From the NCBI GenBank assembly GCA_017459075.1, contig JAFUDQ010000033.1:1-64000 (forward strand): DNA of 64,000 bases. Reading direction: 5' to 3'. Both the position numbers and the translations under genes were made by a program. Below the pieces are notes generated by a model. That model was given only the letters and a program-made list of their open reading frames with translations, made no database searches and was not told the DNA's origin. Source of the DNA: Bacteroidales bacterium. GTDB lineage: Bacteria > Bacteroidota > Bacteroidia > Bacteroidales > UBA932. Below, piece after piece: positions 1 to 64,000 of the stretch. The number at the start of each line of letters is the position of its first letter. The first letter of the stretch is position 1.

Positions 1-549
1 CGGACGCCCAGGAATAATAGTTCTTTGAAATCAGTGTCATTTTTTCGCAGTTTCGGGGATTTCCCGGAAATGGAAATAAATCGGTCAAGCATGTAAGCGT
101 TGTGCATCAACAATTTGAGAGAACCGATGGACAGCCTCCTTGGTGTCTGCATTGACAAGGGCGATACCAAGTATCTCCAGCCCCCACTTCGGGGCTCCGG
201 CACTGCCAGACCAGAAGTAACCCGCACCGGGAGTCTTCTTGCCGGCTTTGCTGATGTAGGTGGGGTCAATGGCAATTGCCTTCCGCTGATCTGACATCCG
301 CTCGGTGAACTGCATGTTGAACCCAAGCCAGTCGAAAGACTGCTTGAAGTTCTGGCGGAAACGGCTCTCACAGGAGTCCGAGATCCTGGCTATGGACGTG
401 TAGTTTACTTTTCCGAGCATAACGATGTACAAAATCATGGTCTCGATGATGAATTTGCGAAAAGGTTTGTGTAAATTTGCCTGGCGAATGAGAAGTGCCT
501 CTATCACCTCTCTGAGCTGGGTAAGGACGTTGATTTTCGTCGAACTCAC
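1..549 (-). pseudogene. IS4-type transposase remnant, internally deleted
   Basis: The minus strand opens with a GTG at 549 and reads about 150 residues of a DDE transposase N-terminus, including a first-aspartate segment (AIDPTYISKAGKKTPG). The frame then runs into a stop at 85-87. In another frame, bases 1-120 encode what looks like the extreme C-terminus of the same protein class (MHNAYMLDRFIS ... DFKELLFLGV), open at the window edge. The catalytic core between the two parts is missing, so this is a dead copy with an internal deletion. Family placement as IS4-like rests on remembered motifs, not on a search. A related remnant in the same orientation lies at 1139-1504. Confidence 0.72.
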
Positions 550-572
550 GTTATTTAAAAAACCTTAAAGAC

Positions 573-1103
573 ATGAAACGTATTTTTATTTCTTTTATTT
601 TAATAGTTGCTTCTTTTATGTGTAAGGCTCAAATGGTTGGTCAATTCAGCTATGCAAATGATGGGCGAGTATATTTCTTTCTGAATAACCCTACTGGTTT
701 TTCATTTAATGTTATAGTTACAGCGAACAGCCCGTTTAGGGATGTAACAAAAAGAGAGAGTCAGTTTTTGCAGCCAGGTGGAGGAATATATTTAGGTCCA
801 TCAACGCCTTGGGCTTGGGAATGGTGTGAAGGCGATACTTTTACTATCACTTATCAAAACGGAGCATCGCAAACATGGAGATGTCCCTATCATGATTATG
901 CACATGAATCTGTTTCATTTAAAGGCGGCAACTATATCCTTAAAGGTGAAATTACTCTCTATAGAGTAGGAAGTGGTCGAGGAGAAGCATTTGACTTATA
1001 TGTCAAAGGTTCAACTAGATATGTTAAACACAAAGGATATTTCTACAAGATTGATGGAATTCAGTTTGTGACGATAAATAACATTAAGTATAAAATACCC
1101 TAA
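573..1103 (+). CDS. Exported protein of unknown function
   Basis: 176 residues. The first 19 residues (MKRIFISFILIVASFMCKA) look like a cleavable signal peptide, so the mature protein is probably periplasmic or secreted. The body is rich in aromatic residues, glycine and predicted beta strands, with two cysteines near Trp-rich segments (WEWCEGD and WRCPYH) that could form a disulfide. I do not recognise the family. The gene is AT-rich compared with the core genome to its right and lies alone between two transposase remnants of the same orientation, which suggests horizontally acquired cargo. No partner gene is adjacent. Confidence 0.7.
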   Translation: MKRIFISFILIVASFMCKAQMVGQFSYANDGRVYFFLNNPTGFSFNVIVTANSPFRDVTKRESQFLQPGGGIYLGPSTPWAWEWCEGDTFTITYQNGASQTWRCPYHDYAHESVSFKGGNYILKGEITLYRVGSGRGEAFDLYVKGSTRYVKHKGYFYKIDGIQFVTINNIKYKIP

Positions 1104-1138
1104 TTCCTTTTGTCATTAGTTCGTTAGTTTTATAAAGT

Positions 1139-1504
1139 TTACGTCACGGCGCGAATACCATAGAATAAGAGTTCTTTGAAATCAGTGTTAATTAATCGCG
1201 AGTCCGCGTGTTACACTAACATCGCAATAAATCAATCCACCATGGCAGCGTTGTGCAGCGGGATTTTGGTCGCACCGAGCGAAAGGTTGTATCCTTCCTA
1301 CCGGGCAGAGATCGGCAGATCTGTTGAGAAGTACACCTTCCTGGTCAGCTTCCTCTTATCATGGTCAAGGTAGTCAACAACAACGACTCTCACCTTGCCA
1401 TCTGGATGAAGTTCATGCGTCCGGAGGATGTAAAATAAAGTTCCATGGTCTCGATGATGAATGTTCGGAAAGATTTGCTTAAAATTATCAATTTTTTCAA
1501 GCAT
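1139..1504 (-). pseudogene. Second, shorter transposase remnant of the same family
   Basis: Three transposase-like pieces survive in order but not in one frame. An N-terminal piece (FRTFIIETMELYF, matching FRKFIIETMILYI of the 1-549 copy) is followed by a core piece (TRKVYFSTDLPIS, the STDL region typical of IS4-type enzymes). The last piece is a C-terminus (LHNAAMVD, then DFKELLFYGIRAVT) ending at a stop at 1139-1141 and interrupted by two in-frame stops. The stretch from GTTCTTTGAAATCAGTGT outward is nearly identical to the one at 20-40, confirming kinship. The remaining non-coding sequence from 1505 to 1676 is AT-rich; I see no gene in it. Confidence 0.7.
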
Positions 1505-1676
1505 TATTTCCGCGTTTTTCTAACACTTTTTTCGACTTTTGTTCAAGGTCGTTCGACGGATGTCTCTGACACCCCGAAACGGGCTATTGTTGTTGTAATG
1601 AATTGAAAATTATATAGTTTTTAAATTTTTAACGAAGTATTACTTATAAGAATTAATTTAAAAAATTGTGTATCCA

Positions 1677-2126
1677 ATGAAGATTCTATGTAAATTATTG
1701 TTATTCAGCCTCTTTATAATACCAATAGCCTGCTCGCCAGAGGAGTATACTCCGCATAGTAGTTCTCATGATAAAGAGAAATCACGGCTTACCAAGCCTA
1801 CATTGGACAAGTATCTGACTACTACAACTCATGACGGTGTCTCTTTCAGGGTCCGCTTCAAGAATGGTGGTGATACATTTGAGAATATGTCATGTGTCGT
1901 CCATTGGAAACGCTATCCGAGCAAACCGTCTTCTAAGCCCAGTCCTTCTGATCTGACAACGGTTGAATCCATGCGAACTTATGGTGGTGGTACCAAGGTG
2001 TCAACCACTTTTGACAAGTCACATGCTGGTTTTACGGGTGGCACGTATCTTTATTACTTCTTTGAATGTAGTAATAGTAGGTACACCACAAAGACAGACG
2101 TGACATTTTGTATAATCCCAAGGTAA
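1677..2126 (+). CDS. Small lipoprotein of unknown function
   Basis: 149 residues from the ATG at 1677; an in-frame GTG nine bases upstream is a weaker alternative. Residues 1-19 form a type II signal sequence ending in a lipobox (IPIAC), so the protein should be lipidated and membrane-anchored. The following 35 residues are a Ser/Lys/Thr-rich linker. The rest alternates strands and turns with CVVHWKRYP and a Tyr-rich C-terminal segment (GTYLYYFFEC), suggesting a small beta-sandwich. I do not recognise the family. It is AT-rich and belongs to the accessory island. Confidence 0.65.
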   Translation: MKILCKLLLFSLFIIPIACSPEEYTPHSSSHDKEKSRLTKPTLDKYLTTTTHDGVSFRVRFKNGGDTFENMSCVVHWKRYPSKPSSKPSPSDLTTVESMRTYGGGTKVSTTFDKSHAGFTGGTYLYYFFECSNSRYTTKTDVTFCIIPR

Positions 2127-2279
2127 TAGCTAAATCTATAGTAATAGTTACGGATAATAGAACAAAATTGAAAATGGAGTTTTGATAAAAAAAGGAACCG
2201 GCGCAAAAAGATTCCTTCAGCACACTGAAAGAAATCGGCCAGACAAGTACTCTATAAGATAACAAAAACACATTAGCGT

Positions 2280-2654
2280 ATGAAATGGTTAAATAATATT
2301 CTTAAGTATGTTGTCGGGATGATGTCTATTGGAATCATCTCCGGTGCTGAGTGCGCTCTGTTAGATGAATGGAGCCTAGACTCGACTATTCTTTCAATCG
2401 TTTACGCCTTAATAGCGCCCTTCTTACCTTTAATCATCTGCACGCTTGCTTCTTTTTGGGATAAAACATGGGCCCGAGTCTTAATGATTACAGGCTGTTT
2501 GGTTCAGTACATTTTTGCATTGTCTTTTGTAATAGACCTCCCGCTAGACCAGCTATCTCCATTTATGCCCGTATTGGCAGCTATTTACACCGTATTTCTT
2601 ATCTGCATTATAGTCTCTCTTATTATAGACAGGAAGAAAAAAAGCATCAAGTAA
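2280..2654 (+). CDS. Small integral membrane protein, four predicted helices
   Basis: 124 residues with hydrophobic segments at about residues 8-24, 38-59, 66-87 and 94-115, and a basic tail (DRKKKSIK) that should stay in the cytoplasm. No catalytic motif is visible and I cannot name a family. It is the first gene of a same-strand run leading into the protease and sigma-factor cassette, 108 bases ahead of the small Cys-rich protein. The spacer between them carries no clear gene. Its job in the cassette is unknown; a membrane sensor or scaffold is only a guess from position. Confidence 0.6.
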   Translation: MKWLNNILKYVVGMMSIGIISGAECALLDEWSLDSTILSIVYALIAPFLPLIICTLASFWDKTWARVLMITGCLVQYIFALSFVIDLPLDQLSPFMPVLAAIYTVFLICIIVSLIIDRKKKSIK

Positions 2655-2762
2655 TCCCATTCACATACAAAAGTAAAACTCCCACGCTATGGTCTCCATT
2701 AAGCGCGGAAGAACAATCAGAAATTAGAAGACTTAAATACGGATATTAAAAACTCTACCACC

Positions 2763-3035
2763 ATGAAAACAGAAAAAAGAATTAAAGGAATTATCATCGC
2801 ATTAGCTACTATCCTGTGTTTATCCGGGGGCGTCTGGATGGTATCCACCAACGCATATGCATCCCCGGCTGACAGTGAAAATGCAGACAGTTCTCAATCT
2901 AAATACCGCAACAAGAAATGCAGTGTCATGGAGCACTCACAGAGGTATTGCCAATGCTCAGGCTTCGATGCGCAGAACTGGGACGCATCAAGATGCAGGA
3001 AATGTGGCCATAAAGCCGTAAAACACACCAGATAA
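2763..3035 (+). CDS. Small exported Cys-rich protein upstream of CHAT protease
   Basis: 90 residues. A basic start and a hydrophobic stretch (about residues 9-33, ending near NAYASPAD) form a signal peptide or anchor. The remaining roughly 50 residues carry CSVMEHSQRYCQC and CRKCGH, that is five cysteines and several histidines arranged like a small zinc-ribbon or disulfide-rich module. The stop overlaps the start of the CHAT gene by one base, implying translational coupling. That coupling and the size make it a candidate ligand, inhibitor or substrate of the protease, but this is inference. No family is recognised. Confidence 0.62.
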   Translation: MKTEKRIKGIIIALATILCLSGGVWMVSTNAYASPADSENADSSQSKYRNKKCSVMEHSQRYCQCSGFDAQNWDASRCRKCGHKAVKHTR

Positions 3036-5710
3036 TGCGCTCTACCTTTCGCATTTTAGCCATCTTCCTGCTTTTTCTGCTGCCGATAATGGCCATAGGC
3101 CAGAGTCAGCAGCAGAAGGCATTAGCCGTACTGGCTGCCAAACAATACAAAGAGGGTATGAACCTTGAGTCTGACCGGCAGTTTGAGGCGGCTCTCTCCT
3201 GCATGGAAAAGGCGCGTGCCGGTTTCCAGGCGGCCGGAGAGATAAAATTTGAAATGAAATCATTGTATCGGATCGGCGTCCTTAAAAAATATTTGTACGA
3301 CTACAAAGGCTCTCTGGCAGCATTCAAAGAAGCTGAAGAACTTGCTACAGATGACGGAGACAAGATGGAGATGATGGCAGAGCAAAGGTCTATTTGCGCA
3401 ACGATAGGTGATAATGAAGCCCTTGCCGCTGTCTCAAACAGGATGGAACAGTTAAGCGCACATTCCAACAACGTGCTGCTCATGTACGCATATAATGAAT
3501 TCCGGGGTAAACAAGCCCTTAATGAAAGTCGGTACAAAGATGCGGAACGATGGTTTTTGCAGAATGAGAGGTTGCTGCCTTTGCTAACCCCTGATTATCG
3601 ATATTCGTTATATATTAAACTGTGGGTTTTGTATTCCAACACAGGAGAATGGGAGAAGGCTCACCAATATGCCAATTCCGTCAAAGAAGATGCGCAGGGT
3701 TTCTACAAGCCTTCGGAGGTGGGTTATTATATGCCTTACGGCGATATTGCCGATACTTATCGTCGCCAGGGAGACAGTCTTAGCTGTTTCCTCTATCTTG
3801 ATTCCCTTTCGCAAGCTATTCCTTTGACGATGGAGCCAAGGGAACTTCTTCATATTTACAGGTTCATGGCTTATGCTCACAGCTCCTTTGGTAATCCGGC
3901 AAAGGCCCTGGATAGCTTTAGGACGGCAGACAGTCTTCTGGCTACTAAATATGGAGATAGTGATAAAGACAGGGTTGGCCTTCTTGCTCAAATGGCAGGG
4001 ATGGAATTTCAGTGCGGGAATGTTGCAGAGGCGGAACGGCTGTACCGTCGATATGCAGAAAACATCAAGGCTTTAACGGGAGAAAACAGCACCTCATACA
4101 TAGATGCCCTCAATTATCAGGCAAATGCAGAGGCTTTTGCCGGCCATCTGGAAGCGGCTGCCAATGACTATACGGAGGCGGCAAGGCGCTTGAAACAGCA
4201 GGTCCGCAGCAAATGGCCTTACCTTACATCGTCAGAAAGAGAAGGTTATTGGCGGACGGTTTCCGACCTCTTTCTTGACATGACTCCTTTTGCTCTGAAA
4301 GCCGGGGAATTCCAGACTCCCTTTACTGTGGCCTGCTATGATAATTTGATTCTTACTAAGGCTTTTCTTCTTGCCTCGGAACAGTCTACCTACGAACTTA
4401 TAAAACACCATGGGACCCAGGATGATTTGGAGGCTTTCTCTAAAATCCAGGCATTGCAGGGTAAGATTCGCTTTTGGGAAAGCCGGGACGGGAACAAAGC
4501 GTTCGCAGACAGCATAATCAGAGCAACATCGGCAATAAGTCGGTTGGAAACGCCGCTGGCGAAAAGATGCCAATCTTACGGTGATGCGACCGCTTATATG
4601 TCCGTCGATTATGCCTCAATAAAGCAGGCTCTTGGCAAAAATGACGTGCTCTTGGACTTTACCGACTTTGTATCCGAAAGCAGGGGCCGGGTGTACGCAG
4701 CCTATGTAGTTCAAAAGAATCAAGACCATCCTGTTTTAAAAGAACTTTTTAAGGAAAGCAGTATTGACTCTTTGAATGCACGATACTCATACCAGTATTA
4801 TTCGGGGACTAAAGCTAAGCGCATCTTAAGCCTTCTTTGGGAGCCGCTTAAGGAATATGTTAAAGAGGATGCTACTGTTTATTATATCCCATCCCAGTTT
4901 CTGTTTCAAATTGCTCCTGAATCCCTTCCTCTTGAAGACGGGACTTTGCTTGGAGACCATTACAATTTTGTGCGGCTTTCATCTGCCCGCGAACTGACCG
5001 GTTACAGTTCTTCCATGGATAATAGCCGTTCTGATGCTGTTTTATATGGAGACTTGCTGTATAATTCAGATGCAGCCGGAAAGCAGGAATCTGGGGAAGC
5101 GGTCAGGGGAGATTTGCCGTTTAATTATCTGCCTGGTACCAAGAGAGAGATTCTTGACATAGAAAACATATTGCAACACAAGGGTATTGCAATTCTGCCG
5201 AAAACCGGCACAGATGGCACAACTGCGTCATTTTTCAGCCTGAATAGGAGTGCTCCACACATACTCCATATAGCTACTCACGGCTTCTATTACACCCCTA
5301 ATGCGGCACGAAAAATTGATTATCTCCGTGGCTACACAGACGCAATGTCCTTATCAGGACTCGTCTTTGCCGATGGTATCCTTACTGCTGCCGATATCTC
5401 CAAAATGGACCTTTCCGGCATTGAAATGGTTGTCCTGTCTGCCTGCCATTCAGGAAAAGGGGAGGCTACCCCGGAAGGGCTTTACGGCCTTCAACGAGCT
5501 TTCAAGAAAGCCGGAGTCAAAACTATCGTTATGTCCCTATGGGCAGAGAGTGAAGTCGTCGGACCGGAATTTATGGCAGAATTCTATAGGAATTTGGCCG
5601 GACAATGCAAATGGGACAAGCGGGCTGCTTTTACCAGGGCAAAGAAAACAATCGGTAAGAAATATCATGATACTCCGTCCTATTGGGCCGGATTTATAAT
5701 GCTTGATTAA
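3035..5710 (+). CDS. Exported TPR-CHAT domain protease
   Basis: 891 residues. A signal peptide (about residues 1-22) targets it across the inner membrane. Residues 25-400 are tetratricopeptide-like helical repeats, probably for partner binding. The C-terminal third is a CHAT domain, a caspase-related (clan CD) protease fold. The expected dyad is visible as His749 in HIATHGFYY and Cys804 in LSACHSGKG, and the end matches typical CHAT domains (SYWAGFIML). Both catalytic residues are intact, so activity is plausible. The next gene is a second caspase-fold protease, starting one base after this stop, then a sigma factor and an anti-sigma-like protein. Substrate unknown. An exported CHAT protein next to a sigma pair is the notable point. 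Confidence 0.88.
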   Translation: MRSTFRILAIFLLFLLPIMAIGQSQQQKALAVLAAKQYKEGMNLESDRQFEAALSCMEKARAGFQAAGEIKFEMKSLYRIGVLKKYLYDYKGSLAAFKEAEELATDDGDKMEMMAEQRSICATIGDNEALAAVSNRMEQLSAHSNNVLLMYAYNEFRGKQALNESRYKDAERWFLQNERLLPLLTPDYRYSLYIKLWVLYSNTGEWEKAHQYANSVKEDAQGFYKPSEVGYYMPYGDIADTYRRQGDSLSCFLYLDSLSQAIPLTMEPRELLHIYRFMAYAHSSFGNPAKALDSFRTADSLLATKYGDSDKDRVGLLAQMAGMEFQCGNVAEAERLYRRYAENIKALTGENSTSYIDALNYQANAEAFAGHLEAAANDYTEAARRLKQQVRSKWPYLTSSEREGYWRTVSDLFLDMTPFALKAGEFQTPFTVACYDNLILTKAFLLASEQSTYELIKHHGTQDDLEAFSKIQALQGKIRFWESRDGNKAFADSIIRATSAISRLETPLAKRCQSYGDATAYMSVDYASIKQALGKNDVLLDFTDFVSESRGRVYAAYVVQKNQDHPVLKELFKESSIDSLNARYSYQYYSGTKAKRILSLLWEPLKEYVKEDATVYYIPSQFLFQIAPESLPLEDGTLLGDHYNFVRLSSARELTGYSSSMDNSRSDAVLYGDLLYNSDAAGKQESGEAVRGDLPFNYLPGTKREILDIENILQHKGIAILPKTGTDGTTASFFSLNRSAPHILHIATHGFYYTPNAARKIDYLRGYTDAMSLSGLVFADGILTAADISKMDLSGIEMVVLSACHSGKGEATPEGLYGLQRAFKKAGVKTIVMSLWAESEVVGPEFMAEFYRNLAGQCKWDKRAAFTRAKKTIGKKYHDTPSYWAGFIMLD

Positions 5711-6562
5711 ATGAGAAGGGCTATTTGCATATTTTTATTGTTTCAGCTGATGGCGTCTTTGGCGCATGCTCAACAGCGGCATGCTCTGGTCATAGGAATC
5801 GGCCAATATGAAGATGCCGCTTGGGGAAGAATACATGGGGATAGCGATATCTATTATGCCGTTAAGATGCTTAAGGTCAATCACTTCAATGATATTATTA
5901 CCTTGAAGAATGAAGAAGCGACCAAAAAGTCCATTCTATCTGCTTTTGATACCTTGCAGCGTAATTGTAAACTTGGCGACAAAGTTTATATTCAGTTTTC
6001 CGGTCACGGGCAGCAGGTTACAGATGTCGATGGTGATGAGGAGAATGGGTATGATGAGGCTTGGATTCCCTATGATGCAAGGCCGCTATACAAAAAGGAT
6101 GTCTATGAAGGAGAAAACCACTTGATTGATGATGAAGTGAATAGGCTTCTTTCAATTATCAAGGCGAAAATTGGCCCATCCGGGCAAATTGTTGTTGTGG
6201 TTGATGCCTGCCATAGCGGTGATTCCACAAGGGAACCAGGGGATGATGCAGTGGCCAGGGGTTTTGATGAAAAATTTGAAATCCCGAAAAGGAATCCGGC
6301 CCGGAAAGAAGCATTAAAAGAGGACTGGATAACGATAAGTCCCTGCAAATCTCATCAGATTAACTGGGAAATTGCTAAACCATCCGTGGGAAAACTGACC
6401 TGGTGTCTTTATAATCTCCGTTGGATTTTAAGTGGTCTTTCCAACGATGCTTTGGAGGAAAAGATTAGGCAAATCATGCAGGAGAATCCCGGTCCCTTGG
6501 AACAGACTCCGGATTTCACCGGATGTCTTGGTGTACAACAAATAAATGACCTTTTCCGTTAA
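5711..6562 (+). CDS. Exported metacaspase-like (C14) protease
   Basis: 283 residues with a signal peptide (about 1-20, ending AHAQ). The caspase-fold p20-like core follows: strand HALVIGIGQY, the catalytic His99 in FSGHGQQ and Cys167 in VDACHSGDS. An acidic segment (DVDGDEENGYDEAW) between them could bind calcium, as in some metacaspases. The family cleaves after basic or, for some members, acidic residues; which applies here cannot be told from sequence. It starts directly after the CHAT gene stop and is followed by a sigma factor with almost no spacing, so all are probably co-transcribed. Both cysteine proteases are predicted outside the cytoplasm. Confidence 0.87.
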   Translation: MRRAICIFLLFQLMASLAHAQQRHALVIGIGQYEDAAWGRIHGDSDIYYAVKMLKVNHFNDIITLKNEEATKKSILSAFDTLQRNCKLGDKVYIQFSGHGQQVTDVDGDEENGYDEAWIPYDARPLYKKDVYEGENHLIDDEVNRLLSIIKAKIGPSGQIVVVVDACHSGDSTREPGDDAVARGFDEKFEIPKRNPARKEALKEDWITISPCKSHQINWEIAKPSVGKLTWCLYNLRWILSGLSNDALEEKIRQIMQENPGPLEQTPDFTGCLGVQQINDLFR

Positions 6563-6563
6563 T

Positions 6564-7181
6564 ATGTCAGGATTATTTCTATCAAAGGAAGCTCGTTTTG
6601 TGCAAAGCATCCGCTCTGGAGACCGTATGGCAGAGCGGGAGTTCTTTGATTACTGTTACTCTTATTGCATGAATGCCCAGAGCGGGAATGCTTTTTTCTC
6701 CAAAGACCGCTTTCAGGATGCATTCTTACAAATATGGACAGAGATTCAGGATGGACGTATCTTCTTGAACAAAGGTAATATTTGGCGACAGCCAAAGGCT
6801 AAAGGCGCAGTAGCGGCTCCTATGTCTTGCAGTCTCAGAAGCTTTATCGTTGATATCTGCAATAAACAGGGTTCAAAGGAATCCAGAGTACCGTTTGTTG
6901 TCATAAGTGCTTCTGAGAGAGAGATTTGTGGGGATGATTTAACAGGATTTGAGCGTATGGATGAAGAAGAACGTCTTAGGATTATCCATTCTTGCATTGG
7001 GGAGATGTCCCGTCATTGCCGGGAGATACTGACTCTGTTTTATGTCAAGGGCTTAAGTCTTGAACAGATTATGAAGAAAAGGAATGAGCATGTAAGCAAA
7101 GATGGGCTCAAAACAAGTAAAAGCAAATGTATGCAACGGCTTCGTGATTCAGTTTTAACAACATATATATCCCTTCAATAG
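6564..7181 (+). CDS. Sigma-70 family (ECF-like) sigma factor
   Basis: 205 residues from the ATG at 6564, one base after the protease stop; an in-frame ATG at 6546 would overlap the protease gene. The N-terminal part (FVQSIRSGDRMAEREFFDYC, then RFQDAFLQIWTEI) matches region 2 of ECF sigma factors. The C-terminal part (REILTLFYVKGLSLEQIM ... SKCMQRLRD) matches region 4, the -35-binding helix-turn-helix. A linker of about 50 residues separates them. It should direct RNA polymerase to a small regulon. The anti-sigma-like gene begins two bases after its stop, the usual arrangement for a sigma/anti-sigma pair. Confidence 0.85.
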   Translation: MSGLFLSKEARFVQSIRSGDRMAEREFFDYCYSYCMNAQSGNAFFSKDRFQDAFLQIWTEIQDGRIFLNKGNIWRQPKAKGAVAAPMSCSLRSFIVDICNKQGSKESRVPFVVISASEREICGDDLTGFERMDEEERLRIIHSCIGEMSRHCREILTLFYVKGLSLEQIMKKRNEHVSKDGLKTSKSKCMQRLRDSVLTTYISLQ

Positions 7182-7183
7182 CT

Positions 7184-7738
7184 ATGAAATACCCGGAAGA
7201 CAAAATAGATGCATATTTGCAAGGCAAGATGACATCGTCCGAAAAAGAAGCTTTTGAATCAGAAATGAATCGGGATTCGGCCTTTAAGGAAGAAGTTAAT
7301 TTGATGCGCTCAATAATCTGTGGCCTTAGTGACAGGCAGAATAAATTGGAAGCATTGGAGGCTTGGCAGGGAGAGGCAGAGAAGGGGAGTCGTTCTTCCA
7401 AGAGAAAGTGGATGCCATGGGTGACAGCGTATAGTACCGCAGCGGCTGTCGTCGCCGGTGTGCTTCTCTTCATGCCGCCATCGGCTGTGGATGATAATCC
7501 AATGCCATCGACCATTCAGGAAGTTGATAGTTCACGCGGTGGCAACATTTCATTTAAGGGGCAGCCTGATAACAAAGAAGATTTGGATTCTTTGGAAGCT
7601 GAGATAGCCAGGATGGAGAGTTTGCTTAAGGAGGCTCTTCGCAAGCGTGAGGAGGCGGATTATGACGTCAAGAAATACGAGTATGCGCTTGAACAGCTTA
7701 AGAAGAAACGCGAAATGACAGATTCTACCAAGTTCTGA
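7184..7738 (+). CDS. Membrane-anchored anti-sigma-like protein
   Basis: 184 residues. Residues 1-65 form a cytoplasmic helical domain beginning with DKIDAYLQGKMTSSEKEAF, the pattern seen at the N-terminus of many Bacteroidota anti-sigma factors. One transmembrane helix follows at about 79-98 after a basic stretch (SSKRKW), which predicts the N-terminus inside. Residues 131-178 are a strong coiled coil (LEAEIARMESLLKEALRK and onward) predicted outside the inner membrane. This topology would put its C-terminal part in the same compartment as the two exported caspase-fold proteases encoded upstream. The role as sigma antagonist is inferred from adjacency and domain layout. It lacks the usual zinc-binding HxxxCxxC motif. 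Confidence 0.75.
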   Translation: MKYPEDKIDAYLQGKMTSSEKEAFESEMNRDSAFKEEVNLMRSIICGLSDRQNKLEALEAWQGEAEKGSRSSKRKWMPWVTAYSTAAAVVAGVLLFMPPSAVDDNPMPSTIQEVDSSRGGNISFKGQPDNKEDLDSLEAEIARMESLLKEALRKREEADYDVKKYEYALEQLKKKREMTDSTKF

Positions 7739-7764
7739 ACTCTATATTATAAAACGAAATACTA

Positions 7765-7926
7765 ATGAGTGATGAATTCAATTCTGTCCCGTTGGACACT
7801 ATCTCTGATTATTTGGAAGGGTTCCTGCCAGAAGATGAAGAGAAAGACCTGTTTTTGAAGGTTAACACAGTCGAAGACCTTTGGGCCCTTGCCCAAATGA
7901 CGAGTACCATAAACATGGATAGTTGA
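7765..7926 (+). CDS. Short anti-sigma-N-terminus-like protein (53 residues)
   Basis: An ATG at 7765 opens 53 residues ending at TGA 7924-7926. The sequence (DTISDYLEGFLPEDEEKDLF) resembles the N-terminus of the preceding anti-sigma-like protein (DKIDAYLQGKMTSSEKEAF) but has no membrane helix. It is followed, with a TGATG overlap, by the next gene, so both should be translated together. It may be a soluble sigma-binding paralogue or a truncated copy. It is acidic and soluble. No family is recognised. Confidence 0.5.
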   Translation: MSDEFNSVPLDTISDYLEGFLPEDEEKDLFLKVNTVEDLWALAQMTSTINMDS

Positions 7927-8321
7927 TGAAACAAGACAAAATATCTTTTTACTCTGCTGAGGCGGAGCCATATATTCTTGAAGCGGCCAACTCATTATGG
8001 GAGCAGGGGAAATCAATGATTCAAGAGCTTCCTGAGATTATCTACATTGCTGGTAAAGCAGTTAATTCGCGTATCAAAGGGGTCTTCAAGGAGTGTGACT
8101 TCACTTATGCTCTCTTTATCGTAAGAGACGAGGGTAGGCCTGGACGTATATTTTTGGGGCTGTCGGCACTTAGTTCCTTGGCCTGCATGGACTCATCCAT
8201 TTACATGATGAATTCCACAAACAAAGGTATCCTAGAATATCTGGATAGTGAACTCACTCCTTACGGAGTAGCCATTGAATTGTTAGGTTTGATGGATTCT
8301 GTGTATAAGCACGCTACTTAA
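7926..8321 (+). CDS. Protein of unknown function, end of sigma/protease cassette
   Basis: 131 residues from the ATG at 7926, chosen because it overlaps the stop of the preceding small gene (TGATG); a TTG three bases earlier is possible. No signal peptide or membrane helix is visible, so it is probably cytoplasmic. Predicted secondary structure is mixed alpha/beta, with a central strand (YALFIVRDEGRPGRIFLGL) and a helical C-terminus. I do not recognise it. As the last same-strand gene of the cassette it may be an output or accessory component. Confidence 0.6.
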   Translation: MKQDKISFYSAEAEPYILEAANSLWEQGKSMIQELPEIIYIAGKAVNSRIKGVFKECDFTYALFIVRDEGRPGRIFLGLSALSSLACMDSSIYMMNSTNKGILEYLDSELTPYGVAIELLGLMDSVYKHAT

Positions 8322-8329
8322 TAACGCGG

Positions 8330-8425
8330 AAGAAAAGTGCGCCGCGGACTGTTCCGGTGGAGTACCGCTTCAATGCGGATAAATATGCAGAAATGAAGTC
8401 AAAGGGTTTTAGATTAGAGTTTTAG
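8330..8425 (+). pseudogene. C-terminal fragment of a lost gene
   Basis: One frame reads about 31 residues (including VPVEYRFNADKYAEMKSKGF) to a TAG at 8423-8425, with no start codon. It ends just before a strong ribosome-binding site (AGGAGGGA) that serves the next fragment. This looks like the 3' end of a gene whose front was removed by recombination. The parent family is not recognised. Confidence 0.35.
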
Positions 8426-8437
8426 GAGGGAAAAGCT

Positions 8438-8641
8438 ATGAATAACAGAGAATTTACACCAGAAAGAGTAACGGAACTGAAGCCGAACGAGATTTTCGTT
8501 TTTGGTAGCAATCTTGCCGGAGCACATGGCGGTGGGGCAGCCCGCCTGGCGTATGAACGCTTCGGAGCTGTGTGGGGACAGGGCGTAGGCAAGACCCATA
8601 TACTACTTTCGTTTTTTAGACAGGTCCCGTCCTGTTGTTAG
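8438..8641 (+). pseudogene. Truncated phage-type conserved protein (A1S_2505-like)
   Basis: The reading frame starts well, with AGGAGGGA seven bases upstream of the ATG. About 50 residues (ELKPNEIFVFGSNLAGAHGG, then AARLAYERFGAVWGQGVG) match a conserved phage and bacterial protein I recall as the A1S_2505-type family, usually two to three times longer. After GQGVG the sequence changes to an unrelated tail (KTHILLSFFRQVPSCC) and stops at 67 residues. It is therefore a 5' fragment joined to foreign sequence. Bases 8642-8785 after it hold no gene that I can support. The family name is from memory; the truncation is what the sequence shows. Confidence 0.6.
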
Positions 8642-8785
8642 TTAATGTCAAGCAGCCGACCGTAGGTAGAGCCAACCGCACGGATTGGTAGATAGACCCT
8701 TTTTGTCGTGTCTGAAACAAAAACAATGATAGATTTTGCGACTTTGCTGCCTCTATAAGGCAAGTAAAATCAAGATTTAAAAACA

Positions 8786-9829
8786 ATGAAAATTTCCATC
8801 AAATCTATCCTTGGGGCCACCTGGAAGGTGGGACTTGGTTTGTTCGGGCTGGGGACGGCAATCATCGGCATTCTTGCTGCTATAACGTGGCATGAGAAAA
8901 CTCACGGTCACATGTATTGGTATGATCGAACACTGACGGGTAACATCGTCGTAGAGTCTTATTTCGATAACACGGTACGCGTGTGGGACAAGGAAAGCGG
9001 GTCTTACACTACCGGAAAGCTACGCTGGGTATCCGGCGCCCCCCGCAATGACAGCCTTACCGTATTCTGCGATACGGAAGGCAGGCGTGGTTACATCAAT
9101 GTAAAAACCGGCAAAATCGCCATTCCTGCACAGTACAACAAGGCATGGCAGTTCTCCGAAGGCCTGGGCGCTGTTATGGGAGAAAATGATTATATCGGAT
9201 TCATCGACAAGGATAATAATCTTGTCATCGATTATGAGATTCCTTACGAAAAGGGATTCGATTATGTTTTCAAAGACGGTTTTTGCGTTGTAAAATATTG
9301 GGATTCAGATAAATATCGTTGTGCCGTTTATGGGAAGGAAGGTGTGGTTCTTGGCTGGAATTACACTCGTATAGATGAGCCGGAATGCGGTTACCGGGTT
9401 GTTGAAAATGAGGACGGCTGCTGGCTGTACGACAGCAACTTTAACAAGGTGCTTCCGGATACTTATGAAAAATTGGCGGTTATCCGGGAGAAGAATGGCA
9501 TTTATGCTACCAAAAACCATATTAAGCAGCTGCTTGCCTTTGACGGGACTGTGATTGAACCCTTTGTCATTGATGACACCTACAAGCTGAAATATGTGGC
9601 AAAATATGATAAGTACGGCGATGCTGAATATGAAGAGCTTCATGATATTGTTGTGTATCAAATGGGTATTTGGGAGGGACTTATGGATTCAAGGACCGGA
9701 AGAATCATTACGCCTCCCGATTACTGGACCTTCGAAGCGATAACCAAAGACCTGGTTTTGGCCCAGTTGGCCCAGCCACGCGGAAGCGTTGTAATGGACC
9801 GCCACGGGAATGTACTGCGGAAACAGTAA
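8786..9829 (+). CDS. WG-repeat protein with N-terminal membrane anchor
   Basis: 347 residues. A hydrophobic helix at about residues 10-33 (GATWKVGLGLFGLGTAIIGI and onward) anchors it, with the bulk outside the cytoplasm. The rest consists of WG-type (KWG) repeats: units such as RRGYINVKTGKIAIPAQYNK, DYIGFIDKDNNLVIDYEI and VVMDRHGNVLRKQ, each a short beta-meander. WG-repeat proteins are common in gut Bacteroidota and mostly uncharacterised; binding is the usual guess. It sits alone between a truncated gene and a small fragment in the accessory island. Confidence 0.75.
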   Translation: MKISIKSILGATWKVGLGLFGLGTAIIGILAAITWHEKTHGHMYWYDRTLTGNIVVESYFDNTVRVWDKESGSYTTGKLRWVSGAPRNDSLTVFCDTEGRRGYINVKTGKIAIPAQYNKAWQFSEGLGAVMGENDYIGFIDKDNNLVIDYEIPYEKGFDYVFKDGFCVVKYWDSDKYRCAVYGKEGVVLGWNYTRIDEPECGYRVVENEDGCWLYDSNFNKVLPDTYEKLAVIREKNGIYATKNHIKQLLAFDGTVIEPFVIDDTYKLKYVAKYDKYGDAEYEELHDIVVYQMGIWEGLMDSRTGRIITPPDYWTFEAITKDLVLAQLAQPRGSVVMDRHGNVLRKQ

Positions 9830-9834
9830 AACCG

Positions 9835-9894
9835 ATGCCTACTGAAGTGTCCAAGGAACGTAAGAAAGTGATTAACGAATTGAGTAAGAAGTAA
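9835..9894 (+). other. Possible 19-codon fragment
   Basis: Five bases after the WG-repeat gene an ATG opens MPTEVSKERKKVINELSKK, a highly charged helix, ending four bases before the next gene. It is too short to judge. It could be the 3' end of a deleted gene or a leader for the gene that follows. Confidence 0.2.
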
Positions 9895-9898
9895 AACA

Positions 9899-10399
9899 GT
9901 GTTTAAGAGAATATATATAAAGTGGTTGGTATGGCGAGGCAAGGCTGTTGATATAGGTTCTAATGGCGCTTACCCTGCCGATGTATTGTCTAACTTCACC
10001 CCATACACCTTTACATTCCGTGGGATTGACTTCATTTCAATGGAGGCTCTATTGCAAGGATTGAAGTTTGAGGGTGTCGAAAAGCAGGCTAAGATATTCA
10101 AACTGGTTGGAGTACAGGCAAAGTTCAAGGGCAAGAAGCGTAAATGGTACCTTGACCAACGCCTCTACTGGCAAGGTAAACCCATGATGAGGGATTCAGA
10201 AGAATATCAATTGTTATTAAAAGAGGCTTTTGATGCATTAGCACAAAACGAGGACTTCCGAAAGGCGTTACTGGCAACAGGCAGTAAGCGGCTGTATCAC
10301 ACAATGGGTAAGTCTGACCCAACCAAGACTATATTGACAGAAGAGGAATTCTGCTCGATATTAGTAAAGATAAGAACGAGATTGCAGAACAATGGTTGA
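9899..10399 (+). CDS. NADAR-family protein (ADP-ribose-related glycosidase fold)
   Basis: 166 residues from a GTG at 9899. The core reads LSNFTPYTFTFRGIDFISME, then ALLQGLKFEG, the signature of the NADAR/YbiA family (SNF, then E, then QxxKF). Later come the Trp-rich YWQGKPMMRD and the C-terminal LYHTMGKSDP. Characterised members hydrolyse N-glycosidic bonds of riboflavin intermediates or ADP-ribosylated nucleobases and are frequent in phages and defence or counter-defence loci. The residues I expect to be important (the glutamate in SMEAL, the lysine in KFEG) are present. It lies next to the broken A1S_2505-like gene, so it may be the survivor of a larger phage-related cluster. Cytoplasmic. 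Confidence 0.75.
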   Translation: MFKRIYIKWLVWRGKAVDIGSNGAYPADVLSNFTPYTFTFRGIDFISMEALLQGLKFEGVEKQAKIFKLVGVQAKFKGKKRKWYLDQRLYWQGKPMMRDSEEYQLLLKEAFDALAQNEDFRKALLATGSKRLYHTMGKSDPTKTILTEEEFCSILVKIRTRLQNNG

Positions 10400-10472
10400 G
10401 AAGACAGAATACAATATTATACGTCGAGGCAAGTATTTGGGTTCATGGGAAGCCTGTTGTGCTGGTCATTGA
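10392..10472 (+). pseudogene. 5' fragment truncated at the island boundary
   Basis: An ATG overlapping the end of the NADAR gene opens 26 residues (EKTEYNIIRRGKYLGSWEAC) and stops inside the 3' end of the oppositely oriented DUF554 gene. It looks like a gene start joined to core sequence, which would mark the right-hand edge of the accessory island near 10,440-10,470. Confidence 0.3.
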
Positions 10473-11179
10473 TGCCAAAAGGATAGCTGAAAGCGGTCAA
10501 ACAGGGACTTTACAAGAAACCATACAACCGGGACCAGCAGCGACGGAAGGAAATTCAGGGTTTTGCAGTCTTTAATGTCCAGGAGGGACAGGCTGGAAGA
10601 CATAATCAGCACGCCTCCCACAATGGCCAGTTCGTTCACAAGTGTCCCCTGCAAAAGCGGGCTGGAAGACGCCAGGGTTGCAATCAGCCAGAACATTCCC
10701 TGCCAGCAGAAAAGAATCGGCGCCGTAACAATCATTCCAATACCGAAGGTGGTGGCAAACACCATCGACGTAACAAGATCAAGGGTCGCGTTTGTGTAAA
10801 GGAAGGTGTTGTCTCCCGTGAGAGCGCTCATCACCGGGCCGACGATGGAGAAAGTGCCGATGCAGAATAGCAGGCTGGCCGATATTATTCCTTTTGCCAG
10901 GCCTTCACCGGCCTTTTTGGCCATCAGCCTTTTCACTCGGCCGTCAAGGTCAAGTGCGGTGCCGATGATGCCACCGATGGCAAGGCTCAGTATGAAGAGG
11001 ACCGGAAATTCGCTCTTCGGAAGGTTTGTGACGAAGGACGATGCCCCCAGGGCCAGGGCCGCCAGCCCCATCGCATTGAAAAGGGTGGAGCGATACTTCT
11101 CTCCCAACCCCTTCCTGAACAAGGAGCCCACTATCGTGCCGGCAATGATGCAGGCGGTATTTACGATTGTTCCTAACAT
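10466..11179 (-). CDS. DUF554 integral membrane protein
   Basis: 237 residues from the ATG at 11179 (MLGTIVNTACIIAGTIVGS). An upstream in-frame extension to 11227 would cross its own promoter and is rejected. The Gly/Ala-rich hydrophobic segments, the GSLFRKGLGEKYRSTLFNAMG motif near the start and the repeated membrane helices match the DUF554 (YdfK/YqgA) family. These are inner-membrane proteins of unknown, possibly transport, function. The length fits the family (about 230). It is divergent from the lyase gene at 11242. Confidence 0.82.
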   Translation of the reverse strand: MLGTIVNTACIIAGTIVGSLFRKGLGEKYRSTLFNAMGLAALALGASSFVTNLPKSEFPVLFILSLAIGGIIGTALDLDGRVKRLMAKKAGEGLAKGIISASLLFCIGTFSIVGPVMSALTGDNTFLYTNATLDLVTSMVFATTFGIGMIVTAPILFCWQGMFWLIATLASSSPLLQGTLVNELAIVGGVLIMSSSLSLLDIKDCKTLNFLPSLLVPVVWFLVKSLFDRFQLSFWHQ

Positions 11180-11182
11180 CTT

Positions 11183-11213
11183 TTTGCAAATATAGGAAAA
11201 ATCCCTAAATTGG
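11183..11213. promoter_or_regulatory. Overlapping divergent promoters, DUF554 and lyase genes
   Basis: On the minus strand 11187-11194 reads TATATTTG, a perfect Bacteroidota -7 element. It would start transcription about three bases before the DUF554 ATG, giving an almost leaderless mRNA. On the plus strand TTTG (11183-11186), 19 bases and TAAATTGG (11206-11213) form a near-consensus promoter for the lyase. The two elements interlock, so initiation in one direction may affect the other. Confidence 0.5.
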
Positions 11214-11241
11214 TGCCCGCAAATCATTAAACATCAATATT

Positions 11242-12690
11242 ATGGCAGTCAAGTTTTATCAGCCTGAGAATCAGGTGCCGCTGGAAATGCACAAGGTGCG
11301 TGTGGTTCAGAAGCTGGCTCTTTTGCCGGTGGAAGAAAGGTTAAGGATGATTCAGGAAGCAGGTAACAATACCTTCCTCCTTCAGAATAAAGATATTTAT
11401 CTCGATATGATTACGGATTCCGGAGTTAACGGAATGTCTGATCAGCAGGTGGCGGCAATGAGTATTGCCGATGATTCTTATGCGGGTTCGGAGACTTTCA
11501 ACAGGGTGAAAGCTGCTGTAAAAGAGGTGTTCGGAACTGAAAATGTGCTTCCGGCGCATCAGGGCCGTGCGGCAGAGAATATCCTGGCAGAGGCTTATGT
11601 GAAGCCGGGAATGTACGCTCTTATGAATTTTCATTTCACTACTACCAAGGCTCATATCACCCGTCTTGGGGGAGAGGTGGTGGAACTGCTGGATAAGAAG
11701 GGTCTTATTCCCCAGAGTGACGATCCCTTCAAGGGTAATTTTGACCTCTCGCATCTTCGCAAGACTATAAAGGAACTCGGTCCGGAGAAGGTGGCTTTCG
11801 TGCGTGTGGAGGCCGGGACGAATCTTATCGGAGGCCAGCCGGTGTCTCTTGAGAATATGCTTGCGGTTACTGACATCTGCCATGAGTTTGGCGTAAAGAG
11901 TGTCCTGGATGCATCGCTTCTGCAGGATAATGTTTACTTTATGAAGACTCGTGAGCCTCGATGCAAGTTTATGACTACCAAGGAGATATATCATACCCTG
12001 GCAGACCGCTTCGATATTATTTACTTCTCTGCGCGCAAGCTTGGCTTCTCAAGGGGCGGTATCATTACTTCCCATGACAAGAAGTTTACAGATGAGATGA
12101 TGGAGTTTGTTCCGCTGTACGAGGGCTTCCTGACTTACGGCGGCATGGAGGTTCGTTCTATGGAGGCGATGGCTGTAGGTCTTCTTGAGTCTCTTGATAT
12201 GGAGTATATCAGCCAGGGTCCTGAGTTTATTGCTTATCTTGTCAAGGAACTGGATAGTTACGGTGTTCCTGTTATCAAGCCTGCGGGCGGCCTGGGTGCT
12301 CATCTTAACTGCTCTGAGATTGTGCCTCATGTGCCTCATGATCAGTATCCGGCTGCCGCTGTTGCGGCTGCGCTTTATATCGCTGGTGGTATCCGTGGTA
12401 TGGAGAGGGGTACTGTCAGTGAGCAGCGTGAGCCGGATGGCAAGGAGAGGTTTGCTGAGCTGGAGCTTCTGCGTCTTGCTATGCCTCGGCGTGTCTTCAC
12501 TCTTTCCCAGGTTAAGTATTGTGCTGACAGGGTTAAGTGGCTGTACGATAACCGTGAGCTTATCGGGGGACTTCAGTGGGAGTTTGAGCCTAAGGTCCTG
12601 CGGTTTTTCTTTGGCAGGATGAAGGAGATTGGGTATTGGCAGGAGGATCTTGTCAAGAAGTTCCGTGCTGATTTCGCTGATTCCCTCTAA
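11242..12690 (+). CDS. Beta-eliminating lyase, tyrosine phenol-lyase/tryptophanase family
   Basis: 482 residues, a PLP-dependent enzyme of the TnaA/TPL family that splits an aromatic amino acid into phenol or indole, pyruvate and ammonia. Lys266 in SARK is the expected PLP lysine; NTFLLQNKDIYLDMITDSG, SYAGS and HQGRAAEN are family hallmarks. The substrate-side residues resemble tyrosine phenol-lyase: FTTT at 132-135 (tryptophanase has FDTT) and the arginine of MERG at 387-390 (absent from E. coli TnaA). However, the conserved Arg of the DxxR motif near PLP is Leu226 here (DASLL), and the KK pair is RK. It may therefore be a divergent TPL with altered chemistry. Automatic annotation would probably say tryptophanase. 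Monocistronic, followed by a structured repeat. Confidence 0.85.
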   Translation: MAVKFYQPENQVPLEMHKVRVVQKLALLPVEERLRMIQEAGNNTFLLQNKDIYLDMITDSGVNGMSDQQVAAMSIADDSYAGSETFNRVKAAVKEVFGTENVLPAHQGRAAENILAEAYVKPGMYALMNFHFTTTKAHITRLGGEVVELLDKKGLIPQSDDPFKGNFDLSHLRKTIKELGPEKVAFVRVEAGTNLIGGQPVSLENMLAVTDICHEFGVKSVLDASLLQDNVYFMKTREPRCKFMTTKEIYHTLADRFDIIYFSARKLGFSRGGIITSHDKKFTDEMMEFVPLYEGFLTYGGMEVRSMEAMAVGLLESLDMEYISQGPEFIAYLVKELDSYGVPVIKPAGGLGAHLNCSEIVPHVPHDQYPAAAVAAALYIAGGIRGMERGTVSEQREPDGKERFAELELLRLAMPRRVFTLSQVKYCADRVKWLYDNRELIGGLQWEFEPKVLRFFFGRMKEIGYWQEDLVKKFRADFADSL

Positions 12691-12721
12691 TTCTTTTCCT
12701 ACCGCATCCTCACGCTGACAA

Positions 12722-12799
12722 AGCCTTGCCCTGCAGGCCCCCCGCCTCCTTTGGAGGTACCCCCTAGCCGGGGGTGGCACGACCTTGCAGGGCAAGGCT
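12722..12799 (+). repeat. Structured repeat element, copy A
   Basis: A 14-bp perfect outer inverted repeat (12722-12735 with 12786-12799, AGCCTTGCCCTGCA) encloses two inner hairpins: CCTCC-TTT-GGAGG (12745-12757) and CCCCC-TAGCC-GGGGG (12760-12774). The core, from the first hairpin to GGTGGCACGACCTTGCAG, recurs at 54268-54322 in the same orientation. It lies between the 3' end of the lyase gene and the 3' end of the oppositely oriented tRNA-Asp gene. Confidence 0.75.
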
Positions 12800-12879
12800 C
12801 TGCCAGCTTCACAAGGCTCACGCACCACGGAAATCCATTATATCCATTTTCAGTACACTTTTGCGAAATGTTAGATACG

Positions 12880-12913
12880 AAAAATGCCTCACACGTATGT
12901 GTGGGGCATTTTT
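12880..12913. terminator. Bidirectional rho-independent terminator
   Basis: AAAAATGCCTCACAC, a GTAT loop and GTGTGGGGCATTTTT form a 15-bp stem with one wobble pair and A/T runs on both sides. It begins three bases beyond the 3' end of the minus-strand tRNA-Asp and would also stop plus-strand transcripts. Confidence 0.8.
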
Positions 12914-12916
12914 GAG

Positions 12917-12990
12917 CGGTGCGGAAGGGACTCGAACCCTCGACCTCCGGCGTGACAGGCCGGCATTCTAACCAGCTGAACTACCGCACC
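12917..12990 (-). tRNA. tRNA-Asp (anticodon GTC)
   Basis: Read on the minus strand, a 7-bp acceptor stem (GGTGCGG with CCGCACC), D-loop AGCTGGTTAGA, anticodon arm with loop CTGTCAC (anticodon GTC) and T-arm GGTTCGAGTC give a complete cloverleaf of 74 bases. CCA is not encoded; discriminator base G. It stands alone between the lyase and the DUF389 gene. Confidence 0.95.
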
Positions 12991-13069
12991 AAGTAGCTGT
13001 GTTTCCCGTTTGGGATTGCAAATGTACAACAAAAAAGTCTATCTGCAAATTTTTTTTATGTTTTTTGCA

Positions 13070-14332
13070 TTATTTTTTCAATAACTCAAGAATCTGGCCC
13101 ACATCAACCGGCTTTTCAGGCTCCCGGGAGGCTTTCTGGATGGGCTCAGGAAGAACATCCTGACCGGACTCCGGCAGTGAATCGCCGGCTACGGCGGAAG
13201 AATCAGGGAAGTGCACCTTCAGCAAGGAATCCATTTTGTCAAGCCTGTCCTTCAGCTCCTGGATACGCGCGTCCCTCGCAAGAATAGACTCGTCGGTATG
13301 GGCATAGATACTGTTGACAATATCCCGGACCTCATCGTCACCAATTCCATAAGAAGCATCGTAAATGACAAGCCGCTCTGCCTTTATGCCATGCGCAGCA
13401 GCCTTTTCCTGAAGCGCAGCCCTCTGCTCCTGGCTAAGCGGCTCCCCGGCCAGGGTAATCAGGAGCCTGTTGCCGCCATCCTTGTAAATATTGTAATCAT
13501 AAATATAGGTTTTGCCGATAACCCTGTTCTCCGTTACAAAAGCCCTTGCGTTACTTGTGAATTGATTGTCCTTCACAAGGTTATAAGCTGTGATGAAGCT
13601 GGGAACAAGAATGATTACAAAGAAGGTGGAAATGACCCGGCGCCTCTTGCGAAGCTGCGCGAGCTCCGTCCCGGCCCCGCTCTCAGGAAAATGCAGGAAC
13701 TTAACCCCAAGATACGTAGCCGTGGCAATGAAAATCGCATTTATGAGAAAGAGGTACATCGCCCCGAAGAAATACTGCATGTTCAGGTTCGCAAGACCGA
13801 AGCCGGCTGTGCAAAGAGGGGGCATGAGCGCCGTAGCAATGGCAACTCCGGACAGCACAGTACCGCGCTCCTTCCGGCTGTTCTCCAGGATACCGGCCAG
13901 GCCGCCAAAGAAAGCAATCAACACATCATATATCGTAGGACTGGTCCTGGACATCAGTTCCGTAGGGTCCGCCAGGTTAAGAGGTGACAGCACAAAATAG
14001 ACGCAGGACGCAATCAAACTGATGAGCACCATGACAATCAGGTTCTTGGCCGCCATCTTCAGCAGGCCCACGTCATTCGTCCCGACGGCAAGGCCGATGC
14101 CCAGGATAGGCCCCATCACCGGGGAGATGAGCATGGCGCCGATGATTACGGCCGTAGAGTTTACATTCAGGCCAAGTGACGCAATCACAATTGCGCATGC
14201 CAGAATCCAGACATTCGCACCCTTGAACCATATTCCTTTCTTTATCCTTTCGGCCGCATCAGCCGTGTCAAGGTCGTTTTTCATGCCGGAAATCCTCCGG
14301 AACGCTTCCTTTGCCCGATATAGAAGATTCAT
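13070..14332 (-). CDS. DUF389 membrane protein
   Basis: 420 residues. Residues 30-250 hold about six membrane helices including the family hallmark AVIIGAMLISPVMGPILGIG and later FFGGLAGILENSRKERGTVL with VAIATALMPPLCTAGFGL. These conserved Gly/Pro-rich stretches define DUF389 (TIGR00341-type) proteins, inner-membrane proteins of unknown function. The last 170 residues are soluble, with a coiled stretch (RIQELKDRLDKMDSLLKV) and a Pro/Glu-rich tail. It is divergent from uvrA, with a TATTTTTG -7 element at 14348-14355. Confidence 0.85.
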   Translation of the reverse strand: MNLLYRAKEAFRRISGMKNDLDTADAAERIKKGIWFKGANVWILACAIVIASLGLNVNSTAVIIGAMLISPVMGPILGIGLAVGTNDVGLLKMAAKNLIVMVLISLIASCVYFVLSPLNLADPTELMSRTSPTIYDVLIAFFGGLAGILENSRKERGTVLSGVAIATALMPPLCTAGFGLANLNMQYFFGAMYLFLINAIFIATATYLGVKFLHFPESGAGTELAQLRKRRRVISTFFVIILVPSFITAYNLVKDNQFTSNARAFVTENRVIGKTYIYDYNIYKDGGNRLLITLAGEPLSQEQRAALQEKAAAHGIKAERLVIYDASYGIGDDEVRDIVNSIYAHTDESILARDARIQELKDRLDKMDSLLKVHFPDSSAVAGDSLPESGQDVLPEPIQKASREPEKPVDVGQILELLKK

Positions 14333-14347
14333 AAACGTCGATTTTTA

Positions 14348-14376
14348 CAAAAATAAGATTTTTTAACGTATATTTG
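14348..14376. promoter_or_regulatory. Divergent promoters, DUF389 gene and uvrA
   Basis: TATTTTTG on the minus strand (14348-14355) and TATATTTG on the plus strand (14369-14376) both match the Bacteroidota -7 consensus TAnnTTTG. They lie 16 and 20 bases from the two start codons. No LexA-type box is recognised. Confidence 0.6.
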
Positions 14377-14395
14377 TATTTCAAGTGAGAAAATT

Positions 14396-17224
14396 ATGCC
14401 GGCAGAAGGAAACATAATCATAAAAGGAGCTAACGTAAACAACCTCAAGAACGTTTCCTTGGAGATCCCAAGGGGCAAACTTGTCGTAATAACAGGCATC
14501 TCGGGCAGCGGAAAATCTTCCCTTGCCTTCGATACCCTTTTTGCGGAAGGCCAGCGCCGCTTTGCGGAAAGCCTATCTTCATACGCCAGGCAGTTCCTTG
14601 GCAGGATGACAAAGCCGGACGTGGAAGTGATAGACGGAGTGCCACCGGCAATAGCCATCGAACAGAAAGTCAATATCAGGAATCCACGTTCCACCGTTGC
14701 AACAACGACGGAAATATATGATTACCTGAGACTTATCTTTGCCCGCATCGGCCGTACATATTCCCCCATAAGCGGTGGCGAAGTCAAGGCGCACACGGCG
14801 TCGGACGTGCTGGCATACATCCATGCCAATGCCGGCAGCCTTCTCTATCTTCTTGCCGATATTGCCTGGTCCGACAGGGAAGACAAGACGGAACTCCTGC
14901 TTTCATTGAAGGAACAGGGATACAACCGTCTCTGGACCGGAAGGCCGGAGCGGATTGATGACGTTCTCCAGCGCTCGGCAGAAGGCGTGTTCCCTGAGGA
15001 AGCATATCTTCTGGTAGACCGTTTCACCGCCTCCGCAGATGGTGCGGACGCTGACCTTGAGGCCCGCCTTCACTCCTCCATAAACACCTGTTTTTCAATG
15101 GGTAAGGGCGTACTTTATGTGGTAGAAGACGATGGCCGCATGGAACGCTTCTCTACGGAATTCGAGCTTGACGGCCTGACTTTCAAGGTGCCGGACGAAT
15201 ATATGTTCAGCTTCAACAGCCCGCTGGGCGCTTGCCCGGTTTGCGGCGGCCTTGGAAAAATCATCGGCATAAGTGAAGACCTCGTCGTTCCGGATAAGTC
15301 AAAAACAATATACGATGGTGCCATAGCATGCTGGAGGGGAGAAAAGATGGGCTGGTTCAAGGAGCATCTCCTTGAGGTCGCGGACCATTACGGCATCCCG
15401 GTTTTCACCCCTTATTGCCAGCTGACTGCAAAGCAGAAGGATATCCTGTGGAACAGTCACAGCGTAGAGGGTGACGACAAATCCATGATAGGAATCAAGG
15501 AGTTCTTTGACTGGGTAGAGGCCAACCGCTACAAGATACAGTACAAATTCATGCTCAACCGCTTCAGCGGCAGGACTGTTTGCTCGGAATGCGGCGGCAC
15601 AAGGCTAAGGAAGGACGCTTCATACGTTAAAATCGGCGGAAAAAATATAAGTGAGCTGCTGGCAATGAATGTTGGTCAGCTGCTGCAATTCTTTAATAAT
15701 CTGGATCTTACGGAGAGTGAGCGCAGCATTGCCGGAAAGGCGATGGAAGAAGTGACATCCCGCCTACAGTATATCTCCGACGTCGGCCTTGACTACCTTA
15801 CCCTTGACCGCGCCAGCAATTCTCTCTCCGGTGGTGAAAGCCAGAGGGTGAATCTTGTCACCGCGCTGGGCAGTTCGCTCGTCGGCTCAATGTACATCCT
15901 GGATGAGCCTTCCATTGGCCTGCATCCAAGGGACACGGAACGCCTGATAGGCGTGCTGAAGCATCTCAGGGACATCGGCAACACAGTAATTGTGGTCGAA
16001 CATGATGAGGAGATTATGCGTGCGGCAGACCTTCTTATCGACCTCGGTCCCAAGGCCGGAATCGGCGGCGGAGAGGTTGTTTTCAAAGGCGTTCTGCCAC
16101 CAAAGGGGACCATTCTCCCGTCGGCGGAAAGCCTGACACTCAAGTATTTGGAAGGGGAGAGGAGGATTCCGGACCGCAAGACCAGGCCGTGGACTTATTC
16201 CATCAAGGTGGAGGGTGCCATGGAACACAATCTTAAGGACGTGGACGTGGCCTTCCCGCTTGGCACGTTGACGGTTGTAACCGGAGTGAGCGGCAGCGGC
16301 AAATCATCCCTTGTTGGCGATATCCTTTATCCTGCGATGCAACGGAGAATCAGCGAAACAGGGCCGCTCCCGGGCGTTTTCCGCAAGCTGTCAGGCAACG
16401 TAGACCGCATTTCAAGGGTGGAATATGTAGACCAGAACCCCATTGGCCGCAGTTCCCGCTCCAATGCCGTCACTTATCTTAAGGTTTATGACGATATCCG
16501 CAAACTTCTGTCGGCCCAGCAGTATGCAAAAATCAACGGCTACACACCCTCATTCTTCTCCTTCAACCAGGAGGGCGGACGCTGCCCTGAATGCCAGGGA
16601 GAGGGTATAATCCGCATTCCGATGCAGTTTATGGCCGATGTCACCATGGTTTGCGATGCCTGCGGCGGACGTCGGTTCAAACCGGATATACTGGAAGTTC
16701 GGTACAAGGAAAAGAATATCGACGACATCCTTAACATGAGCGTTGAAGAGGCAGTTGACTTCTTTGGTAGCCAGGAGGAAGAGGATGCTCGCATCATTGC
16801 AGAAAAGCTGCAACCGCTTATGGATGTGGGACTTTCCTATATCAAACTGGGTCAGAGCAGCAGCACTCTTTCCGGCGGAGAGAGCCAGAGAATCAAGTTG
16901 GCCTCCTTCCTTAACCTTGAGGATGGCAACTCCCGCAAAAAGATAATGTTCCTCTTCGACGAGCCTACCACCGGCCTGCATTTCTATGACATTGAGAAGC
17001 TTTTGAAGGCCTTCGACGCTTTGTTGGACAAAGGCCACAGCCTTGTGGTTGTAGAGCACAATCCTGAGGTTATTTTAAGGGCCGATTGGATCATAGATCT
17101 TGGTCCTGAGGCTGGTGCCGATGGCGGTCGGATAGTGTTTGAGGGCACTCCGGCGCAGCTTTTGTCCGAAGGCAAGGGCCATACGGCCGATTACATGAGA
17201 AATCTTTCTGATTATGGCAAATAA
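14396..17224 (+). CDS. uvrA: Excinuclease ABC subunit A
   Basis: 942 residues, the usual UvrA length. It is the damage-recognition ATPase of nucleotide excision repair and loads UvrB. Two ABC modules are visible: Walker A GISGSGKSS near residue 34 and GVSGSGKSS near 630, each with an LSGGESQR signature (near 477 and in the C-terminal module). Zinc-binding CPVC near 280, CSEC near 396 and CPECQGEG with CDACGG near 730 are intact. FAESLSSYARQFLGRM is typical of the family. The last 11 bases overlap the start of a glycosyltransferase gene, so repair and surface-glycan genes appear transcriptionally joined. Confidence 0.97.
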   Translation: MPAEGNIIIKGANVNNLKNVSLEIPRGKLVVITGISGSGKSSLAFDTLFAEGQRRFAESLSSYARQFLGRMTKPDVEVIDGVPPAIAIEQKVNIRNPRSTVATTTEIYDYLRLIFARIGRTYSPISGGEVKAHTASDVLAYIHANAGSLLYLLADIAWSDREDKTELLLSLKEQGYNRLWTGRPERIDDVLQRSAEGVFPEEAYLLVDRFTASADGADADLEARLHSSINTCFSMGKGVLYVVEDDGRMERFSTEFELDGLTFKVPDEYMFSFNSPLGACPVCGGLGKIIGISEDLVVPDKSKTIYDGAIACWRGEKMGWFKEHLLEVADHYGIPVFTPYCQLTAKQKDILWNSHSVEGDDKSMIGIKEFFDWVEANRYKIQYKFMLNRFSGRTVCSECGGTRLRKDASYVKIGGKNISELLAMNVGQLLQFFNNLDLTESERSIAGKAMEEVTSRLQYISDVGLDYLTLDRASNSLSGGESQRVNLVTALGSSLVGSMYILDEPSIGLHPRDTERLIGVLKHLRDIGNTVIVVEHDEEIMRAADLLIDLGPKAGIGGGEVVFKGVLPPKGTILPSAESLTLKYLEGERRIPDRKTRPWTYSIKVEGAMEHNLKDVDVAFPLGTLTVVTGVSGSGKSSLVGDILYPAMQRRISETGPLPGVFRKLSGNVDRISRVEYVDQNPIGRSSRSNAVTYLKVYDDIRKLLSAQQYAKINGYTPSFFSFNQEGGRCPECQGEGIIRIPMQFMADVTMVCDACGGRRFKPDILEVRYKEKNIDDILNMSVEEAVDFFGSQEEEDARIIAEKLQPLMDVGLSYIKLGQSSSTLSGGESQRIKLASFLNLEDGNSRKKIMFLFDEPTTGLHFYDIEKLLKAFDALLDKGHSLVVVEHNPEVILRADWIIDLGPEAGADGGRIVFEGTPAQLLSEGKGHTADYMRNLSDYGK

Positions 17225-18056
17225 GAAAATAGCGGCCGTTACTATGGTTCGCAATGACGATTTTTATCTTCGCAAGTGGGTGGAGTATTACGGCGCCCAG
17301 CTTGGAAAAGAGAATCTTTACATCTATTTCGATGGTACTGACCAGGTGATTGCTCCGTTCTGCGAGGGAACATACGCAGAGTTGGTTCCGAAAATCGGCT
17401 CCCAGGTTGTTGAGGCGGAGAAGGGCCGCCTGAGCTTCCTTTCCGGGAAGGCGGCGGACCTGCTGGCCGGCGGCTATGATTTGGTTATCGGGGTGGATGC
17501 TGATGAGTTCATCGTCGTAGACCCTAAGCTTGGCCTCGGGCTGGCGGAGTACCTTTCTTCGCTGAAAATCCGCACTTCTGTGTCCGGCCTTGGCGTAGAC
17601 TTCGGCCAGAAGCTGGGGGAGGAACCGAATATCACGGAGGATAAGCCTTTCCTCCAGCAGCGTCATTACGGCCAGCTTGGGACCCGCTATACAAAACCTT
17701 CCATCCTTGCAAAACCGCTCAGGTGGGGGAGTGGCTTCCATCGTATTAAAGGTCATAACTTCCATATTGCCAAGGATTTATACCTCTTCCACTTCGGATA
17801 CTTTGATATGAAGCGCCTGGAGGATCGTTTCAAGGATAAGGATCGTTTGGCCCAGGGCTGGGGTAAACACATGGAAAAGCGTTCGCGTACCATTCGTCTT
17901 GTGACTGAAAAGAAGGCGCGGGATTTTGACAAGTGGACTAAGATTGCCCGCAGGTGCCAGACGGTTGTTCGCCCTCCGTACGCCCTTAACAAGCCCGCTA
18001 TGTTCGAGGCGAAAATTATCGTCCGTATACCCGATAGATTCCAAAATATTGTATAA
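17214..18056 (+). CDS. Glycosyltransferase family 2-like (Glyco_tranf_2_4 type)
   Basis: 280 residues. The N-terminus (KIAAVTMVRNDDFYLRKWVE) and the metal-binding VIGVDADEFIVV around residue 97 are typical of GT-A folds of the Glyco_tranf_2_4 group, which use nucleotide sugars to build surface polysaccharides. No membrane helix is seen, so it is cytoplasmic or peripheral. The C-terminal part is rich in basic and aromatic residues (FHIAKDLYLFHFGYFDMKRL). It overlaps uvrA by 11 bases and the Stealth gene by one base (TAATG), so the two transferases are probably co-translated. Acceptor and donor are unknown. Confidence 0.8.
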   Translation: MANKKIAAVTMVRNDDFYLRKWVEYYGAQLGKENLYIYFDGTDQVIAPFCEGTYAELVPKIGSQVVEAEKGRLSFLSGKAADLLAGGYDLVIGVDADEFIVVDPKLGLGLAEYLSSLKIRTSVSGLGVDFGQKLGEEPNITEDKPFLQQRHYGQLGTRYTKPSILAKPLRWGSGFHRIKGHNFHIAKDLYLFHFGYFDMKRLEDRFKDKDRLAQGWGKHMEKRSRTIRLVTEKKARDFDKWTKIARRCQTVVRPPYALNKPAMFEAKIIVRIPDRFQNIV

Positions 18057-19021
18057 TGATGGAAATTGATGCATTGTTGCCGTGGGTGGACGGGGATGAT
18101 CCGGTACTTAGGGCAAAGAGAAGCAAATATATGACGGGAGTGGCTGCCGGCAATGACGATGTCGCCGGGGCAACCCGATATAAAAGCATCGGCGAAATAA
18201 AATATTGTGTGGCCTCCATCCTGCGATTTGCGCCCTTTATCCGGAAGATTTTTATTATGACCGATGGCCAGGACCCCGGGCTGGGGCCTTTTATCGAGAA
18301 GAATTTCCCGGGGCAGGGCGCCCGCATAGAGATAATTGACCACAGCGTTATTTTCAAGGGCTACGAGCATGCCCTGCCGGTATTCAACTCAAATGCCATA
18401 GAGGCCGTGTTCTGGAATATCCCCCAGATGAGTGAGCATATCCTGTATTTTAACGATGATTTCATGCTAACGGCTCCGGTGAAGCCGGAAGATTTCTTCC
18501 GTCCTGACGGCCGGGTCGTTTGCTTCGGCTCTTGGTTCCTCACTGCGTTCGGAAAACTGCTGAGGGCTGTAAAACCCAAGCACAACGGACATAAAACCAT
18601 CGGCTTTAAAGACCTGATGATTAATGGTTTGGACTATTACGGAGGAGGCTGGCGGTTCATTAACCTGGGGCATACTCCGCGTCCGCTTCTTAAAAGTTGG
18701 TTCCAGAACTGGGCAAAGGAGAGGGATGACATGATTCAGAAAAATATCACCGGTCGCTTCCGCGAGCCTTTCCATTTCCAGACCCAGGAACCATTCTACA
18801 TAGACCTGGCCCGCCACGGCAAACTGGATTTGGTATCGGCAGACAAGATGACCCTCTATTTCAAGCGCCGCAACGCCAAGGACTACGTCCGCCGCAAGCT
18901 CGAATCCTTCGATGCCTCCGACAAGCCCTTCGCCTGCTTCAACTCCCTTGACTACTGCACCCCCCAGGAACAGCAAATGGTCCTAAGCTGGCTCCAAACC
19001 CGCATTGGCGTTACAGAATAG
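18056..19021 (+). CDS. Stealth-family sugar-phosphate transferase
   Basis: 321 residues. The conserved regions of Stealth proteins appear in order: DALLPWVDGDDP (CR1), IKYCVASILRFAPFIRKIFI with MTDGQDP (CR2), and ILYFNDDFML with the FF/VCFGSW segment (CR3), then a His-rich part near HFQTQEPFY (CR4-like). Stealth enzymes transfer hexose-1-phosphate to make phosphodiester-linked capsule polymers. The protein appears soluble. It is coupled to the preceding glycosyltransferase, and its stop abuts the stop of the convergent LicD gene. With three LicD proteins next door this points to a phosphate-decorated surface glycan. Confidence 0.85.
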   Translation: MMEIDALLPWVDGDDPVLRAKRSKYMTGVAAGNDDVAGATRYKSIGEIKYCVASILRFAPFIRKIFIMTDGQDPGLGPFIEKNFPGQGARIEIIDHSVIFKGYEHALPVFNSNAIEAVFWNIPQMSEHILYFNDDFMLTAPVKPEDFFRPDGRVVCFGSWFLTAFGKLLRAVKPKHNGHKTIGFKDLMINGLDYYGGGWRFINLGHTPRPLLKSWFQNWAKERDDMIQKNITGRFREPFHFQTQEPFYIDLARHGKLDLVSADKMTLYFKRRNAKDYVRRKLESFDASDKPFACFNSLDYCTPQEQQMVLSWLQTRIGVTE

Positions 19022-19804
19022 CTACTTCCAGTAGACGTGGAAGGAGTGGTGGGCTTTGCGGTCTTTGGTGGGCGGGGGAGTGCGCCAGTCCCCGTACATG
19101 ACGGTTAGGTATTCGTCGTAGCCCTTGATGGCCATGTAAGTGTGCCCTTCAAATTCTACTTCAATGAAGTCCTTGAAAGCCAGGGCCTTTGCGTGGGTTT
19201 TGAAGAAAAAGCCACCAGTGGATTCCCCGGCATATTCAGAGGTCTCAAAAGGATAGCTGCGAAGATGCCTCTCCATCTCCGCTACATTCACCTCCTTCGG
19301 CGGTTTGCCGATGCCCCGGTACAAACCCTTCAGGCGTGGCAGGAAATGGATTGAATACTTGTAGAAATTCGTAGACTTGTAAATGCGGCGGCGTATGCTG
19401 CGGTATTTGTCAAAATACTCCTTAAGTTCCTCTTCATCAGATGGTTGGCCATCCACAGGATAGACATCGATAAAAAGCCCTCCCATCTTGATGCCACCCT
19501 GAACCAGCACAGTCCCGGTATTAAAAACCCTGGCAAAAGGACGGTAGTAAGGCTCCTTGTCAAAATAGCTCATTACATAGCAGTCATCGGCCTTGAAAGA
19601 AGAAATGAACCGGTCGTAGTCAGGCCGCGGGAGCATAATGTCAAGGTCATCGTCCCAGGGAATGAAACCCTTATGCCGCAGGGCGCCAATCAGTGTGCCG
19701 GAGCTAAGGGAGTACCGCACGCCGTTGGAACGGCACCAGGCGTCAACGACATCCAGCATATGCACCCATAGGGTGCGCATCTCTTCTGCGGTCAGCTCCT
19801 TCAT
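19022..19804 (-). CDS. LicD-family phosphotransferase, copy 1
   Basis: 260 residues from the ATG at 19804 (MKELTAEEMRTLW), chosen because it overlaps the stop of the upstream LicD gene by four bases; a longer frame to 19909 lies inside that gene and is not used. The catalytic LicD core is YSLSSGTLIGALRHKGFIPW followed by DDDLDI, a nucleotidyltransferase-like metal site. LicD proteins move phosphocholine or related groups from a CDP carrier to a glycan. A second conserved stretch (GGLFIDVYPVDG) and the C-terminal DYLT-like VMYGDWRTPPP are present. It is paired with another LicD gene upstream, a cytidylyltransferase-like gene and a PLP enzyme nearby. Confidence 0.88.
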   Translation of the reverse strand: MKELTAEEMRTLWVHMLDVVDAWCRSNGVRYSLSSGTLIGALRHKGFIPWDDDLDIMLPRPDYDRFISSFKADDCYVMSYFDKEPYYRPFARVFNTGTVLVQGGIKMGGLFIDVYPVDGQPSDEEELKEYFDKYRSIRRRIYKSTNFYKYSIHFLPRLKGLYRGIGKPPKEVNVAEMERHLRSYPFETSEYAGESTGGFFFKTHAKALAFKDFIEVEFEGHTYMAIKGYDEYLTVMYGDWRTPPPTKDRKAHHSFHVYWK

Positions 19805-20607
19805 TTCGCATCGTCCTTGAAATAAGCCACGATGGCATGGGACTTCCTCTTCTCTTCCGGCGGCAGCTGCATATAGTCGCCGAACTGCCCGCGGAGGAAG
19901 GTATCCCAATCCGCTATCGACATAAACTTCCGACCTTCGAACTCTACCTCCACATAATCGTCGAAGACGTGACGGTCATATATTTCGATGGTGCCCATTC
20001 CACCGGAAACCGGTCCGCAGTAAGGAGAGTCGATGCCGTTGTACTGCGTCAGGTAGTCTTCGCATTTGTGGAACCACCAGTCCGCACTGTGCCTGTGGGC
20101 CTGAATCTTGGGGATGATGGGGTCGTGGAAGGTGAAAGGGAAAAACGGCCTCTGGCTCAGGTAGATGCGGTGCCGCAGGCGGCTTACCGTGCGGGCGAAC
20201 TCATAGTGGCCGGCCGGGTCTGCGGGAGCGTTATCCACCGGGAAAATATCTATGTTTATACCAAATTTGTACAGGTATTTTCTCTTAAGCTCGTTGCAGA
20301 CAGAGGTGTTGTCCTGCACCTTTCCATAGCACAGGATGCATTTTGTCTCAGGCGTATCTGTGTTGTAGAGCGATGTGAACCTGGTGCCGCTCTTGGGGAA
20401 AAGACTAAGGAAACGGTTGAAATCCTCCCTCGGCATCATAATGTCAAGGTCATCGTCCCAGGGAATGAACCCCTTGTGCCTGATGGCCCCGAGAAGGGTT
20501 CCGTAGGTAAGTGAATAACGGATTTTATTCTCGCGGCAGAACTTGTCCACCTCAATAAGTATGTCCAGAAGAGCCAGCTGCAGTTCTCGTAAGTTCAGAA
20601 TTTTCAT
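19801..20607 (-). CDS. LicD-family phosphotransferase, copy 2
   Basis: 268 residues from the ATG at 20607 (MKILNLRELQLALLD); a TTG five codons upstream is less likely. The catalytic motif YSLTYGTLLGAIRHKGFIPW then DDDLDIMMPR is intact, as are INIDIFPVDNAP and the C-terminal FLRGQFGDYMQLPP. It shares the LicD fold with its neighbours but differs enough to have its own acceptor. It is translationally coupled to copy 1 through an ATGA overlap. A TATATTTG element at 20630-20637 on the minus strand is its likely promoter. Confidence 0.9.
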   Translation of the reverse strand: MKILNLRELQLALLDILIEVDKFCRENKIRYSLTYGTLLGAIRHKGFIPWDDDLDIMMPREDFNRFLSLFPKSGTRFTSLYNTDTPETKCILCYGKVQDNTSVCNELKRKYLYKFGINIDIFPVDNAPADPAGHYEFARTVSRLRHRIYLSQRPFFPFTFHDPIIPKIQAHRHSADWWFHKCEDYLTQYNGIDSPYCGPVSGGMGTIEIYDRHVFDDYVEVEFEGRKFMSIADWDTFLRGQFGDYMQLPPEEKRKSHAIVAYFKDDAK

Positions 20608-20629
20608 TGGTATATGGTTCAATTATCGG

Positions 20630-20657
20630 CAAATATATAAAAAAATACGTATATTTG
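20630..20657. promoter_or_regulatory. Divergent promoters between licD genes
   Basis: TATATTTG occurs on the minus strand at 20630-20637 and on the plus strand at 20650-20657, each a perfect TAnnTTTG -7 element about 25 bases from the flanking licD start. The back-to-back arrangement would express both halves of the LicD cluster together. Confidence 0.6.
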
Positions 20658-20682
20658 CCTGATTTATGTCAAGTAAGGCAAA

Positions 20683-21510
20683 ATGAGAAAGATGACATTA
20701 CAGGACATACAGTCCGCAAGTTTGGATATTCTTAAAGTTGTAGATAAATACTGCAAGGAGCACGATATTACGTATTTTCTGGCGTACGGCACCTTGCTGG
20801 GTGCAATCAGGCACCAAGGTTTCATCCCCTGGGATGACGATATAGATATACTTCTTCCCCGCCCTGATTATGAGCGCCTTCTGAATGAATTCGATGTCCC
20901 TGGCTTCAAGGTTTACAACGCCAAAGACCCTGACTGCTGGCTTACTTACTCAAGAATCTGCAATGAGAAGGACACCCTGGTCAAAACTACAAGCCCTTGG
21001 TACAAAGGAACTTACAGCTCAGGATTGTGGATAGACCTCTTCCCCCTGGATGCAGTGTCCGATGACCCTGAGGAATTCAAGGCCCAGTACAAAAGGTCTT
21101 TGGACGCCTATCTTGAGACAGTTTCCATCCGTCGCCGCAAAACCAAGCTTGACAAAGACTTTGGACGCGAGAGGAACAGCAAAACCATAATGCACCGTTT
21201 CCTGCATCCTTTCCGCCATTTCCAGAGCCCGCTACCTGCAAAGAACAGGCTGCTGGCAGAAATGGACTCCTGCCCTAAGTACGGCAGCACCGGACATGTC
21301 TCCATGCTGCCCTGCCCGGAGCCCCGCTGGGAGTGGTTCCCCATTGAGTGGTTCTCATCTTCCGTCCCGGTGAAATTCTGCGACGTGGAGCTGCCTGCTC
21401 CCGTGGGCTGGAAGGAACTCCTTACCATGCTCTGGGGCGACTATAATCAGCTTCCTCCTGTAGAGGACAGGCATCCCAAACAGACTTACCTAAGAAATTT
21501 CTGGCTATAA
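20683..21510 (+). CDS. LicD-family phosphotransferase, copy 3
   Basis: 275 residues. The core FLAYGTLLGAIRHQGFIPW with DDDIDILLPRPDYERL and SSGLWIDLFPLDAV marks LicD, and the end (WGDYNQLPP) is typical. No membrane segment. It is followed 11 bases later by a HisC-like PLP enzyme and then by a nucleotidyltransferase, which together form a plausible route from an amino-acid or ketone phosphate to a CDP-activated group that this LicD would transfer. The acceptor glycan is unknown. Confidence 0.9.
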   Translation: MRKMTLQDIQSASLDILKVVDKYCKEHDITYFLAYGTLLGAIRHQGFIPWDDDIDILLPRPDYERLLNEFDVPGFKVYNAKDPDCWLTYSRICNEKDTLVKTTSPWYKGTYSSGLWIDLFPLDAVSDDPEEFKAQYKRSLDAYLETVSIRRRKTKLDKDFGRERNSKTIMHRFLHPFRHFQSPLPAKNRLLAEMDSCPKYGSTGHVSMLPCPEPRWEWFPIEWFSSSVPVKFCDVELPAPVGWKELLTMLWGDYNQLPPVEDRHPKQTYLRNFWL

Positions 21511-21521
21511 AACATAGAGAT

Positions 21522-22625
21522 ATGAAGTTCATAAACAAGTATTTACGGAACCTCAAACCATATAAGCTCGCATCACACAAGATATGGGCGGTCAAACCTC
21601 AGGAACGCGCCGGCATCCTTAAGCTGGACTGGAACGAAGCTACTGTTCCCCCGTCACCCAAGGTAGAGGCCAGGGTTCGGGAACTGCTGGACGGCCCCGG
21701 TTTCTTCAACCTGTATCCTACAACCAAGAATGACAGGCTGCTTAAGGCAATTTCAGGCTTCATCTGCCTTCCGGAAGAGAATATCCAGTATTTCGGCAGC
21801 TCCGACGTGCTTCACGAATATATCTGTCGCTCTTTCCTTTGCGAGGATGACAAGGTAATTGTCCTTGGACCTTCTTATGACAACTTCCGCCTCACATGCC
21901 AGTCTGTTGGCGCCGCCGTTTCTTTCTTCAATTACGGAAAAGACTTTACTTTTGACGCCGATGCCTTTGAGGCCACCCTTAAGCAGACAAAGCCGGTGAT
22001 GGTTTACATCTGCAACCCCAACAACCCTACCGGAAACTATCACACCCCCGAATATGTCCGCCACCTGTTGGAAAGCTTCCCCGAGACGCTGTTCCTGCTG
22101 GACGAGGCTTACAACGAATTCGCAGGCCCTTCTTCCAAGGAGCTCGTTCTCCAGTTTGATAACATCATTGTAACCAGAACCCTCTCAAAGGCATTCGCGA
22201 TGGCCAATTTCAGAATCGGCTACCTCCTTGCCAGCGAAGAGAACATATCGGCGATAGGTAAGATTCGCAACCCTAAAAACATATCTACACTGTCGCAGGA
22301 GGCTGCAGTGGCCGCGCTTGAAGATGCAGACTACATGAGAGCCTATGTAGATAAGGTCCACGAAGGCCAGGAGTTCTTTATAAAGGAAACAGCCCGCTTT
22401 GCAGACCACTTCCAGGTATTTCCCAGCCGCGGTAACTTCAATCTGCTGCGCTTCGGTTCAAAGGAAGAGAAAGTTGCCCTTATCAAGTATCTGGCAGACA
22501 ATGACATCTTCGTCCGCGAGACCACCCAGGACCCATCGGTTGAGATCTGTTTCCGCGTTACAATGGGCACAAAGGAGCAGATGAAACGGGTTGTAGATGT
22601 AATTGATTCTTTTTATAAAAAATAG
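21522..22625 (+). CDS. HisC-like PLP-dependent aminotransferase/decarboxylase
   Basis: 367 residues, fold type I. PLP lysine Lys223 in TLSKAFAMANFRIGY, the cofactor-binding NPNNPTG at 165-171, DEAYNEF at 194-200 and the early LDWNEAT segment place it near histidinol-phosphate aminotransferase. The setting is not a histidine operon but a licD/nucleotidyltransferase group. Campylobacter HisC-like enzymes in capsule loci decarboxylate serine phosphate or transaminate DHAP to give ethanolamine phosphate or serinol phosphate, so a similar role is a reasonable inference. It is separated from the next gene by three bases. Cytoplasmic. Confidence 0.82.
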   Translation: MKFINKYLRNLKPYKLASHKIWAVKPQERAGILKLDWNEATVPPSPKVEARVRELLDGPGFFNLYPTTKNDRLLKAISGFICLPEENIQYFGSSDVLHEYICRSFLCEDDKVIVLGPSYDNFRLTCQSVGAAVSFFNYGKDFTFDADAFEATLKQTKPVMVYICNPNNPTGNYHTPEYVRHLLESFPETLFLLDEAYNEFAGPSSKELVLQFDNIIVTRTLSKAFAMANFRIGYLLASEENISAIGKIRNPKNISTLSQEAAVAALEDADYMRAYVDKVHEGQEFFIKETARFADHFQVFPSRGNFNLLRFGSKEEKVALIKYLADNDIFVRETTQDPSVEICFRVTMGTKEQMKRVVDVIDSFYKK

Positions 22626-22628
22626 CTT

Positions 22629-23342
22629 ATGGTAAAGACTGCCGTATTCATGGCTGCGGGCCGTGGTACCCGCTTTGGAAAATACACAGAGCTTATTCCC
22701 AAGGGCTTCATTCCTTTCAAGGGAAAGGCAATGGTAGTAAGGTCGATAGAGACCCTTCTTGACTGCGGTATAGAAAGGATAATCATAGGAACCGGTTATC
22801 ACAAGGAGTTCTATGAGGATCTTGCCAAGACTTATCCCCAGATAGAATGCTGCTTCAGCCCCCGTTACGCAGAGACCAACTGCCTTTACACCCTTTGGAA
22901 CTGCCGTGACCTTGTAGGAAACGACGATATACTTATGCTGGATTCTGACCTTGTCTATGAGCGCAGGGCGATATCCGAGCTCCTTGCCTGCCCGCATGAC
23001 AGTGCCATTCTTACCGCCCCCCTTACAAAGTTCCAGGACGCTTATTACGTAGAACAAAAGCCTGACGGACAGTTCATTGCATGGTCAAAGGACCGTAATG
23101 CCATTAATCCCTGCGGAGAACTTGTAGGCATCCATAAGCTCAGCAATGCCTTTTACAAGGCAGTCTGTTCATACTATGACAAAATAGTTGATGAGCAACC
23201 GAATCTTAGTTACGAGCCTGTGTTCACGGAGGTATCGCTGAATACCCTTCCAATCTACATCTGCAAGGTAGACCCTCTTGTCTGGTATGAAATTGACGAC
23301 GAGGCAGACCTCAAGTTTGCAGAAGAAAACATCGGCCTGTAG
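22629..23342 (+). CDS. Nucleotidyltransferase, LicC/PntC-like (probable CTP-dependent)
   Basis: 237 residues, GT-A-type nucleotidyltransferase. The loop AVFMAAGRGTRFGKY near residue 5 binds the nucleotide; PKGFIPFKGKAMV and MLDSDLVYE supply the expected lysine and metal aspartates; YEIDDEADLKFAEE is typical of choline-phosphate-type cytidylyltransferases. Family members activate phosphocholine, aminoethylphosphonate or other small phospho-alcohols with CTP. Its position directly after a HisC-like PLP enzyme and a licD gene supports making a CDP-amino-alcohol. The exact substrate cannot be read from sequence. Its stop lies three bases from the end of a convergent lipoprotein gene. Confidence 0.85.
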   Translation: MVKTAVFMAAGRGTRFGKYTELIPKGFIPFKGKAMVVRSIETLLDCGIERIIIGTGYHKEFYEDLAKTYPQIECCFSPRYAETNCLYTLWNCRDLVGNDDILMLDSDLVYERRAISELLACPHDSAILTAPLTKFQDAYYVEQKPDGQFIAWSKDRNAINPCGELVGIHKLSNAFYKAVCSYYDKIVDEQPNLSYEPVFTEVSLNTLPIYICKVDPLVWYEIDDEADLKFAEENIGL

Positions 23343-23344
23343 TC

Positions 23345-24307
23345 CTAGTTTGTAAATTCAACCTTCCATGAAGGTTCACCGCTTAGCCCGGTACCCTGCG
23401 GACAAACCGTAAAATGGTACCGGGTATTTCTTTTTATATCGGCATTTCCTTCCTTTTCTCCGATGCAGAACCTGTAGGTAAGCCATTTTCCTATGCCGGC
23501 ATAAACTCCCGGAGCTATATAGTCAATCTTAAGCTGGATGTATGGATATACCGCCACAAGAGTCGGATTGTCCATTGCCGGCAATTCTCCGCTCAGGCTT
23601 TCAAGCATATAAAGGTCTACAGACCTGCTCTTTCTTCCTTCTCCGCTATTGATGTTAAGGTCATTGACCGGGATACCTTTCTTGAAGAAGCCCTTGGAGA
23701 ACACGTCGCTACGCCCAGTCGGTCTGCTGCTGTCAAATGGCGTGACGGAGCGGGGGCAGCCGCCTATCTCCGCCTCTGCGACGGTCATGATTACATCCTT
23801 GTCCAGGCCGCTCCTGTCTATTGTAAGCGTTATCCTGGCCATAAGCCGTTCCGCCTTAAGTATTAATGGCCCTTCATCCTGCCCAGGAGTAAAGCCTTCG
23901 CGTAAGGCGGCCATAGGAAGCCCCAGGCTGTATTCGTCAGGATAAACCATGTAGTACCTGAACTCCTTAAGCTTTTCCAGTGTAGGAACATCCTGAATCT
24001 TGTAGCCGAAGTTTATGCAGGCCGCCACGGTGTAGCGTACATTCCGCAGAAGCGTCATGGTAATTTTACCTCCCGTGAAAGTCTTTGAGTCCAGCCACAA
24101 ATGCTCTTCCAGCATGCCGCTCCGGCTGTTGTAAACAAGCAGGTTTACGTCGGAAACCGCCGAGTCATCGCTTGGGTCCTTGGATTTTACGCCTGGACCG
24201 GTATCCAGCACAATTGCCACCAGGCTTTTCTCTCCGGAAGAATCCGGAGCCTTTTCGCAGGCCGCAAAACATATAAGCATCGGCAATAATAACAGAATCT
24301 TTTTCAT
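23345..24307 (-). CDS. Fimbrial-type surface lipoprotein (FimB/Mfa2 or DUF4906-like)
   Basis: 320 residues. A type II signal ends in a lipobox (CFAAC) at about residue 17. Two beta-rich domains follow, with the family features VSDVNLLVYNSRSG near the start of the mature protein, LRNVRYTVAACINFG in the middle and NTRYHFTVCPQG at the end, as in Bacteroidota fimbrial anchor and minor pilin proteins. These sit on the outer membrane and cap, anchor or terminate fimbriae. It is the second gene of a pair with the lipoprotein gene starting at 25369 (nine-base gap). No major fimbrillin is present in the window. Confidence 0.7.
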   Translation of the reverse strand: MKKILLLLPMLICFAACEKAPDSSGEKSLVAIVLDTGPGVKSKDPSDDSAVSDVNLLVYNSRSGMLEEHLWLDSKTFTGGKITMTLLRNVRYTVAACINFGYKIQDVPTLEKLKEFRYYMVYPDEYSLGLPMAALREGFTPGQDEGPLILKAERLMARITLTIDRSGLDKDVIMTVAEAEIGGCPRSVTPFDSSRPTGRSDVFSKGFFKKGIPVNDLNINSGEGRKSRSVDLYMLESLSGELPAMDNPTLVAVYPYIQLKIDYIAPGVYAGIGKWLTYRFCIGEKEGNADIKRNTRYHFTVCPQGTGLSGEPSWKVEFTN

Positions 24308-24316
24308 TGCAAATAT

Positions 24317-25369
24317 TTAAAAATCAATCGTTTGCTCGGAAGTGTCCTCCCATGGAAGCACCTGAACACCAACCTTGACTGCTTCCGGCGCAACCGCGGC
24401 TTCCGGGTCATCCGTCCCCAGCCGGGTAATAAGAAGGTCAATCTGGTATGTAGTATTCCTGTTTACCTTTCCTCCTGTGTACTCTCCAATCGGAACAGGG
24501 TAGTAATATCGTTTTCCACCAATTTCTCCCTCCAGGACAAGCTTCATGACAGGCTGCCCCGGCCTTTCCTCCTTCAGGGACGCCGGGTAGCAGTAAAGCG
24601 AGAAATCGGTAACCATCTTAGACGGCCCTATTTCACCGTAAATCTTGCGGCAAAGCATTTCACGGGCTCCGAAAGCTTCCATGTCCCCCTCTGACAATCC
24701 TCCAATATTGGCGAAGGAGTAGCCGGGATTGTCGTCAGGGGAAATGGTCGTAGACGTGCATACATTTGTCAGGTACACCCTTGCATTTTTGATGGTTTCC
24801 CCGGCATAGGCCCTTCCGGAAAAGTCACATTGCAAAGAAGCAATCTTAATCCTTGCGGAAAGGGTCTGCATGCTTATTATAGTGTTTACTGAGCCGGCGG
24901 AAACAGTAGCGGTGCCGGTCATCCTCGGCCTTCCCGGATTATCATCCCCAAGGTATGACATAACACAGAAAACCGACGTTAGAGTGTGAACTTTTGACCA
25001 GTCTTTAAGCTCTTCTTCCGGCCAGTTGGCCAGCACCACTGCTTTTTTCATTCCGCCCCGGGATCCTGCTTCTATCCTTTGAGGGAAGGCCCCGTCAAAG
25101 TCCATCCTGCTGTGGGAATCCAGCCTTTGCAGGTTGTCCATGTTATATATGAATAAATCTAATGTCCCGTGGGACGCCAATACTTCCGCCTTGCTTTCAA
25201 GACCGATGCTGACGGTCTCCCTGCCGTTTACTTCTTCTTCCTTGACACAAGACAATAAAAAGGCCGTTGCTGCCATAAAGAACAGAAATATGAATGTAAA
25301 CGTTGTAGGTTTGGTTGAAAGAACTTCAATAGCGAAAAGAGCGCGGCCCCGGCCTTTTATTGTTTTCAT
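24317..25369 (-). CDS. Fimbrial-type surface lipoprotein (FimB/Mfa2 or DUF4906-like)
   Basis: 350 residues. The N-terminus is unusually long before the hydrophobic part: about 25 basic and polar residues, then TFIFLFFMAATAFLLSC with the lipobox cysteine near residue 41. An internal ATG (FMAAT) would give a very short signal, so the long start is kept with reservation. The mature part has HGTLDLFIYNMDN, SARIKIASLQCDF and NRNTTYQIDLLITRLG, matching the two-domain fimbrial lipoprotein layout of its downstream neighbour. Upstream lies a double copy of the ATAAGATTCGTAAA motif also found before the lipoprotein gene at 34116. Confidence 0.7.
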   Translation of the reverse strand: MKTIKGRGRALFAIEVLSTKPTTFTFIFLFFMAATAFLLSCVKEEEVNGRETVSIGLESKAEVLASHGTLDLFIYNMDNLQRLDSHSRMDFDGAFPQRIEAGSRGGMKKAVVLANWPEEELKDWSKVHTLTSVFCVMSYLGDDNPGRPRMTGTATVSAGSVNTIISMQTLSARIKIASLQCDFSGRAYAGETIKNARVYLTNVCTSTTISPDDNPGYSFANIGGLSEGDMEAFGAREMLCRKIYGEIGPSKMVTDFSLYCYPASLKEERPGQPVMKLVLEGEIGGKRYYYPVPIGEYTGGKVNRNTTYQIDLLITRLGTDDPEAAVAPEAVKVGVQVLPWEDTSEQTIDF

Positions 25370-25422
25370 GCGTCAGTAATTTTTCCGCAAAACAAAACAA
25401 AAAAAGGTTGCAAAACGTGAAA

Positions 25423-25459
25423 TTTACGAATCTTATGAAAATTTTTACGAATCTTATGA
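25423..25459 (-). promoter_or_regulatory. Tandem regulatory motif upstream of fimbrial lipoprotein operon
   Basis: TTTACGAATCTTATGA occurs at 25423-25438 and again, identical, at 25444-25459, a 21-base spacing equal to two helical turns. Read toward the minus-strand operon it is TCATAAGATTCGTAAA twice. The same core appears at 34000-34063 before another surface lipoprotein. This looks like a transcription-factor site; the factor is unknown. Confidence 0.6.
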
Positions 25460-25488
25460 TTTTTGACACTTTTCGGGCCGGTTTATAC

Positions 25489-25520
25489 AAAAAAACCGGT
25501 TCCGAAAAAATCGGAACCGG
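25489..25520 (-). terminator. Rho-independent terminator of the nqr operon
   Basis: CCGGTTCCGA (25496-25505), an AAAAA loop and TCGGAACCGG (25511-25520) form a perfect 10-bp stem. Read on the minus strand it is followed by seven T (25489-25495). It lies 27 bases beyond the nqrF stop. Confidence 0.88.
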
Positions 25521-25546
25521 AAAAATAAACGCCATGAAACATCGGA

Positions 25547-26821
25547 TTAACCTCCGAAGTTGTCGTAGAGAATGCTCTCCGGAGCAACTCCAAGGGAATC
25601 CAACAACTCGTTCACACACTTCACCATCATAGGCGGGCCGCACATGAAGTACTTGATATCCTCCGGAGCTTCGTGGTTCTTGAGATAGGTCTCGTACATT
25701 ACATTATGCACAAAGCCAGGTGTGTATTTTACTCCTGCTGCATCGGCTGCCGGATCGGGGCGGTCCAATGCCAGGGTGAAATGGAAGTTCGGGAATTCCT
25801 TCTCAATCTCTGCAAAGTCCTCAAGATAGAAGGCCTCAACAAGAGCACGGGCTCCGTAGAAGAAGCGAACCTGTTTTCCGGTCTTCAGGGTCTTGAACAG
25901 ATGCATGATGTGGCTGCGGAGAGGTGCCATACCGGCGCCGCCGCCAACGAAGATGTACTCCTGGCTGTCGGGATCGTTCTCCGGGAGGAGGAACTCTCCG
26001 TAAGGACCGGAAATCATCACCTTGTCACCCGGCTTGCGGGAGAATACATAGGTAGAAGCGACTCCCGGAGGAACACCGGGCACGAATTTGAAGACGCCCT
26101 TAGGCTGTGTGCGGTCGAACGGAGGAGTTGCGATACGTACGTTCAGCTTAATGACATTCTTCTCTGCCGGATAAGAGGCCATGGAGTATGCGCGGATGGT
26201 AGGAACGGTGTTCTTGTACTTCAGTGAAGTAATACCATATTTCTTCCAGTCGCCCATGTAGATGTCGTCTACGCCCATGTCAGAGAAATCAGCCTCGTAC
26301 TCGGGGATATCGATCTGGATATACTCACCGGACTTGAACTCGATGTTCTCTCCCTCGGGGAGACGTACTGTGAATTCCTTGATGAATGTAGCAACATTCT
26401 TGTTGCTGATAACTTCGCACTCAAGTTTCTTGACGCTGAGGGCTGACTCGGGAACGGCAATCTTAAGGTTGTCCTTAATCTTGACCTGGCAGCCAAGACG
26501 CCATGAATCCTTGATCTGCTTGCGTGAGAAGAAGCCGGTCTCTGTAGGGAGAATCTCTCCGCCGCCTTCAAGAACGCGAACTTTGCACTGGCCGCAGTTG
26601 GCCTTTCCGCCGCAGGCTGAAGGAAGGAAAATTCCCTTGTCTGCGAGGGTGTGCATAAGGTCTCCGCCCTGGGGAACATCCAGGACTTTCTTTCCGTCAT
26701 TGATGTCGATCTTGACACTGCCGGAAGGGGTAAGCTTGGCTTTGATGACCAGAAGAAGGGCAACAAGGACAAGTGTTACAACAACTACGGTGATAACTGC
26801 ACCTATTATAATATTTGTCAT
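25547..26821 (-). CDS. nqrF: Na+-NADH:quinone reductase subunit F
   Basis: 424 residues. An N-terminal membrane helix (about 4-27) anchors it. A 2Fe-2S ferredoxin domain follows with Cys70, Cys76, Cys79 (ACGGKANCGQC) and Cys111. The FAD domain has RAYSMASYP and the NADH domain YIFVGGGAGMAPLRSH, with the terminal LYDNFGG near the flavin. It oxidises NADH and feeds electrons into the sodium-pumping complex. It is the last gene of nqrABCDEF, 15 bases after nqrE, and is followed by a clear terminator. Confidence 0.97.
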   Translation of the reverse strand: MTNIIIGAVITVVVVTLVLVALLLVIKAKLTPSGSVKIDINDGKKVLDVPQGGDLMHTLADKGIFLPSACGGKANCGQCKVRVLEGGGEILPTETGFFSRKQIKDSWRLGCQVKIKDNLKIAVPESALSVKKLECEVISNKNVATFIKEFTVRLPEGENIEFKSGEYIQIDIPEYEADFSDMGVDDIYMGDWKKYGITSLKYKNTVPTIRAYSMASYPAEKNVIKLNVRIATPPFDRTQPKGVFKFVPGVPPGVASTYVFSRKPGDKVMISGPYGEFLLPENDPDSQEYIFVGGGAGMAPLRSHIMHLFKTLKTGKQVRFFYGARALVEAFYLEDFAEIEKEFPNFHFTLALDRPDPAADAAGVKYTPGFVHNVMYETYLKNHEAPEDIKYFMCGPPMMVKCVNELLDSLGVAPESILYDNFGG

Positions 26822-26836
26822 ATCAATACCTCCTTG

Positions 26837-27424
26837 TTAAAGTGAAATACCCATGAATGTCATGAATGCCATAGCCATGAGACCTACTGTAATGAAGGTG
26901 ATGCCGATGCCCTTGAGGGCTGCGGGAACCTTAGAGTACTGAAGTCTTTCACGGATAGCTGCGAGGCAGACGATGGCTACGAACCAGCCAATGCCGCTAC
27001 CTGCTGCGTATACAGCAGCCTCACCAAGGTTGGCGAAGTCTTTCTGCTGCATGAAAAGGGAACCTCCGAGGATGGCGCAGTTAACTGCGATAAGAGGGAG
27101 GTAAATACCAAGCTGGCCATAGAGGGCGGGAGCGAACTTCTCAACAACCATCTCTACAATCTGGGTGAAGGCCGCAATAACGGCGATGAAGATGATAAGG
27201 CTAAGGAAGCCAAGATCTACACCCCAGGGATTGTTGGTAAGGAAACCGTTGATAAGATAGTTGATAGGGAGAGTGCAGAAGAGCACGAAGATAACAGCGG
27301 CACCCAGACCTGTGGCAGTCTTTACATTTTTGGATACAGCCAGGTATGAGCACATACCAAGGAAGTATGCAAAAATCATATTGTCAACAAAAATTGACTT
27401 TACGAACAGATTAATATATTCCAT
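26837..27424 (-). CDS. nqrE: Na+-NADH:quinone reductase subunit E
   Basis: 195 residues, six membrane helices. The motifs [19 protein letters not shown] near the N-terminus and [19 protein letters not shown] fit NqrE, with the conserved cysteine (GMCSYL) near residue 25 that, with NqrD, holds the intramembrane iron centre; a second conserved cysteine appears in AVNCAILGG. It is part of the sodium channel path of the complex. The gene follows nqrD by 17 bases. Confidence 0.96.
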
Positions 27425-27441
27425 AGTTCTGCGGTGTTATG

Positions 27442-28062
27442 TTATTTCTCCTGAAGATCTTTCTGGAGACTTCTCTGAACCCAGATGATGCATCCGATAA
27501 GGATGAGCGCCATAGGAGGGAGAATTACCAGACCGTTGTTCATATAGCCGGCCTCATAGAAGGACTCGGGAATGATTCTCATGCCAAGAAGGGTGCCGCT
27601 TCCGAGGAGTTCACGGAAGAAGGCGACGATAACCAGGATGAGACCATAGCCTGCACCGTTTGCAAGACCGTCAAGCAGTGAAAGGAAGGGCTTGTTGCCA
27701 AGGGCGAAAGCCTCAATACGACCCATTACGATACAGTTCGTAATGATAAGGCCGATGTATACACTGAGCTGTTTTTCAACCGGATATGCAAATGCTTTGA
27801 GAATCTGGTCCACCAGAATAACGAGCAGTGCTACCACAACCAGCTGCACGATGATACGTACGCGGTTAGGAATAGTGTTGCGGAGGATGGACAGAATCAG
27901 GTTGGAAAGACCTGTTACGATGATAACAGATACAGCCATTACCAAAGCTCCCTTAAGCTCTACAGTAACTGCGAGAGAGGAGCAGATACCCAGGACAAGG
28001 ACGGTGATAGGGTTGCCCTTGAGGATGGGGTTCAACAATGTTTCTTTAATCTTTGAATCCAT
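27442..28062 (-). CDS. nqrD: Na+-NADH:quinone reductase subunit D
   Basis: 206 residues, six membrane helices. NPILKGNPITVLVLGICSSL and the conserved cysteines near residue 27 and in IITNCIVMGRIEAFALG match NqrD, the homologue of NqrE that pairs with it around the iron centre. PFLSLLDGLANGAGYGL is typical. It starts three bases after the nqrC stop. Confidence 0.96.
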   Translation of the reverse strand: MDSKIKETLLNPILKGNPITVLVLGICSSLAVTVELKGALVMAVSVIIVTGLSNLILSILRNTIPNRVRIIVQLVVVALLVILVDQILKAFAYPVEKQLSVYIGLIITNCIVMGRIEAFALGNKPFLSLLDGLANGAGYGLILVIVAFFRELLGSGTLLGMRIIPESFYEAGYMNNGLVILPPMALILIGCIIWVQRSLQKDLQEK

Positions 28063-28065
28063 ATT

Positions 28066-28905
28066 CTATTCCTCCGCTTTTTTGTGTTCATCACAGTTTC
28101 CGCAGTCTCCGCCGCAGTTATGCTCCTGTTTGCCTTCGCAGCAGCCTTTTGCCTCCTTGGCGGGGGCAGCGTTAGCAAGGAAATAAGGAGCGTAAGCCTT
28201 TAACCATGCGCCGATGGCTGTGCTAAGACCCTTGGAGGTCATGGTAGCGCCGGTGATGGCGTCAACCTCGTTTGCTGCCTTTGCTCCCTTGATGATGGAG
28301 AGGGCGGGCTTTGCCTGGAAGTCTGCAACCTTGCCCTTGAAGAGCTCGCGGAATGCAGGATCGTCCTTAATCTTGGCACCAAGGCCAGGGGTCTCGGACT
28401 CGTGGTCAAAGTATGCGCCGGCAACTGTCTTAAGGTCTGCGTTGAAGGCTATATAGCCCCATACAGGACCCCAAAGGCCACCGCCGTAAACAGGAATGAC
28501 AGTTGTTCCGTTGTTGAACTTGTAAACGGGAACCTCTATGTTCTTCTTGTTGGTGTTACCAGGGATTTCGTTCTCCTTGATATTCTTGTTCTGGGCTTTG
28601 AGGCCGTCGATGAGCTCAATGTTGGCGCGGTCTGTGCTGAGGGTACGGACTGCTGTGCCGGTAGTATCGATGGCGAAAGCCTCAGTTATTGTTTCTGCAT
28701 ACTTGTCAAGAATTTCCTCGTTGCTGGCAGCAGTACCCTTTTCCTGGATACCTGCAGCATCGAGCATCTGGCTGATAGTCTCTGCTTTGATGTTTGCGTC
28801 CTGCATAGGCTTGAGGGCGCTTGAAGCAAAGGCCAGAATCGCTGCCACCAAAATGACTATGATGGCCGAATATACTATTGTATAAATATTTCCGTTGGTA
28901 TTCAT
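28066..28905 (-). CDS. nqrC: Na+-NADH:quinone reductase subunit C with Cys-rich tail
   Basis: 279 residues. One N-terminal membrane helix (about 9-29) and a periplasmic FMN-binding domain. The covalent FMN site TGATMTS gives Thr223 as the flavin-bearing threonine; GGGLWGPVWGYIAFN and ETPGLGAKI are conserved. The unusual part is the last 28 residues (252-279), a hydrophilic tail with Cys255, Cys256, Cys264, Cys268, Cys271 and two histidines (CCEGKQEHNCGGDCGNC). I do not know this from other NqrC proteins. By topology it would be periplasmic. It could bind metal or be a disulfide cluster; function is open. Confidence 0.95.
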   Translation of the reverse strand: MNTNGNIYTIVYSAIIVILVAAILAFASSALKPMQDANIKAETISQMLDAAGIQEKGTAASNEEILDKYAETITEAFAIDTTGTAVRTLSTDRANIELIDGLKAQNKNIKENEIPGNTNKKNIEVPVYKFNNGTTVIPVYGGGLWGPVWGYIAFNADLKTVAGAYFDHESETPGLGAKIKDDPAFRELFKGKVADFQAKPALSIIKGAKAANEVDAITGATMTSKGLSTAIGAWLKAYAPYFLANAAPAKEAKGCCEGKQEHNCGGDCGNCDEHKKAEE

Positions 28906-28916
28906 AGTCTCTTGTT

Positions 28917-30062
28917 TTAGGCGATATTGGCTTTCTTTGCCCTCTTTGACATTGCACGTGATGTGACGATGTAGTCAATAAGAGGTGCGAAGGTGTTCAT
29001 AAGCAGGATGGCGAGCATCATACCTTCTGCATAGCCGGGGTTGAAGAGCCTTACGACAACGCAGAGGGCACCGATAAGGAAGCCGTAAATCCATTTTCCG
29101 CATTCAGTCTGTGCCGATGTCACAGGGTCTGTTGCCATGAATACGGTACCGAAGGCGAAGCCTCCGAGGAGGAGCTGGTAGTAAGCGGGAACGTTGGTAA
29201 GGCCGAATGCGGTACCAAGCCAGCCTACGAAGAGTGCGCCTGCAACAGAGGAAACCATAATCTTCCAGCTTGCAACGCCGGCCCAGAGAAGGACGCATGC
29301 GCCAAGGAGGATGGCGATGGTTGAAGTCTCACCTACGGAGCCGGGGATGGTACCTACGAAGAGGTCTGAAAGGCTCCACTGGCTGGAGATGTTCTGGAGA
29401 CCGGTAGCAACTTCACCGCTCTTGTCAAGCATGTGGGTAAGAGGAGTTGCTCCTGATACGCCGTCCGGAAGGCCGTTGATCCAAACCTGGTCACCGGACA
29501 TTTTGCTCGGATATGAGAAGAACAGGAAGGCGCGGGCCAGGAGGGCGGGGTTCAGGAAGTTCATTCCGGTACCGCCGAAGACCTCTTTTCCGAAGATGAC
29601 TGCAAAAGCGACAGCTACTGCAAGCATCCAGAGGGGAATGTCAACGGGAACGATAAGGGGAATGAGGAAACCTGAAACAAGGTAACCTTCGTTTACTTCT
29701 TCTCCCTTAATCTGGGCGCTGGTGAACTCAATGCCCAGACCAACTACATAAGATACTACAAACAAAGGAAGGACCTTCCAGAAACCGAACCAGAATTTAC
29801 CCATGAAGGTAGGGAGGTCTCCATTGAAGAGGTCGTGCTGATAGCCTACGTTCCACATGCCAAAGAGGGCTGCGGGAACAAGGGCTATGATAACCATGGT
29901 CATCACCCTCTTGATATCGATGGAATCGCGGATGTGGGAACCTTTGCGGGTTACCGTAGCGGGCACACGCAGGAAGGTGTCAAAAGCGTCGACTGTTGAA
30001 TGAAGGAAGCCGAGCTTGCCGCCTTTTTCAAAAAGGCCGGGTTTGTTTTTATTCTCTTCCAT
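28917..30062 (-). CDS. nqrB: Na+-NADH:quinone reductase subunit B
   Basis: 381 residues with about ten membrane helices. The covalent FMN site SGATPLT places the flavin on Thr209. TFMGKFWFGFWKVLPLFVVS and the GGTGMNFLNPALLARAFLFF stretch are strongly conserved. NqrB also carries riboflavin and the quinone site region near its N-terminus. It follows nqrA by four bases and precedes nqrC by 11. Confidence 0.97.
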   Translation of the reverse strand: MEENKNKPGLFEKGGKLGFLHSTVDAFDTFLRVPATVTRKGSHIRDSIDIKRVMTMVIIALVPAALFGMWNVGYQHDLFNGDLPTFMGKFWFGFWKVLPLFVVSYVVGLGIEFTSAQIKGEEVNEGYLVSGFLIPLIVPVDIPLWMLAVAVAFAVIFGKEVFGGTGMNFLNPALLARAFLFFSYPSKMSGDQVWINGLPDGVSGATPLTHMLDKSGEVATGLQNISSQWSLSDLFVGTIPGSVGETSTIAILLGACVLLWAGVASWKIMVSSVAGALFVGWLGTAFGLTNVPAYYQLLLGGFAFGTVFMATDPVTSAQTECGKWIYGFLIGALCVVVRLFNPGYAEGMMLAILLMNTFAPLIDYIVTSRAMSKRAKKANIA

Positions 30063-30066
30063 AACT

Positions 30067-31425
30067 TTATGCCATTTCTTTAATCATGAGGTCGATACCG
30101 TCCTGGAGAATCGACTGGATTTCATTCTTTGAAGGGTCTACGAACTCGCAAAGTGCAAGATCCTCGGGAATAACCTCGTAGATTCCGAATTTCTCCATGT
30201 TGTCAATGTCACCTGCAAGGCAAGCCTTGATAAGGTATACAGGGAATATGTCAATAGGCAGAACCTTTGAGTATACGTCTGATACGACAAAAGCCCTGGG
30301 ACCGCCGTGAACGTTGGTTCCGATAGGATATTTCTTCTTGGGGAAGAGCCATGAGAAGTAAGCCCTGCTTGAAGAGAACTGGCTGGTCCTGAAAGGCTTA
30401 GCCCAACCAAGGAGCTCTCTTTCAGTCTCTTCGTGAAGAAGGGTTACCTGGTCGTCGAAGAAACCAAGATAACCGTCTGCGCCTACAGCCGTTCCGGTAA
30501 GGGCGTTGCCGCTGACGATGCGGACGTCACCCCTTGAAGAGTCAATGAATTCTGCGATTTCCTTCATGCAGAAGCCGGGAACTGCCTGAACATAAGAAGG
30601 ATCCTTGGCCTCGGGACCGGTGATGGCAACCTTTCTTGAAAGGTTAACTTTGCCGGTGTTGAGCAGGCGTCCTATTGCTGCAAGCATCAGGATGGAAACA
30701 GTCCATACGGTTTCACCCTTGCGGATAGGGGCGATGTTGGCGATTTGTACGCCTACATTGCCTGCGGGGTGTTTTCCGCTGACAGTGTGGAGGATTACAT
30801 TCTCTACCTTCTTGAGGGGAGATGCGGAAGCGGTTTCTGCCTTGATTGAGAAGTGTATACCGCCTTTGGTGAGTTTTGACAGAGCGTCGACACCGGCCTG
30901 GATGTTTGCGATTTCATCTTTCATGGTGAAATCCGTGTCAGCAGCCAGGGGAGCTGTTGAGAATGCAGATACGAAGATAGCCCTTGGACTTGCCTGGGGA
31001 TTTGCTACGACACCGTAAGGCCTCTGTACAAGAGAAACCCAGAGCCCGCTCTTGAGCAGGAGCTCTTTTACATATGCCGCACTGAGTGATGCTGCATTCT
31101 TTACACCGAAGTCAACTGCCTCACCGGCTTTGTCTGACTTGACAAGAACGGCGAGGAGCTTTCTCTTATCGCCTCTGACAACCTGCTCTACAGTGCCGCT
31201 TACGGGACTGGTTACAAGAATGTCAGGATTCTGCTTGTCTGCCAGGACAGGAGAGCCGGCCAGAACCTTATCGCCTTCGCGAACCAGCAGACGAGGGACA
31301 AAACCCTTGAAGTCTGAGGGTTTAACGGCGATAATGTCAGGCTCTATCGTTTTTCCGGTCTTGAGGGCTGCGGCCCCTGCGAGAGGGATGTCGAGCCCGC
31401 GTTTCAGATTGATGTTGTTTGACAT
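30067..31425 (-). CDS. nqrA: Na+-NADH:quinone reductase subunit A
   Basis: 452 residues, the first gene of the operon. It is the peripheral subunit at the quinone-reducing end, with no cofactor of its own. IKLKRGLDIPLAG-like start (NINLKRGLDIPLAGAA), ALKTGKTIEPDIIAVKPSDF, and LVREGDKVLAGSPVL resemble biotinyl-type folds of NqrA/RnfC. No CxxC iron-sulfur motifs are present, which separates it from RnfC. Bases 31426-31559 upstream hold the promoter region shared with the divergent helicase. Confidence 0.96.
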   Translation of the reverse strand: MSNNINLKRGLDIPLAGAAALKTGKTIEPDIIAVKPSDFKGFVPRLLVREGDKVLAGSPVLADKQNPDILVTSPVSGTVEQVVRGDKRKLLAVLVKSDKAGEAVDFGVKNAASLSAAYVKELLLKSGLWVSLVQRPYGVVANPQASPRAIFVSAFSTAPLAADTDFTMKDEIANIQAGVDALSKLTKGGIHFSIKAETASASPLKKVENVILHTVSGKHPAGNVGVQIANIAPIRKGETVWTVSILMLAAIGRLLNTGKVNLSRKVAITGPEAKDPSYVQAVPGFCMKEIAEFIDSSRGDVRIVSGNALTGTAVGADGYLGFFDDQVTLLHEETERELLGWAKPFRTSQFSSSRAYFSWLFPKKKYPIGTNVHGGPRAFVVSDVYSKVLPIDIFPVYLIKACLAGDIDNMEKFGIYEVIPEDLALCEFVDPSKNEIQSILQDGIDLMIKEMA

Positions 31426-31537
31426 TACTTATGTGATATAAAAATTAGTATTTGCTAATTCGTAATTCGGGCCGCTAATTTACTCATTTTTTCTCAGATT
31501 CCTGCTAAAAGCAGGATGTTATTTGCAAGATTATCCT

Positions 31538-31545
31538 TACTTTTG
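31538..31545 (+). promoter_or_regulatory. Possible -7 element for helicase gene
   Basis: TACTTTTG matches TAnnTTTG and lies 14 bases before the helicase ATG at 31560. A good TTTG -33 element is not seen at the usual distance, so this is tentative. Confidence 0.35.
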
Positions 31546-31559
31546 TAAAAATTGCCGTT

Positions 31560-33959
31560 ATGGAGATGAAAGAAAATGAGATTTTGGAGCAGCTTGACGC
31601 TGCGCAGCGCGAGGCAGTGAAGTGGACTGACGGCCCTGTGCTGATTGTAGCCGGAGCCGGTTCCGGCAAAACACGCGTGCTTACCAGCCGCATCGCCTAC
31701 CTCCTTGAAAAGGGGGCGGACCCTTCCCGTATATTGGCACTGACATTCACCCGCAAAGCCGCGGGCGAGATGAAGGAAAGAATCGCCCTTATGGTGGGCG
31801 CCCGCAAAGCGAGGGCTCTTGTAATGGGTACCTTCCACTCCGTTTTCGTGCGCTTCCTGAGGGAGTATGCTGATGTCCTTGGATATCCCCGGGAGTTTAC
31901 AATATATGATACTTCCGACTCTGTAAGCGCCATAAAACACTGTGTCAAGGAAATGAATCTTGACGACAAAGTGTATAAACCAAAGGAGGTCCTGGGCCGT
32001 ATCTCCATGGCCAAGAACAATCTCTATACGGCAGAGGCGTACTCGCGTAATACCGCTGCGATAACCAATGACAGGAACGCCAGAAAAGGGGAGATTTACC
32101 GCATCTATGCCAAGTATCAGCAGATTATGAAGGCCTCCGGCGTCATGGATTTTGACGATATCCTGGTAAACATGAACGTACTGCTTACAATGAACGATGC
32201 AGCTGGCTGTCCCATCCTGCCCCAGATAGCCGGACGCTTTGACTATATCCTTGTGGATGAGTATCAGGATACGAACTATGCCCAATACTTGATTATCAAG
32301 AAGTTAAGCCAGGAGCACAGGAATATTTGCGTCGTTGGCGACGACTCCCAGTCCATCTATGCCTTCCGCGGGGCAAAGATTGAAAACATGCTCAATTTCC
32401 AGAAGGATTACCCGGAGGCAAGAAGGTTTGCCCTTGAAAGGAACTACCGCTCTACAAAAACCATAGTGAACGCGGCTAATTCGCTGATAGCCAAGAATGT
32501 GGGCAGGCTTCCGAAAAACTGTTTCTCGGACGGCTCCACAGGTGAGCAGATTGACCTTCTGAAGGCGTTTGACGAGAGGGATGAAGCCGGTATGATAGCT
32601 TCTTCCATCATCAGTCGGATGAGGGAGGATGGCGCTGCATATCAGGACTTTGCAATTCTTTACAGGACTAATTCCCAGTCCCGCGCAATAGAGGAGGCTC
32701 TGCGTCGCAGGAACCTTCCGTATATGATTTTCTCCGGAAACTCTTTCTTTGAACGGGCTGAGGTTAAGGACATGATGGCTTACCTGAAACTCATAGTGAA
32801 TCCCCTTGATGACGAATCTTTCCGCAGGGCTGTGAACAAGCCGGCAAGAGGAATAGGGGATACCTCACTCGGAGCCTTGGCCACGGCAGCATCGGCCATG
32901 GGAAAATCGCTGTGTGAGGCGGCCAGAAGCGAGGGTCTTGAAGAGTACGGCCTCAAGAAGGCGGCGATAGAGAAAATCCTCTCCTTCGTGAATATGATTT
33001 ACCTTCACAACGCCATGATAAAGGATAAGGACGCATACAACATTGCTGCTGCAATTGCCGATGCTTCAGGTCTTTACCGTTCTTTCAAGGACGATAAGTC
33101 GATAGAGGGCCAGTCTCGTGCCGCCAATGTAGAGGAACTTGTAAACAGTGCCAAGGCTTTCGTGGAGGAGCAGCACAATGCTTATATTGAAGATTTGATG
33201 GCGGAAGGCCGGCTTAACGACGAAGATGAGATTTCAGAAGACCAGCTGCCTCTTGTGACACTCGGTGACTACCTTGAAAACGTGTCACTTCTAAGCGCCG
33301 TGGATGTGTCTGACGAGGATTCCGCGAATAAAATCGCCCTAATGACAGTGCATGCCGCCAAGGGCCTTGAATTCCCTTACGTCTATGTTGCCGGGATGGA
33401 GGAAAACCTTTTCCCGGGTGGCGGAATGATGGCTTCCCCTGCGGAGATTGAAGAGGAGAGGCGTCTTTTTTACGTTGCCATGACAAGGGCTGAAAAAGCC
33501 CTGTCCCTGTCATTCGCGTCTTCCAGGATGCGAAACGGCCGTCATGAATCCAATTCCCCCAGCCGCTTTGTCAAGGAAATAAACAAATCCTATATCCGCA
33601 ATCCAATTGGCCGGGACGATGATGACGTGGCTCCTGCACCTGCTTCCCGTCCTGTTTTTGGCCGGAGGCCGGAGCCGGCAAAGCCGTACTTCGCTCCAAA
33701 ACCGGCAGCGACGCCCCGTCCGGAACCGGCAAGGCCGCGCCCCTCAGCGCCCGCTCCTTCCGCGGCTCCCTCTGCTGATTTTATCCCGGATCCTGTGTAT
33801 TCATTCCGTGCAGGTATGAACATAGAGCACAACCGCTTCGGAAAAGGCCGGATTCTGGAAATAACAGGAGACGCGACAGACCTTAAGGCAAGGATACACT
33901 TTGAGGCGTACGGAGAAAAACTTCTGCTCCTTAAATACGCCAAGATGCGCAAAATCTAG
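31560..33959 (+). CDS. uvrD: UvrD/PcrA-type superfamily 1 DNA helicase
   Basis: 799 residues. SF1A helicase motifs run in order: Q-motif LDAAQREAVKW, Walker A GAGSGKTRVL near residue 33, LTFTRKAAGEMKERI, Walker B ILVDEYQDTN near 230, GDDSQSIYAFRGA, LERNYRST, then LMTVHAAKGLEFPYVYVAGM and FYVAMTRAEKAL. It unwinds DNA 3'-5' in repair and replication-fork rescue. A Pro/Ala-rich linker (about 680-745) leads to a C-terminal Tudor-like fold (GMNIEHNRFGKGRILEI), as in PcrA/UvrD where it binds RNA polymerase. uvrD versus pcrA naming is a convention only. Confidence 0.93.
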   Translation: MEMKENEILEQLDAAQREAVKWTDGPVLIVAGAGSGKTRVLTSRIAYLLEKGADPSRILALTFTRKAAGEMKERIALMVGARKARALVMGTFHSVFVRFLREYADVLGYPREFTIYDTSDSVSAIKHCVKEMNLDDKVYKPKEVLGRISMAKNNLYTAEAYSRNTAAITNDRNARKGEIYRIYAKYQQIMKASGVMDFDDILVNMNVLLTMNDAAGCPILPQIAGRFDYILVDEYQDTNYAQYLIIKKLSQEHRNICVVGDDSQSIYAFRGAKIENMLNFQKDYPEARRFALERNYRSTKTIVNAANSLIAKNVGRLPKNCFSDGSTGEQIDLLKAFDERDEAGMIASSIISRMREDGAAYQDFAILYRTNSQSRAIEEALRRRNLPYMIFSGNSFFERAEVKDMMAYLKLIVNPLDDESFRRAVNKPARGIGDTSLGALATAASAMGKSLCEAARSEGLEEYGLKKAAIEKILSFVNMIYLHNAMIKDKDAYNIAAAIADASGLYRSFKDDKSIEGQSRAANVEELVNSAKAFVEEQHNAYIEDLMAEGRLNDEDEISEDQLPLVTLGDYLENVSLLSAVDVSDEDSANKIALMTVHAAKGLEFPYVYVAGMEENLFPGGGMMASPAEIEEERRLFYVAMTRAEKALSLSFASSRMRNGRHESNSPSRFVKEINKSYIRNPIGRDDDDVAPAPASRPVFGRRPEPAKPYFAPKPAATPRPEPARPRPSAPAPSAAPSADFIPDPVYSFRAGMNIEHNRFGKGRILEITGDATDLKARIHFEAYGEKLLLLKYAKMRKI

Positions 33960-33999
33960 GTTGCAGGGGTCTGTAAGGCCGAAAGTGTCTTTTTGTGAA

Positions 34000-34063
34000 T
34001 CATAAGATTTATAAATCTTTGGTTTTTGAAAACATAAGATTCGTCAAAATTTACGAATCTTAG
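34000..34063 (+). promoter_or_regulatory. Inverted and direct regulatory motif upstream of surface lipoprotein
   Basis: TCATAAGATTTATAAA (34000-34015), then CATAAGATTCGTCAAA (34033-34048) and the opposite-strand copy TTTACGAATCTTA (34050-34062). The last two form a 10-bp perfect dyad, TAAGATTCGT / ACGAATCTTA. The core is that of the tandem sites at 25423-25459. The lipoprotein ATG is at 34116. Confidence 0.6.
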
Positions 34064-34115
34064 CCTTTTGTTTTGTCAGGTGTCATAGATTTGCGTAAAT
34101 TCAAATCATGATGCT

Positions 34116-35183
34116 ATGAAAAATAAACAATTGCTTTCGTTCCTGGCAAAGGCGGCTCAGCTGGCCTTGCTGGTACTTTTTCCGCTCTCCTGCGACTTCT
34201 CAAAAGAGGCTCCTGAAGGAGGCACGGGTTGCCTCTCCCTCAGCCTTGGCGGAGGGGTGTTCACCAAATCTGATGTCAATACAAAGGCCCTGCCGGATTC
34301 CAGCAAATTCATACTTGAAATCCGGAGCTCAGATGATGAAACCGTTTATAAAGGCACTTACGGCGACGCCCCGTCCTATTTCATGGTACCCTCGGGGGTA
34401 TATACGATTTCAATCCGCTCCGGAGCCTGGAAAAAACCCGGTTTCGACGACCCGGTTTACGGGGATGACCAGATTGTGCATATAAGCGCCGGGAGCAATA
34501 TAAACGTGCTTCTTGTCTGTACCCTTATGAACTGCGGGGTCAAACTGCTCATAGACAAGTCTTTCCCGGAGAGGATACAGGATGCCGCCCTTGTCCTTAG
34601 GGGAGCCGACGGCAGCCTTCCGTACGGCTCGGCGGAAAGCCGGATAGCCTATTTCAAGCCGGGAGACATTTCCCTCGTGCTTTCCAAGGGCGCAGAAGAC
34701 AAAGTCCTGACTACCAGGAGCCTGGATGCCAGGGAAGTGCTGCGCCTTAAGGTATTCGCAAGTCCTTATTCCGGGGCCGGAATAGGGGTTCAGGTAGACA
34801 CTACCGTGGTGTGGATAGACGACTCTTATACGATAGGGGAGGATGGCGGAGCCATGGATGTGGCAAAGGGACGTGAAGCTGTGGGACAGACTGGCGTATG
34901 GGTATATGGCTACATCGTCGGAAATGCCAGCCCTTTCCTTGGGGAGAGTTCCTCCACGAACCTGGCCATATCCGGGAAAACATCGGCCTCTTCAAAAGAT
35001 GAATGCATGTCCGTTGAGCTAAAAAAAGGCCCTTTGCGTGATGCCCTGAACATTGTCCAGAATGCATCCAACAAAGGGCGCAAATTATTCCTTAAAGGAG
35101 ATGTCATCCAGTATTACGGCATGCCCGGAATAAAGAATATTACAGACTGGTCGCTGGATGCCCCTCCCTCAAAATATCAGTAA
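34116..35183 (+). CDS. DUF4493/DUF6359-type surface lipoprotein
   Basis: 355 residues. A type II signal with lipobox (FPLSC, Cys about residue 26) makes it an outer-surface or periplasmic lipoprotein. The N-terminal domain (GTGCLSLSLGGGVF, FILEIRSSDDETVYKGTY) fits the DUF4493 sandwich. The C-terminal part from about 260 (GVWVYGYIVGN, SSSTNLAIS, KGRKLFLKGDVIQYYGMPGI) fits the DUF6359-type OB-like module often found attached to it. The two domain assignments are from memory of family motifs. It shares a promoter-proximal motif with the fimbrial-type operon at 25.4 kb. Its end overlaps the convergent M16 gene by seven bases. Confidence 0.72.
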   Translation: MKNKQLLSFLAKAAQLALLVLFPLSCDFSKEAPEGGTGCLSLSLGGGVFTKSDVNTKALPDSSKFILEIRSSDDETVYKGTYGDAPSYFMVPSGVYTISIRSGAWKKPGFDDPVYGDDQIVHISAGSNINVLLVCTLMNCGVKLLIDKSFPERIQDAALVLRGADGSLPYGSAESRIAYFKPGDISLVLSKGAEDKVLTTRSLDAREVLRLKVFASPYSGAGIGVQVDTTVVWIDDSYTIGEDGGAMDVAKGREAVGQTGVWVYGYIVGNASPFLGESSSTNLAISGKTSASSKDECMSVELKKGPLRDALNIVQNASNKGRKLFLKGDVIQYYGMPGIKNITDWSLDAPPSKYQ

Positions 35184-38077
35184 CCGAACACTTCCTCCAG
35201 GGTAAGAACCTTGACGGGACCAAGGGTACGGAGGAAGGACATGTCCAGGTCTTCTACGTCTCCGGTTATTCCGTAAACGTAGGTGAGCCCGGAGGTGTAC
35301 CTTGCCGCTGTGGAAACAAGGTCTTCCATAGTTATGCCCTGGGCTGCCTCAAAGATTTTGCGGTCAAGTGGTTCGCTAAGGCCCAAATCCTTGTCTGCCA
35401 GGTATTTGTGAAGAAGATTCATGCCGGTCGTACGGCTTGTGCGATACTTGGTGAGAAGGCTCGTCCTGGCAATCTCAAAGGCTTTGTCAGACTTCGGCAT
35501 ATCGTTGATAATCTCATCGAAGGCGGTAACCGACTTGCGTAGTTTGTCATTCTGGGATGCTATGCTTGCGGCAAAGGAGCCTGTTCCTTCAAGGTATGAA
35601 GGAGAGGCGAGGTATGCTCCTGCGCTGTAAGCCAGGGCGCGGGCCTCGCGCATTTCCTGGAATACTATGGAGTTCATGCCTCCGCCAAAGTACTCGTTGA
35701 AAAGGGTGATGCGGGGCTCTTCTTCACTGTCAAAGCCGTCACCCCTGTCGGAATACTGGATGTAATTGAACTGGCGGGCCTTGTAATTGAGCACGAATAC
35801 CTTGGACTCCGGGGTAAGGAGCTTGGCGGCGAATTCTTTCTTAAGCTGTATGGGATTCTCTGCAACCTTGTGGTGGGCCTCAAGCATTGAAAGTACGCTA
35901 TCCTCTTTTGCCGGGCCGTAATAGAGTATCTTGTGACAGCTTCCTGCAAGGTCTTTTACAGCTGAAATTAGGTCTCCTGAGGTCAGGGCCATGAGCTGGG
36001 GATTAGTCAGGGTGGTATTCTTTATATACTCAGGACCATAGGTGATGTACCTCTGGAGAGCGCTGTGGCAGGCCCTCTGGTTCAGCTTGACGTCTGCGCG
36101 GTTTTTGATTTCATCGGCTTTGAGGGTGGAGAGAATCTCCTCGTCTGCGATTGCATTGGCGATGAGGTCTTCCACAATGTCTATTGCCTGGCCGATGTTT
36201 TCCTGAAGACCTGAAACGGTAATTACAGACTCGTTCCCCCTGCAATTGATGCCGAACTCGCAGGCTAGTTTGTACATTTCCTTGGCAATGTCTTCAGCAC
36301 TGCGTGTAGGGGTGCCAAGATAGTTGAGGTAGTTTGCAGCAAGGGCCAGGGCCGGGCTTTGGGCCGTACCCTTGTCATAGCGGAACTCTACGGTAGCAAT
36401 TCCGTCCATGTTGTTCTTCTTGTAAAGAAGTTCCATGCCCTTTGATGAAAGAACCGACAGGTCTTTGCCATAGTCTGCGAAAACAGGCTCGATTGGCTCC
36501 GGAACGCTTTCCTGGACATCTGTAAGGAAGGCGCTGCGAGCATCCCTGTTGGTTACTATAGGAGTAATCTTGGGGGCGTCTATCTTCTTGATGGAAGAGT
36601 CTTCTCCAAGATGCTTGTAAACTACTGCCAATTCATTGTCTGTCAGGTATTTGCCTGCCCATTTAATGACATCTTCCTTAGTCGTGGCCTCAAGCCTTGC
36701 GGGACGCGAAACAACGTCTTTCCAAGGGGTGCCGCTGATGAAGGCGTCTACATACATCATGGCCCTCTGGCTGTTCTTTTCAAGCTTCTTCATCTGTTCC
36801 AGCTTCATGTTGTTAACCGTAGCTGTAACCAGGTCATCGTCAAAGTCTCCGCTGCGAAGGCGGGCGACTTCTTCACAGAGTATTTCCTTTACTTCCTTCA
36901 GGCTCTGGCCTTCCTTGGGATAACCGCCGAGAAGGAGCTCGCTATAATCAGTCATGTCATTAAGGAAGCAGAACGCCCCGTTAACCCTCTGCTGCTGGTT
37001 AACGTTAAGGTCAAGAAGTCCGGCCATGCCGTTATATAGCATCTGTGCTACTATTGAGCCGGTCTCAGTCTCCTTTGAAGAATTCCCTGGGAACCTCCAG
37101 CCCATGAGCACGAACTCTGCGTCATGACCATAGGCATCGGCTACCTTTTCTGCTGCGGAGGGCTCTTCAGGCTGGAATGTAAACTCCGGAAGGGCCGGGT
37201 TAGGCTCCCAGTCGCCGAAGTATTTCTCTATGATTTCAACCATGTTGTCGGGGTCGAAGTCTCCGCTCAGGCAGATTGCGCAGTTGTTCGGAACATACAT
37301 TTTTTCCTTCTGCGAAATAATGGCGGTAATAGAAGGATTCTTCAGGTGATCCTGGGTGCCGATAACGGTCTGCAAACCGTAGGGATGGTTCCTGAAAAGC
37401 ATGGAATCAATCTTTTCCATAGCCTTTTCAGTGTCATTCACAAGGCTCATGTTCTTCTCTTCGTAAACAGCCTCAAGCTCTGTATGGAAGCCCCTGACTA
37501 CCATGTATTTGAAGCGGTCTGCCTGAACCTTGGCCCAGTTCTCTGTCTGGTTGGACGGAATGTCTTCAATATAACAGGTCACGTCCGTTGAAGTGAAAGC
37601 GTTCGAGCCTTTTGAGCCGATGAGGGCCATCATCTTGTCATATTCGTTTGGAATGGCAAGCTTGGAAGCCTCGTAGCTTACGGAGTCGATGAGGCGGTAA
37701 ACGGAATCCCGTGCCGCTGCATCAGAGGTCTTGACGTAGACGTCAAAAAGCCTCTGGATTTCATCCAGCATCGGCTTCTCGGCCTCATAATCCATCGTTC
37801 CGAAGGATGGAGTGCCTTTGAACATGATATGCTCCAGATAGTGGGCAAGGCCGGTGTTGTCCGAAGGGTCGTTCTTTCCTCCGGAGCGAACGGCAATGTA
37901 AGTCTGGATTCTTGGCTCTTCCTTGTTTACGGACATGTAAACCTTGAGCCCGTTCTTCAAGGTGTAGATTATCGTGTCAAGAGGGTCTCCGCTGAAGGTT
38001 TCGTATTTCCCGGAGCAGAGGGCCAGGCCGCAGATAATGGCGGCGCCTGCGATGGCCAGAAGTAAAATTCGTTTCAT
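35177..38077 (-). CDS. M16 family (insulinase-like) zinc peptidase
   Basis: 966 residues with a signal sequence (about 1-21; the Cys after LAL could be a lipobox). The inverted zinc motif HxxEH is H79-Y-L-E82-H83, with the third ligand expected in AVYEEKNMSL near 160. Two M16 halves follow, the second starting near 520, as in the pitrilysin-type two-domain enzymes. VRSGGKNDPSDNTGLAHYLE is classic. It should degrade peptides in the periplasm or at the outer membrane. Single gene, with a TATATTTG promoter at 38100-38107. Confidence 0.9.
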   Translation of the reverse strand: MKRILLLAIAGAAIICGLALCSGKYETFSGDPLDTIIYTLKNGLKVYMSVNKEEPRIQTYIAVRSGGKNDPSDNTGLAHYLEHIMFKGTPSFGTMDYEAEKPMLDEIQRLFDVYVKTSDAAARDSVYRLIDSVSYEASKLAIPNEYDKMMALIGSKGSNAFTSTDVTCYIEDIPSNQTENWAKVQADRFKYMVVRGFHTELEAVYEEKNMSLVNDTEKAMEKIDSMLFRNHPYGLQTVIGTQDHLKNPSITAIISQKEKMYVPNNCAICLSGDFDPDNMVEIIEKYFGDWEPNPALPEFTFQPEEPSAAEKVADAYGHDAEFVLMGWRFPGNSSKETETGSIVAQMLYNGMAGLLDLNVNQQQRVNGAFCFLNDMTDYSELLLGGYPKEGQSLKEVKEILCEEVARLRSGDFDDDLVTATVNNMKLEQMKKLEKNSQRAMMYVDAFISGTPWKDVVSRPARLEATTKEDVIKWAGKYLTDNELAVVYKHLGEDSSIKKIDAPKITPIVTNRDARSAFLTDVQESVPEPIEPVFADYGKDLSVLSSKGMELLYKKNNMDGIATVEFRYDKGTAQSPALALAANYLNYLGTPTRSAEDIAKEMYKLACEFGINCRGNESVITVSGLQENIGQAIDIVEDLIANAIADEEILSTLKADEIKNRADVKLNQRACHSALQRYITYGPEYIKNTTLTNPQLMALTSGDLISAVKDLAGSCHKILYYGPAKEDSVLSMLEAHHKVAENPIQLKKEFAAKLLTPESKVFVLNYKARQFNYIQYSDRGDGFDSEEEPRITLFNEYFGGGMNSIVFQEMREARALAYSAGAYLASPSYLEGTGSFAASIASQNDKLRKSVTAFDEIINDMPKSDKAFEIARTSLLTKYRTSRTTGMNLLHKYLADKDLGLSEPLDRKIFEAAQGITMEDLVSTAARYTSGLTYVYGITGDVEDLDMSFLRTLGPVKVLTLEEVFGY

Positions 38078-38099
38078 CTTAAAATTTATTTAGACGATG

Positions 38100-38136
38100 C
38101 AAATATAGCGTGTTTTAAAAAATAATTGTATATTTG
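38100..38136. promoter_or_regulatory. Divergent promoters, M16 peptidase and tRNA-Gly
   Basis: TATATTTG lies on the minus strand at 38100-38107 for the peptidase and on the plus strand at 38129-38136 for tRNA-Gly, whose mature 5' end is 14 bases downstream. Confidence 0.6.
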
Positions 38137-38149
38137 CATTCCCAAACAA

Positions 38150-38222
38150 GCGGAATTAGCTCAGTTGGTAGAGCGGCGGCTTCCCAAGCCGCAGGTCACG
38201 AGTTCGAACCTCGCATTCCGCT
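38150..38222 (+). tRNA. tRNA-Gly (anticodon CCC)
   Basis: GCGGAAT / ATTCCGC acceptor stem, D-loop CAGTTGGTAGA, anticodon stem GCGGC/GCCGC with loop TTCCCAA (anticodon CCC), T-arm GAGTTCGAACCTC: a full 73-base cloverleaf without encoded CCA. The S26-like gene starts 27 bases later, so read-through from the tRNA promoter could express the following trio. Confidence 0.95.
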
Positions 38223-38249
38223 CTTTTTTGTGCCTCAAGCAAATCGGCA

Positions 38250-38726
38250 ATGAAAAAGATTGTATTCAAAAATGAAGAGATGTTTCCGGAAGTCTCCAAA
38301 ATGCTTGAGGACGGCCACAAAGTTACCATCCCCGTCAAAGGATACAGCATGTTGCCCACAATAGTGGGGGAGAGGGACTTGGTAGTACTGGAGGCATCGG
38401 ACCATTATTCTAAAAACGACATTGTGCTCTTTTGCCTTGGCGGCAAGTGGATTCTCCACCGTGTGATAAAGGTCGATGCTGCCGGTGAGCGTTTCGCTAT
38501 CCGCGGAGACGGAATCGCCCGGAGTCAGGAGCATTGCCGGAAGTCCGATATCAAAGGACGGGTGGTTACTATATTGAAAAAAGGCAACAAGCCGGTGAAT
38601 CCGTATTCCGGGTGGCAGCTGTTCCGCCTTGGATTATGGAACATGCTCAGGCCCATTCGCCGGTATATACTTTATATTTACAGGCATCTGCCATGGAAGG
38701 CCAGATACTTCCGTCCGGATGCGTAA
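38250..38726 (+). CDS. S24/S26-type (signal-peptidase-like) protein
   Basis: 158 residues. VKGYSMLPTI near residue 30 carries the catalytic serine motif of S24/S26 peptidases, followed by DIVLFCLGGKWILHRVI, the strand pair around the general-base region. The catalytic lysine is not clear in the usual place. A weakly hydrophobic C-terminal segment (WQLFRLGLWNMLRPIRRYI) may lie on the membrane rather than cross it. It begins a trio with a PqqD-like gene and an ABC exporter, a grouping that elsewhere in Bacteroidales suggests maturation and export of a peptide. No precursor gene is visible. Confidence 0.75.
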   Translation: MKKIVFKNEEMFPEVSKMLEDGHKVTIPVKGYSMLPTIVGERDLVVLEASDHYSKNDIVLFCLGGKWILHRVIKVDAAGERFAIRGDGIARSQEHCRKSDIKGRVVTILKKGNKPVNPYSGWQLFRLGLWNMLRPIRRYILYIYRHLPWKARYFRPDA

Positions 38727-38736
38727 CAAATTGATT

Positions 38737-39006
38737 ATGAGAACTAAAGACAATATGGTTTTGAGGACAATCTGCGGGCAGAAAGTCCTTAGCGCAGAGG
38801 GAGCGCAGGCAATCAACATGAGTTCAATCATCAGCTTGAATGACACGGCCGGCTATCTTTGGGAATCCGTGGCCGGTAAGGATTTCACTGTCGATGACCT
38901 TGTGAAGAAGCTGCTTGAAAAATACGACGTGGATGACGCTACAGCGATAAAAGATTCGAAAGCCATCGTCGCAAAATGGTTAAAACTCGGGATAATAAGT
39001 GAATAA
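38737..39006 (+). CDS. PqqD-like (RRE-type) peptide-binding protein
   Basis: 89 residues from the ATG at 38737; another in-frame ATG at 38719 overlaps the previous gene. NMVLRTICGQKVLS, NMSSIISLNDTAGYLWESV and DVDDATAIKDSKAIVAKWLK give the winged-helix PqqD pattern, a RiPP-precursor recognition element that presents leader peptides to modifying or export enzymes. It is sandwiched between the S26-like gene and the ABC transporter (8-base overlap with the latter). A stand-alone PqqD with no radical-SAM or cyclase neighbour is typical of still unassigned systems. Confidence 0.8.
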   Translation: MRTKDNMVLRTICGQKVLSAEGAQAINMSSIISLNDTAGYLWESVAGKDFTVDDLVKKLLEKYDVDDATAIKDSKAIVAKWLKLGIISE

Positions 39007-40624
39007 GTATATAAAGTGGCTGGCAGTCAGTTCCAGGGGAGTCAGGGGGGCGATGTGCCTGAATGTTTTCCTTGGCGCCGTTTCCGTGGCCTGCAGCCTC
39101 ACTTTCATATACTTTTGCAAACTTCTTATCGATGCTGCCACAAAGGGCCTTCCGTTCCGGGAACTCCTTCCATGGGTCGTGACCGTCTGCGTGCTGCAGG
39201 TAGCCAGAATTGCCATCACCGCCCTTAATTCAAGGTATGAGAGCATTACATACGCAAGGCTAAATTTCAATGTCCGCCAGCGTCTTTTTGACAATTTATT
39301 GCAGTCAAGGTGGGCTGGAAAGGAAAAAATGCATTCAGGCGACGCCCTGAACCGCCTTTTTTCTGACGTTGATACTGTGACAAGGGTGGTCAGCGGGGAT
39401 ATCCCGGCCCTTTTCGTGACTCTTATACGTCTTGTCGCCGCGGTTGTTTTCCTGGCGCTTCTGGATATACGCCTTGCCGGTATTCTTGTAGGAGTGACTG
39501 TTATCCTTACCGGTGCCGGAAAATTTTTCTTCCGCCGGCTTAGGTCTCTTACCAAGGCCATCCGCGAAAAAGAGAGCCAGGTGCAGTCGCACATTCAGGA
39601 AAGCCTTCAGAACAAACCCCTCCTGCTTTCCCTTGAAATGGAAAAATCCGCCGGGAAAGACCTGGAAATGCTTCAGGGAGAGGAGTTTGGGCAGATTATG
39701 CGCCGCTCAAATTTCAATATCTGGTCGCGGGCCGCAGTGGGCCTGTCATTCGCTTCCGGATACCTTATTTGTTTCCTCTGGGGCGTTGCCGGAATTTCCG
39801 CCGGGACCGTCACTTTTGGCGTAATGACTGCCTTCCTTCAGCTTGTAGCCCAGATTCAGAATCCTCTGGTAAGCCTCACACGGCAGATTCCCTCCCTCAT
39901 CTATGCCACCACTTCCATTGACAGGCTTTCGGAGCTGGAATCCCCGGAACTTGAGGAATCCGGCGCCTCCATCGTCATACCCTCACCCTCCGGCCTAAGG
40001 GTGGAGGGCCTTCGTTTTCGTTATCCTGATGCCGATGATTACGTTTTCAGCGGCTTTGATTTTGATTTTACGCCCGGCAGCAAAACAGCGGTTGTGGGTG
40101 AAACCGGTGTGGGTAAGAGTACTCTTATCAGGCTGATGCTCAGTTTGTTGCGTCCTGAGTCAGGCCGCCTTGTCATTTACGGCGGAGGAAAAGAAGCAAC
40201 GTGCAGCCCGCTTACAAGGACGAATTTCGCCTTTGTCCCGCAGGGGAATTCCCTTCTTGGCGGTACAATCCGCGATAACCTCCTTCTTGGAAACCCCGGC
40301 GCCACTGAAGAGCAGATGTGGGAGGCTCTTGACACAGCCGTGGCCGGCTTTGTAAGGGAGCTTCCGGAAGGCCTCCAGACCCGCTGCGGTGAGCGCGGGG
40401 CCGGTCTTAGTGAAGGCCAGGCGCAGAGGATAGCTATAGCCCGCGCCCTGCTCCGTCCCGGAAAGATAATGCTGCTGGATGAGTTCAGCTCTTCCCTTGA
40501 CCCGGCTACAGAGCGCCAGCTAATAAAAAATCTTACCTCCGTCTCCGAAGGTAAGACAATGATTTTCATAACTCACCGTGAACTTGTCACGGAATATTGC
40601 GACAAGGTACTAAGGCTCGATTAG
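38999..40624 (+). CDS. ABC exporter, fused membrane and ATPase domains
   Basis: 541 residues from a GTG at 38999 that overlaps the PqqD-like stop. Six membrane helices lie in the first 300 residues. The ATPase has Walker A GETGVGKSTLIRL near residue 364, Q-loop AFVPQGNSLLGGTI, signature LSEGQAQR (E where G is usual), Walker B IMLLDEFSSSLD and H-loop ITHREL. There is no N-terminal C39 protease domain, so leader removal, if any, must come from another protein such as the S26-like neighbour. Type I exporter architecture; substrate unknown. Its stop overlaps the convergent pdxA stop. Confidence 0.88.
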   Translation: MNKYIKWLAVSSRGVRGAMCLNVFLGAVSVACSLTFIYFCKLLIDAATKGLPFRELLPWVVTVCVLQVARIAITALNSRYESITYARLNFNVRQRLFDNLLQSRWAGKEKMHSGDALNRLFSDVDTVTRVVSGDIPALFVTLIRLVAAVVFLALLDIRLAGILVGVTVILTGAGKFFFRRLRSLTKAIREKESQVQSHIQESLQNKPLLLSLEMEKSAGKDLEMLQGEEFGQIMRRSNFNIWSRAAVGLSFASGYLICFLWGVAGISAGTVTFGVMTAFLQLVAQIQNPLVSLTRQIPSLIYATTSIDRLSELESPELEESGASIVIPSPSGLRVEGLRFRYPDADDYVFSGFDFDFTPGSKTAVVGETGVGKSTLIRLMLSLLRPESGRLVIYGGGKEATCSPLTRTNFAFVPQGNSLLGGTIRDNLLLGNPGATEEQMWEALDTAVAGFVRELPEGLQTRCGERGAGLSEGQAQRIAIARALLRPGKIMLLDEFSSSLDPATERQLIKNLTSVSEGKTMIFITHRELVTEYCDKVLRLD

Positions 40625-41673
40625 TCTTCTACCTTGTAATCCCGGAGCTTGTTTTCCTGAAGTGAATCATACTCTTCACGATGCCTGTAAATATCTATGG
40701 CTGTGAAGATTGCAGACATCATAGAGCGAGGGTCAGCCTCGTCCCTTCCTGCCATTTCAAGGGCTGTTCCGTGGTCCGGGGAGGTACGAACTATGGGAAG
40801 TCCCGCGGTGTAATTCACGCCCGTTTCAAATGACAGGGCTTTGAAAGGAGCGAGCCCCTGGTCATGATACATGGCAAGGGTAGCGTCAAAGCGGGTGTAA
40901 TTGCTGAGTCCGAAGTATCCGTCGGGGGAGTAGGGCCCGAAGGCAAGTATGCCTTCTTCCGTAGCCTGCTGTACAGCCGGAAGGATGATTTGCTGCTCTT
41001 CGTCGCCGATAAGGCCGCCGTCACCGCAGTGCGGATTCAGGCCAAGTACGGCAATCTTGGGTTTGTCTATGCCAAAGTCCCTGCGCAGCGACTGGTCCAG
41101 AAGGCGGAGCTTTGCAACGATTCTTTCCGTTGTGATTGCCTTGGGAACATCGGCAAGCCTGATATGTCCGGTTACAACGGCTATTTTCAGGGTTTCGCTG
41201 ACCATGAGCATGGTATGGTCGGCCGCTCCGAACTCATGCTGCAGATACTCTGTGTGCCCGGTGAAACCGAAGCCTTCCTGAGACATCGCCCTCTTGTTGA
41301 TAGGCCCTGTTACAAGAACGTCGATGAGGCCTTTTTTAAGGTCCGCTACTGCCGTGGAAAGGGCTGTTATAGCTGCTTTTGCAGACTCAGGCGATGCCTT
41401 TCCGGGCTCTACGTAAATGTTGTCTGGAAGGCAGTTTAAAATATTGATTTTCTTAGGTTTGGCATCCCTTACGTTACTGATTACGTATGTGTCAACCTGT
41501 TCTATGTTGTGAAGGGATTTGCGGTAGAAACCGAAAATCTTTGAGGAACCGTAAATCACAGGGGTGAAGGAGTCCAGGATTCTGGCGTCGCCGAGGGCTT
41601 TTATTATTACCTCGTAGCCTATTCCGTTACCGTCTCCCTGGGTGATTCCCACTATGAGTTTCTTATTGGACAT
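40621..41673 (-). CDS. pdxA: 4-hydroxythreonine-4-phosphate dehydrogenase
   Basis: 350 residues from the ATG at 41673 (MSNKKLIVGITQGDGNGIGY); a 38-residue upstream extension reads through the end of rnhA in another frame and is rejected. PdxA oxidises 4-phosphohydroxy-L-threonine with NAD in pyridoxal phosphate synthesis. TGPINKRAM, FTGHTEYLQHEFG and the metal ligands in AMYHDQGLAPFKAL are conserved, as is ETGVNYTAGLPIVRTSPDHG. It follows rnhA by 11 bases, so the two form an operon. Confidence 0.95.
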   Translation of the reverse strand: MSNKKLIVGITQGDGNGIGYEVIIKALGDARILDSFTPVIYGSSKIFGFYRKSLHNIEQVDTYVISNVRDAKPKKINILNCLPDNIYVEPGKASPESAKAAITALSTAVADLKKGLIDVLVTGPINKRAMSQEGFGFTGHTEYLQHEFGAADHTMLMVSETLKIAVVTGHIRLADVPKAITTERIVAKLRLLDQSLRRDFGIDKPKIAVLGLNPHCGDGGLIGDEEQQIILPAVQQATEEGILAFGPYSPDGYFGLSNYTRFDATLAMYHDQGLAPFKALSFETGVNYTAGLPIVRTSPDHGTALEMAGRDEADPRSMMSAIFTAIDIYRHREEYDSLQENKLRDYKVED

Positions 41674-41684
41674 ATATCGAGTTT

Positions 41685-42185
41685 TTAAAATAAAGTTTCG
41701 TTTTTCTGGGCTTCCTGTTCCCTCTCGTAACCTTCGTCGGCCGGCAGGGACCCGGCCAGCCGGGCGGCCACCGCAAGGGCATCGCACCTCTCGTTCTCAG
41801 GATTCCCGTTATGGCCTTTCAGCCAGTTGAAAGATACGTGGTGGGCGCGGTACAGCGGTAGAAAACGAAGCCAGAGGTCTGTGTTCTTCACCTTTTTCCA
41901 CCCCTTTGCTTCCCAGTTTGCAAGCCAGCCTTCCGTAATGGCCTTCACAACGTATGAAGAGTCGCTCCATACTATCACTTCCGAGCCTTGCCAGCGTATT
42001 GCCTCAAGTCCTTTTATCACTGCCAGCAGTTCCATGCGGTTGTTGGTGGTGAGGCGGAAGCCGCCGCTCAGTTCCTTGCGCAGCCCGCCGCACAGAAGGA
42101 CGGCACCGTAGCCTCCTGGGCCGGGATTCCCGGCTGCGGCACCATCGGTGAAAAGGTAAATTGGAGGACGGTTTTCTTTCTGCAT
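41685..42185 (-). CDS. rnhA: Ribonuclease HI
   Basis: 166 residues from the ATG at 42185 (MQKENRPPIYLFTDGAAAGN); the longer frame to 42245 has no supporting signal. It cuts RNA in RNA-DNA hybrids. The catalytic acids are all present: Asp in TDGAAAGNPGPGG, Glu in NNRMELLA, Asp in WSDSSYVV and Asp in ERCDALA. KGHNGNPENE is the usual loop before the last aspartate. First gene of the rnhA-pdxA pair. Confidence 0.94.
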   Translation of the reverse strand: MQKENRPPIYLFTDGAAAGNPGPGGYGAVLLCGGLRKELSGGFRLTTNNRMELLAVIKGLEAIRWQGSEVIVWSDSSYVVKAITEGWLANWEAKGWKKVKNTDLWLRFLPLYRAHHVSFNWLKGHNGNPENERCDALAVAARLAGSLPADEGYEREQEAQKNETLF

Positions 42186-42259
42186 CGGTGTTTTTATCGT
42201 TTTGTGAGGTGCAAATATACGAAGCCGAATTGATTTATTTCCCAAAAGCGTGTGTTTTT

Positions 42260-42291
42260 TTTGCCTGATATAAAAATTTACCCTATTTTTG
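42260..42291 (+). promoter_or_regulatory. Promoter of polysaccharide export operon
   Basis: TTTG (42260-42263), 20 bases and TATTTTTG (42284-42291) match the Bacteroidota -33/-7 promoter with standard spacing. The export lipoprotein ATG is at 42328. Confidence 0.7.
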
Positions 42292-42327
42292 CATAAATTA
42301 TCCGTAAAGTGTAAAATTTACAAGGAC

Positions 42328-43143
42328 ATGATTAAAAAAGCTGTAAAATTTTTAGCCGTATCAGCAGTGCTGGTTGCTCTCGCATCCTGCAACACGGACA
42401 CATACAAAAAGATCAATTACCTTCAGGACGTACAGGACAGGACCACAATGTCCGTAAACAAGAATGAGGGTATCATCGTTCAGCCCAAGGACCAGATTTC
42501 AATAGTTGTTTCCAGCCGTAACCCGGAGCTTGCCGCCATGTTCAACCTTGTGAACGTGAGCTATCAGGCAGGTTCTGAAATGGTTTCCTCCGGCGGTCAG
42601 CAGAGGCTTATGGGATACAGCGTTGATACAAACGGAAACATTGATTTCCCTATCCTCGGTTCCCTTCATGTAGCCGGCCTTAACCGTTGGCAGGTAGCTG
42701 AACTCGTCAAGACTGAACTTCAGGACCGTAACCTCCTCAAGGACCCTGTAGTTACCGTGGAATTCATGAACTTCCGCATTTCCGTCCTGGGAGAGGTAAC
42801 ACGTCCCGGTACCTTCACAGTCAGCGGAGACAAAATCAACATTCTTGAGGCCCTCAGTATCGCAGGAGACCTTACCATCTACGGAAAGCGTGACAAGGTT
42901 CAGGTTATCCGCGAGTACGGCGGAGAAAGGACAATTTATCTCCTTGACCTTCGTGATTCACAGATTTTCAACTCTCCTGCATATTACCTTCGCCAGAATG
43001 ACATCATCCTGGTAGAACCCAACAAGGTACGCGCCGGCCAGAGTACTCTCAACGAGAACAACCTCAGGTCTACAAGCTTCTGGATTTCAATCGGTTCGCT
43101 TCTCATGACGCTCACCACATTGATTATTAATGTCACTAAATAA
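42328..43143 (+). CDS. Polysaccharide export outer-membrane lipoprotein (Wza/BexD-like)
   Basis: 271 residues from the ATG at 42328, with AAGGA seven bases upstream; a longer frame lacks a signal. Type II signal with lipobox ALASC. The PES domain (IIVQPKDQISIVVSSRNPEL, NGNIDFPILGSLHVAGL) and a SLBB domain (ISVLGEVTRPGTFTV, KINILEALSIAGDL) identify it. It forms the outer-membrane channel for capsule or exopolysaccharide. A C-terminal hydrophobic stretch (SFWISIGSLLMTLTTLII) is typical of Bacteroidota forms. First gene of an operon running to the flippase at 49379. Confidence 0.92.
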   Translation: MIKKAVKFLAVSAVLVALASCNTDTYKKINYLQDVQDRTTMSVNKNEGIIVQPKDQISIVVSSRNPELAAMFNLVNVSYQAGSEMVSSGGQQRLMGYSVDTNGNIDFPILGSLHVAGLNRWQVAELVKTELQDRNLLKDPVVTVEFMNFRISVLGEVTRPGTFTVSGDKINILEALSIAGDLTIYGKRDKVQVIREYGGERTIYLLDLRDSQIFNSPAYYLRQNDIILVEPNKVRAGQSTLNENNLRSTSFWISIGSLLMTLTTLIINVTK

Positions 43144-43151
43144 AAAAAGAA

Positions 43152-45671
43152 ATGGCTGAAGAGCTTCAAAAAACTCACGGTGCCGCCGAGGCTTTCCGTG
43201 ACAATGAATCGGAGAAAGGTCTGCAGCTTGCAGATATTTGGGGCATGATATGGAACAACAGATGGTGGTATATCGCATCTGTCTGCATCTGCCTCATGTT
43301 TGCAATTTTCTATCTGTACAGGACACCAAAGACTTATTCTGCAACAGCAAAGATTATCATCGACGAGGCTTCGGAGAATACCGGCCTGCGTGAACTTGCT
43401 GCTTTCACCACACAACGTTCCATCCGTAATTCCGGAACAAACGTTTACAATGAGATTGAGGCTTTCTCTTCTCCTGACCTTATGGAGAAGGTTATCGTCG
43501 ACCTTGGAATGGAGACAAAGTATGTTTCCAAGCAGTTCATGCGCGTAAGGGAGCTTTATACAAGCACTCCTATATCCATGTCGCTTGCCGGGGACAATCC
43601 CAAGTCTTCCTTCTCTTTTGAGGCAGAGCGCAAGGGTGACAATATCCTGCTCAGGAAATTCAAGGTTGCCGGCATGGAGCTTGATGCAGACAAGATGCTC
43701 GTCTCCATGGGCGATACTCTTGAAACCCCTGTCGGAAAAATTGTCCTTAATCCTACGTCATTGATAGACAACTGGAAAGGTGTAATCAATATTTCATGGG
43801 TTAATCCTGCCGCCATCGCCAAGGGCTATGCCGGCGGCCTGGGCGTTTCCCTTTCCAACAAGGAGTCATCGGTTCTTGTAGTTACACTTACAGACCTCTT
43901 TGCTGACCGTGCAAGAAACGTCATCACAACCCTTCTTGACGCATACAACCAGCAGTGGATATTCAACAAGACCCGTTCCGCCCGCAATACCACTTCATTT
44001 ATCAATGAGCGTCTGCGCGTAATCGAGCGCGAGCTTGGCGGAGTTGAGGATGACCTCAAGGCTTACAAGGAGGCTCACAAGATTACCGATATCAAGCAGG
44101 TATCCCAGATTTACCTTACCGAGTCATCGACTTATGCATCACAGGCTTTCGATATCGCCAACAAGGTATCAATCGCCCAGATGATTAAGGTTTGGGTAAA
44201 CGACCCTGCTCATATCAATTCCCCTATCCCTGCTGCATCGGGTATCAATTCTCCCGCTATCGAGGCTCAGATTACCCAGTATAACAATGCGCTTATGAAG
44301 AGGGACCGTCTCCTAAATGAGAGCAGTTCAGAGAACCCTGTAGTTGCAGACCTCAACGAGACTTTGATTTCCATGAGAGTTGCAATCAACCGTTCAATGG
44401 ACAACCTCATTTCAACCCTCCAGCTTCAGTCTGACCAGCTTGAGCGCCAGGAGAATGAGATTCAGAGCCGCGTGGCATCAACCTCCGGACAGGAACTCCA
44501 GCTCCTCTCCATTGAGCGTCAGCAGAAGGTTAAGGAGCAGCTTTACATCTACCTCCTCCAGAAGCGTGAGGAGAATGAGATTGCATCCCTTGTGAATGTG
44601 GCTCCTACCCGTCTTATCATGAAGCCTACTTCTCCCAGCGGTCCTGTAGGCCCCAAGACAAAGATGATTCTTCTTGTAGCCCTTATCCTTGGTATGGGTA
44701 TTCCCTTCGCAGTGTTCTTCCTTCGTAACCAGCTGGATACCAGGGTTAAGAACCGCAGCGACATCGGAAACCTCCAGATGCCTTTCCTTGCAGAGATTCC
44801 TCTTGTGGGCGTAAGCAAGAAATGGTGGAAGAGGCAAATCAAGAATTTCACTACGGACAAGTTCAATGACCATAACACCCAGATTGTTGTAAAGGCCGGA
44901 AAACGTGACGGTGTAAATGAGGCGTTCAGGGTACTCAGAACCAACCTTGACCTTATGGTTGGCAAGGACAAGAGGTGCCACAAGATTATGATTTCCTCAT
45001 TCAACCCTAACGCCGGTAAGACCTTCCTTATCCTTAACATTGCAGCCACCATGGCTCTTAAGGGTTCTAAGGTCCTTCTGGTAGACGTCGACATGCGTAA
45101 GGGAACCCTTTCAAAGGTTCTTGAATGCGGAGACAGGGGCCTTGCGGCTTACCTTAACGGTGTTCAGGATAATTTGGACGCCCTTATCAAGAATGTTCGT
45201 GAGAACCTGGATGTCCTGCCTATCGGCAAGCTTCCTCCCAACCCTGCTGAGCTTCTTGTAAGCGATGAGTTCGAGGCCATGCTTAACAAGCTTTCTGAAA
45301 AGTACGATTACATTTTCATGGACTGCCCTCCTGTAAACATGGTAGCCGATACTTCCATCATCGGTCGTCACGCAGATATCACCATGTTCGTCGTCCGTGC
45401 CGGACTCTTCGACAAGAGAGCCCTCCCCGCAGTGGAAGAGCTTTACGAAGAGGGTCGTTTCAACCGTATGACCATTGTGCTTAACGGCGTTGAGTCTCAC
45501 CACAGCGGTTATGGATACGGCTATGGCTACGGATATGGATACGGCTATGGTTATGGTTATGGCTACGGTTACGGAAACCAGGATGATGATGACAGCAGCT
45601 CTTCTTCAAATGGCGAGCATCACCACCACCATCACCATCACAGCAAGAGTAACGAAGAAAACAAAGCATAA
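43152..45671 (+). CDS. Wzc-like chain-length regulator and tyrosine kinase
   Basis: 839 residues. An N-terminal Wzz domain (membrane helices near 37-56 and about 500-525) controls chain length. The cytoplasmic BY-kinase has Walker A NPNAGKTF near 618, Walker A' LLVDVDMRKG near 643 and Walker B IFMDCPPV near 722. The tail is striking: eleven Gly-Tyr pairs (786-807), an Asp/Ser run and eight His residues (823-830). Tyr clusters are the autophosphorylation sites of such kinases, and phosphorylation cycles oligomer assembly during export. The next gene is the matching PHP-type phosphatase. Confidence 0.93.
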   Translation: MAEELQKTHGAAEAFRDNESEKGLQLADIWGMIWNNRWWYIASVCICLMFAIFYLYRTPKTYSATAKIIIDEASENTGLRELAAFTTQRSIRNSGTNVYNEIEAFSSPDLMEKVIVDLGMETKYVSKQFMRVRELYTSTPISMSLAGDNPKSSFSFEAERKGDNILLRKFKVAGMELDADKMLVSMGDTLETPVGKIVLNPTSLIDNWKGVINISWVNPAAIAKGYAGGLGVSLSNKESSVLVVTLTDLFADRARNVITTLLDAYNQQWIFNKTRSARNTTSFINERLRVIERELGGVEDDLKAYKEAHKITDIKQVSQIYLTESSTYASQAFDIANKVSIAQMIKVWVNDPAHINSPIPAASGINSPAIEAQITQYNNALMKRDRLLNESSSENPVVADLNETLISMRVAINRSMDNLISTLQLQSDQLERQENEIQSRVASTSGQELQLLSIERQQKVKEQLYIYLLQKREENEIASLVNVAPTRLIMKPTSPSGPVGPKTKMILLVALILGMGIPFAVFFLRNQLDTRVKNRSDIGNLQMPFLAEIPLVGVSKKWWKRQIKNFTTDKFNDHNTQIVVKAGKRDGVNEAFRVLRTNLDLMVGKDKRCHKIMISSFNPNAGKTFLILNIAATMALKGSKVLLVDVDMRKGTLSKVLECGDRGLAAYLNGVQDNLDALIKNVRENLDVLPIGKLPPNPAELLVSDEFEAMLNKLSEKYDYIFMDCPPVNMVADTSIIGRHADITMFVVRAGLFDKRALPAVEELYEEGRFNRMTIVLNGVESHHSGYGYGYGYGYGYGYGYGYGYGYGNQDDDDSSSSSNGEHHHHHHHHSKSNEENKA
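45507..45572 (+). repeat. Gly-Tyr coding tandem repeat (6-base unit, 11 copies)
   Basis: Eleven imperfect copies of GGNTAY encode the (GY)11 tail of the kinase. Third-position variation (GGA, GGC, GGT; TAC, TAT) shows that the protein repeat, not only the DNA, is maintained. Slippage could still vary its length between strains. Confidence 0.85.
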
Positions 45672-45674
45672 AAA

Positions 45675-46394
45675 ATGTTAGGATTGTGGAACAGTAAGAA
45701 AACAATCCTTGAGAGTGGAATCCTTAAAGGGGCTACTGACAATCATTCACATATACTTTATGGCGTAGACGACGGCGTAAAGACAGTGGAGGACAGCCTC
45801 AGGATTCTGGGATTTCTGGAAGAAGCCGGAGTGGAAACACTCTGGCTTACTCCTCATATAATGGAGGATGTCCCAAATACTTCAGAGGCTCTCAAGGCCC
45901 GTTTTTCTGAGTTGAAAAAGGTTTATAACGGTCATATTCAGCTGCATCTTGCAGCCGAATACATGATGGATACCCTGTATGAGCAGAGGCTTCATGACAG
46001 GGACCTTCGCCTTCACGGAGGGGACAGGGTCCTGATAGAGACCTCGGCCGTAGCGCCTCCGGTAGGGTTCTGGGATATTGTCTCAGACACTATGAAAAGC
46101 GGTTACAGGCCGATTCTGGCTCACCCCGAGAGGTATGTGTACATGTCTCCTTCTGATTATGACCGCCTTCATAAAATGGGAGTCCTGCTTCAGCTGAACC
46201 TCCCTTCGCTTGCAGGTGTATACGGGGAGCATGTGAAAATCCGCGCCATGGACCTCCTGAACAAGGGCTACTATTGCATGTGGGGCTCTGACTGCCACCG
46301 CTTCCGTGCAATTGAGGGACAGTACAATGCCAAGTTCCTGAAATCCGGTGTCATTGAGATGCTTGAAAAAATCAAGACAGGAGACAACTTTTAG
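45675..46394 (+). CDS. CpsB/CapC-type PHP tyrosine phosphatase
   Basis: 239 residues. PHP-fold metal ligands are seen in TDNHSHILYGVDDG, LTPHIMED, LAAEYMMD, ILAHPERY and MWGSDCHR. These manganese-dependent phosphatases remove phosphate from the tyrosine tail of the BY-kinase in capsule synthesis. The gene starts just after the kinase stop. Cytoplasmic. It fits the kinase/phosphatase switch expected for this operon. Confidence 0.9.
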   Translation: MLGLWNSKKTILESGILKGATDNHSHILYGVDDGVKTVEDSLRILGFLEEAGVETLWLTPHIMEDVPNTSEALKARFSELKKVYNGHIQLHLAAEYMMDTLYEQRLHDRDLRLHGGDRVLIETSAVAPPVGFWDIVSDTMKSGYRPILAHPERYVYMSPSDYDRLHKMGVLLQLNLPSLAGVYGEHVKIRAMDLLNKGYYCMWGSDCHRFRAIEGQYNAKFLKSGVIEMLEKIKTGDNF

Positions 46395-46397
46395 TTT

Positions 46398-47282
46398 ATG
46401 AATGTACTTGTGACAGGTTCCAACGGACAGTTGGGAATGGAAATAAGGGCCTTGTCAAAAGGTACCAGGGACCATTATATCTTCACCTGCCTGCACGAGA
46501 CTCCCGGGGTGGAAACCATCCCCCTGGACATTACAAACAGGGCCGCCCTTGACATCGTATGCGAGTCTGAAAAAGTCGATGTTATCCTGAATTGTTCCGC
46601 TTACAACAATGTTAACAGGGCAGAGGATGACTTCCAGATGGCAGACCTTGTCAACCGCCAGGGAGTTGAGAATCTTGCAGCCGCAGCCCTTGCCCGTAAG
46701 GCTGTGCTGATTCATGTGTCTACGGACTATGTTTTTGACGGCCGTAGCCACAGGCCTTACCGTGAGGACGATGATGCCAAGCCCCTCAACTCTTACGGAG
46801 CCACTAAACTATCCGGGGAAAGGGCGATTATTTCTTCCGGCTGCAAATACTTCATTTTCAGGACTTCATGGATGTATTCCAGCTACAGGAAGAACTTCCT
46901 TAAGACCATGCTGGAGCTTCTGTCCAAGCCCGGCCAGGTAAATGTTGTCTGCGACCAGGTTGGGACTCCAACCCTTGCCGGCGACCTTGCCGGTTTTATC
47001 GTAGGCCTTATTTCATCCAGGAAGATAAAGAAAAACTTCGGGCTGTACCATTATTCCAATGAGGGACTGGCCTCGTGGTATGACTTCGCCTGTGAAATAA
47101 AGCGGCTTTTCAACCTGCCCGGCAGCGTCAACCCCTGCCTGTCTTCCGAGTTTCCGCAGAAGGCGGAGCGGCCTGGTTATTCAGTACTTGACAAGGAGCT
47201 TGTCAAGAAGACCTTCGGCGTGCAAATCCCTTATTGGAGAGATTCCCTTGAGGCTTTCAGGAACAGTGTAATTAAAGATTAA
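46398..47282 (+). CDS. rfbD: dTDP-4-dehydrorhamnose reductase
   Basis: 294 residues, extended SDR. NAD(P) loop VTGSNGQLGME at the N-terminus, VSTDYVFDG, and catalytic YGATKLSGE (Tyr-x-x-x-Lys) near residue 133. It reduces dTDP-4-keto-L-rhamnose to dTDP-L-rhamnose. rfbC follows after three bases, but rfbA and rfbB are not in the window, so the first two steps must be encoded elsewhere. Confidence 0.93.
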   Translation: MNVLVTGSNGQLGMEIRALSKGTRDHYIFTCLHETPGVETIPLDITNRAALDIVCESEKVDVILNCSAYNNVNRAEDDFQMADLVNRQGVENLAAAALARKAVLIHVSTDYVFDGRSHRPYREDDDAKPLNSYGATKLSGERAIISSGCKYFIFRTSWMYSSYRKNFLKTMLELLSKPGQVNVVCDQVGTPTLAGDLAGFIVGLISSRKIKKNFGLYHYSNEGLASWYDFACEIKRLFNLPGSVNPCLSSEFPQKAERPGYSVLDKELVKKTFGVQIPYWRDSLEAFRNSVIKD

Positions 47283-47285
47283 AGT

Positions 47286-47840
47286 ATGGCGGCAAAGATA
47301 GCAGAGACTCCTTTCCGGGGATTGTATATAATTGACCCTCAGGTGTTTGGGGATAATCGCGGATATTTCTGCGAGACCATGAACCTTGGCTGGGACGTGG
47401 ATTTCCCCGCCTTTGTGCAGGATAATGAAAGCCTTTCTTCCTACGGAGTCGTCCGTGGCCTTCATTTCCAGAAAGGCGATGCCGCCCAGGCGAAACTTGT
47501 GAGCGTGGCTTATGGCCGTGTCCTTGATGTAGTAGTGGACCTTCGCCCGGAAGAGCCTACTTTCGGACAGCATTTTTCTACCGAACTTTCAGACTCCAAC
47601 CATCGCAGGATGCTCATTCCAAGAGGCTTCGCCCACGGCTTTTCAGTGCTGTCGGAAAAGGCCCTTTTCCAGTATAAATGCGATAATTTCTATAATCCGA
47701 CGGCAGAAGACGGGATAGCCTGGAATGACCCTTCGCTTGCCATTGACTGGAAACTTCCCGCGGAGGACATCATCCTCTCTGACCGCGACCGTGCCCGCCA
47801 GTCTTTTGCTGAATTTGTAAGCCGTAACATCAAGCGATAA
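47286..47840 (+). CDS. rfbC: dTDP-4-dehydrorhamnose 3,5-epimerase
   Basis: 184 residues, the usual cupin-fold size. FVQDNESLSSYGVVRGLHFQ contains the catalytic His, and MLIPRGFAHGFSVLS with YKCDNFYNP are conserved. It epimerises dTDP-4-keto-6-deoxyglucose at C3 and C5. Placed between rfbD and the flippase. Confidence 0.94.
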   Translation: MAAKIAETPFRGLYIIDPQVFGDNRGYFCETMNLGWDVDFPAFVQDNESLSSYGVVRGLHFQKGDAAQAKLVSVAYGRVLDVVVDLRPEEPTFGQHFSTELSDSNHRRMLIPRGFAHGFSVLSEKALFQYKCDNFYNPTAEDGIAWNDPSLAIDWKLPAEDIILSDRDRARQSFAEFVSRNIKR

Positions 47841-47843
47841 CCT

Positions 47844-49379
47844 ATGGAAGGCTTCCACAAGGAAAATACAAGAATCGCAAAGAACACCCTCATAATTTAC
47901 GTGAGGATGCTTTGTATTATTGTGATTGGCCTTGTGTCCATGCGTCTTGTGCTGAAGGCCCTGGGACAGTCAGACCTTGGCCTTTATGATGTCGTAGCCG
48001 GCCTTATATCAATGCTGGGCTTCCTGAGCACTGCTATGAGCACCACTACAAGGCGCTACATAAATGTAGAGATGGGAAAGCCCGACGGAGACCCCAGGAA
48101 GATTTTCAATATACTGCTGAACATACACATAGGACTGGCAGTTCTGATTTTCATACTGGCGGAATCCCTGGGCCTTTGGTATATCTACAATTTCCTGAAT
48201 ATCGAACCCGGGAAGCTTGGCGATGCCATCTTTGTATTCCAGGTATCCACCTTCGTGGCCTGCATAGGCATCGTCAACATACCCTACCAGAGCCTGATGG
48301 AGGCGTTTGAAAAATTCGGGGCATCAGCAGCCATCGACATCATATCCAATGTGGTAAAACTGGCCCTTGTATGCCTGATGTTCGTGTTTACGGGCAGCCA
48401 GCTGCGCTTTTACGCCGTCAGCATGAGCCTTGTCACCCTGCTGTCCCTCATTCTGTATCACGGCTACTGCTCCCGCCACTGGCATCATATCATAAAGCGT
48501 GGCAGGTACAAAGACAAGCCACTATACAAAGAGATATTGGGCTTCAACAATTATACGGCCCTATCCGCCATTGCCTATATCGCCCGCACCCAGGGCAGCA
48601 AGCTCATAGTCAACGGCTTCTTCGGAACCTTCGTAAACGGCGCTTTCACCCCTGCTTACAACATGGAGAATTTCTCCGTTATGAGCATCACCCGCCTTGG
48701 AAACGCCGCCGCTCCCCAGATAACGCAGAATTACAGCGCCGGCGCCCTTGAACGCTCAGTAGACCTTGTTTGCAAAATTTCCCGCTACAGCGCCTTGCTG
48801 ATGACTGTCCTTGTGGCCTGCGTACTGGTGGAACTGGATTTCGTCCTTGACCTGTGGCTTGACACCGTCCCCGTCGGAGCTTCCCTGCTCTGTTTCTGGA
48901 CGATGATTAGCGCCCTTGTGCGCGCTTTCGCCATGGGCGGAACCCAGACCTTTGAGCAGGCTACCGGCCGAATCAAATGGTTCCAGATAATTAACAGCGT
49001 GCTGTCGCTCTCCTGCCTGCCCCTTGGCTACCTTGCCTTCAAACTGGGAGCCGAACCGGTCGCAATTATTCAGATATATATCTGCTACACAATTATTTAC
49101 AGATTCATTGAATTCTATCTTCTGCGGCGCCTTACCGGCTTCCCCATAGCCTCCTACCTTCGGAAAGCATACATCCGCCCTCTCATAGTCGTGGCTCTCC
49201 TGACTGCCTTTGTGACAGTTTATGGCAGGGTTATCCCGGCCGATGCTTCCGTGGCTCTCCGCTTCTGCGGAATCGCCGCCACACTGCTTTTCAGCGGCAT
49301 TTGTGTATTCTTCGTCGGCCTGTATTCCTGGGAAAGGAAGTCGATTCTGACGTCAATCCGTTCCAAATTAGGCCGTTAG
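47844..49379 (+). CDS. Polysaccharide flippase (Wzx/MVF family)
   Basis: 511 residues with about 12-14 membrane helices. [20 protein letters not shown] and the segment [20 protein letters not shown] match lipid-linked polysaccharide flippases of Bacteroidota. It would move undecaprenyl-linked repeat units to the periplasm. It ends the export operon. A Wzy-type polymerase and glycosyltransferases are not adjacent, so the operon relies on genes elsewhere. Confidence 0.85.
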
Positions 49380-49391
49380 GCCATCTGCCAC

Positions 49392-49422
49392 TTTGTCAAA
49401 TCGTAGATTTGCATTATATTTG
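49392..49422 (+). promoter_or_regulatory. secA promoter
   Basis: TTTG (49392-49395), 19 bases and TATATTTG (49415-49422) form a consensus Bacteroidota promoter. The secA ATG is at 49459. Confidence 0.7.
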
Positions 49423-49458
49423 CAGATTGTTTTTATAAAGATAATACAAATTTTATAT

Positions 49459-52400
49459 ATGGCACTATCCGGCATAATCCGTAAACTATTCGGCTCAAAA
49501 GCCGACAGGGACATGAAAGAAATCAAGCCCATGCTTGACAAAGTCCTCGCAGCATACCCCGCAATCGACGCCCTTGACAACGACGCCCTGAGAAGACTCA
49601 CAGAAACCCTCAAAGCAAAAATCGCAAATGTAGAAAAACCCTTTGAGAAAAGAATAGCAGAAATCAAGGAAGAGTTAGATACCGACATCCCTGTAAAAAG
49701 AAAGGAAGAACTGGCCACAGAGTCAGACAAACTCGTAAAGGAAGAAGATGAAAAAATAGAAGAAGTCCTCCTGGAAATCCTCCCCGAGGCCTTCTCAATC
49801 ATGAAATCCACAGCCCGCCGATTCAAGGAAAACAAAGAAATCGTCGTAACGGCATCGGACTTCGACCGCAACCTCACCACAAACCATGACTTCGTCCGCA
49901 TAGAAGGCGACAAGGCAATCTGGCAGAACAGCTGGGTAGCCGGCGGCAACATGATAACCTGGGATATGGTGCACTATGACGTCCAGCTCATCGGCGGCAT
50001 CGTCCTTCATCAGGGCAAAATCGCAGAGATGGCAACAGGTGAGGGTAAAACCCTGGTTGCAACCCTGCCGGTATTCCTGAATGCATTGGCCGGAAAAGGC
50101 GTCCATGTAGTCACAGTGAACGACTACCTGTCCAAACGAGACAGCGAGTGGATGGGACCTCTTTACATGTTCCACGGCCTCTCAGTAGACTGTATAGACA
50201 AGCACGAACCCAACAGCGACGCCCGCAAACGCGCGTACAACTGCGACATCACCTTTGGAACCAACAACGAATTCGGTTTTGATTACCTTAGGGACAACAT
50301 GGCCATCGGCATTGGAGACCTTGTCCAGAGGAAGCACCATTTCGCCATCGTTGATGAGGTTGACTCCGTCCTTATCGATGATGCCCGTACTCCTCTCATC
50401 ATCTCCGGTCCTGTAGCAAAGGCAGCATCGGACGAGCAGTTCATGGAATTCCGCCCCTATGTAGAAAGGCTCTATACACTTCAGCGTCAGCTGGTTACAC
50501 AGACCCTGACAGAAGCCCGCAAACTTATTTCCGAAGGCAATGAAGCAGAGGGAGGAAAACTCCTCCTCCGTTGCCACAAGGGACTTCCCAAGTACCAGCC
50601 GCTCATCAAATACCTGAGCGAACCCGGAATCAAGCAGCTCCTCCAGAAGACCGAAAACTTCTATATGCAGGATAACGAGCGCCAGATGCACATCGTAACC
50701 GATGACCTCTATTTCGTTATCAATGAGCAGCAGCACTCCGTTGACTTGACAGACAAGGGTCATGAGAATCTTGCAAAGAGCGTAAACAATTCAGATTTCT
50801 TCGTTCTGCCGGATGTGGGCTCCTCAATCGCAGAGATTGAAAAGAGCGAAAGCACCCTTCAGGAGAAGCAGGAGAAGAAAGACGCCCTCATGGAAGACTT
50901 CGCCCTCAAGAGCGAGCGCGTGCATACGATGATTCAGCTCCTCAAGGCCTATGCAATGTTCCAGAAGGATGTGGATTACATCATCGATGAGGGTAAGGTA
51001 AAGATTGTGGACGAGCAGACCGGTCGTATCATGGAAGGCCGCCGCTGGAGTGACGGCTTGCACCAGGCAGTGGAGGCCAAAGAGAATGTGAAGGTAGAGA
51101 ATCCTACCCAGACCTTCGCCACCATCACCCTTCAGAACTACTTCCGTATGTATCATAAGCTGTCAGGTATGACAGGTACGGCAGAGACTGAGGCAGGTGA
51201 GTTCTGGTCTATCTATAAGCTGGATGTCGTGGTAATTCCTACCAATCGCCCCGTTATAAGGGATGACCAGAATGACCTTATCTACAAGACCAAGAAGGCA
51301 AAATACGCTGCTGTGATTGCAAGGGTAGAGGAATTGGTCAAGGCCGGACGCCCTGTGCTCGTTGGTACTACGGACGTGGAGACTTCCGAGCTCCTCAGCC
51401 GTATGCTCCGGATGCGCGGCATTAAGCACAATGTGCTCAATGCAAAACAGCACGCCCGCGAGGCCGAAATCGTAGCCCAGGCAGGCCAGAGCAGCAATGT
51501 TACCATTGCGACCAACATGGCCGGCCGTGGTACCGATATCAAGCTCTCTCCGGAAGTTAAGGCTGCCGGAGGTCTTGCCATCATCGGTACTGAAAGGCAC
51601 GACAGCCGCCGTGTAGACAGGCAGCTGCGAGGCCGTGCCGGACGTCAGGGAGACCCCGGTTCTTCTACATTCTACGTTTCCCTGGAGGACAAGCTCATGC
51701 GCCTGTTCGGTTCAGAGCGCATCGCATCCGTAGTGGACCGTCTTGGCATGACAGAGCAGGATGCCCTTGAGAATAAGATGCTGTCCAACAGTATAGAGAA
51801 GGCCCAGCGCAAGGTAGAGGAGAACAACTTCGGTATCCGTAAGAGACTTCTTGAGTACGACGATGTCATGAATTATCAGCGAGAGGCTATTTACTCACGC
51901 CGCCGCAACGCCCTCTCCGGTGAGCGAATCGAGATTGATGTTATGAACATGATGCTCGATACCGCTTCCCGTCTTGTAGAGAAGTCCGCAGGCATGGAAT
52001 TCCCTGATTTTGAGGCCTTTGTTATGGGACAGCTTTCAATCGACCCTGGTTTTGACTCAGCTTTCTATGCCGATGCCAAGCCTCAGGAGATTGTAGACAA
52101 GCTCTTTGCCCACATGGAGGAGGTTTACAACCGCCGTATGGACAATCTTGTAGGCAAGGTCCTGCCTTTCCTCAAGGAAGTTTTTGAGAAGCAGGGCAAG
52201 ATGTACACCAACATCGCCATTCCTATTTCCGATGGCCGCAAGATGCTCAACCTTTCCGTTAACCTTGAGAAGGCTTATAACACCGAAGGCCGTGAGATTG
52301 CAAAGACCCTTAGCAAGACCATCATCCTTTGGCAGATTGACGAGCATTGGAAACAGCATCTGCGTGATATGGACAACCTTCGCCAGAGCGTACAGAATGC

Positions 52401-52740
52401 GGCTTACGAGCAGAAAGACCCGCTCGTGGTTTACAAGCTTGAGAGTTATAATCTCTTTGCCGATATGCTGGATACCCTTAACAAGGATGTGCTTTCATTC
52501 CTTCTCAGGGCTTTCATCCCTCTTCGCGAAGACAGCGCTTCCCGCCCTGCACCCCGTCCTTCCCAGCCGCGTCGTACCGATATGAGTCAGATGCAGACTT
52601 CACGCAATGACCTCTCTACGAACGGCGAGCAGAAGAGCAATACTCCGGTGGTTGCTGAGAAGAAGGTGGGACGTAATGACCCTTGTCCTTGCGGCAGCGG
52701 CAAGAAGTATAAGAACTGCCACGGTAAGGGATTGGTTTAG
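49459..52740 (+). CDS. secA: Preprotein translocase ATPase SecA
   Basis: 1093 residues from the ATG at 49459 ([20 protein letters not shown]); the frame upstream crosses the promoter and is rejected. SecA drives export through SecYEG. Walker A ATGEGKTL near 192, Walker [17 protein letters not shown] near 299, [11 protein letters not shown] and [10 protein letters not shown] are conserved. The C-terminal zinc tail [16 protein letters not shown] is intact, for SecB or ribosome contact. It is longer than the E. coli protein (about 900) because of inserts around residues 50-110 and 310-400, common in Bacteroidota. Confidence 0.97.
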
Positions 52741-52770
52741 AATTATTTATGTTAGATTATATATTTTGAT

Positions 52771-53190
52771 ATGGCTAAAATGATGGAGCAGACTGTCAAT
52801 GTAAACGAGGTAAGCCGTATTTCAACGGGTAGTGTTGTAAAGGGTGAAATCAATTCTCCGAGTGACATCCGTATCGACGGCTCATTCGAGGGTAAGATTA
52901 TTTCCCAGGGCCGTGTTGTGATAGGCGAAAAGGCTGTTATCAGCGGCGATATTATCTGCGAGAATGTGGATTTCTGGGGAAAGATGACAGGTAATCTTTT
53001 CGTGAAGGATACTCTTGCCCTTAAGGAGGGTTGTGCTGTGAAGGGCAACCTTAATATCAGGCGTCTCGTTGTTGAGCTCGGAGCTTCTTTTGACGGTAAC
53101 TGCAAGATGCTGTCCGACGGTGAGTTTGACAAGGTTTCCGGTAAGGTTACAGAGGACAACACGGTAGGAGGAACACCTCTGAATGCATAA
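52771..53190 (+). CDS. Bactofilin-type cytoskeletal protein
   Basis: 139 residues. Right-handed beta-helix repeats of the bactofilin core are clear: GSVVKGEINSPSDIRIDGSF, GKIISQGRVVIGEKAVISGD and CAVKGNLNIRRLVVELGASF. Bactofilins polymerise without nucleotide and position cell-wall enzymes. It lies 30 bases after secA and four bases before the DUF4421 gene, so co-transcription with either is possible. Confidence 0.92.
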   Translation: MAKMMEQTVNVNEVSRISTGSVVKGEINSPSDIRIDGSFEGKIISQGRVVIGEKAVISGDIICENVDFWGKMTGNLFVKDTLALKEGCAVKGNLNIRRLVVELGASFDGNCKMLSDGEFDKVSGKVTEDNTVGGTPLNA

Positions 53191-53193
53191 TTT

Positions 53194-54231
53194 ATGACCG
53201 CTAAAGGGGGAAAGGCGGGACTTAGGCTATGGATTGTCTTATTGGCAATCCTAGCCTTTCCTTTACCAAAAAGTTATGCCCAGAATTTGTCCGGCATAAT
53301 TAACTCCCTTGATGGTTTTTTCAGGTCTGTAGGTATTACGGATCTTTACAAATATGCCAAGAACCGGGATTCTACTTTTTATGTTTCGCCTCCCGGGGAT
53401 TTTGACATCAGGCTGAGCATGAACCTGGCCGGTTCCATTATGCATACCAGGGGCAGCGAGAGTGGAACTAACAACAAATTCCGCAGCCATATCAGCTCAG
53501 AGAGTGTCGTATCTTCTTCTGTTACAGTTGGTTATAAAGGTGTGGCCCTGGGCTATACCTTCAACCCTTTCTCTGACAGTAAGTCAAAAGATGACCGTCG
53601 TTTCAATGTTACTTTGTACGGGAACTTGCTGGGGCTGGATTTTTCTTATTACAATATCAAGTCTTTTTCCGGGTATTCGCGTCTTGGGGACGAGAAGTAT
53701 ACGATTCCTTTCGGCGAGCCTAATATGAAGCTTTTCCTTCTGAACGGCTTCGTTATTTTCAATCACAAGCGTTATTCTTTTCCTGCCGGGGTGGGGCAGA
53801 GTAATATCCAGAAGCGTTCTTCGGGTAGTTTGATTGGGGGTATTTCTTATTCCAGAAACAAGACGAATGTAGCGTCCGTTGGTTTTGGCGAGCCTTCTAT
53901 TAAGATTGATTCCAAGGTGCTTTCAATTGGGGCTGGTTACGGGTATAATTATGTGCCTCGTGAGAATGCTTTGATTTCGTTTATGTTCCTGCCGAAGTTT
54001 GTGGTTTACGACAGTTCTTTTGTGGATGTGGATCATTATGACATTAAGCAGACGTTCAAGAGGCCGGAGCTTACTTATTCCGCTAATTTTGCGGCTGTGA
54101 GGTGGTTTGGTCCTATTTACGTGGCTTTTACCGCCTTGGCCGATGCTTATTCTTCCCATCACACCTCCTCTGGTTTCCACCTCCTTCAAATCCAGTGGCA
54201 ACTCCATGCTCACCTTGGCGTCAACTTCTAA
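53194..54231 (+). CDS. DUF4421 outer-membrane beta-barrel-like protein
   Basis: 345 residues. An N-terminal signal peptide (about 8-29, ending KSYAQ). The rest alternates amphipathic strands with aromatic girdles (VTVGYKGVALGYTFNPFS, LLGLDFSYYNIKSFSG, SIGAGYGYNYVP) and ends in aromatic phenylalanine (LGVNF), the usual outer-membrane barrel end signal. I place it in DUF4421 from its KGVALGYTFNP motif; function is unknown. It follows the bactofilin gene closely. A structured repeat lies just beyond its stop. Confidence 0.78.
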   Translation: MTAKGGKAGLRLWIVLLAILAFPLPKSYAQNLSGIINSLDGFFRSVGITDLYKYAKNRDSTFYVSPPGDFDIRLSMNLAGSIMHTRGSESGTNNKFRSHISSESVVSSSVTVGYKGVALGYTFNPFSDSKSKDDRRFNVTLYGNLLGLDFSYYNIKSFSGYSRLGDEKYTIPFGEPNMKLFLLNGFVIFNHKRYSFPAGVGQSNIQKRSSGSLIGGISYSRNKTNVASVGFGEPSIKIDSKVLSIGAGYGYNYVPRENALISFMFLPKFVVYDSSFVDVDHYDIKQTFKRPELTYSANFAAVRWFGPIYVAFTALADAYSSHHTSSGFHLLQIQWQLHAHLGVNF

Positions 54232-54240
54232 ATCTATATC

Positions 54241-54341
54241 TTGCTGGTTGGGAATATGTCTGCCGGACCCCCGCCTCCCTTTCGGGAGGCACCCCCTAGC
54301 CGGGGGTGGCACGACCTTGCAGATATACACCCAACCTGCAA
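54241..54341 (+). repeat. Structured repeat element, copy B
   Basis: The outer arms 54246-54263 and 54319-54336 pair over 18 positions with two mismatches and one wobble, and the pairing extends outward to about 54241 and 54341. They enclose GCCTCCC-TTTC-GGGAGGC (54273-54290) and CCCCC-TAGCC-GGGGG (54292-54306). The core matches copy A at 12738-12790, but the outer arms have a quite different sequence that still pairs. It lies between two convergent genes. Confidence 0.75.
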
Positions 54342-54351
54342 AGAGACAAAA

Positions 54352-55161
54352 CTATAAGCGGACTTCCAGATAGAGGGGAAGATGGTCTGAGACGATGTGA
54401 GGGGCGATGTCAGGGCCAAGTGCCTTGGCAAACTGCTCTGCGGTGCAAACACCCGCACTGACAACTTCCACAGCCGGACAACCTTTAAGAAGCATAATGT
54501 AATCAATGCAAATCTTCGGAGTATCAGAAGGATAACTTAGCTCCTGCGGAGTAAGGATATCCCAATCCTCACAAGCATTTTTTATGACGATGCTCTCCGG
54601 CAGCGAATTAAAGTCACCGGAAAGAAAAACCGGCTTCCCGGCGCTGCCAAAAAGGGATTTCAGCCTTTCCGTCACAACTTTCAGCTGCTCCAGCCTGGCG
54701 TTTTCCGACACATGGTCCAAATGAATCTGGGCGAAAACATAGTCTGGGGTCTCTATATAAGCGGCAGAACGCGGCTCGCTGCCATCGCCCCTTGGAAGAG
54801 CAATCAGCCCGCTGCTCACAACCCCGGCCTTGGAAACCGCACCGTTGCCGTAAGCACCTCCGCGGTAAGGCATAGCCCTGGCATACTGGCGCTCCCATCC
54901 CTGGCCCAATTGCTCCTGCAGCACAGCCAGCTGGTCAGCCCCGTGGCGGGCATTGCAACTGTCCACCTCATTAAGGCCTACAGTCTCTGCACCAAGGGAC
55001 TTTATAAGACTGGCAACAAGAGGGGTGCTGTCATCAATTTCCTTGGAAAAGGCACCTACATTGTAACTCATAAGCCTGACAGTCCTGCTCTCCTTCGTGC
55101 AGCAGGAAGAGAGTGTTGCGGCAATAAGGCCGGCCGCCAGCATCCAGAATAAGCGTTTCAT
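54352..55161 (-). CDS. Endonuclease/exonuclease/phosphatase-fold lipoprotein
   Basis: 269 residues. Type II signal with lipobox LSSC near residue 20, so it is exported and membrane-anchored. EEP-fold residues are in place: Asn in MSYNVGAF, Glu in GLNEVDSC, His in AQIHLDHV, Asp/Asn in SGDFNSLPES, Asp in CIDYIML and the terminal VSDHLPLYLEV. The family includes sphingomyelinases, inositol phosphatases and nucleases, so the substrate is open. It is the last gene of a minus-strand run TPR, MBL, EEP, four bases after the MBL stop. Confidence 0.88.
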   Translation of the reverse strand: MKRLFWMLAAGLIAATLSSCCTKESRTVRLMSYNVGAFSKEIDDSTPLVASLIKSLGAETVGLNEVDSCNARHGADQLAVLQEQLGQGWERQYARAMPYRGGAYGNGAVSKAGVVSSGLIALPRGDGSEPRSAAYIETPDYVFAQIHLDHVSENARLEQLKVVTERLKSLFGSAGKPVFLSGDFNSLPESIVIKNACEDWDILTPQELSYPSDTPKICIDYIMLLKGCPAVEVVSAGVCTAEQFAKALGPDIAPHIVSDHLPLYLEVRL

Positions 55162-55165
55162 ATCT

Positions 55166-55972
55166 TTATAATGTATATAGCGCGGAAGGGTATTCGCGCG
55201 GAAGGGGTTTCAGAATCATCGAACCATCTGTAAAAGAAGGACTTAGCGAGCGGAGCGCAGCAAGGGACGCCGCGTAAGCAGCCTCATGGGTATTGTTATT
55301 CTCGCTTAAATGACAGAGGAATACGGCGCGAAGCCCGGGGTGCCAGATACGCCTGAGGGCGGAAGCGCACTCATCGTTGCTAAGATGCCCGTTGCCGCCG
55401 CAAATCCTCATTTTAAGTTCATGAGGATATGGCCCTCCCATCAGCATGTCAACATCGTAATTAGACTCAATCACAACAACATCGGCCTGGCTGGCAAGGG
55501 AAACGGCCTCATCGGTCACCCGTCCGGCATCGGTCATGATAAAGAACTTCCTGTCCGCCACGGAAACTGCATATCCGCAGGTGAAAGAAGCATCGTGGGG
55601 CACAACGAAATACCGTACCTTCATATTCCCGACAGGGTTCCACCGGCCCTCGTCAAGAATTCTGCGGCATGGAGCTATGCAGGAAGCGGTGAATGAGTGA
55701 TGCGCCAGGGCCTCGTGCAGGGGAGCGGAGGCATAGACGGGCTTGCCAAGCCGCTTGCAGTAAGAACCAAGGTTGCGGATATGGTCCAGGTGGTCGTGAG
55801 TCACAAGAATTCCGCAGACGGCGTCCATGCTCAGTCCGTTTGCCGTCATGTGCTTCTTAAGGGAGCGCAGGGACGTACCGGCATCAATCAGGATAGCCTG
55901 TCCCTCACACTCCAGGTAGTAACAGTTTCCGCAACTGCCACTGGAGAAACTCATGAAACGAAGGTTACTCAT
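55166..55972 (-). CDS. Metallo-beta-lactamase-fold hydrolase (YycJ/WalJ-like)
   Basis: 268 residues. The metal motif VTHDHLDHI near residue 60, preceded by ILIDAGTSLRSLKKHM, and later histidines in VPHDASFTCGY and DAGRV/ESNYDVDML fit the YycJ branch. SFSSGSCGNCYYLE at the start is characteristic. Proposed roles in this branch include a DNA exonuclease linked to repair and cell-wall signalling. Cytoplasmic. It overlaps the end of the TPR gene by eight bases. Confidence 0.88.
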   Translation of the reverse strand: MSNLRFMSFSSGSCGNCYYLECEGQAILIDAGTSLRSLKKHMTANGLSMDAVCGILVTHDHLDHIRNLGSYCKRLGKPVYASAPLHEALAHHSFTASCIAPCRRILDEGRWNPVGNMKVRYFVVPHDASFTCGYAVSVADRKFFIMTDAGRVTDEAVSLASQADVVVIESNYDVDMLMGGPYPHELKMRICGGNGHLSNDECASALRRIWHPGLRAVFLCHLSENNNTHEAAYAASLAALRSLSPSFTDGSMILKPLPREYPSALYTL

Positions 55973-57974
55973 CTTTTTCCTCGCAGTATCGGCTTATAAC
56001 TCCGTAGGCATCGGCAACGCCAAGTTCACCGGCAATGGAGAGGTCGTAGCAGCCTTTCTCCTTGTCTTTCAGGTAGATAAGCACCAGGCCGCGGTTAAAG
56101 TAAGCATCGGCCATGGCAGGGTAGAGACGAATGGCCTCTGAGTAGCTGTCAATGGATTCCACAAGGCGTGAAGAAAGGCATTGCAGGTTTCCAAGGTTGA
56201 AGTGCAGGTAAGGGAAGTCCGGCAAAAGCTTCACGGCCTCTTCAAGGTCTGACAGGGCGTCGGTATAGTCATAGCTGTGGCTGACGCTCTCCTTGACCCT
56301 GGCGCGGGTGGTGCCGCGGTCATCCATTGTAAGGGTCTGCACATTGCTCTCTATGGAGGAAAGGAATTCTATCATCTCTGCACGCAGTACGCCCCGGTTC
56401 ATAAGGTAGAACGCCTTGTACATATTGCCGTATCTGTCTGATTCAGAAGTGTTTCTGACAGCCTGCCCGTAGTAGGTCATGGCCGCGTTGAACTGCCTTG
56501 AAGACAGCTCGTACAAGCCTTTCAGGAAGTCACCCATTCCGCCCGGGGCTGATGTAGCCGCCTCTGACAAATCAACATATGAAATTGCGCTGCGAAGTGA
56601 ATCCTTGCTTGTAATTGCCACCGGCACGGGGGTCTCACGCAGGAACTTCTCCAGCAGCGGGTTCTCGTATTTGCGCGACAGGGCCACAAGTCCCAAATCG
56701 CGTTTTGGAGATAGCACAAACTTGTAAAGCGGGTGCAGGCGGACGTCTATGTCACGGTGCTGCAGGAGCTCATCGTCAAAGTCTTTCTTGGCAAAATCGG
56801 CATCAAGTGACAGCAGCGAACTGTATTTCTTCGTAGTATCGGCAAAAGAACCCTCGGATGCAGCGTTAGTCTCATGATATTCCTTGATTTTGCGCCGCGC
56901 AGTCTCATAATCGGTGGCAGCCTTTGCATATTCTCCCATCTGGCGCAAGGCGTATGAGCGGTTCATATAGGCCTTTGCAAAATCAGGATAAATGTCGATG
57001 GCTTTGTCATAGTCTTCAACGGCGTCCACCCACCTTTCCATCTGCATGAAGAAGGAGGCTCTGTTATAGTAGGCCAGCACGTTGCGGGGGTTTATGTTGA
57101 TGACGCGGTCCATGTCGTCCAGCGCCTGTTCAAAGTTGCCTGTGCGGGCGTAAATCAAACTTCTGTTATACAGGGTGAGGGCATTGCCGGGCTCATCGCG
57201 GAGCACGCGGTCCAGGTCTTTCATGGCAGAATTGTAATCATCTGTCTCATAATACATTAAAGCCCTGTTGAAGTAAGCGAAAGTAGACGTTGTGTCAAGA
57301 GAAATGGCCTTGTCCATATCCTTGATTGCATCCTTGTATTCCCCTTTTGCGGCCTTCAGGCGTCCGCGGCGCACATAGCCTTCCGGTTCAAAACGGTCCA
57401 GCTTTATGGCCTTGTTGTAGTCATTCAGGGCCTTGGTGGTATCGCCCATGAAAAGGTAGCTTGCGCCCCTGTTAAGGAAGGCGGCCGGGTCCTTTGGCTG
57501 CTTGCGGATATACCAGTCGAAGTCCGTCACGGCCTCGTTGAAACGCTGGGCAAGGAAGTATGTCACTCCGCGGCTGAAGTATATGCCTTCGTACCCGGGA
57601 CGAAGGGAAAGGGCAGCATCAAAGTCCCTAAGTGCGGATTCGTAATCTCCTGAGCGGCTGAAGGTTATGGCCCTGTAGTGATATCCGGATGTGAAAACGG
57701 GATTCAGTTTTACCGATTTGTCAAAATCTTTCTGAGCACCGCGAACATCGCCAAGATTGTATTTGGCGATTCCCCTGTAAAAGAATGTCCAGTAGTCAGT
57801 ACTGTCTATTCTTGCAAGCACATTGAAATTCTCTATTGACTGCGCAAACTTGCCGTCTGCGAGTGCCTGCCGCCCCCTCATATAGAAGACCTCCCTGTCA
57901 TATTGGGCGCTCATTTGAAGAGCCGACACCAAAAAAATGACCGGAATTAAGAAGTATTTTGAAAAAAAATTCAT
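55965..57974 (-). CDS. Exported protein with many TPR repeats
   Basis: 669 residues from the ATG at 57974 (MNFFSKYFLIPVIFLVSALQ), giving a clean signal peptide; the longer frame crosses the promoter. At least ten tandem TPR units span about 25-400 (for example AYYNRASFFMQMERWVDAVE), then a less regular part, then three more near the end (YLHFNLGNLQCLSSRLVESI). It is probably a periplasmic or outer-membrane scaffold. It is the first gene of the TPR-MBL-EEP run. Confidence 0.88.
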   Translation of the reverse strand: MNFFSKYFLIPVIFLVSALQMSAQYDREVFYMRGRQALADGKFAQSIENFNVLARIDSTDYWTFFYRGIAKYNLGDVRGAQKDFDKSVKLNPVFTSGYHYRAITFSRSGDYESALRDFDAALSLRPGYEGIYFSRGVTYFLAQRFNEAVTDFDWYIRKQPKDPAAFLNRGASYLFMGDTTKALNDYNKAIKLDRFEPEGYVRRGRLKAAKGEYKDAIKDMDKAISLDTTSTFAYFNRALMYYETDDYNSAMKDLDRVLRDEPGNALTLYNRSLIYARTGNFEQALDDMDRVININPRNVLAYYNRASFFMQMERWVDAVEDYDKAIDIYPDFAKAYMNRSYALRQMGEYAKAATDYETARRKIKEYHETNAASEGSFADTTKKYSSLLSLDADFAKKDFDDELLQHRDIDVRLHPLYKFVLSPKRDLGLVALSRKYENPLLEKFLRETPVPVAITSKDSLRSAISYVDLSEAATSAPGGMGDFLKGLYELSSRQFNAAMTYYGQAVRNTSESDRYGNMYKAFYLMNRGVLRAEMIEFLSSIESNVQTLTMDDRGTTRARVKESVSHSYDYTDALSDLEEAVKLLPDFPYLHFNLGNLQCLSSRLVESIDSYSEAIRLYPAMADAYFNRGLVLIYLKDKEKGCYDLSIAGELGVADAYGVISRYCEEKDE

Positions 57975-57992
57975 ATTCTGCCCGATTATCAC

Positions 57993-58018
57993 TATTTTTG
58001 ACGGATACTGCAAATATA
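57993..58018. promoter_or_regulatory. Divergent promoters, TPR gene and M28-like gene
   Basis: TATTTTTG on the plus strand (57993-58000) and TATATTTG on the minus strand (58011-58018) face away from each other across only ten bases. The plus-strand start would lie after about 58005, which rules out the earliest possible start codon of the M28-like gene. Confidence 0.5.
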
Positions 58019-58027
58019 CAAACAGTT

Positions 58028-59104
58028 TTGATTTTATTTAAAAATATCAGCCTAATCGCGAGCCTCATTCTGATGGTCACCGCAATTTTCCCTTGCAAGG
58101 CAAGGGATATGCGCATAGACATATCGGAGGAAGCACGCGCTACCGTCACAGAACAAAAACTGAGCCGGGACATAGAATTCCTCTCGGATTCGCTCTGCGG
58201 CGGCAGGGCAACGGGCACTTCCGGGGCTATGGAAACTGCCTCCTGGATTTCCCGGCGCTTCACCAAGCTCGGCCTTGTTCCCCTGGGCACTTCATACATC
58301 CACAGTTTCAAAACCCAGCCTTCCGGCACCGGCCGCAATGTTATCGGCCTTCTCGGCGGTAAATCTTCCGGAAGCGGTAAACCTTCCGGAAGCGACAAAT
58401 CTTCCGGGAACGGCAAAGGACAGTATATCATTATCATGGCCAGCTTCGACGGCCTTGGCATACGTGGCGGAAACATTTACCCCGGGGCTGACAGCAACGC
58501 CTCCGGAGTCGCGGCCCTCCTTTCAATTGCAGAGATGATGTCCCTTTCCAGGGACCTTGGAAGGGAATATGATGCCGATGTCATCTTTGTGGGACTTGAT
58601 GCCAAATACCTGAGTTTCAGCGGTTCCAACGCCCTTTGGGCGGAGATAGCCTCAGGCTCCCTGAGGGATGGCCAGGGCCGCTGCATCGGTCCGGAAAACA
58701 TAAAGCTGGTGCTGAATATTGACCAGATTGGCAGCAGCCTTAGTCCTCTTAAATCGGGCCGCAAAGACTATCTGATTATGCTTACCGGCAGCATCGGCAC
58801 AAAAGAAGTGCAGCAGGCCAATAAAAGCAAGGGTACGGCTTTGGATATTGCCTTTGACTATTACGGCAGCCGCGATTTTACTAATGTCTTCTACCGTAGG
58901 GCAGGGGACCAGAAAGTGTTCGTGGAGCACAAAATCCCGGCCGTCCTGGCAACGTCCGGCATAACGATGAACAATAACAAACTGACAGATACTTTAGATA
59001 ATTTAGACCTCCCTGTAATGAAAAGGCGGATATGGCTGCTGTGGAACTGGACAGAGCGCATGGCCGGGATAGCATCGGGAGACAATAAAGTAAAAAAAGC
59101 ATGA
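58028..59104 (+). CDS. M28-like exported protein, probable pseudopeptidase
   Basis: 358 residues from a TTG at 58028 that gives a signal peptide (ILFKNISLIASLILMVTAIF). An ATG at 57959 would precede the promoter; later ATGs lose the signal. The body follows the M28 aminopeptidase fold (LSDSLCGGRATGTSGAMETA, PGADSNASGVAALLSIAEMM, LNIDQIGSS, TDTLDNLDLPVM). The zinc and catalytic positions are altered: the AHxD histidine is Ser (MASFDG), the EE pair is missing (VGLDAKYLSFSGS) and the late histidine is not seen (MNNNKLTDT). A Ser/Gly/Lys-rich insert (about 120-145) sits in the fold. It overlaps the ABC gene by four bases. Confidence 0.72.
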   Translation: MILFKNISLIASLILMVTAIFPCKARDMRIDISEEARATVTEQKLSRDIEFLSDSLCGGRATGTSGAMETASWISRRFTKLGLVPLGTSYIHSFKTQPSGTGRNVIGLLGGKSSGSGKPSGSDKSSGNGKGQYIIIMASFDGLGIRGGNIYPGADSNASGVAALLSIAEMMSLSRDLGREYDADVIFVGLDAKYLSFSGSNALWAEIASGSLRDGQGRCIGPENIKLVLNIDQIGSSLSPLKSGRKDYLIMLTGSIGTKEVQQANKSKGTALDIAFDYYGSRDFTNVFYRRAGDQKVFVEHKIPAVLATSGITMNNNKLTDTLDNLDLPVMKRRIWLLWNWTERMAGIASGDNKVKKA

Positions 59105-60936
59105 AAGAATTCTGGAAAATAATTGTAAAGTATGTAAGGCCTTATGGTAAGTACTTGAGTTGGAGCGTGTTACTGAATATGCTTTCGGCAATATTCAATG
59201 TGTTCTCCTTCTCGCTGGTCATCCCTATGCTGCAAATACTTTTCAAGATTAACGAGGCTGTTTACGAGTTCATCCCCTGGGGAGCGGACGGTTTCAGCTT
59301 CAAGGAGAAACTGGTTAACAATGCCTATTACTGGGTGACCCAGCTTGTGGAATCCGCAGGTCCGTCAACGACCCTGCTCTTCCTTTGCATCGCCCTTTCA
59401 GTCATGACCCTCCTGAAGACAGCCTGCTACTTTGGTTCATCCGCTGTGATGATTCCTATCCGTACCGGTGTGCTTCGCGACATGAGGATGCAGCTTTACA
59501 ATAAAATCCTCTCGCTGCCGCTTGGATTTTTCTCCCAGGAGCGCCGCGGAGACATCATCGCCCGTATGACCGGAGACGTAGGAGAGGTGGAGAGTTCTAT
59601 CATGAGCTCCCTTGATATGCTTATCAAGAATCCTATCCTCATCGTCTTCTATTTCGCCACCCTTCTTTTCATTAGCTGGCAGCTGACCCTCTTTACAATT
59701 GTGGTTGTGCCGGTGCTTGCCTGGGTTATGGGTGTGATTGGCAAACAACTTAAGCGCAAGTCCCTGCAAGTTCAGGAAATGTGGAGCGATACCATGTCGC
59801 AGGTAGAGGAAACCCTTGGAGGACTGAGGGTTATCAAGGCCTTCGTGGCAGAGAAAAAGATGACCGGCCGTTTTGCAGACACTACTGATTCCCTCAGGAG
59901 CAAGTCCGCCAAAGTTGCAACACGCCAGGCCCTTGCCCATCCTATGAGCGAATTCCTCGGCACCGTCCTCATTGCCATCGTCCTCTGGTTTGGCGGCACC
60001 CTGATTCTTGGAGACAAGGCTCCCATTGACGCCTCCACCTTCATCTTCTACATGGTAATCCTTTACAGCATCCTTAACCCGTTGAAGGACTTTTCAAAGG
60101 CTACATACGCTATTCCCAAGGGCCTTGCTTCCATGGAAAGGATTGACAAAATCCTTGATGCAGAGAATCCTATTGCCGATGCTGCCGATGCAAAGGACCC
60201 GGATGGCTTCAAGTCGGAGCTCACTTTCCAGGATGTGGATTTCAGCTACGAGGACGGAAAGCAGGTGCTTAAGAATATCAATTTCTCCGTGCCTAAGGGT
60301 AAGTCTGTTGCAATCGTCGGTGAATCAGGAGCTGGAAAATCCACACTTGTTGATATGATTCCGCGTTTTTACGATGTTACCGGCGGTGCTGTTAAAATTG
60401 ACGGCGTGGACATCAGGGACATTAAGATGTCCGGGCTCCGCAGCCTCATTGGCTATGTGAATCAGGAGCCTATCCTTTTCAACGACACCATTTTTAACAA
60501 TATAGCCTTCGGAGTGAAGGGTGCCACTATGGAGCAGGTGGTTGAGGCTGCTAAGATTGCCAATGCCCATGACTTCATTATGGAGAAGGAAGAGGGCTAC
60601 AACACCAATATCGGAGACCGTGGCATGAAGCTTTCAGGCGGCCAGAGGCAGAGGATTTCCATTGCGCGCGCCGTGCTTAAGAACCCTCCCATCCTTATTC
60701 TGGACGAGGCTACGGCTTCTCTTGATACTGAGTCCGAGCGTCTGGTCCAGGAGGCTCTTGACAGGCTTATGTCCAGCCGTACAACCATAGCAATCGCCCA
60801 CAGGCTTTCTACAATCAAGGCTTCTGACGAGATTCTGGTTATGAAGGAAGGCCATATAGTTGAGAGGGGATGCCACGAAGAACTCATCGCCCAGAACGGC
60901 TATTACAAGAAACTTAATGACATGCAGAGCTTATGA
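59101..60936 (+). CDS. msbA: MsbA-type lipid ABC transporter
   Basis: 611 residues. Six membrane helices in the first 320 residues, then an ATPase with Walker A GESGAGKSTLVDM near 406, Q-loop GYVNQEPILFNDT, signature LSGGQRQRISIARAV, Walker B ILILDEATASLD and H-loop AHRLSTIKASD. The half-transporter layout and length match MsbA, which flips lipid A core. The orthology to msbA is by resemblance only. It starts inside the end of the M28-like gene (ATGA) and ends inside the start of the next gene. Confidence 0.88.
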   Translation: MKEFWKIIVKYVRPYGKYLSWSVLLNMLSAIFNVFSFSLVIPMLQILFKINEAVYEFIPWGADGFSFKEKLVNNAYYWVTQLVESAGPSTTLLFLCIALSVMTLLKTACYFGSSAVMIPIRTGVLRDMRMQLYNKILSLPLGFFSQERRGDIIARMTGDVGEVESSIMSSLDMLIKNPILIVFYFATLLFISWQLTLFTIVVVPVLAWVMGVIGKQLKRKSLQVQEMWSDTMSQVEETLGGLRVIKAFVAEKKMTGRFADTTDSLRSKSAKVATRQALAHPMSEFLGTVLIAIVLWFGGTLILGDKAPIDASTFIFYMVILYSILNPLKDFSKATYAIPKGLASMERIDKILDAENPIADAADAKDPDGFKSELTFQDVDFSYEDGKQVLKNINFSVPKGKSVAIVGESGAGKSTLVDMIPRFYDVTGGAVKIDGVDIRDIKMSGLRSLIGYVNQEPILFNDTIFNNIAFGVKGATMEQVVEAAKIANAHDFIMEKEEGYNTNIGDRGMKLSGGQRQRISIARAVLKNPPILILDEATASLDTESERLVQEALDRLMSSRTTIAIAHRLSTIKASDEILVMKEGHIVERGCHEELIAQNGYYKKLNDMQSL

Positions 60937-61580
60937 CAAAGACATTAGAAATACCCTTTATCCCTTCTTTGGAAACACTTGATTTCCAGGAGCTTGACCT
61001 TACGCTTGAAGAAAACGGTGCCAAGGCGTGCATCGGCTGCGTAAACTGGTCGGAGAGTTTTCCTTACAGGCCGGACTGCAACCTTACTGCCGCCCATGAC
61101 GGCAAATCGCTGGCGCTCCTCTTCCATGTGAGGGGGCTTGACCTTAGGGGAATGGAGACGGAGGACAATGGCCGTATGTGGGAAGACAGCTGCGTGGAAT
61201 TCTTTGTCCAGGACCCCGCAGGGGACAAGTATTACAATTTTGAGCTCACTTGCACCGGAAGGCTGCTGGCAGCCATGGGCCCGGACCGTCATGACCGCGC
61301 CCGCAGGGACTCATCTGTCCTTGGCCGCATCCGCCGTTATACTTCAGTGGAGCAGGAGTCTCCTTTCCAGATTGACGGTGGCATCCACAGCTGGACTGCC
61401 GGTATGCTCATTCCACTTGATGTTTTCGGGGCCGATGGTGGTGTCAAAACCCTCCGCGGTAACTTTTACAAGTGCGGGGACAAGACTGCGCACATGCATT
61501 TTGTGTCGTGGTCTCCGATAGAACTACCCAAACCGGACTTTCACAGGCCGGATTTCTTTGGCAATATCGTACTGAAGTAA
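60933..61580 (+). CDS. CBM9-like carbohydrate-binding protein
   Basis: 215 residues without a signal peptide. The jelly-roll motifs of family-9-like binding modules are present: LTAAHDGKSLALLFHVRG, GRMWEDSCVEFFVQD, YYNFELTCTGRLLAAMG and a late HFVSWSPIELPKPDFHRP. Such stand-alone modules are common in Bacteroidota and may bind sugars or be enzymatic. It overlaps the msbA stop by four bases and is followed by a VanZ-like gene after one base. Confidence 0.82.
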   Translation: MTKTLEIPFIPSLETLDFQELDLTLEENGAKACIGCVNWSESFPYRPDCNLTAAHDGKSLALLFHVRGLDLRGMETEDNGRMWEDSCVEFFVQDPAGDKYYNFELTCTGRLLAAMGPDRHDRARRDSSVLGRIRRYTSVEQESPFQIDGGIHSWTAGMLIPLDVFGADGGVKTLRGNFYKCGDKTAHMHFVSWSPIELPKPDFHRPDFFGNIVLK

Positions 61581-61581
61581 A

Positions 61582-61995
61582 ATGAACACTAAAAAAATCA
61601 GGATATTCTATCTGGTGCTGCTGGTACTTTATCTTGGGGCTGTGGCATGGCTGTGCTTCGGCAGTTTTGACAATGCTCCCCAAGTGAGTCCTTCTTTCTT
61701 TGGCATCCCGACGGACAAGATTGTGCATTTTTCAATGTTCCTGCCCTTTCCTGTAATTGCTCGGGGAGTGGTTATAGGCATGACAAAAAAGCCCCTGCAT
61801 TCATTCCTGCTGGTTTTGGTGCTGTTTGTCATAGGCTGCATAATTGCCGCTGGAACGGAACTTGGCCAGGGCCTTACAGACTACAGGAGCGCAGATTCCA
61901 AGGATTTCCTTGCAGACGGCATCGGCCTTGCAACCGGCTCCATAATTGCCCTTGTGCTTGACCTCAGGGCTGCATTCGTTAAAAAGAAACAATAA
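61582..61995 (+). CDS. VanZ-like membrane protein
   Basis: 137 residues, four membrane helices. PTDKIVHFSMFLPFPVIARG and AAGTELGQGL, then DYRSADSKDFLADGIGLATG carry the conserved His, Glu, Gln, Arg and Asp residues of the VanZ/RDD-like family. Function unknown, though VanZ was first linked to teicoplanin resistance. It lies between the CBM9-like gene and the amidase gene. Confidence 0.85.
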   Translation: MNTKKIRIFYLVLLVLYLGAVAWLCFGSFDNAPQVSPSFFGIPTDKIVHFSMFLPFPVIARGVVIGMTKKPLHSFLLVLVLFVIGCIIAAGTELGQGLTDYRSADSKDFLADGIGLATGSIIALVLDLRAAFVKKKQ

Positions 61996-62005
61996 AAAAC
62001 AGAAT

Positions 62006-64000
62006 ATGTTAAGGAAATTATTTTCATCGGTAGTAGTAGCCGCAGCCCTTTCTTTTGGGGCATACGCCCAGAGCGGCATTGCGTCTGATTTTAAGGAGAC
62101 TTGTGATTCCCTTACCACCCTTCTTAAGGAAAGGACTACGGTAAGGTCCATCCTCAGGCTTAAATCCGTTACCAACAGGGGAGGCAAGCTGGATTTCCAT
62201 TTCAATGAGAACCTGGCGGATTATCCCTGGCACAAGAATGATGTGAAATGGTTCCGCGAGGAGCTCAGGAATCTGTTCCCGGAGGGATACGAGAAGTATT
62301 CAGTGGGCAAGATTTTCTGCAAGACCCTCAGCCTTGAGGAACTTGTTACCCCGGAGCTTACATCTTCAGGAGATAATTCCAAGACAGAATACAGAATAAG
62401 CCGCAAGAAGGTGACTCCTCTTGTGAGCCGTACAGACGGCATCGGCTTTAAAAAGGGCCTTGCGGGCAAGCATATCGCCCTTTGGCAGAGCCACGGCCGC
62501 TATTATGAGGCGAAGACCCGTCGCTGGGAGTGGCAGAGGGCGCTGGACTTCATGACCGTTGAGGATTTGTACACCCAGAGTTATGTGCTTCCTTATCTTA
62601 TCCCGATGCTTGAGAATGCGGGTGCCTATGTGATGACTCCCCGTGAGCGCGATACCCAGAAGTTGGAGGTTGTCTGCGACAATGACCCTTCTTTCCGCGA
62701 TGACAGGAATGATCCGCTTCTGCGTCGCCACGGAAATTATCGTGAAACCGGTTCATGGGACGATGCCGGCGAAGGATTCGCAGACCTGAAAAAGGTTTAC
62801 ATCGGCATTGACAATCCTTTCCGCATGGGTTCCGTCCGCTTTGCGGCCTGCAATGCCAAAGAGGTATCGGCAACCGCAAAATGGCTTCCTGAATTCACTG
62901 AAAGGGGAGAGTATGCTGTTTATGTATCTTATAAAACTCTTGAAAACAGCACCAGCAAGGCACGCTATACTGTAAATCACATGGGCGGTACGTCCACTTT
63001 CTCTGTGAACCAGACAATGGGCGGAGGCACCTGGATTTATCTCGGTACGTTTGAATTCGATACTGAGGGTGACTGGTCCGTGACTCTTGACAATTTCGGA
63101 GAGAAGGGGAAGGTTGTGACGGCCGATGCTGTCCGTTTTGGCGGCGGTATGGGTAAGGTTGCCCGCGGCAATGATGATGAGCCGATGGAGTATTGGACAA
63201 CTTCAGGCATGCCGGCTTATCTGGAAGGTGCCCTTTACAATATGCAGTACAGCGGCATCGACACCACAATTACCCGTGCTTTTGAAACCGATTATACCAA
63301 TGATTATGCAGACAGGGGAGCGTGGGTTACCATGCTTGCAGGTGGCTCTGAGGCCAATCCTAAGGATGAAGGTTTGAATATCCCCTTCGACCTTTCTCTT
63401 GCTTTCCACTCAGATGCTGGGCAGACTCCTGATGACAGCTACATAGGTACGCTGGCAATTTATACTCTCAAGTGTGATGACAGCCGCAAGTATCCTGATG
63501 GCAGCGACCGTATGGCTGCCCGTGAGTATACAGATCTTGTGCAGACTCAGATTGCTCAGGATGTTCGTGCGCTTCATGAGCCGCAGTGGGCCCGCAGGCA
63601 GCTTTGGGACCGTTCTTACAGTGAGTCCCGCACTACTTCTGTTCCGGGTATGCTTCTGGAGATCCTGGCTCATTCCAATTTTGCGGACATGAAGTATGGC
63701 CATGACCCTAACTTCCGCTTTACAGTAAGCCGTGCCGTTTACAAGGGTATGCTTAAGTTCCTTGCTAACCGTTATGGTAAGGACTATGTAGTTCAGCCTC
63801 TTGCTGTGAATTCTTTTAGTGCCGTTTTTGCCGGTGAAAACCGAGTGAAGCTTAGCTGGAAGCCTACGGAGGATACTCTTGAGCCTACTGCCAAACCAAC
63901 CGGATACCTTATTTACATGCGTATTGATGACGGTGGCTGGAAGGAGTCTTTCAGGATGGATAAACCGGCCGTTGTTAACGGTAAGGTTTCAGCGGAGATT
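62006..64000 (+). CDS. N-acetylmuramoyl-L-alanine amidase with inserted golvesin-like domain (partial)
   Basis: 665 codons are visible; the frame is still open at the window end. Residues 1-22 form a signal peptide ending AYAQ. The amidase-3 fold is split. The first part carries IALWQSHGRYY with His163. A beta-sandwich insert near 290-380 (ERGEYAVYVSYKTLENSTSK, then TWIYLGTFEF) resembles the golvesin C-terminal or xanthan-lyase-type domain. The fold resumes with the second zinc histidine in LAFHSDAG (His468) and Glu552 in LLEILAHSNFAD. From about 610 a fibronectin-like domain begins (NRVKLSWKP, TGYLIYMRIDD). It should cleave peptidoglycan stem peptides or a related bond in the periplasm. The end lies outside the window. 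Confidence 0.8.
   Translation, partial: MLRKLFSSVVVAAALSFGAYAQSGIASDFKETCDSLTTLLKERTTVRSILRLKSVTNRGGKLDFHFNENLADYPWHKNDVKWFREELRNLFPEGYEKYSVGKIFCKTLSLEELVTPELTSSGDNSKTEYRISRKKVTPLVSRTDGIGFKKGLAGKHIALWQSHGRYYEAKTRRWEWQRALDFMTVEDLYTQSYVLPYLIPMLENAGAYVMTPRERDTQKLEVVCDNDPSFRDDRNDPLLRRHGNYRETGSWDDAGEGFADLKKVYIGIDNPFRMGSVRFAACNAKEVSATAKWLPEFTERGEYAVYVSYKTLENSTSKARYTVNHMGGTSTFSVNQTMGGGTWIYLGTFEFDTEGDWSVTLDNFGEKGKVVTADAVRFGGGMGKVARGNDDEPMEYWTTSGMPAYLEGALYNMQYSGIDTTITRAFETDYTNDYADRGAWVTMLAGGSEANPKDEGLNIPFDLSLAFHSDAGQTPDDSYIGTLAIYTLKCDDSRKYPDGSDRMAAREYTDLVQTQIAQDVRALHEPQWARRQLWDRSYSESRTTSVPGMLLEILAHSNFADMKYGHDPNFRFTVSRAVYKGMLKFLANRYGKDYVVQPLAVNSFSAVFAGENRVKLSWKPTEDTLEPTAKPTGYLIYMRIDDGGWKESFRMDKPAVVNGKVSAEI

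Follow-up and report, generated by a model that had tools for sequence, protein, structure and literature searches.

Four adjacent genes in the window (the whole stretch of DNA analysed, 64,000 nucleotides from a Bacteroidales genome) code for an exported-looking TPR-CHAT protease, an exported-looking metacaspase-like protease, an ECF-like sigma factor and a one-pass membrane anti-sigma factor. The most likely reading, which we put forward tentatively, is that the ECF-like sigma factor is controlled by these clan CD proteases, which would cut the anti-sigma factor on the outer side of the inner membrane. The association of the genes and the conservation of the catalytic residues, of the pocket residues and of an arginine in the anti-sigma linker are observed, and the topology is predicted. 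From these we infer the binding of sigma to anti-sigma, the cleavage, the choice of protease, the direction of signalling, the signal and the targets. The gene set itself is confirmed and widely conserved, and its reading as protease-controlled sigma signalling is partly supported. A protease cascade of this kind had been suggested in an earlier note on this DNA; the predicted export, the predicted topology, the co-occurrence of the genes and the conservation of the active sites support parts of it, as does a candidate cleavage residue that is conserved in the linker outside the membrane.

Gene organization of the locus

The features of the locus are listed in Table 1. The ORFs described in the earlier note were all there. 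According to their coordinates, no bases separate the CHAT and caspase genes, the caspase and sigma genes overlap by 17 bases (or are spaced by +1 counting from the second ATG of the sigma gene), and the sigma to anti-sigma spacing is +2. The genome of origin has one CHAT, one caspase of the window clade and one anti-sigma of the window family, together with 15 sigma-like matches at E<=0.01. Because the four genes lie side by side and CHAT, caspase and anti-sigma are each single-copy in this genome, the grouping exceeds chance.

Table 1. Positions and basis of assignment of the features of the locus
Feature	Position	Strand	Basis
Predicted exported TPR-CHAT protease, 891 aa	3035..5710	+	Pfam CHAT 1.2e-44, TPR_12 2.7e-9
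Predicted exported metacaspase-like (C14) protease, 283 aa	5711..6562	+	Pfam Peptidase_C14 7.6e-17
ECF-like sigma factor, 211 aa (or from ATG 6564)	6546..7181	+	Profile matches below cut-off, family profile
One-pass membrane anti-sigma factor, 184 aa	7184..7738	+	AF2 model, fold matches, relatives
R118 codon (SS-R-GG), anti-sigma outside linker	7535..7537	+	Conserved candidate P1 residue
Small ORF, 53 aa, directly 3' of the anti-sigma gene	7765..7926	+	Relative in L035
Small exported-looking Cys-rich protein, 90 aa	2763..3035	+	Sequence; weak relative in L035 cluster

Conservation of the gene set

The co-occurrence of CHAT, caspase, sigma and anti-sigma in other genomes, on which the earlier note had made its proposal depend, proved to be conserved. 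In the family, 15 of 199 genomes (the genome of origin included) had a caspase match, and the caspase was present in 3 of the 18 other genomes of the same genus among those listed. Beyond the window's own there were 12 strong caspase loci (E 4.2e-103 to 5.1e-36) and four weak ones. Each of the 12 strong loci adjoins a complete or partial sigma gene, and anti-sigma and CHAT are present as well in 11 of them; at the four weak loci, BLAST found no sigma, anti-sigma or CHAT.

A scan of genome contigs returned 254 caspase relatives, the best 80 of which were taken, a sample skewed to near relatives in which some members nearly duplicate one another or one of loci L019-L027. By title, these 80 are Bacteroidales or Bacteroidia, or carry the name of a family or genus taken to fall within them, and many come from gut or rumen samples. 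Among these best 80 of 254, and uncorrected for kinship as all association counts given here, a sigma gene lies within 3 kb in 58, sigma and anti-sigma (4 kb) in 56, CHAT within 6.5 kb in 54 and all three in 37; the sigma gene starts at most 100 bases downstream of the caspase in 46. No sigma was detected within 3 kb in 22 (some near contig ends), and 17 of these 22 have CHAT, so the proteases also seem to act without a sigma factor. With four more loci and the window the set comes to 85. All four genes fall within 7 kb in 42 of the 85, in five gene orders and with 40 of the 42 co-directional: 26 have the order caspase-sigma-anti-sigma-CHAT, 10 sigma-anti-sigma-caspase-CHAT, four the window order and two other orders. 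Since the association is kept through rearrangement, it exceeds the shared descent of one operon. Distance matrices, from which near-identical rows had been removed (42 to 38), gave correlations, uncorrected for kinship, of r 0.76 for caspase and sigma, 0.72 for caspase and anti-sigma, 0.76 for sigma and anti-sigma and 0.46-0.58 for the comparisons with CHAT. Some redundant, short or oversized ORFs were left out of alignments A4-A6.

The gene set was also entered from the anti-sigma factor. A profile of 56 anti-sigmas matched 175 of the 295 genomes of the order and 68 of 118 genomes in a sample of the phylum. Forty loci of the order (the top 20 after the genome of origin and 20 hand-picked further down the list) had, in the fetched stretch, CHAT in 22, sigma in 37 and a match to the caspase profile in 4; without the latter four, CHAT was found in 19 of 36. 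In 18 of the 22 loci with CHAT, the CHAT and anti-sigma genes are on opposite strands. Outside the order, CHAT lies near the anti-sigma in 11 of 17 loci (the top 17 after the genome of origin). CHAT is present in 55 of 99 genomes of the order, namely in 27/27 with an anti-sigma match at E<1e-15 vs 28/72 of the others (Fisher 4e-9, uncorrected for kinship and with a cut chosen after the lists were seen); the figures are 34/35 vs 21/64 with a cut at 1e-10 and 43/54 vs 12/45 at 1e-3. As CHAT tracks the anti-sigma, it seems that sigma, anti-sigma and exported CHAT form the core, to which a caspase has been added in part of the Bacteroidales.

The two proteases

The CHAT protein consists of a signal-like segment (residues 1-22; MRSTFRILAIFLLFLLPIMAIGQS, read directly from the sequence), a TPR solenoid (about 30-530) and the CHAT domain (about 535-891). 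The catalytic residues, H749 (codon 5279-5281) and C804 (codon 5444-5446), are at the positions given in the earlier note, as are H99 and C167 of the caspase. H749 and C804 are invariant in 37/37 sequences. The two residues were counted by profile alignment, a narrow text pattern having missed many; 61 of the 64 CHAT ORFs retain both, and the remaining three are unaligned at the site, two of them at contig ends and one split. They are likewise kept in 22/22 and 12/12 CHATs of the two wider sets. The AF2 model of the window CHAT (pLDDT 90.4, pTM 0.86) has Csx29 as its top fold match, and the protein, a TPR solenoid followed by a CHAT domain with catalytic His and Cys, belongs to the TPR-CHAT proteases with the Csx29-like fold. 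When the PDB was searched with the single CHAT-domain sequence, just weak matches to unrelated proteins (E of at least 0.32) were obtained, and a CHAT profile of 29 sequences reached DdvA at 0.0031 and Craspase chains at 0.0083-0.011.

The caspase N-terminus is signal-like as well (MRRAICIFLLFQLMASLAHAQQ, ending in LAHA-QQ, read directly from the sequence). By a hydrophobicity script, a signal-like N-terminus is present in 58 of the 64 CHAT ORFs vs 2 of 68 sigma factors, in 19 of the 22 CHATs of the order set and in 79 of the 85 caspases, four of the others being below threshold and two without a recognised core. Both window proteases, as the earlier note had it, and most of their relatives are predicted to be exported. 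Two CHATs of the order set (L199, L190) have a C-terminal hydrophobic segment and may be membrane-anchored.

Across the 85 caspases H99 is kept in 84, C167 in 85, D46 in 84 and D165 in 85, the misses being gaps, and the acidic pair D140/D141 is kept in 85/85. In an alignment with metacaspase-1 and -4, D46 and D165 fall on the pocket residues and D140/D141 on the acidic pair. The window caspase has the His/Cys dyad and the two acidic S1 residues of metacaspase-like C14 peptidases, and D46/D165 form a predicted basic-P1 pocket. R183-G184 is invariant in 85/85 and lies between two metacaspase-aligned blocks, in the p20/p10 linker. In metacaspases, self-processing is known in the region between the p20 and p10 blocks, and R183-G184 is perhaps a self-activation site of the caspase. 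The available text of one report describes cleavage after basic residues by C14B members via two pocket Asp (PMC6426788). The caspase of locus L100 is split into two ORFs. A 1246-aa ORF at L058 holds both caspase and CHAT; it was rejected as proof of linkage because it follows an apparent tandem duplication with frame changes.

The sigma factor, the anti-sigma factor and the linker arginine

The window sigma factor matches the NCBIfam sigma70-ECF model at 4.2e-7, its 29.7 bits falling short of the 42.9 cut-off. With Pfam, part of region 4 is recognized in it, below cut-off, and region 2 is not found in the window protein alone; region 2 was found in 19 of 58 members of the sigma family. All 58 members, picked by the sigma profile, match TIGR02937 at E<=0.01, and the family profile matches SigW (1.1e-13, positions 7-183 of 193). 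In one genome (L030:634-1386) the N-terminal part of the sigma factor is fused in frame to the anti-sigma, apparently by deletion.

Model NF052375 'antisigma' gives 24.7 bits (E 2e-5) for the window anti-sigma against a cut-off of 100; it also matches 26 of 56 anti-sigma relatives. In its AF2 model (mean pLDDT 82.4, pTM 0.42), helices at 5-12, 18-30 and 32-71 are followed by a TM segment at 78-96, a low-confidence linker at 97-130 and a helix at 131-182. A Foldseek search with this model gave 14 chains at E<=10, 11 of which are anti-sigmas in complex with ECF sigma factors, every one at E>1; they come from four PDB entries (RslA, RsiW, the SigK partner and ChrR). One internal TM segment is present in 63 of 67 anti-sigma ORFs, 61 of the 63 with a net positive inner flank. 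Residues 5-71 are predicted to be inside and helix 131-182 outside, in agreement with the topology drawn in the earlier note. The window protein ends in a single helix, and many relatives have a TPR-like tail.

After removal of near-identical anti-sigmas (103 to 92), the motif R[GSA] was found 6-50 residues past the TM segment in 81 of 92 proteins, compared with a mean of 35.3 (sd 4.3, maximum 51) in 300 composition-keeping shuffles. The corresponding K[GSA] count in the same linker region was 30 vs 30.6 in shuffles, that is, Lys shows no excess. The Arg lies at a median distance of 23 residues from the TM segment (quartiles 21-25). The 11 exceptions comprise four with Arg before D or T, four with KG, two with MG and an ambiguous one (L081). 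Outside the order R[GSA] was found in 13/17, vs 5.3 in shuffles (maximum 10). When divided by setting, it is present in 44/54 caspase-linked anti-sigmas, in 19/19 CHAT-linked ones without caspase, in 2/3 order loci with a caspase match and in 16/16 whose fetched stretch contains no CHAT and no caspase, some stretches stopping at contig ends. The Arg was considered as caspase-specific, and this was rejected because the sets without caspase carry it too; since it is also found where neither protease gene adjoins, it does not name the enzyme. From its position the Arg is a candidate cut site in a flexible stalk, and a structural or docking role would fit equally.

Neighbouring genes and genomic setting

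The stop of the 90-aa Cys-rich ORF overlaps the CHAT start by one base. Its relative in the L035 cluster is weak (E 0.002), and the protein is a possible accessory. The 53-aa ORF is 61.7% identical over 47 aa to the ORF that follows the anti-sigma of L035, the nearest relative, where this ORF (10110-10262) precedes a second sigma gene (10329-10898). By eye it looks like a free anti-sigma N-domain; the anti-sigma profile gave no match to it at E<=10. Nothing ties 2280-2654 and 7926-8321 to the system, as the former had no relatives in neighbour loci L019-L034 and the latter none in the neighbour loci searched.

A transposase-like ORF, recognized by eye, lies near the contig end (85-549, minus strand). 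The GC content is 0.42-0.46 over the first 10 kb vs 0.48-0.53 over 10-30 kb. With the transposase-like ORF and the GC shift, the cluster has the look of an accessory island that precedes the tRNA at 12917-12990; at gathering score, Rfam finds two tRNAs only in the window. Downstream of the module are an apparently truncated gene (8440-8640, plus strand), with a protein start FVFGSNLAGAHGGGAARLA and an early stop, and a WG-repeat protein (8786-9829, plus strand; 2.2e-10) with a hydrophobic N-terminus. A promoter scan with the sigma-70 consensus, which is ill-suited to Bacteroidetes, gave 28 sites vs 18.0 (sd 4.9) in shuffles; terminator-like sites were not in excess (nine vs 8.7 expected).

Further exported-looking proteins accompany the caspase in other genomes. 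One cluster is found in 12 loci (L052:6831-7979, L083:6854-7999 and ten more); both members tested with Pfam (L052, L020) are trypsin-like, and in L052 and L083 the gene, trypsin-like in L052, separates the anti-sigma gene from the caspase gene, an arrangement reminiscent of DegS next to RseA. A lipoprotein-like family of about 233 aa is beside the caspase in 19 loci (L050:6424-7137 and 18 others), the members shown ending in TN; Pfam had no match for the one member tested. Families of about 507 aa (L038:10962-12437 and 13 others) and about 223 aa (L038:10260-10952 and 12 others) occur in caspase clusters, again with no Pfam match in the member tested; the exported-looking families beyond the 12-locus cluster and the 233-aa family are found in 13-15 loci. 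These additional proteins fit an input relay or an output set alike.

Proposed mechanism and alternatives

In the model that we prefer, the one-pass anti-sigma would use its inside domain to tether the sigma factor to the membrane. The TPR-CHAT protein in the envelope would recognise a signal via its TPR solenoid, and the metacaspase-like protein would supply or amplify Arg-specific cleavage, perhaps self-activated at R183-G184. CHAT or caspase would then cut the anti-sigma after linker R118, membrane and cytosolic proteases would remove the remaining stub, and the freed sigma factor would transcribe its own operon and other genes. Against such cleavage stands the Arg in 16/16 anti-sigmas without adjoining proteases, where it may have a structural role or be the target of a different protease. 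The same side takes in the 22 caspase loci with no sigma detected within 3 kb, the opposite strands of CHAT and anti-sigma in 18 of 22 loci of the order, the six of 92 anti-sigmas with K or M in place of the Arg, and the single terminal helix of the window anti-sigma. We regard as doubtful the wider proposal that a whole family of membrane anti-sigma factors in Bacteroidota is cut first by exported clan CD proteases, namely TPR-CHAT and, in some Bacteroidales, a metacaspase as well, with the cut after a conserved Arg about 23 residues outside the membrane, with the caspase self-activating at R183-G184 and with calcium and the envelope state being passed on to transcription.

The proteases could instead be the output. 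The anti-sigma would sense envelope stress itself or via another protease, and the freed sigma factor would induce the exported caspase, CHAT and others that act on damaged or foreign proteins outside. ECF sigma factors usually control their own operon, the clusters hold further exported-looking proteins (the ~233-aa family in 19 loci, the cluster with two trypsin-like members tested in 12, others in 13-15), and 17 of the best 80 of 254 loci combine CHAT and caspase without a sigma being detected in the surrounding 3 kb, all of which is in keeping with this explanation. It leaves unexplained, however, both the adjacency of anti-sigma and CHAT across gene orders and strands and the linker Arg, and DdvA has TPR-CHAT within an anti-sigma; we consider an output role possible, if somewhat improbable. 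The DdvA-like architecture could also be taken to mean that CHAT is a sensor or scaffold and the system a split DdvA: through contacts of its TPR part with the TPR-like or helical tail, CHAT would retain the anti-sigma or let it go, leaving it uncut, and the caspase would have another substrate. That many anti-sigmas have a TPR-like tail agrees with this and the linker Arg could belong to a docking segment, but a pure scaffold would not need H749 and C804, which are invariant in 37/37 and kept wherever aligned, and we find such docking unlikely. Lastly, the locus could be an accessory defence or cell-death island in which the caspase is the death effector and the sigma pair just times expression. 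Its patchy presence (3/18 other same-genus genomes listed), the lower GC of the first 10 kb (0.42-0.46 vs 0.48-0.53 over 10-30 kb) and a match of the caspase to a PADLOC caspase model (2.9e-13) point that way; PADLOC gave no match for the other five proteins scanned, including CHAT, sigma and anti-sigma, and the proteases look exported, unlike the death effectors known to us, which are cytoplasmic. We regard a death island as very improbable. Cutting of the anti-sigma by the envelope proteases remains the reading that we prefer.

Relation to known systems

The closest known systems are Craspase, with Csx29 and Csx30, and DdvA of Myxococcus. DdvA (PDB 8rot, 8rw5), whose chain matches the TPR-CHAT protein, is the transmembrane anti-sigma of the ECF factor DdvS. 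It has anti-sigma, TM segment and TPR-CHAT in one polypeptide, whereas in the window the exported CHAT and the anti-sigma are separate, and none of the caspase-locus ORFs checked has both CHAT and anti-sigma profiles. No caspase is known to go with DdvA. Craspase is cytoplasmic, whereas by the script the window CHAT and its relatives have a signal-like N-terminus; the predicted signal peptides, the membrane anti-sigma and the metacaspase all set the window system apart from it. As for the Cas7-11 of Craspase, a Pfam scan of the ten ORFs at 573-9826 found no Cas protein. In CalpL-CalpT-CalpS a cytoplasmic, nucleotide-activated Lon-type (SAVED-Lon) protease frees a sigma factor, and no such Pfam domain was found in the ten window ORFs. 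In RseA-DegS-RseP and RsiW an envelope protease cuts a one-pass anti-sigma, as proposed for the window; the protease there is a serine protease, whereas the window has a clan CD cysteine protease and a separate putative TPR sensor. Type I metacaspases and prokaryotic C14B caspases share the dyad, the pocket Asp and the acidic pair DD with the window caspase, which differs from them in being exported-looking and beside a sigma/anti-sigma pair.

The Craspase/DiCASP system of Csx29, Csx30 and CASP-sigma is described, in the available part of one paper, as RNA-activated and CRISPR-linked (PMC10028731); Csx29-Csx30 and DegS-RseA (PMC10028731) are precedents for the mechanism proposed here. ECF54 sigma genes have CHAT, subtilase and carboxypeptidase genes nearby, and proteolytic control without an anti-sigma has been proposed for them in the available text of that report (PMC8999054); by this published description alone, the CHAT context is shared and the window differs in having an anti-sigma. 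Neighbourhoods of EACC2-caspases with TRADD-N contain caspase genes, an ECF sigma and a TPR protein with DUF1822; they have other domains, and the available part of the source mentions no anti-sigma (PMC8195603). Domains of the EACC2/TRADD-N type had no Pfam match in the ten window ORFs.

The earlier note had seen in the locus an outside-in version of cytoplasmic systems. The predicted export of the proteases agrees with this, but the statement needs correcting, since DdvA is already a transmembrane anti-sigma with a TPR-CHAT match and CHAT genes beside ECF54 sigmas are already in print according to the text available (PMC8999054). CHAT or caspase genes beside ECF sigma factors have already been published for other groups; what is new is a caspase predicted to be exported, a CHAT that is likewise predicted to be exported and is a protein of its own, and the Arg in the linker. 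A literature search, outside which most subscription papers lay, found no title that links a sigma/anti-sigma pair with a CHAT or caspase protein outside the cytoplasm.

The control of ECF sigma factors in Bacteroidetes is largely open, and the anti-sigma family may fill part of the gap; in the available text of one survey only 6% of Bacteroidetes ECFs had a class I anti-sigma neighbour (PMC7406223). R118 and the two active-site cysteines are defined residues to mutate. If the proposal is true, the caspases and CHAT proteases that bacteria export would have a role assigned to them. Caspase-fold proteases would then signal across the bacterial membrane as well as inside cells, and, on the wider proposal, an extracellular caspase pathway would control gene expression in bacteria.
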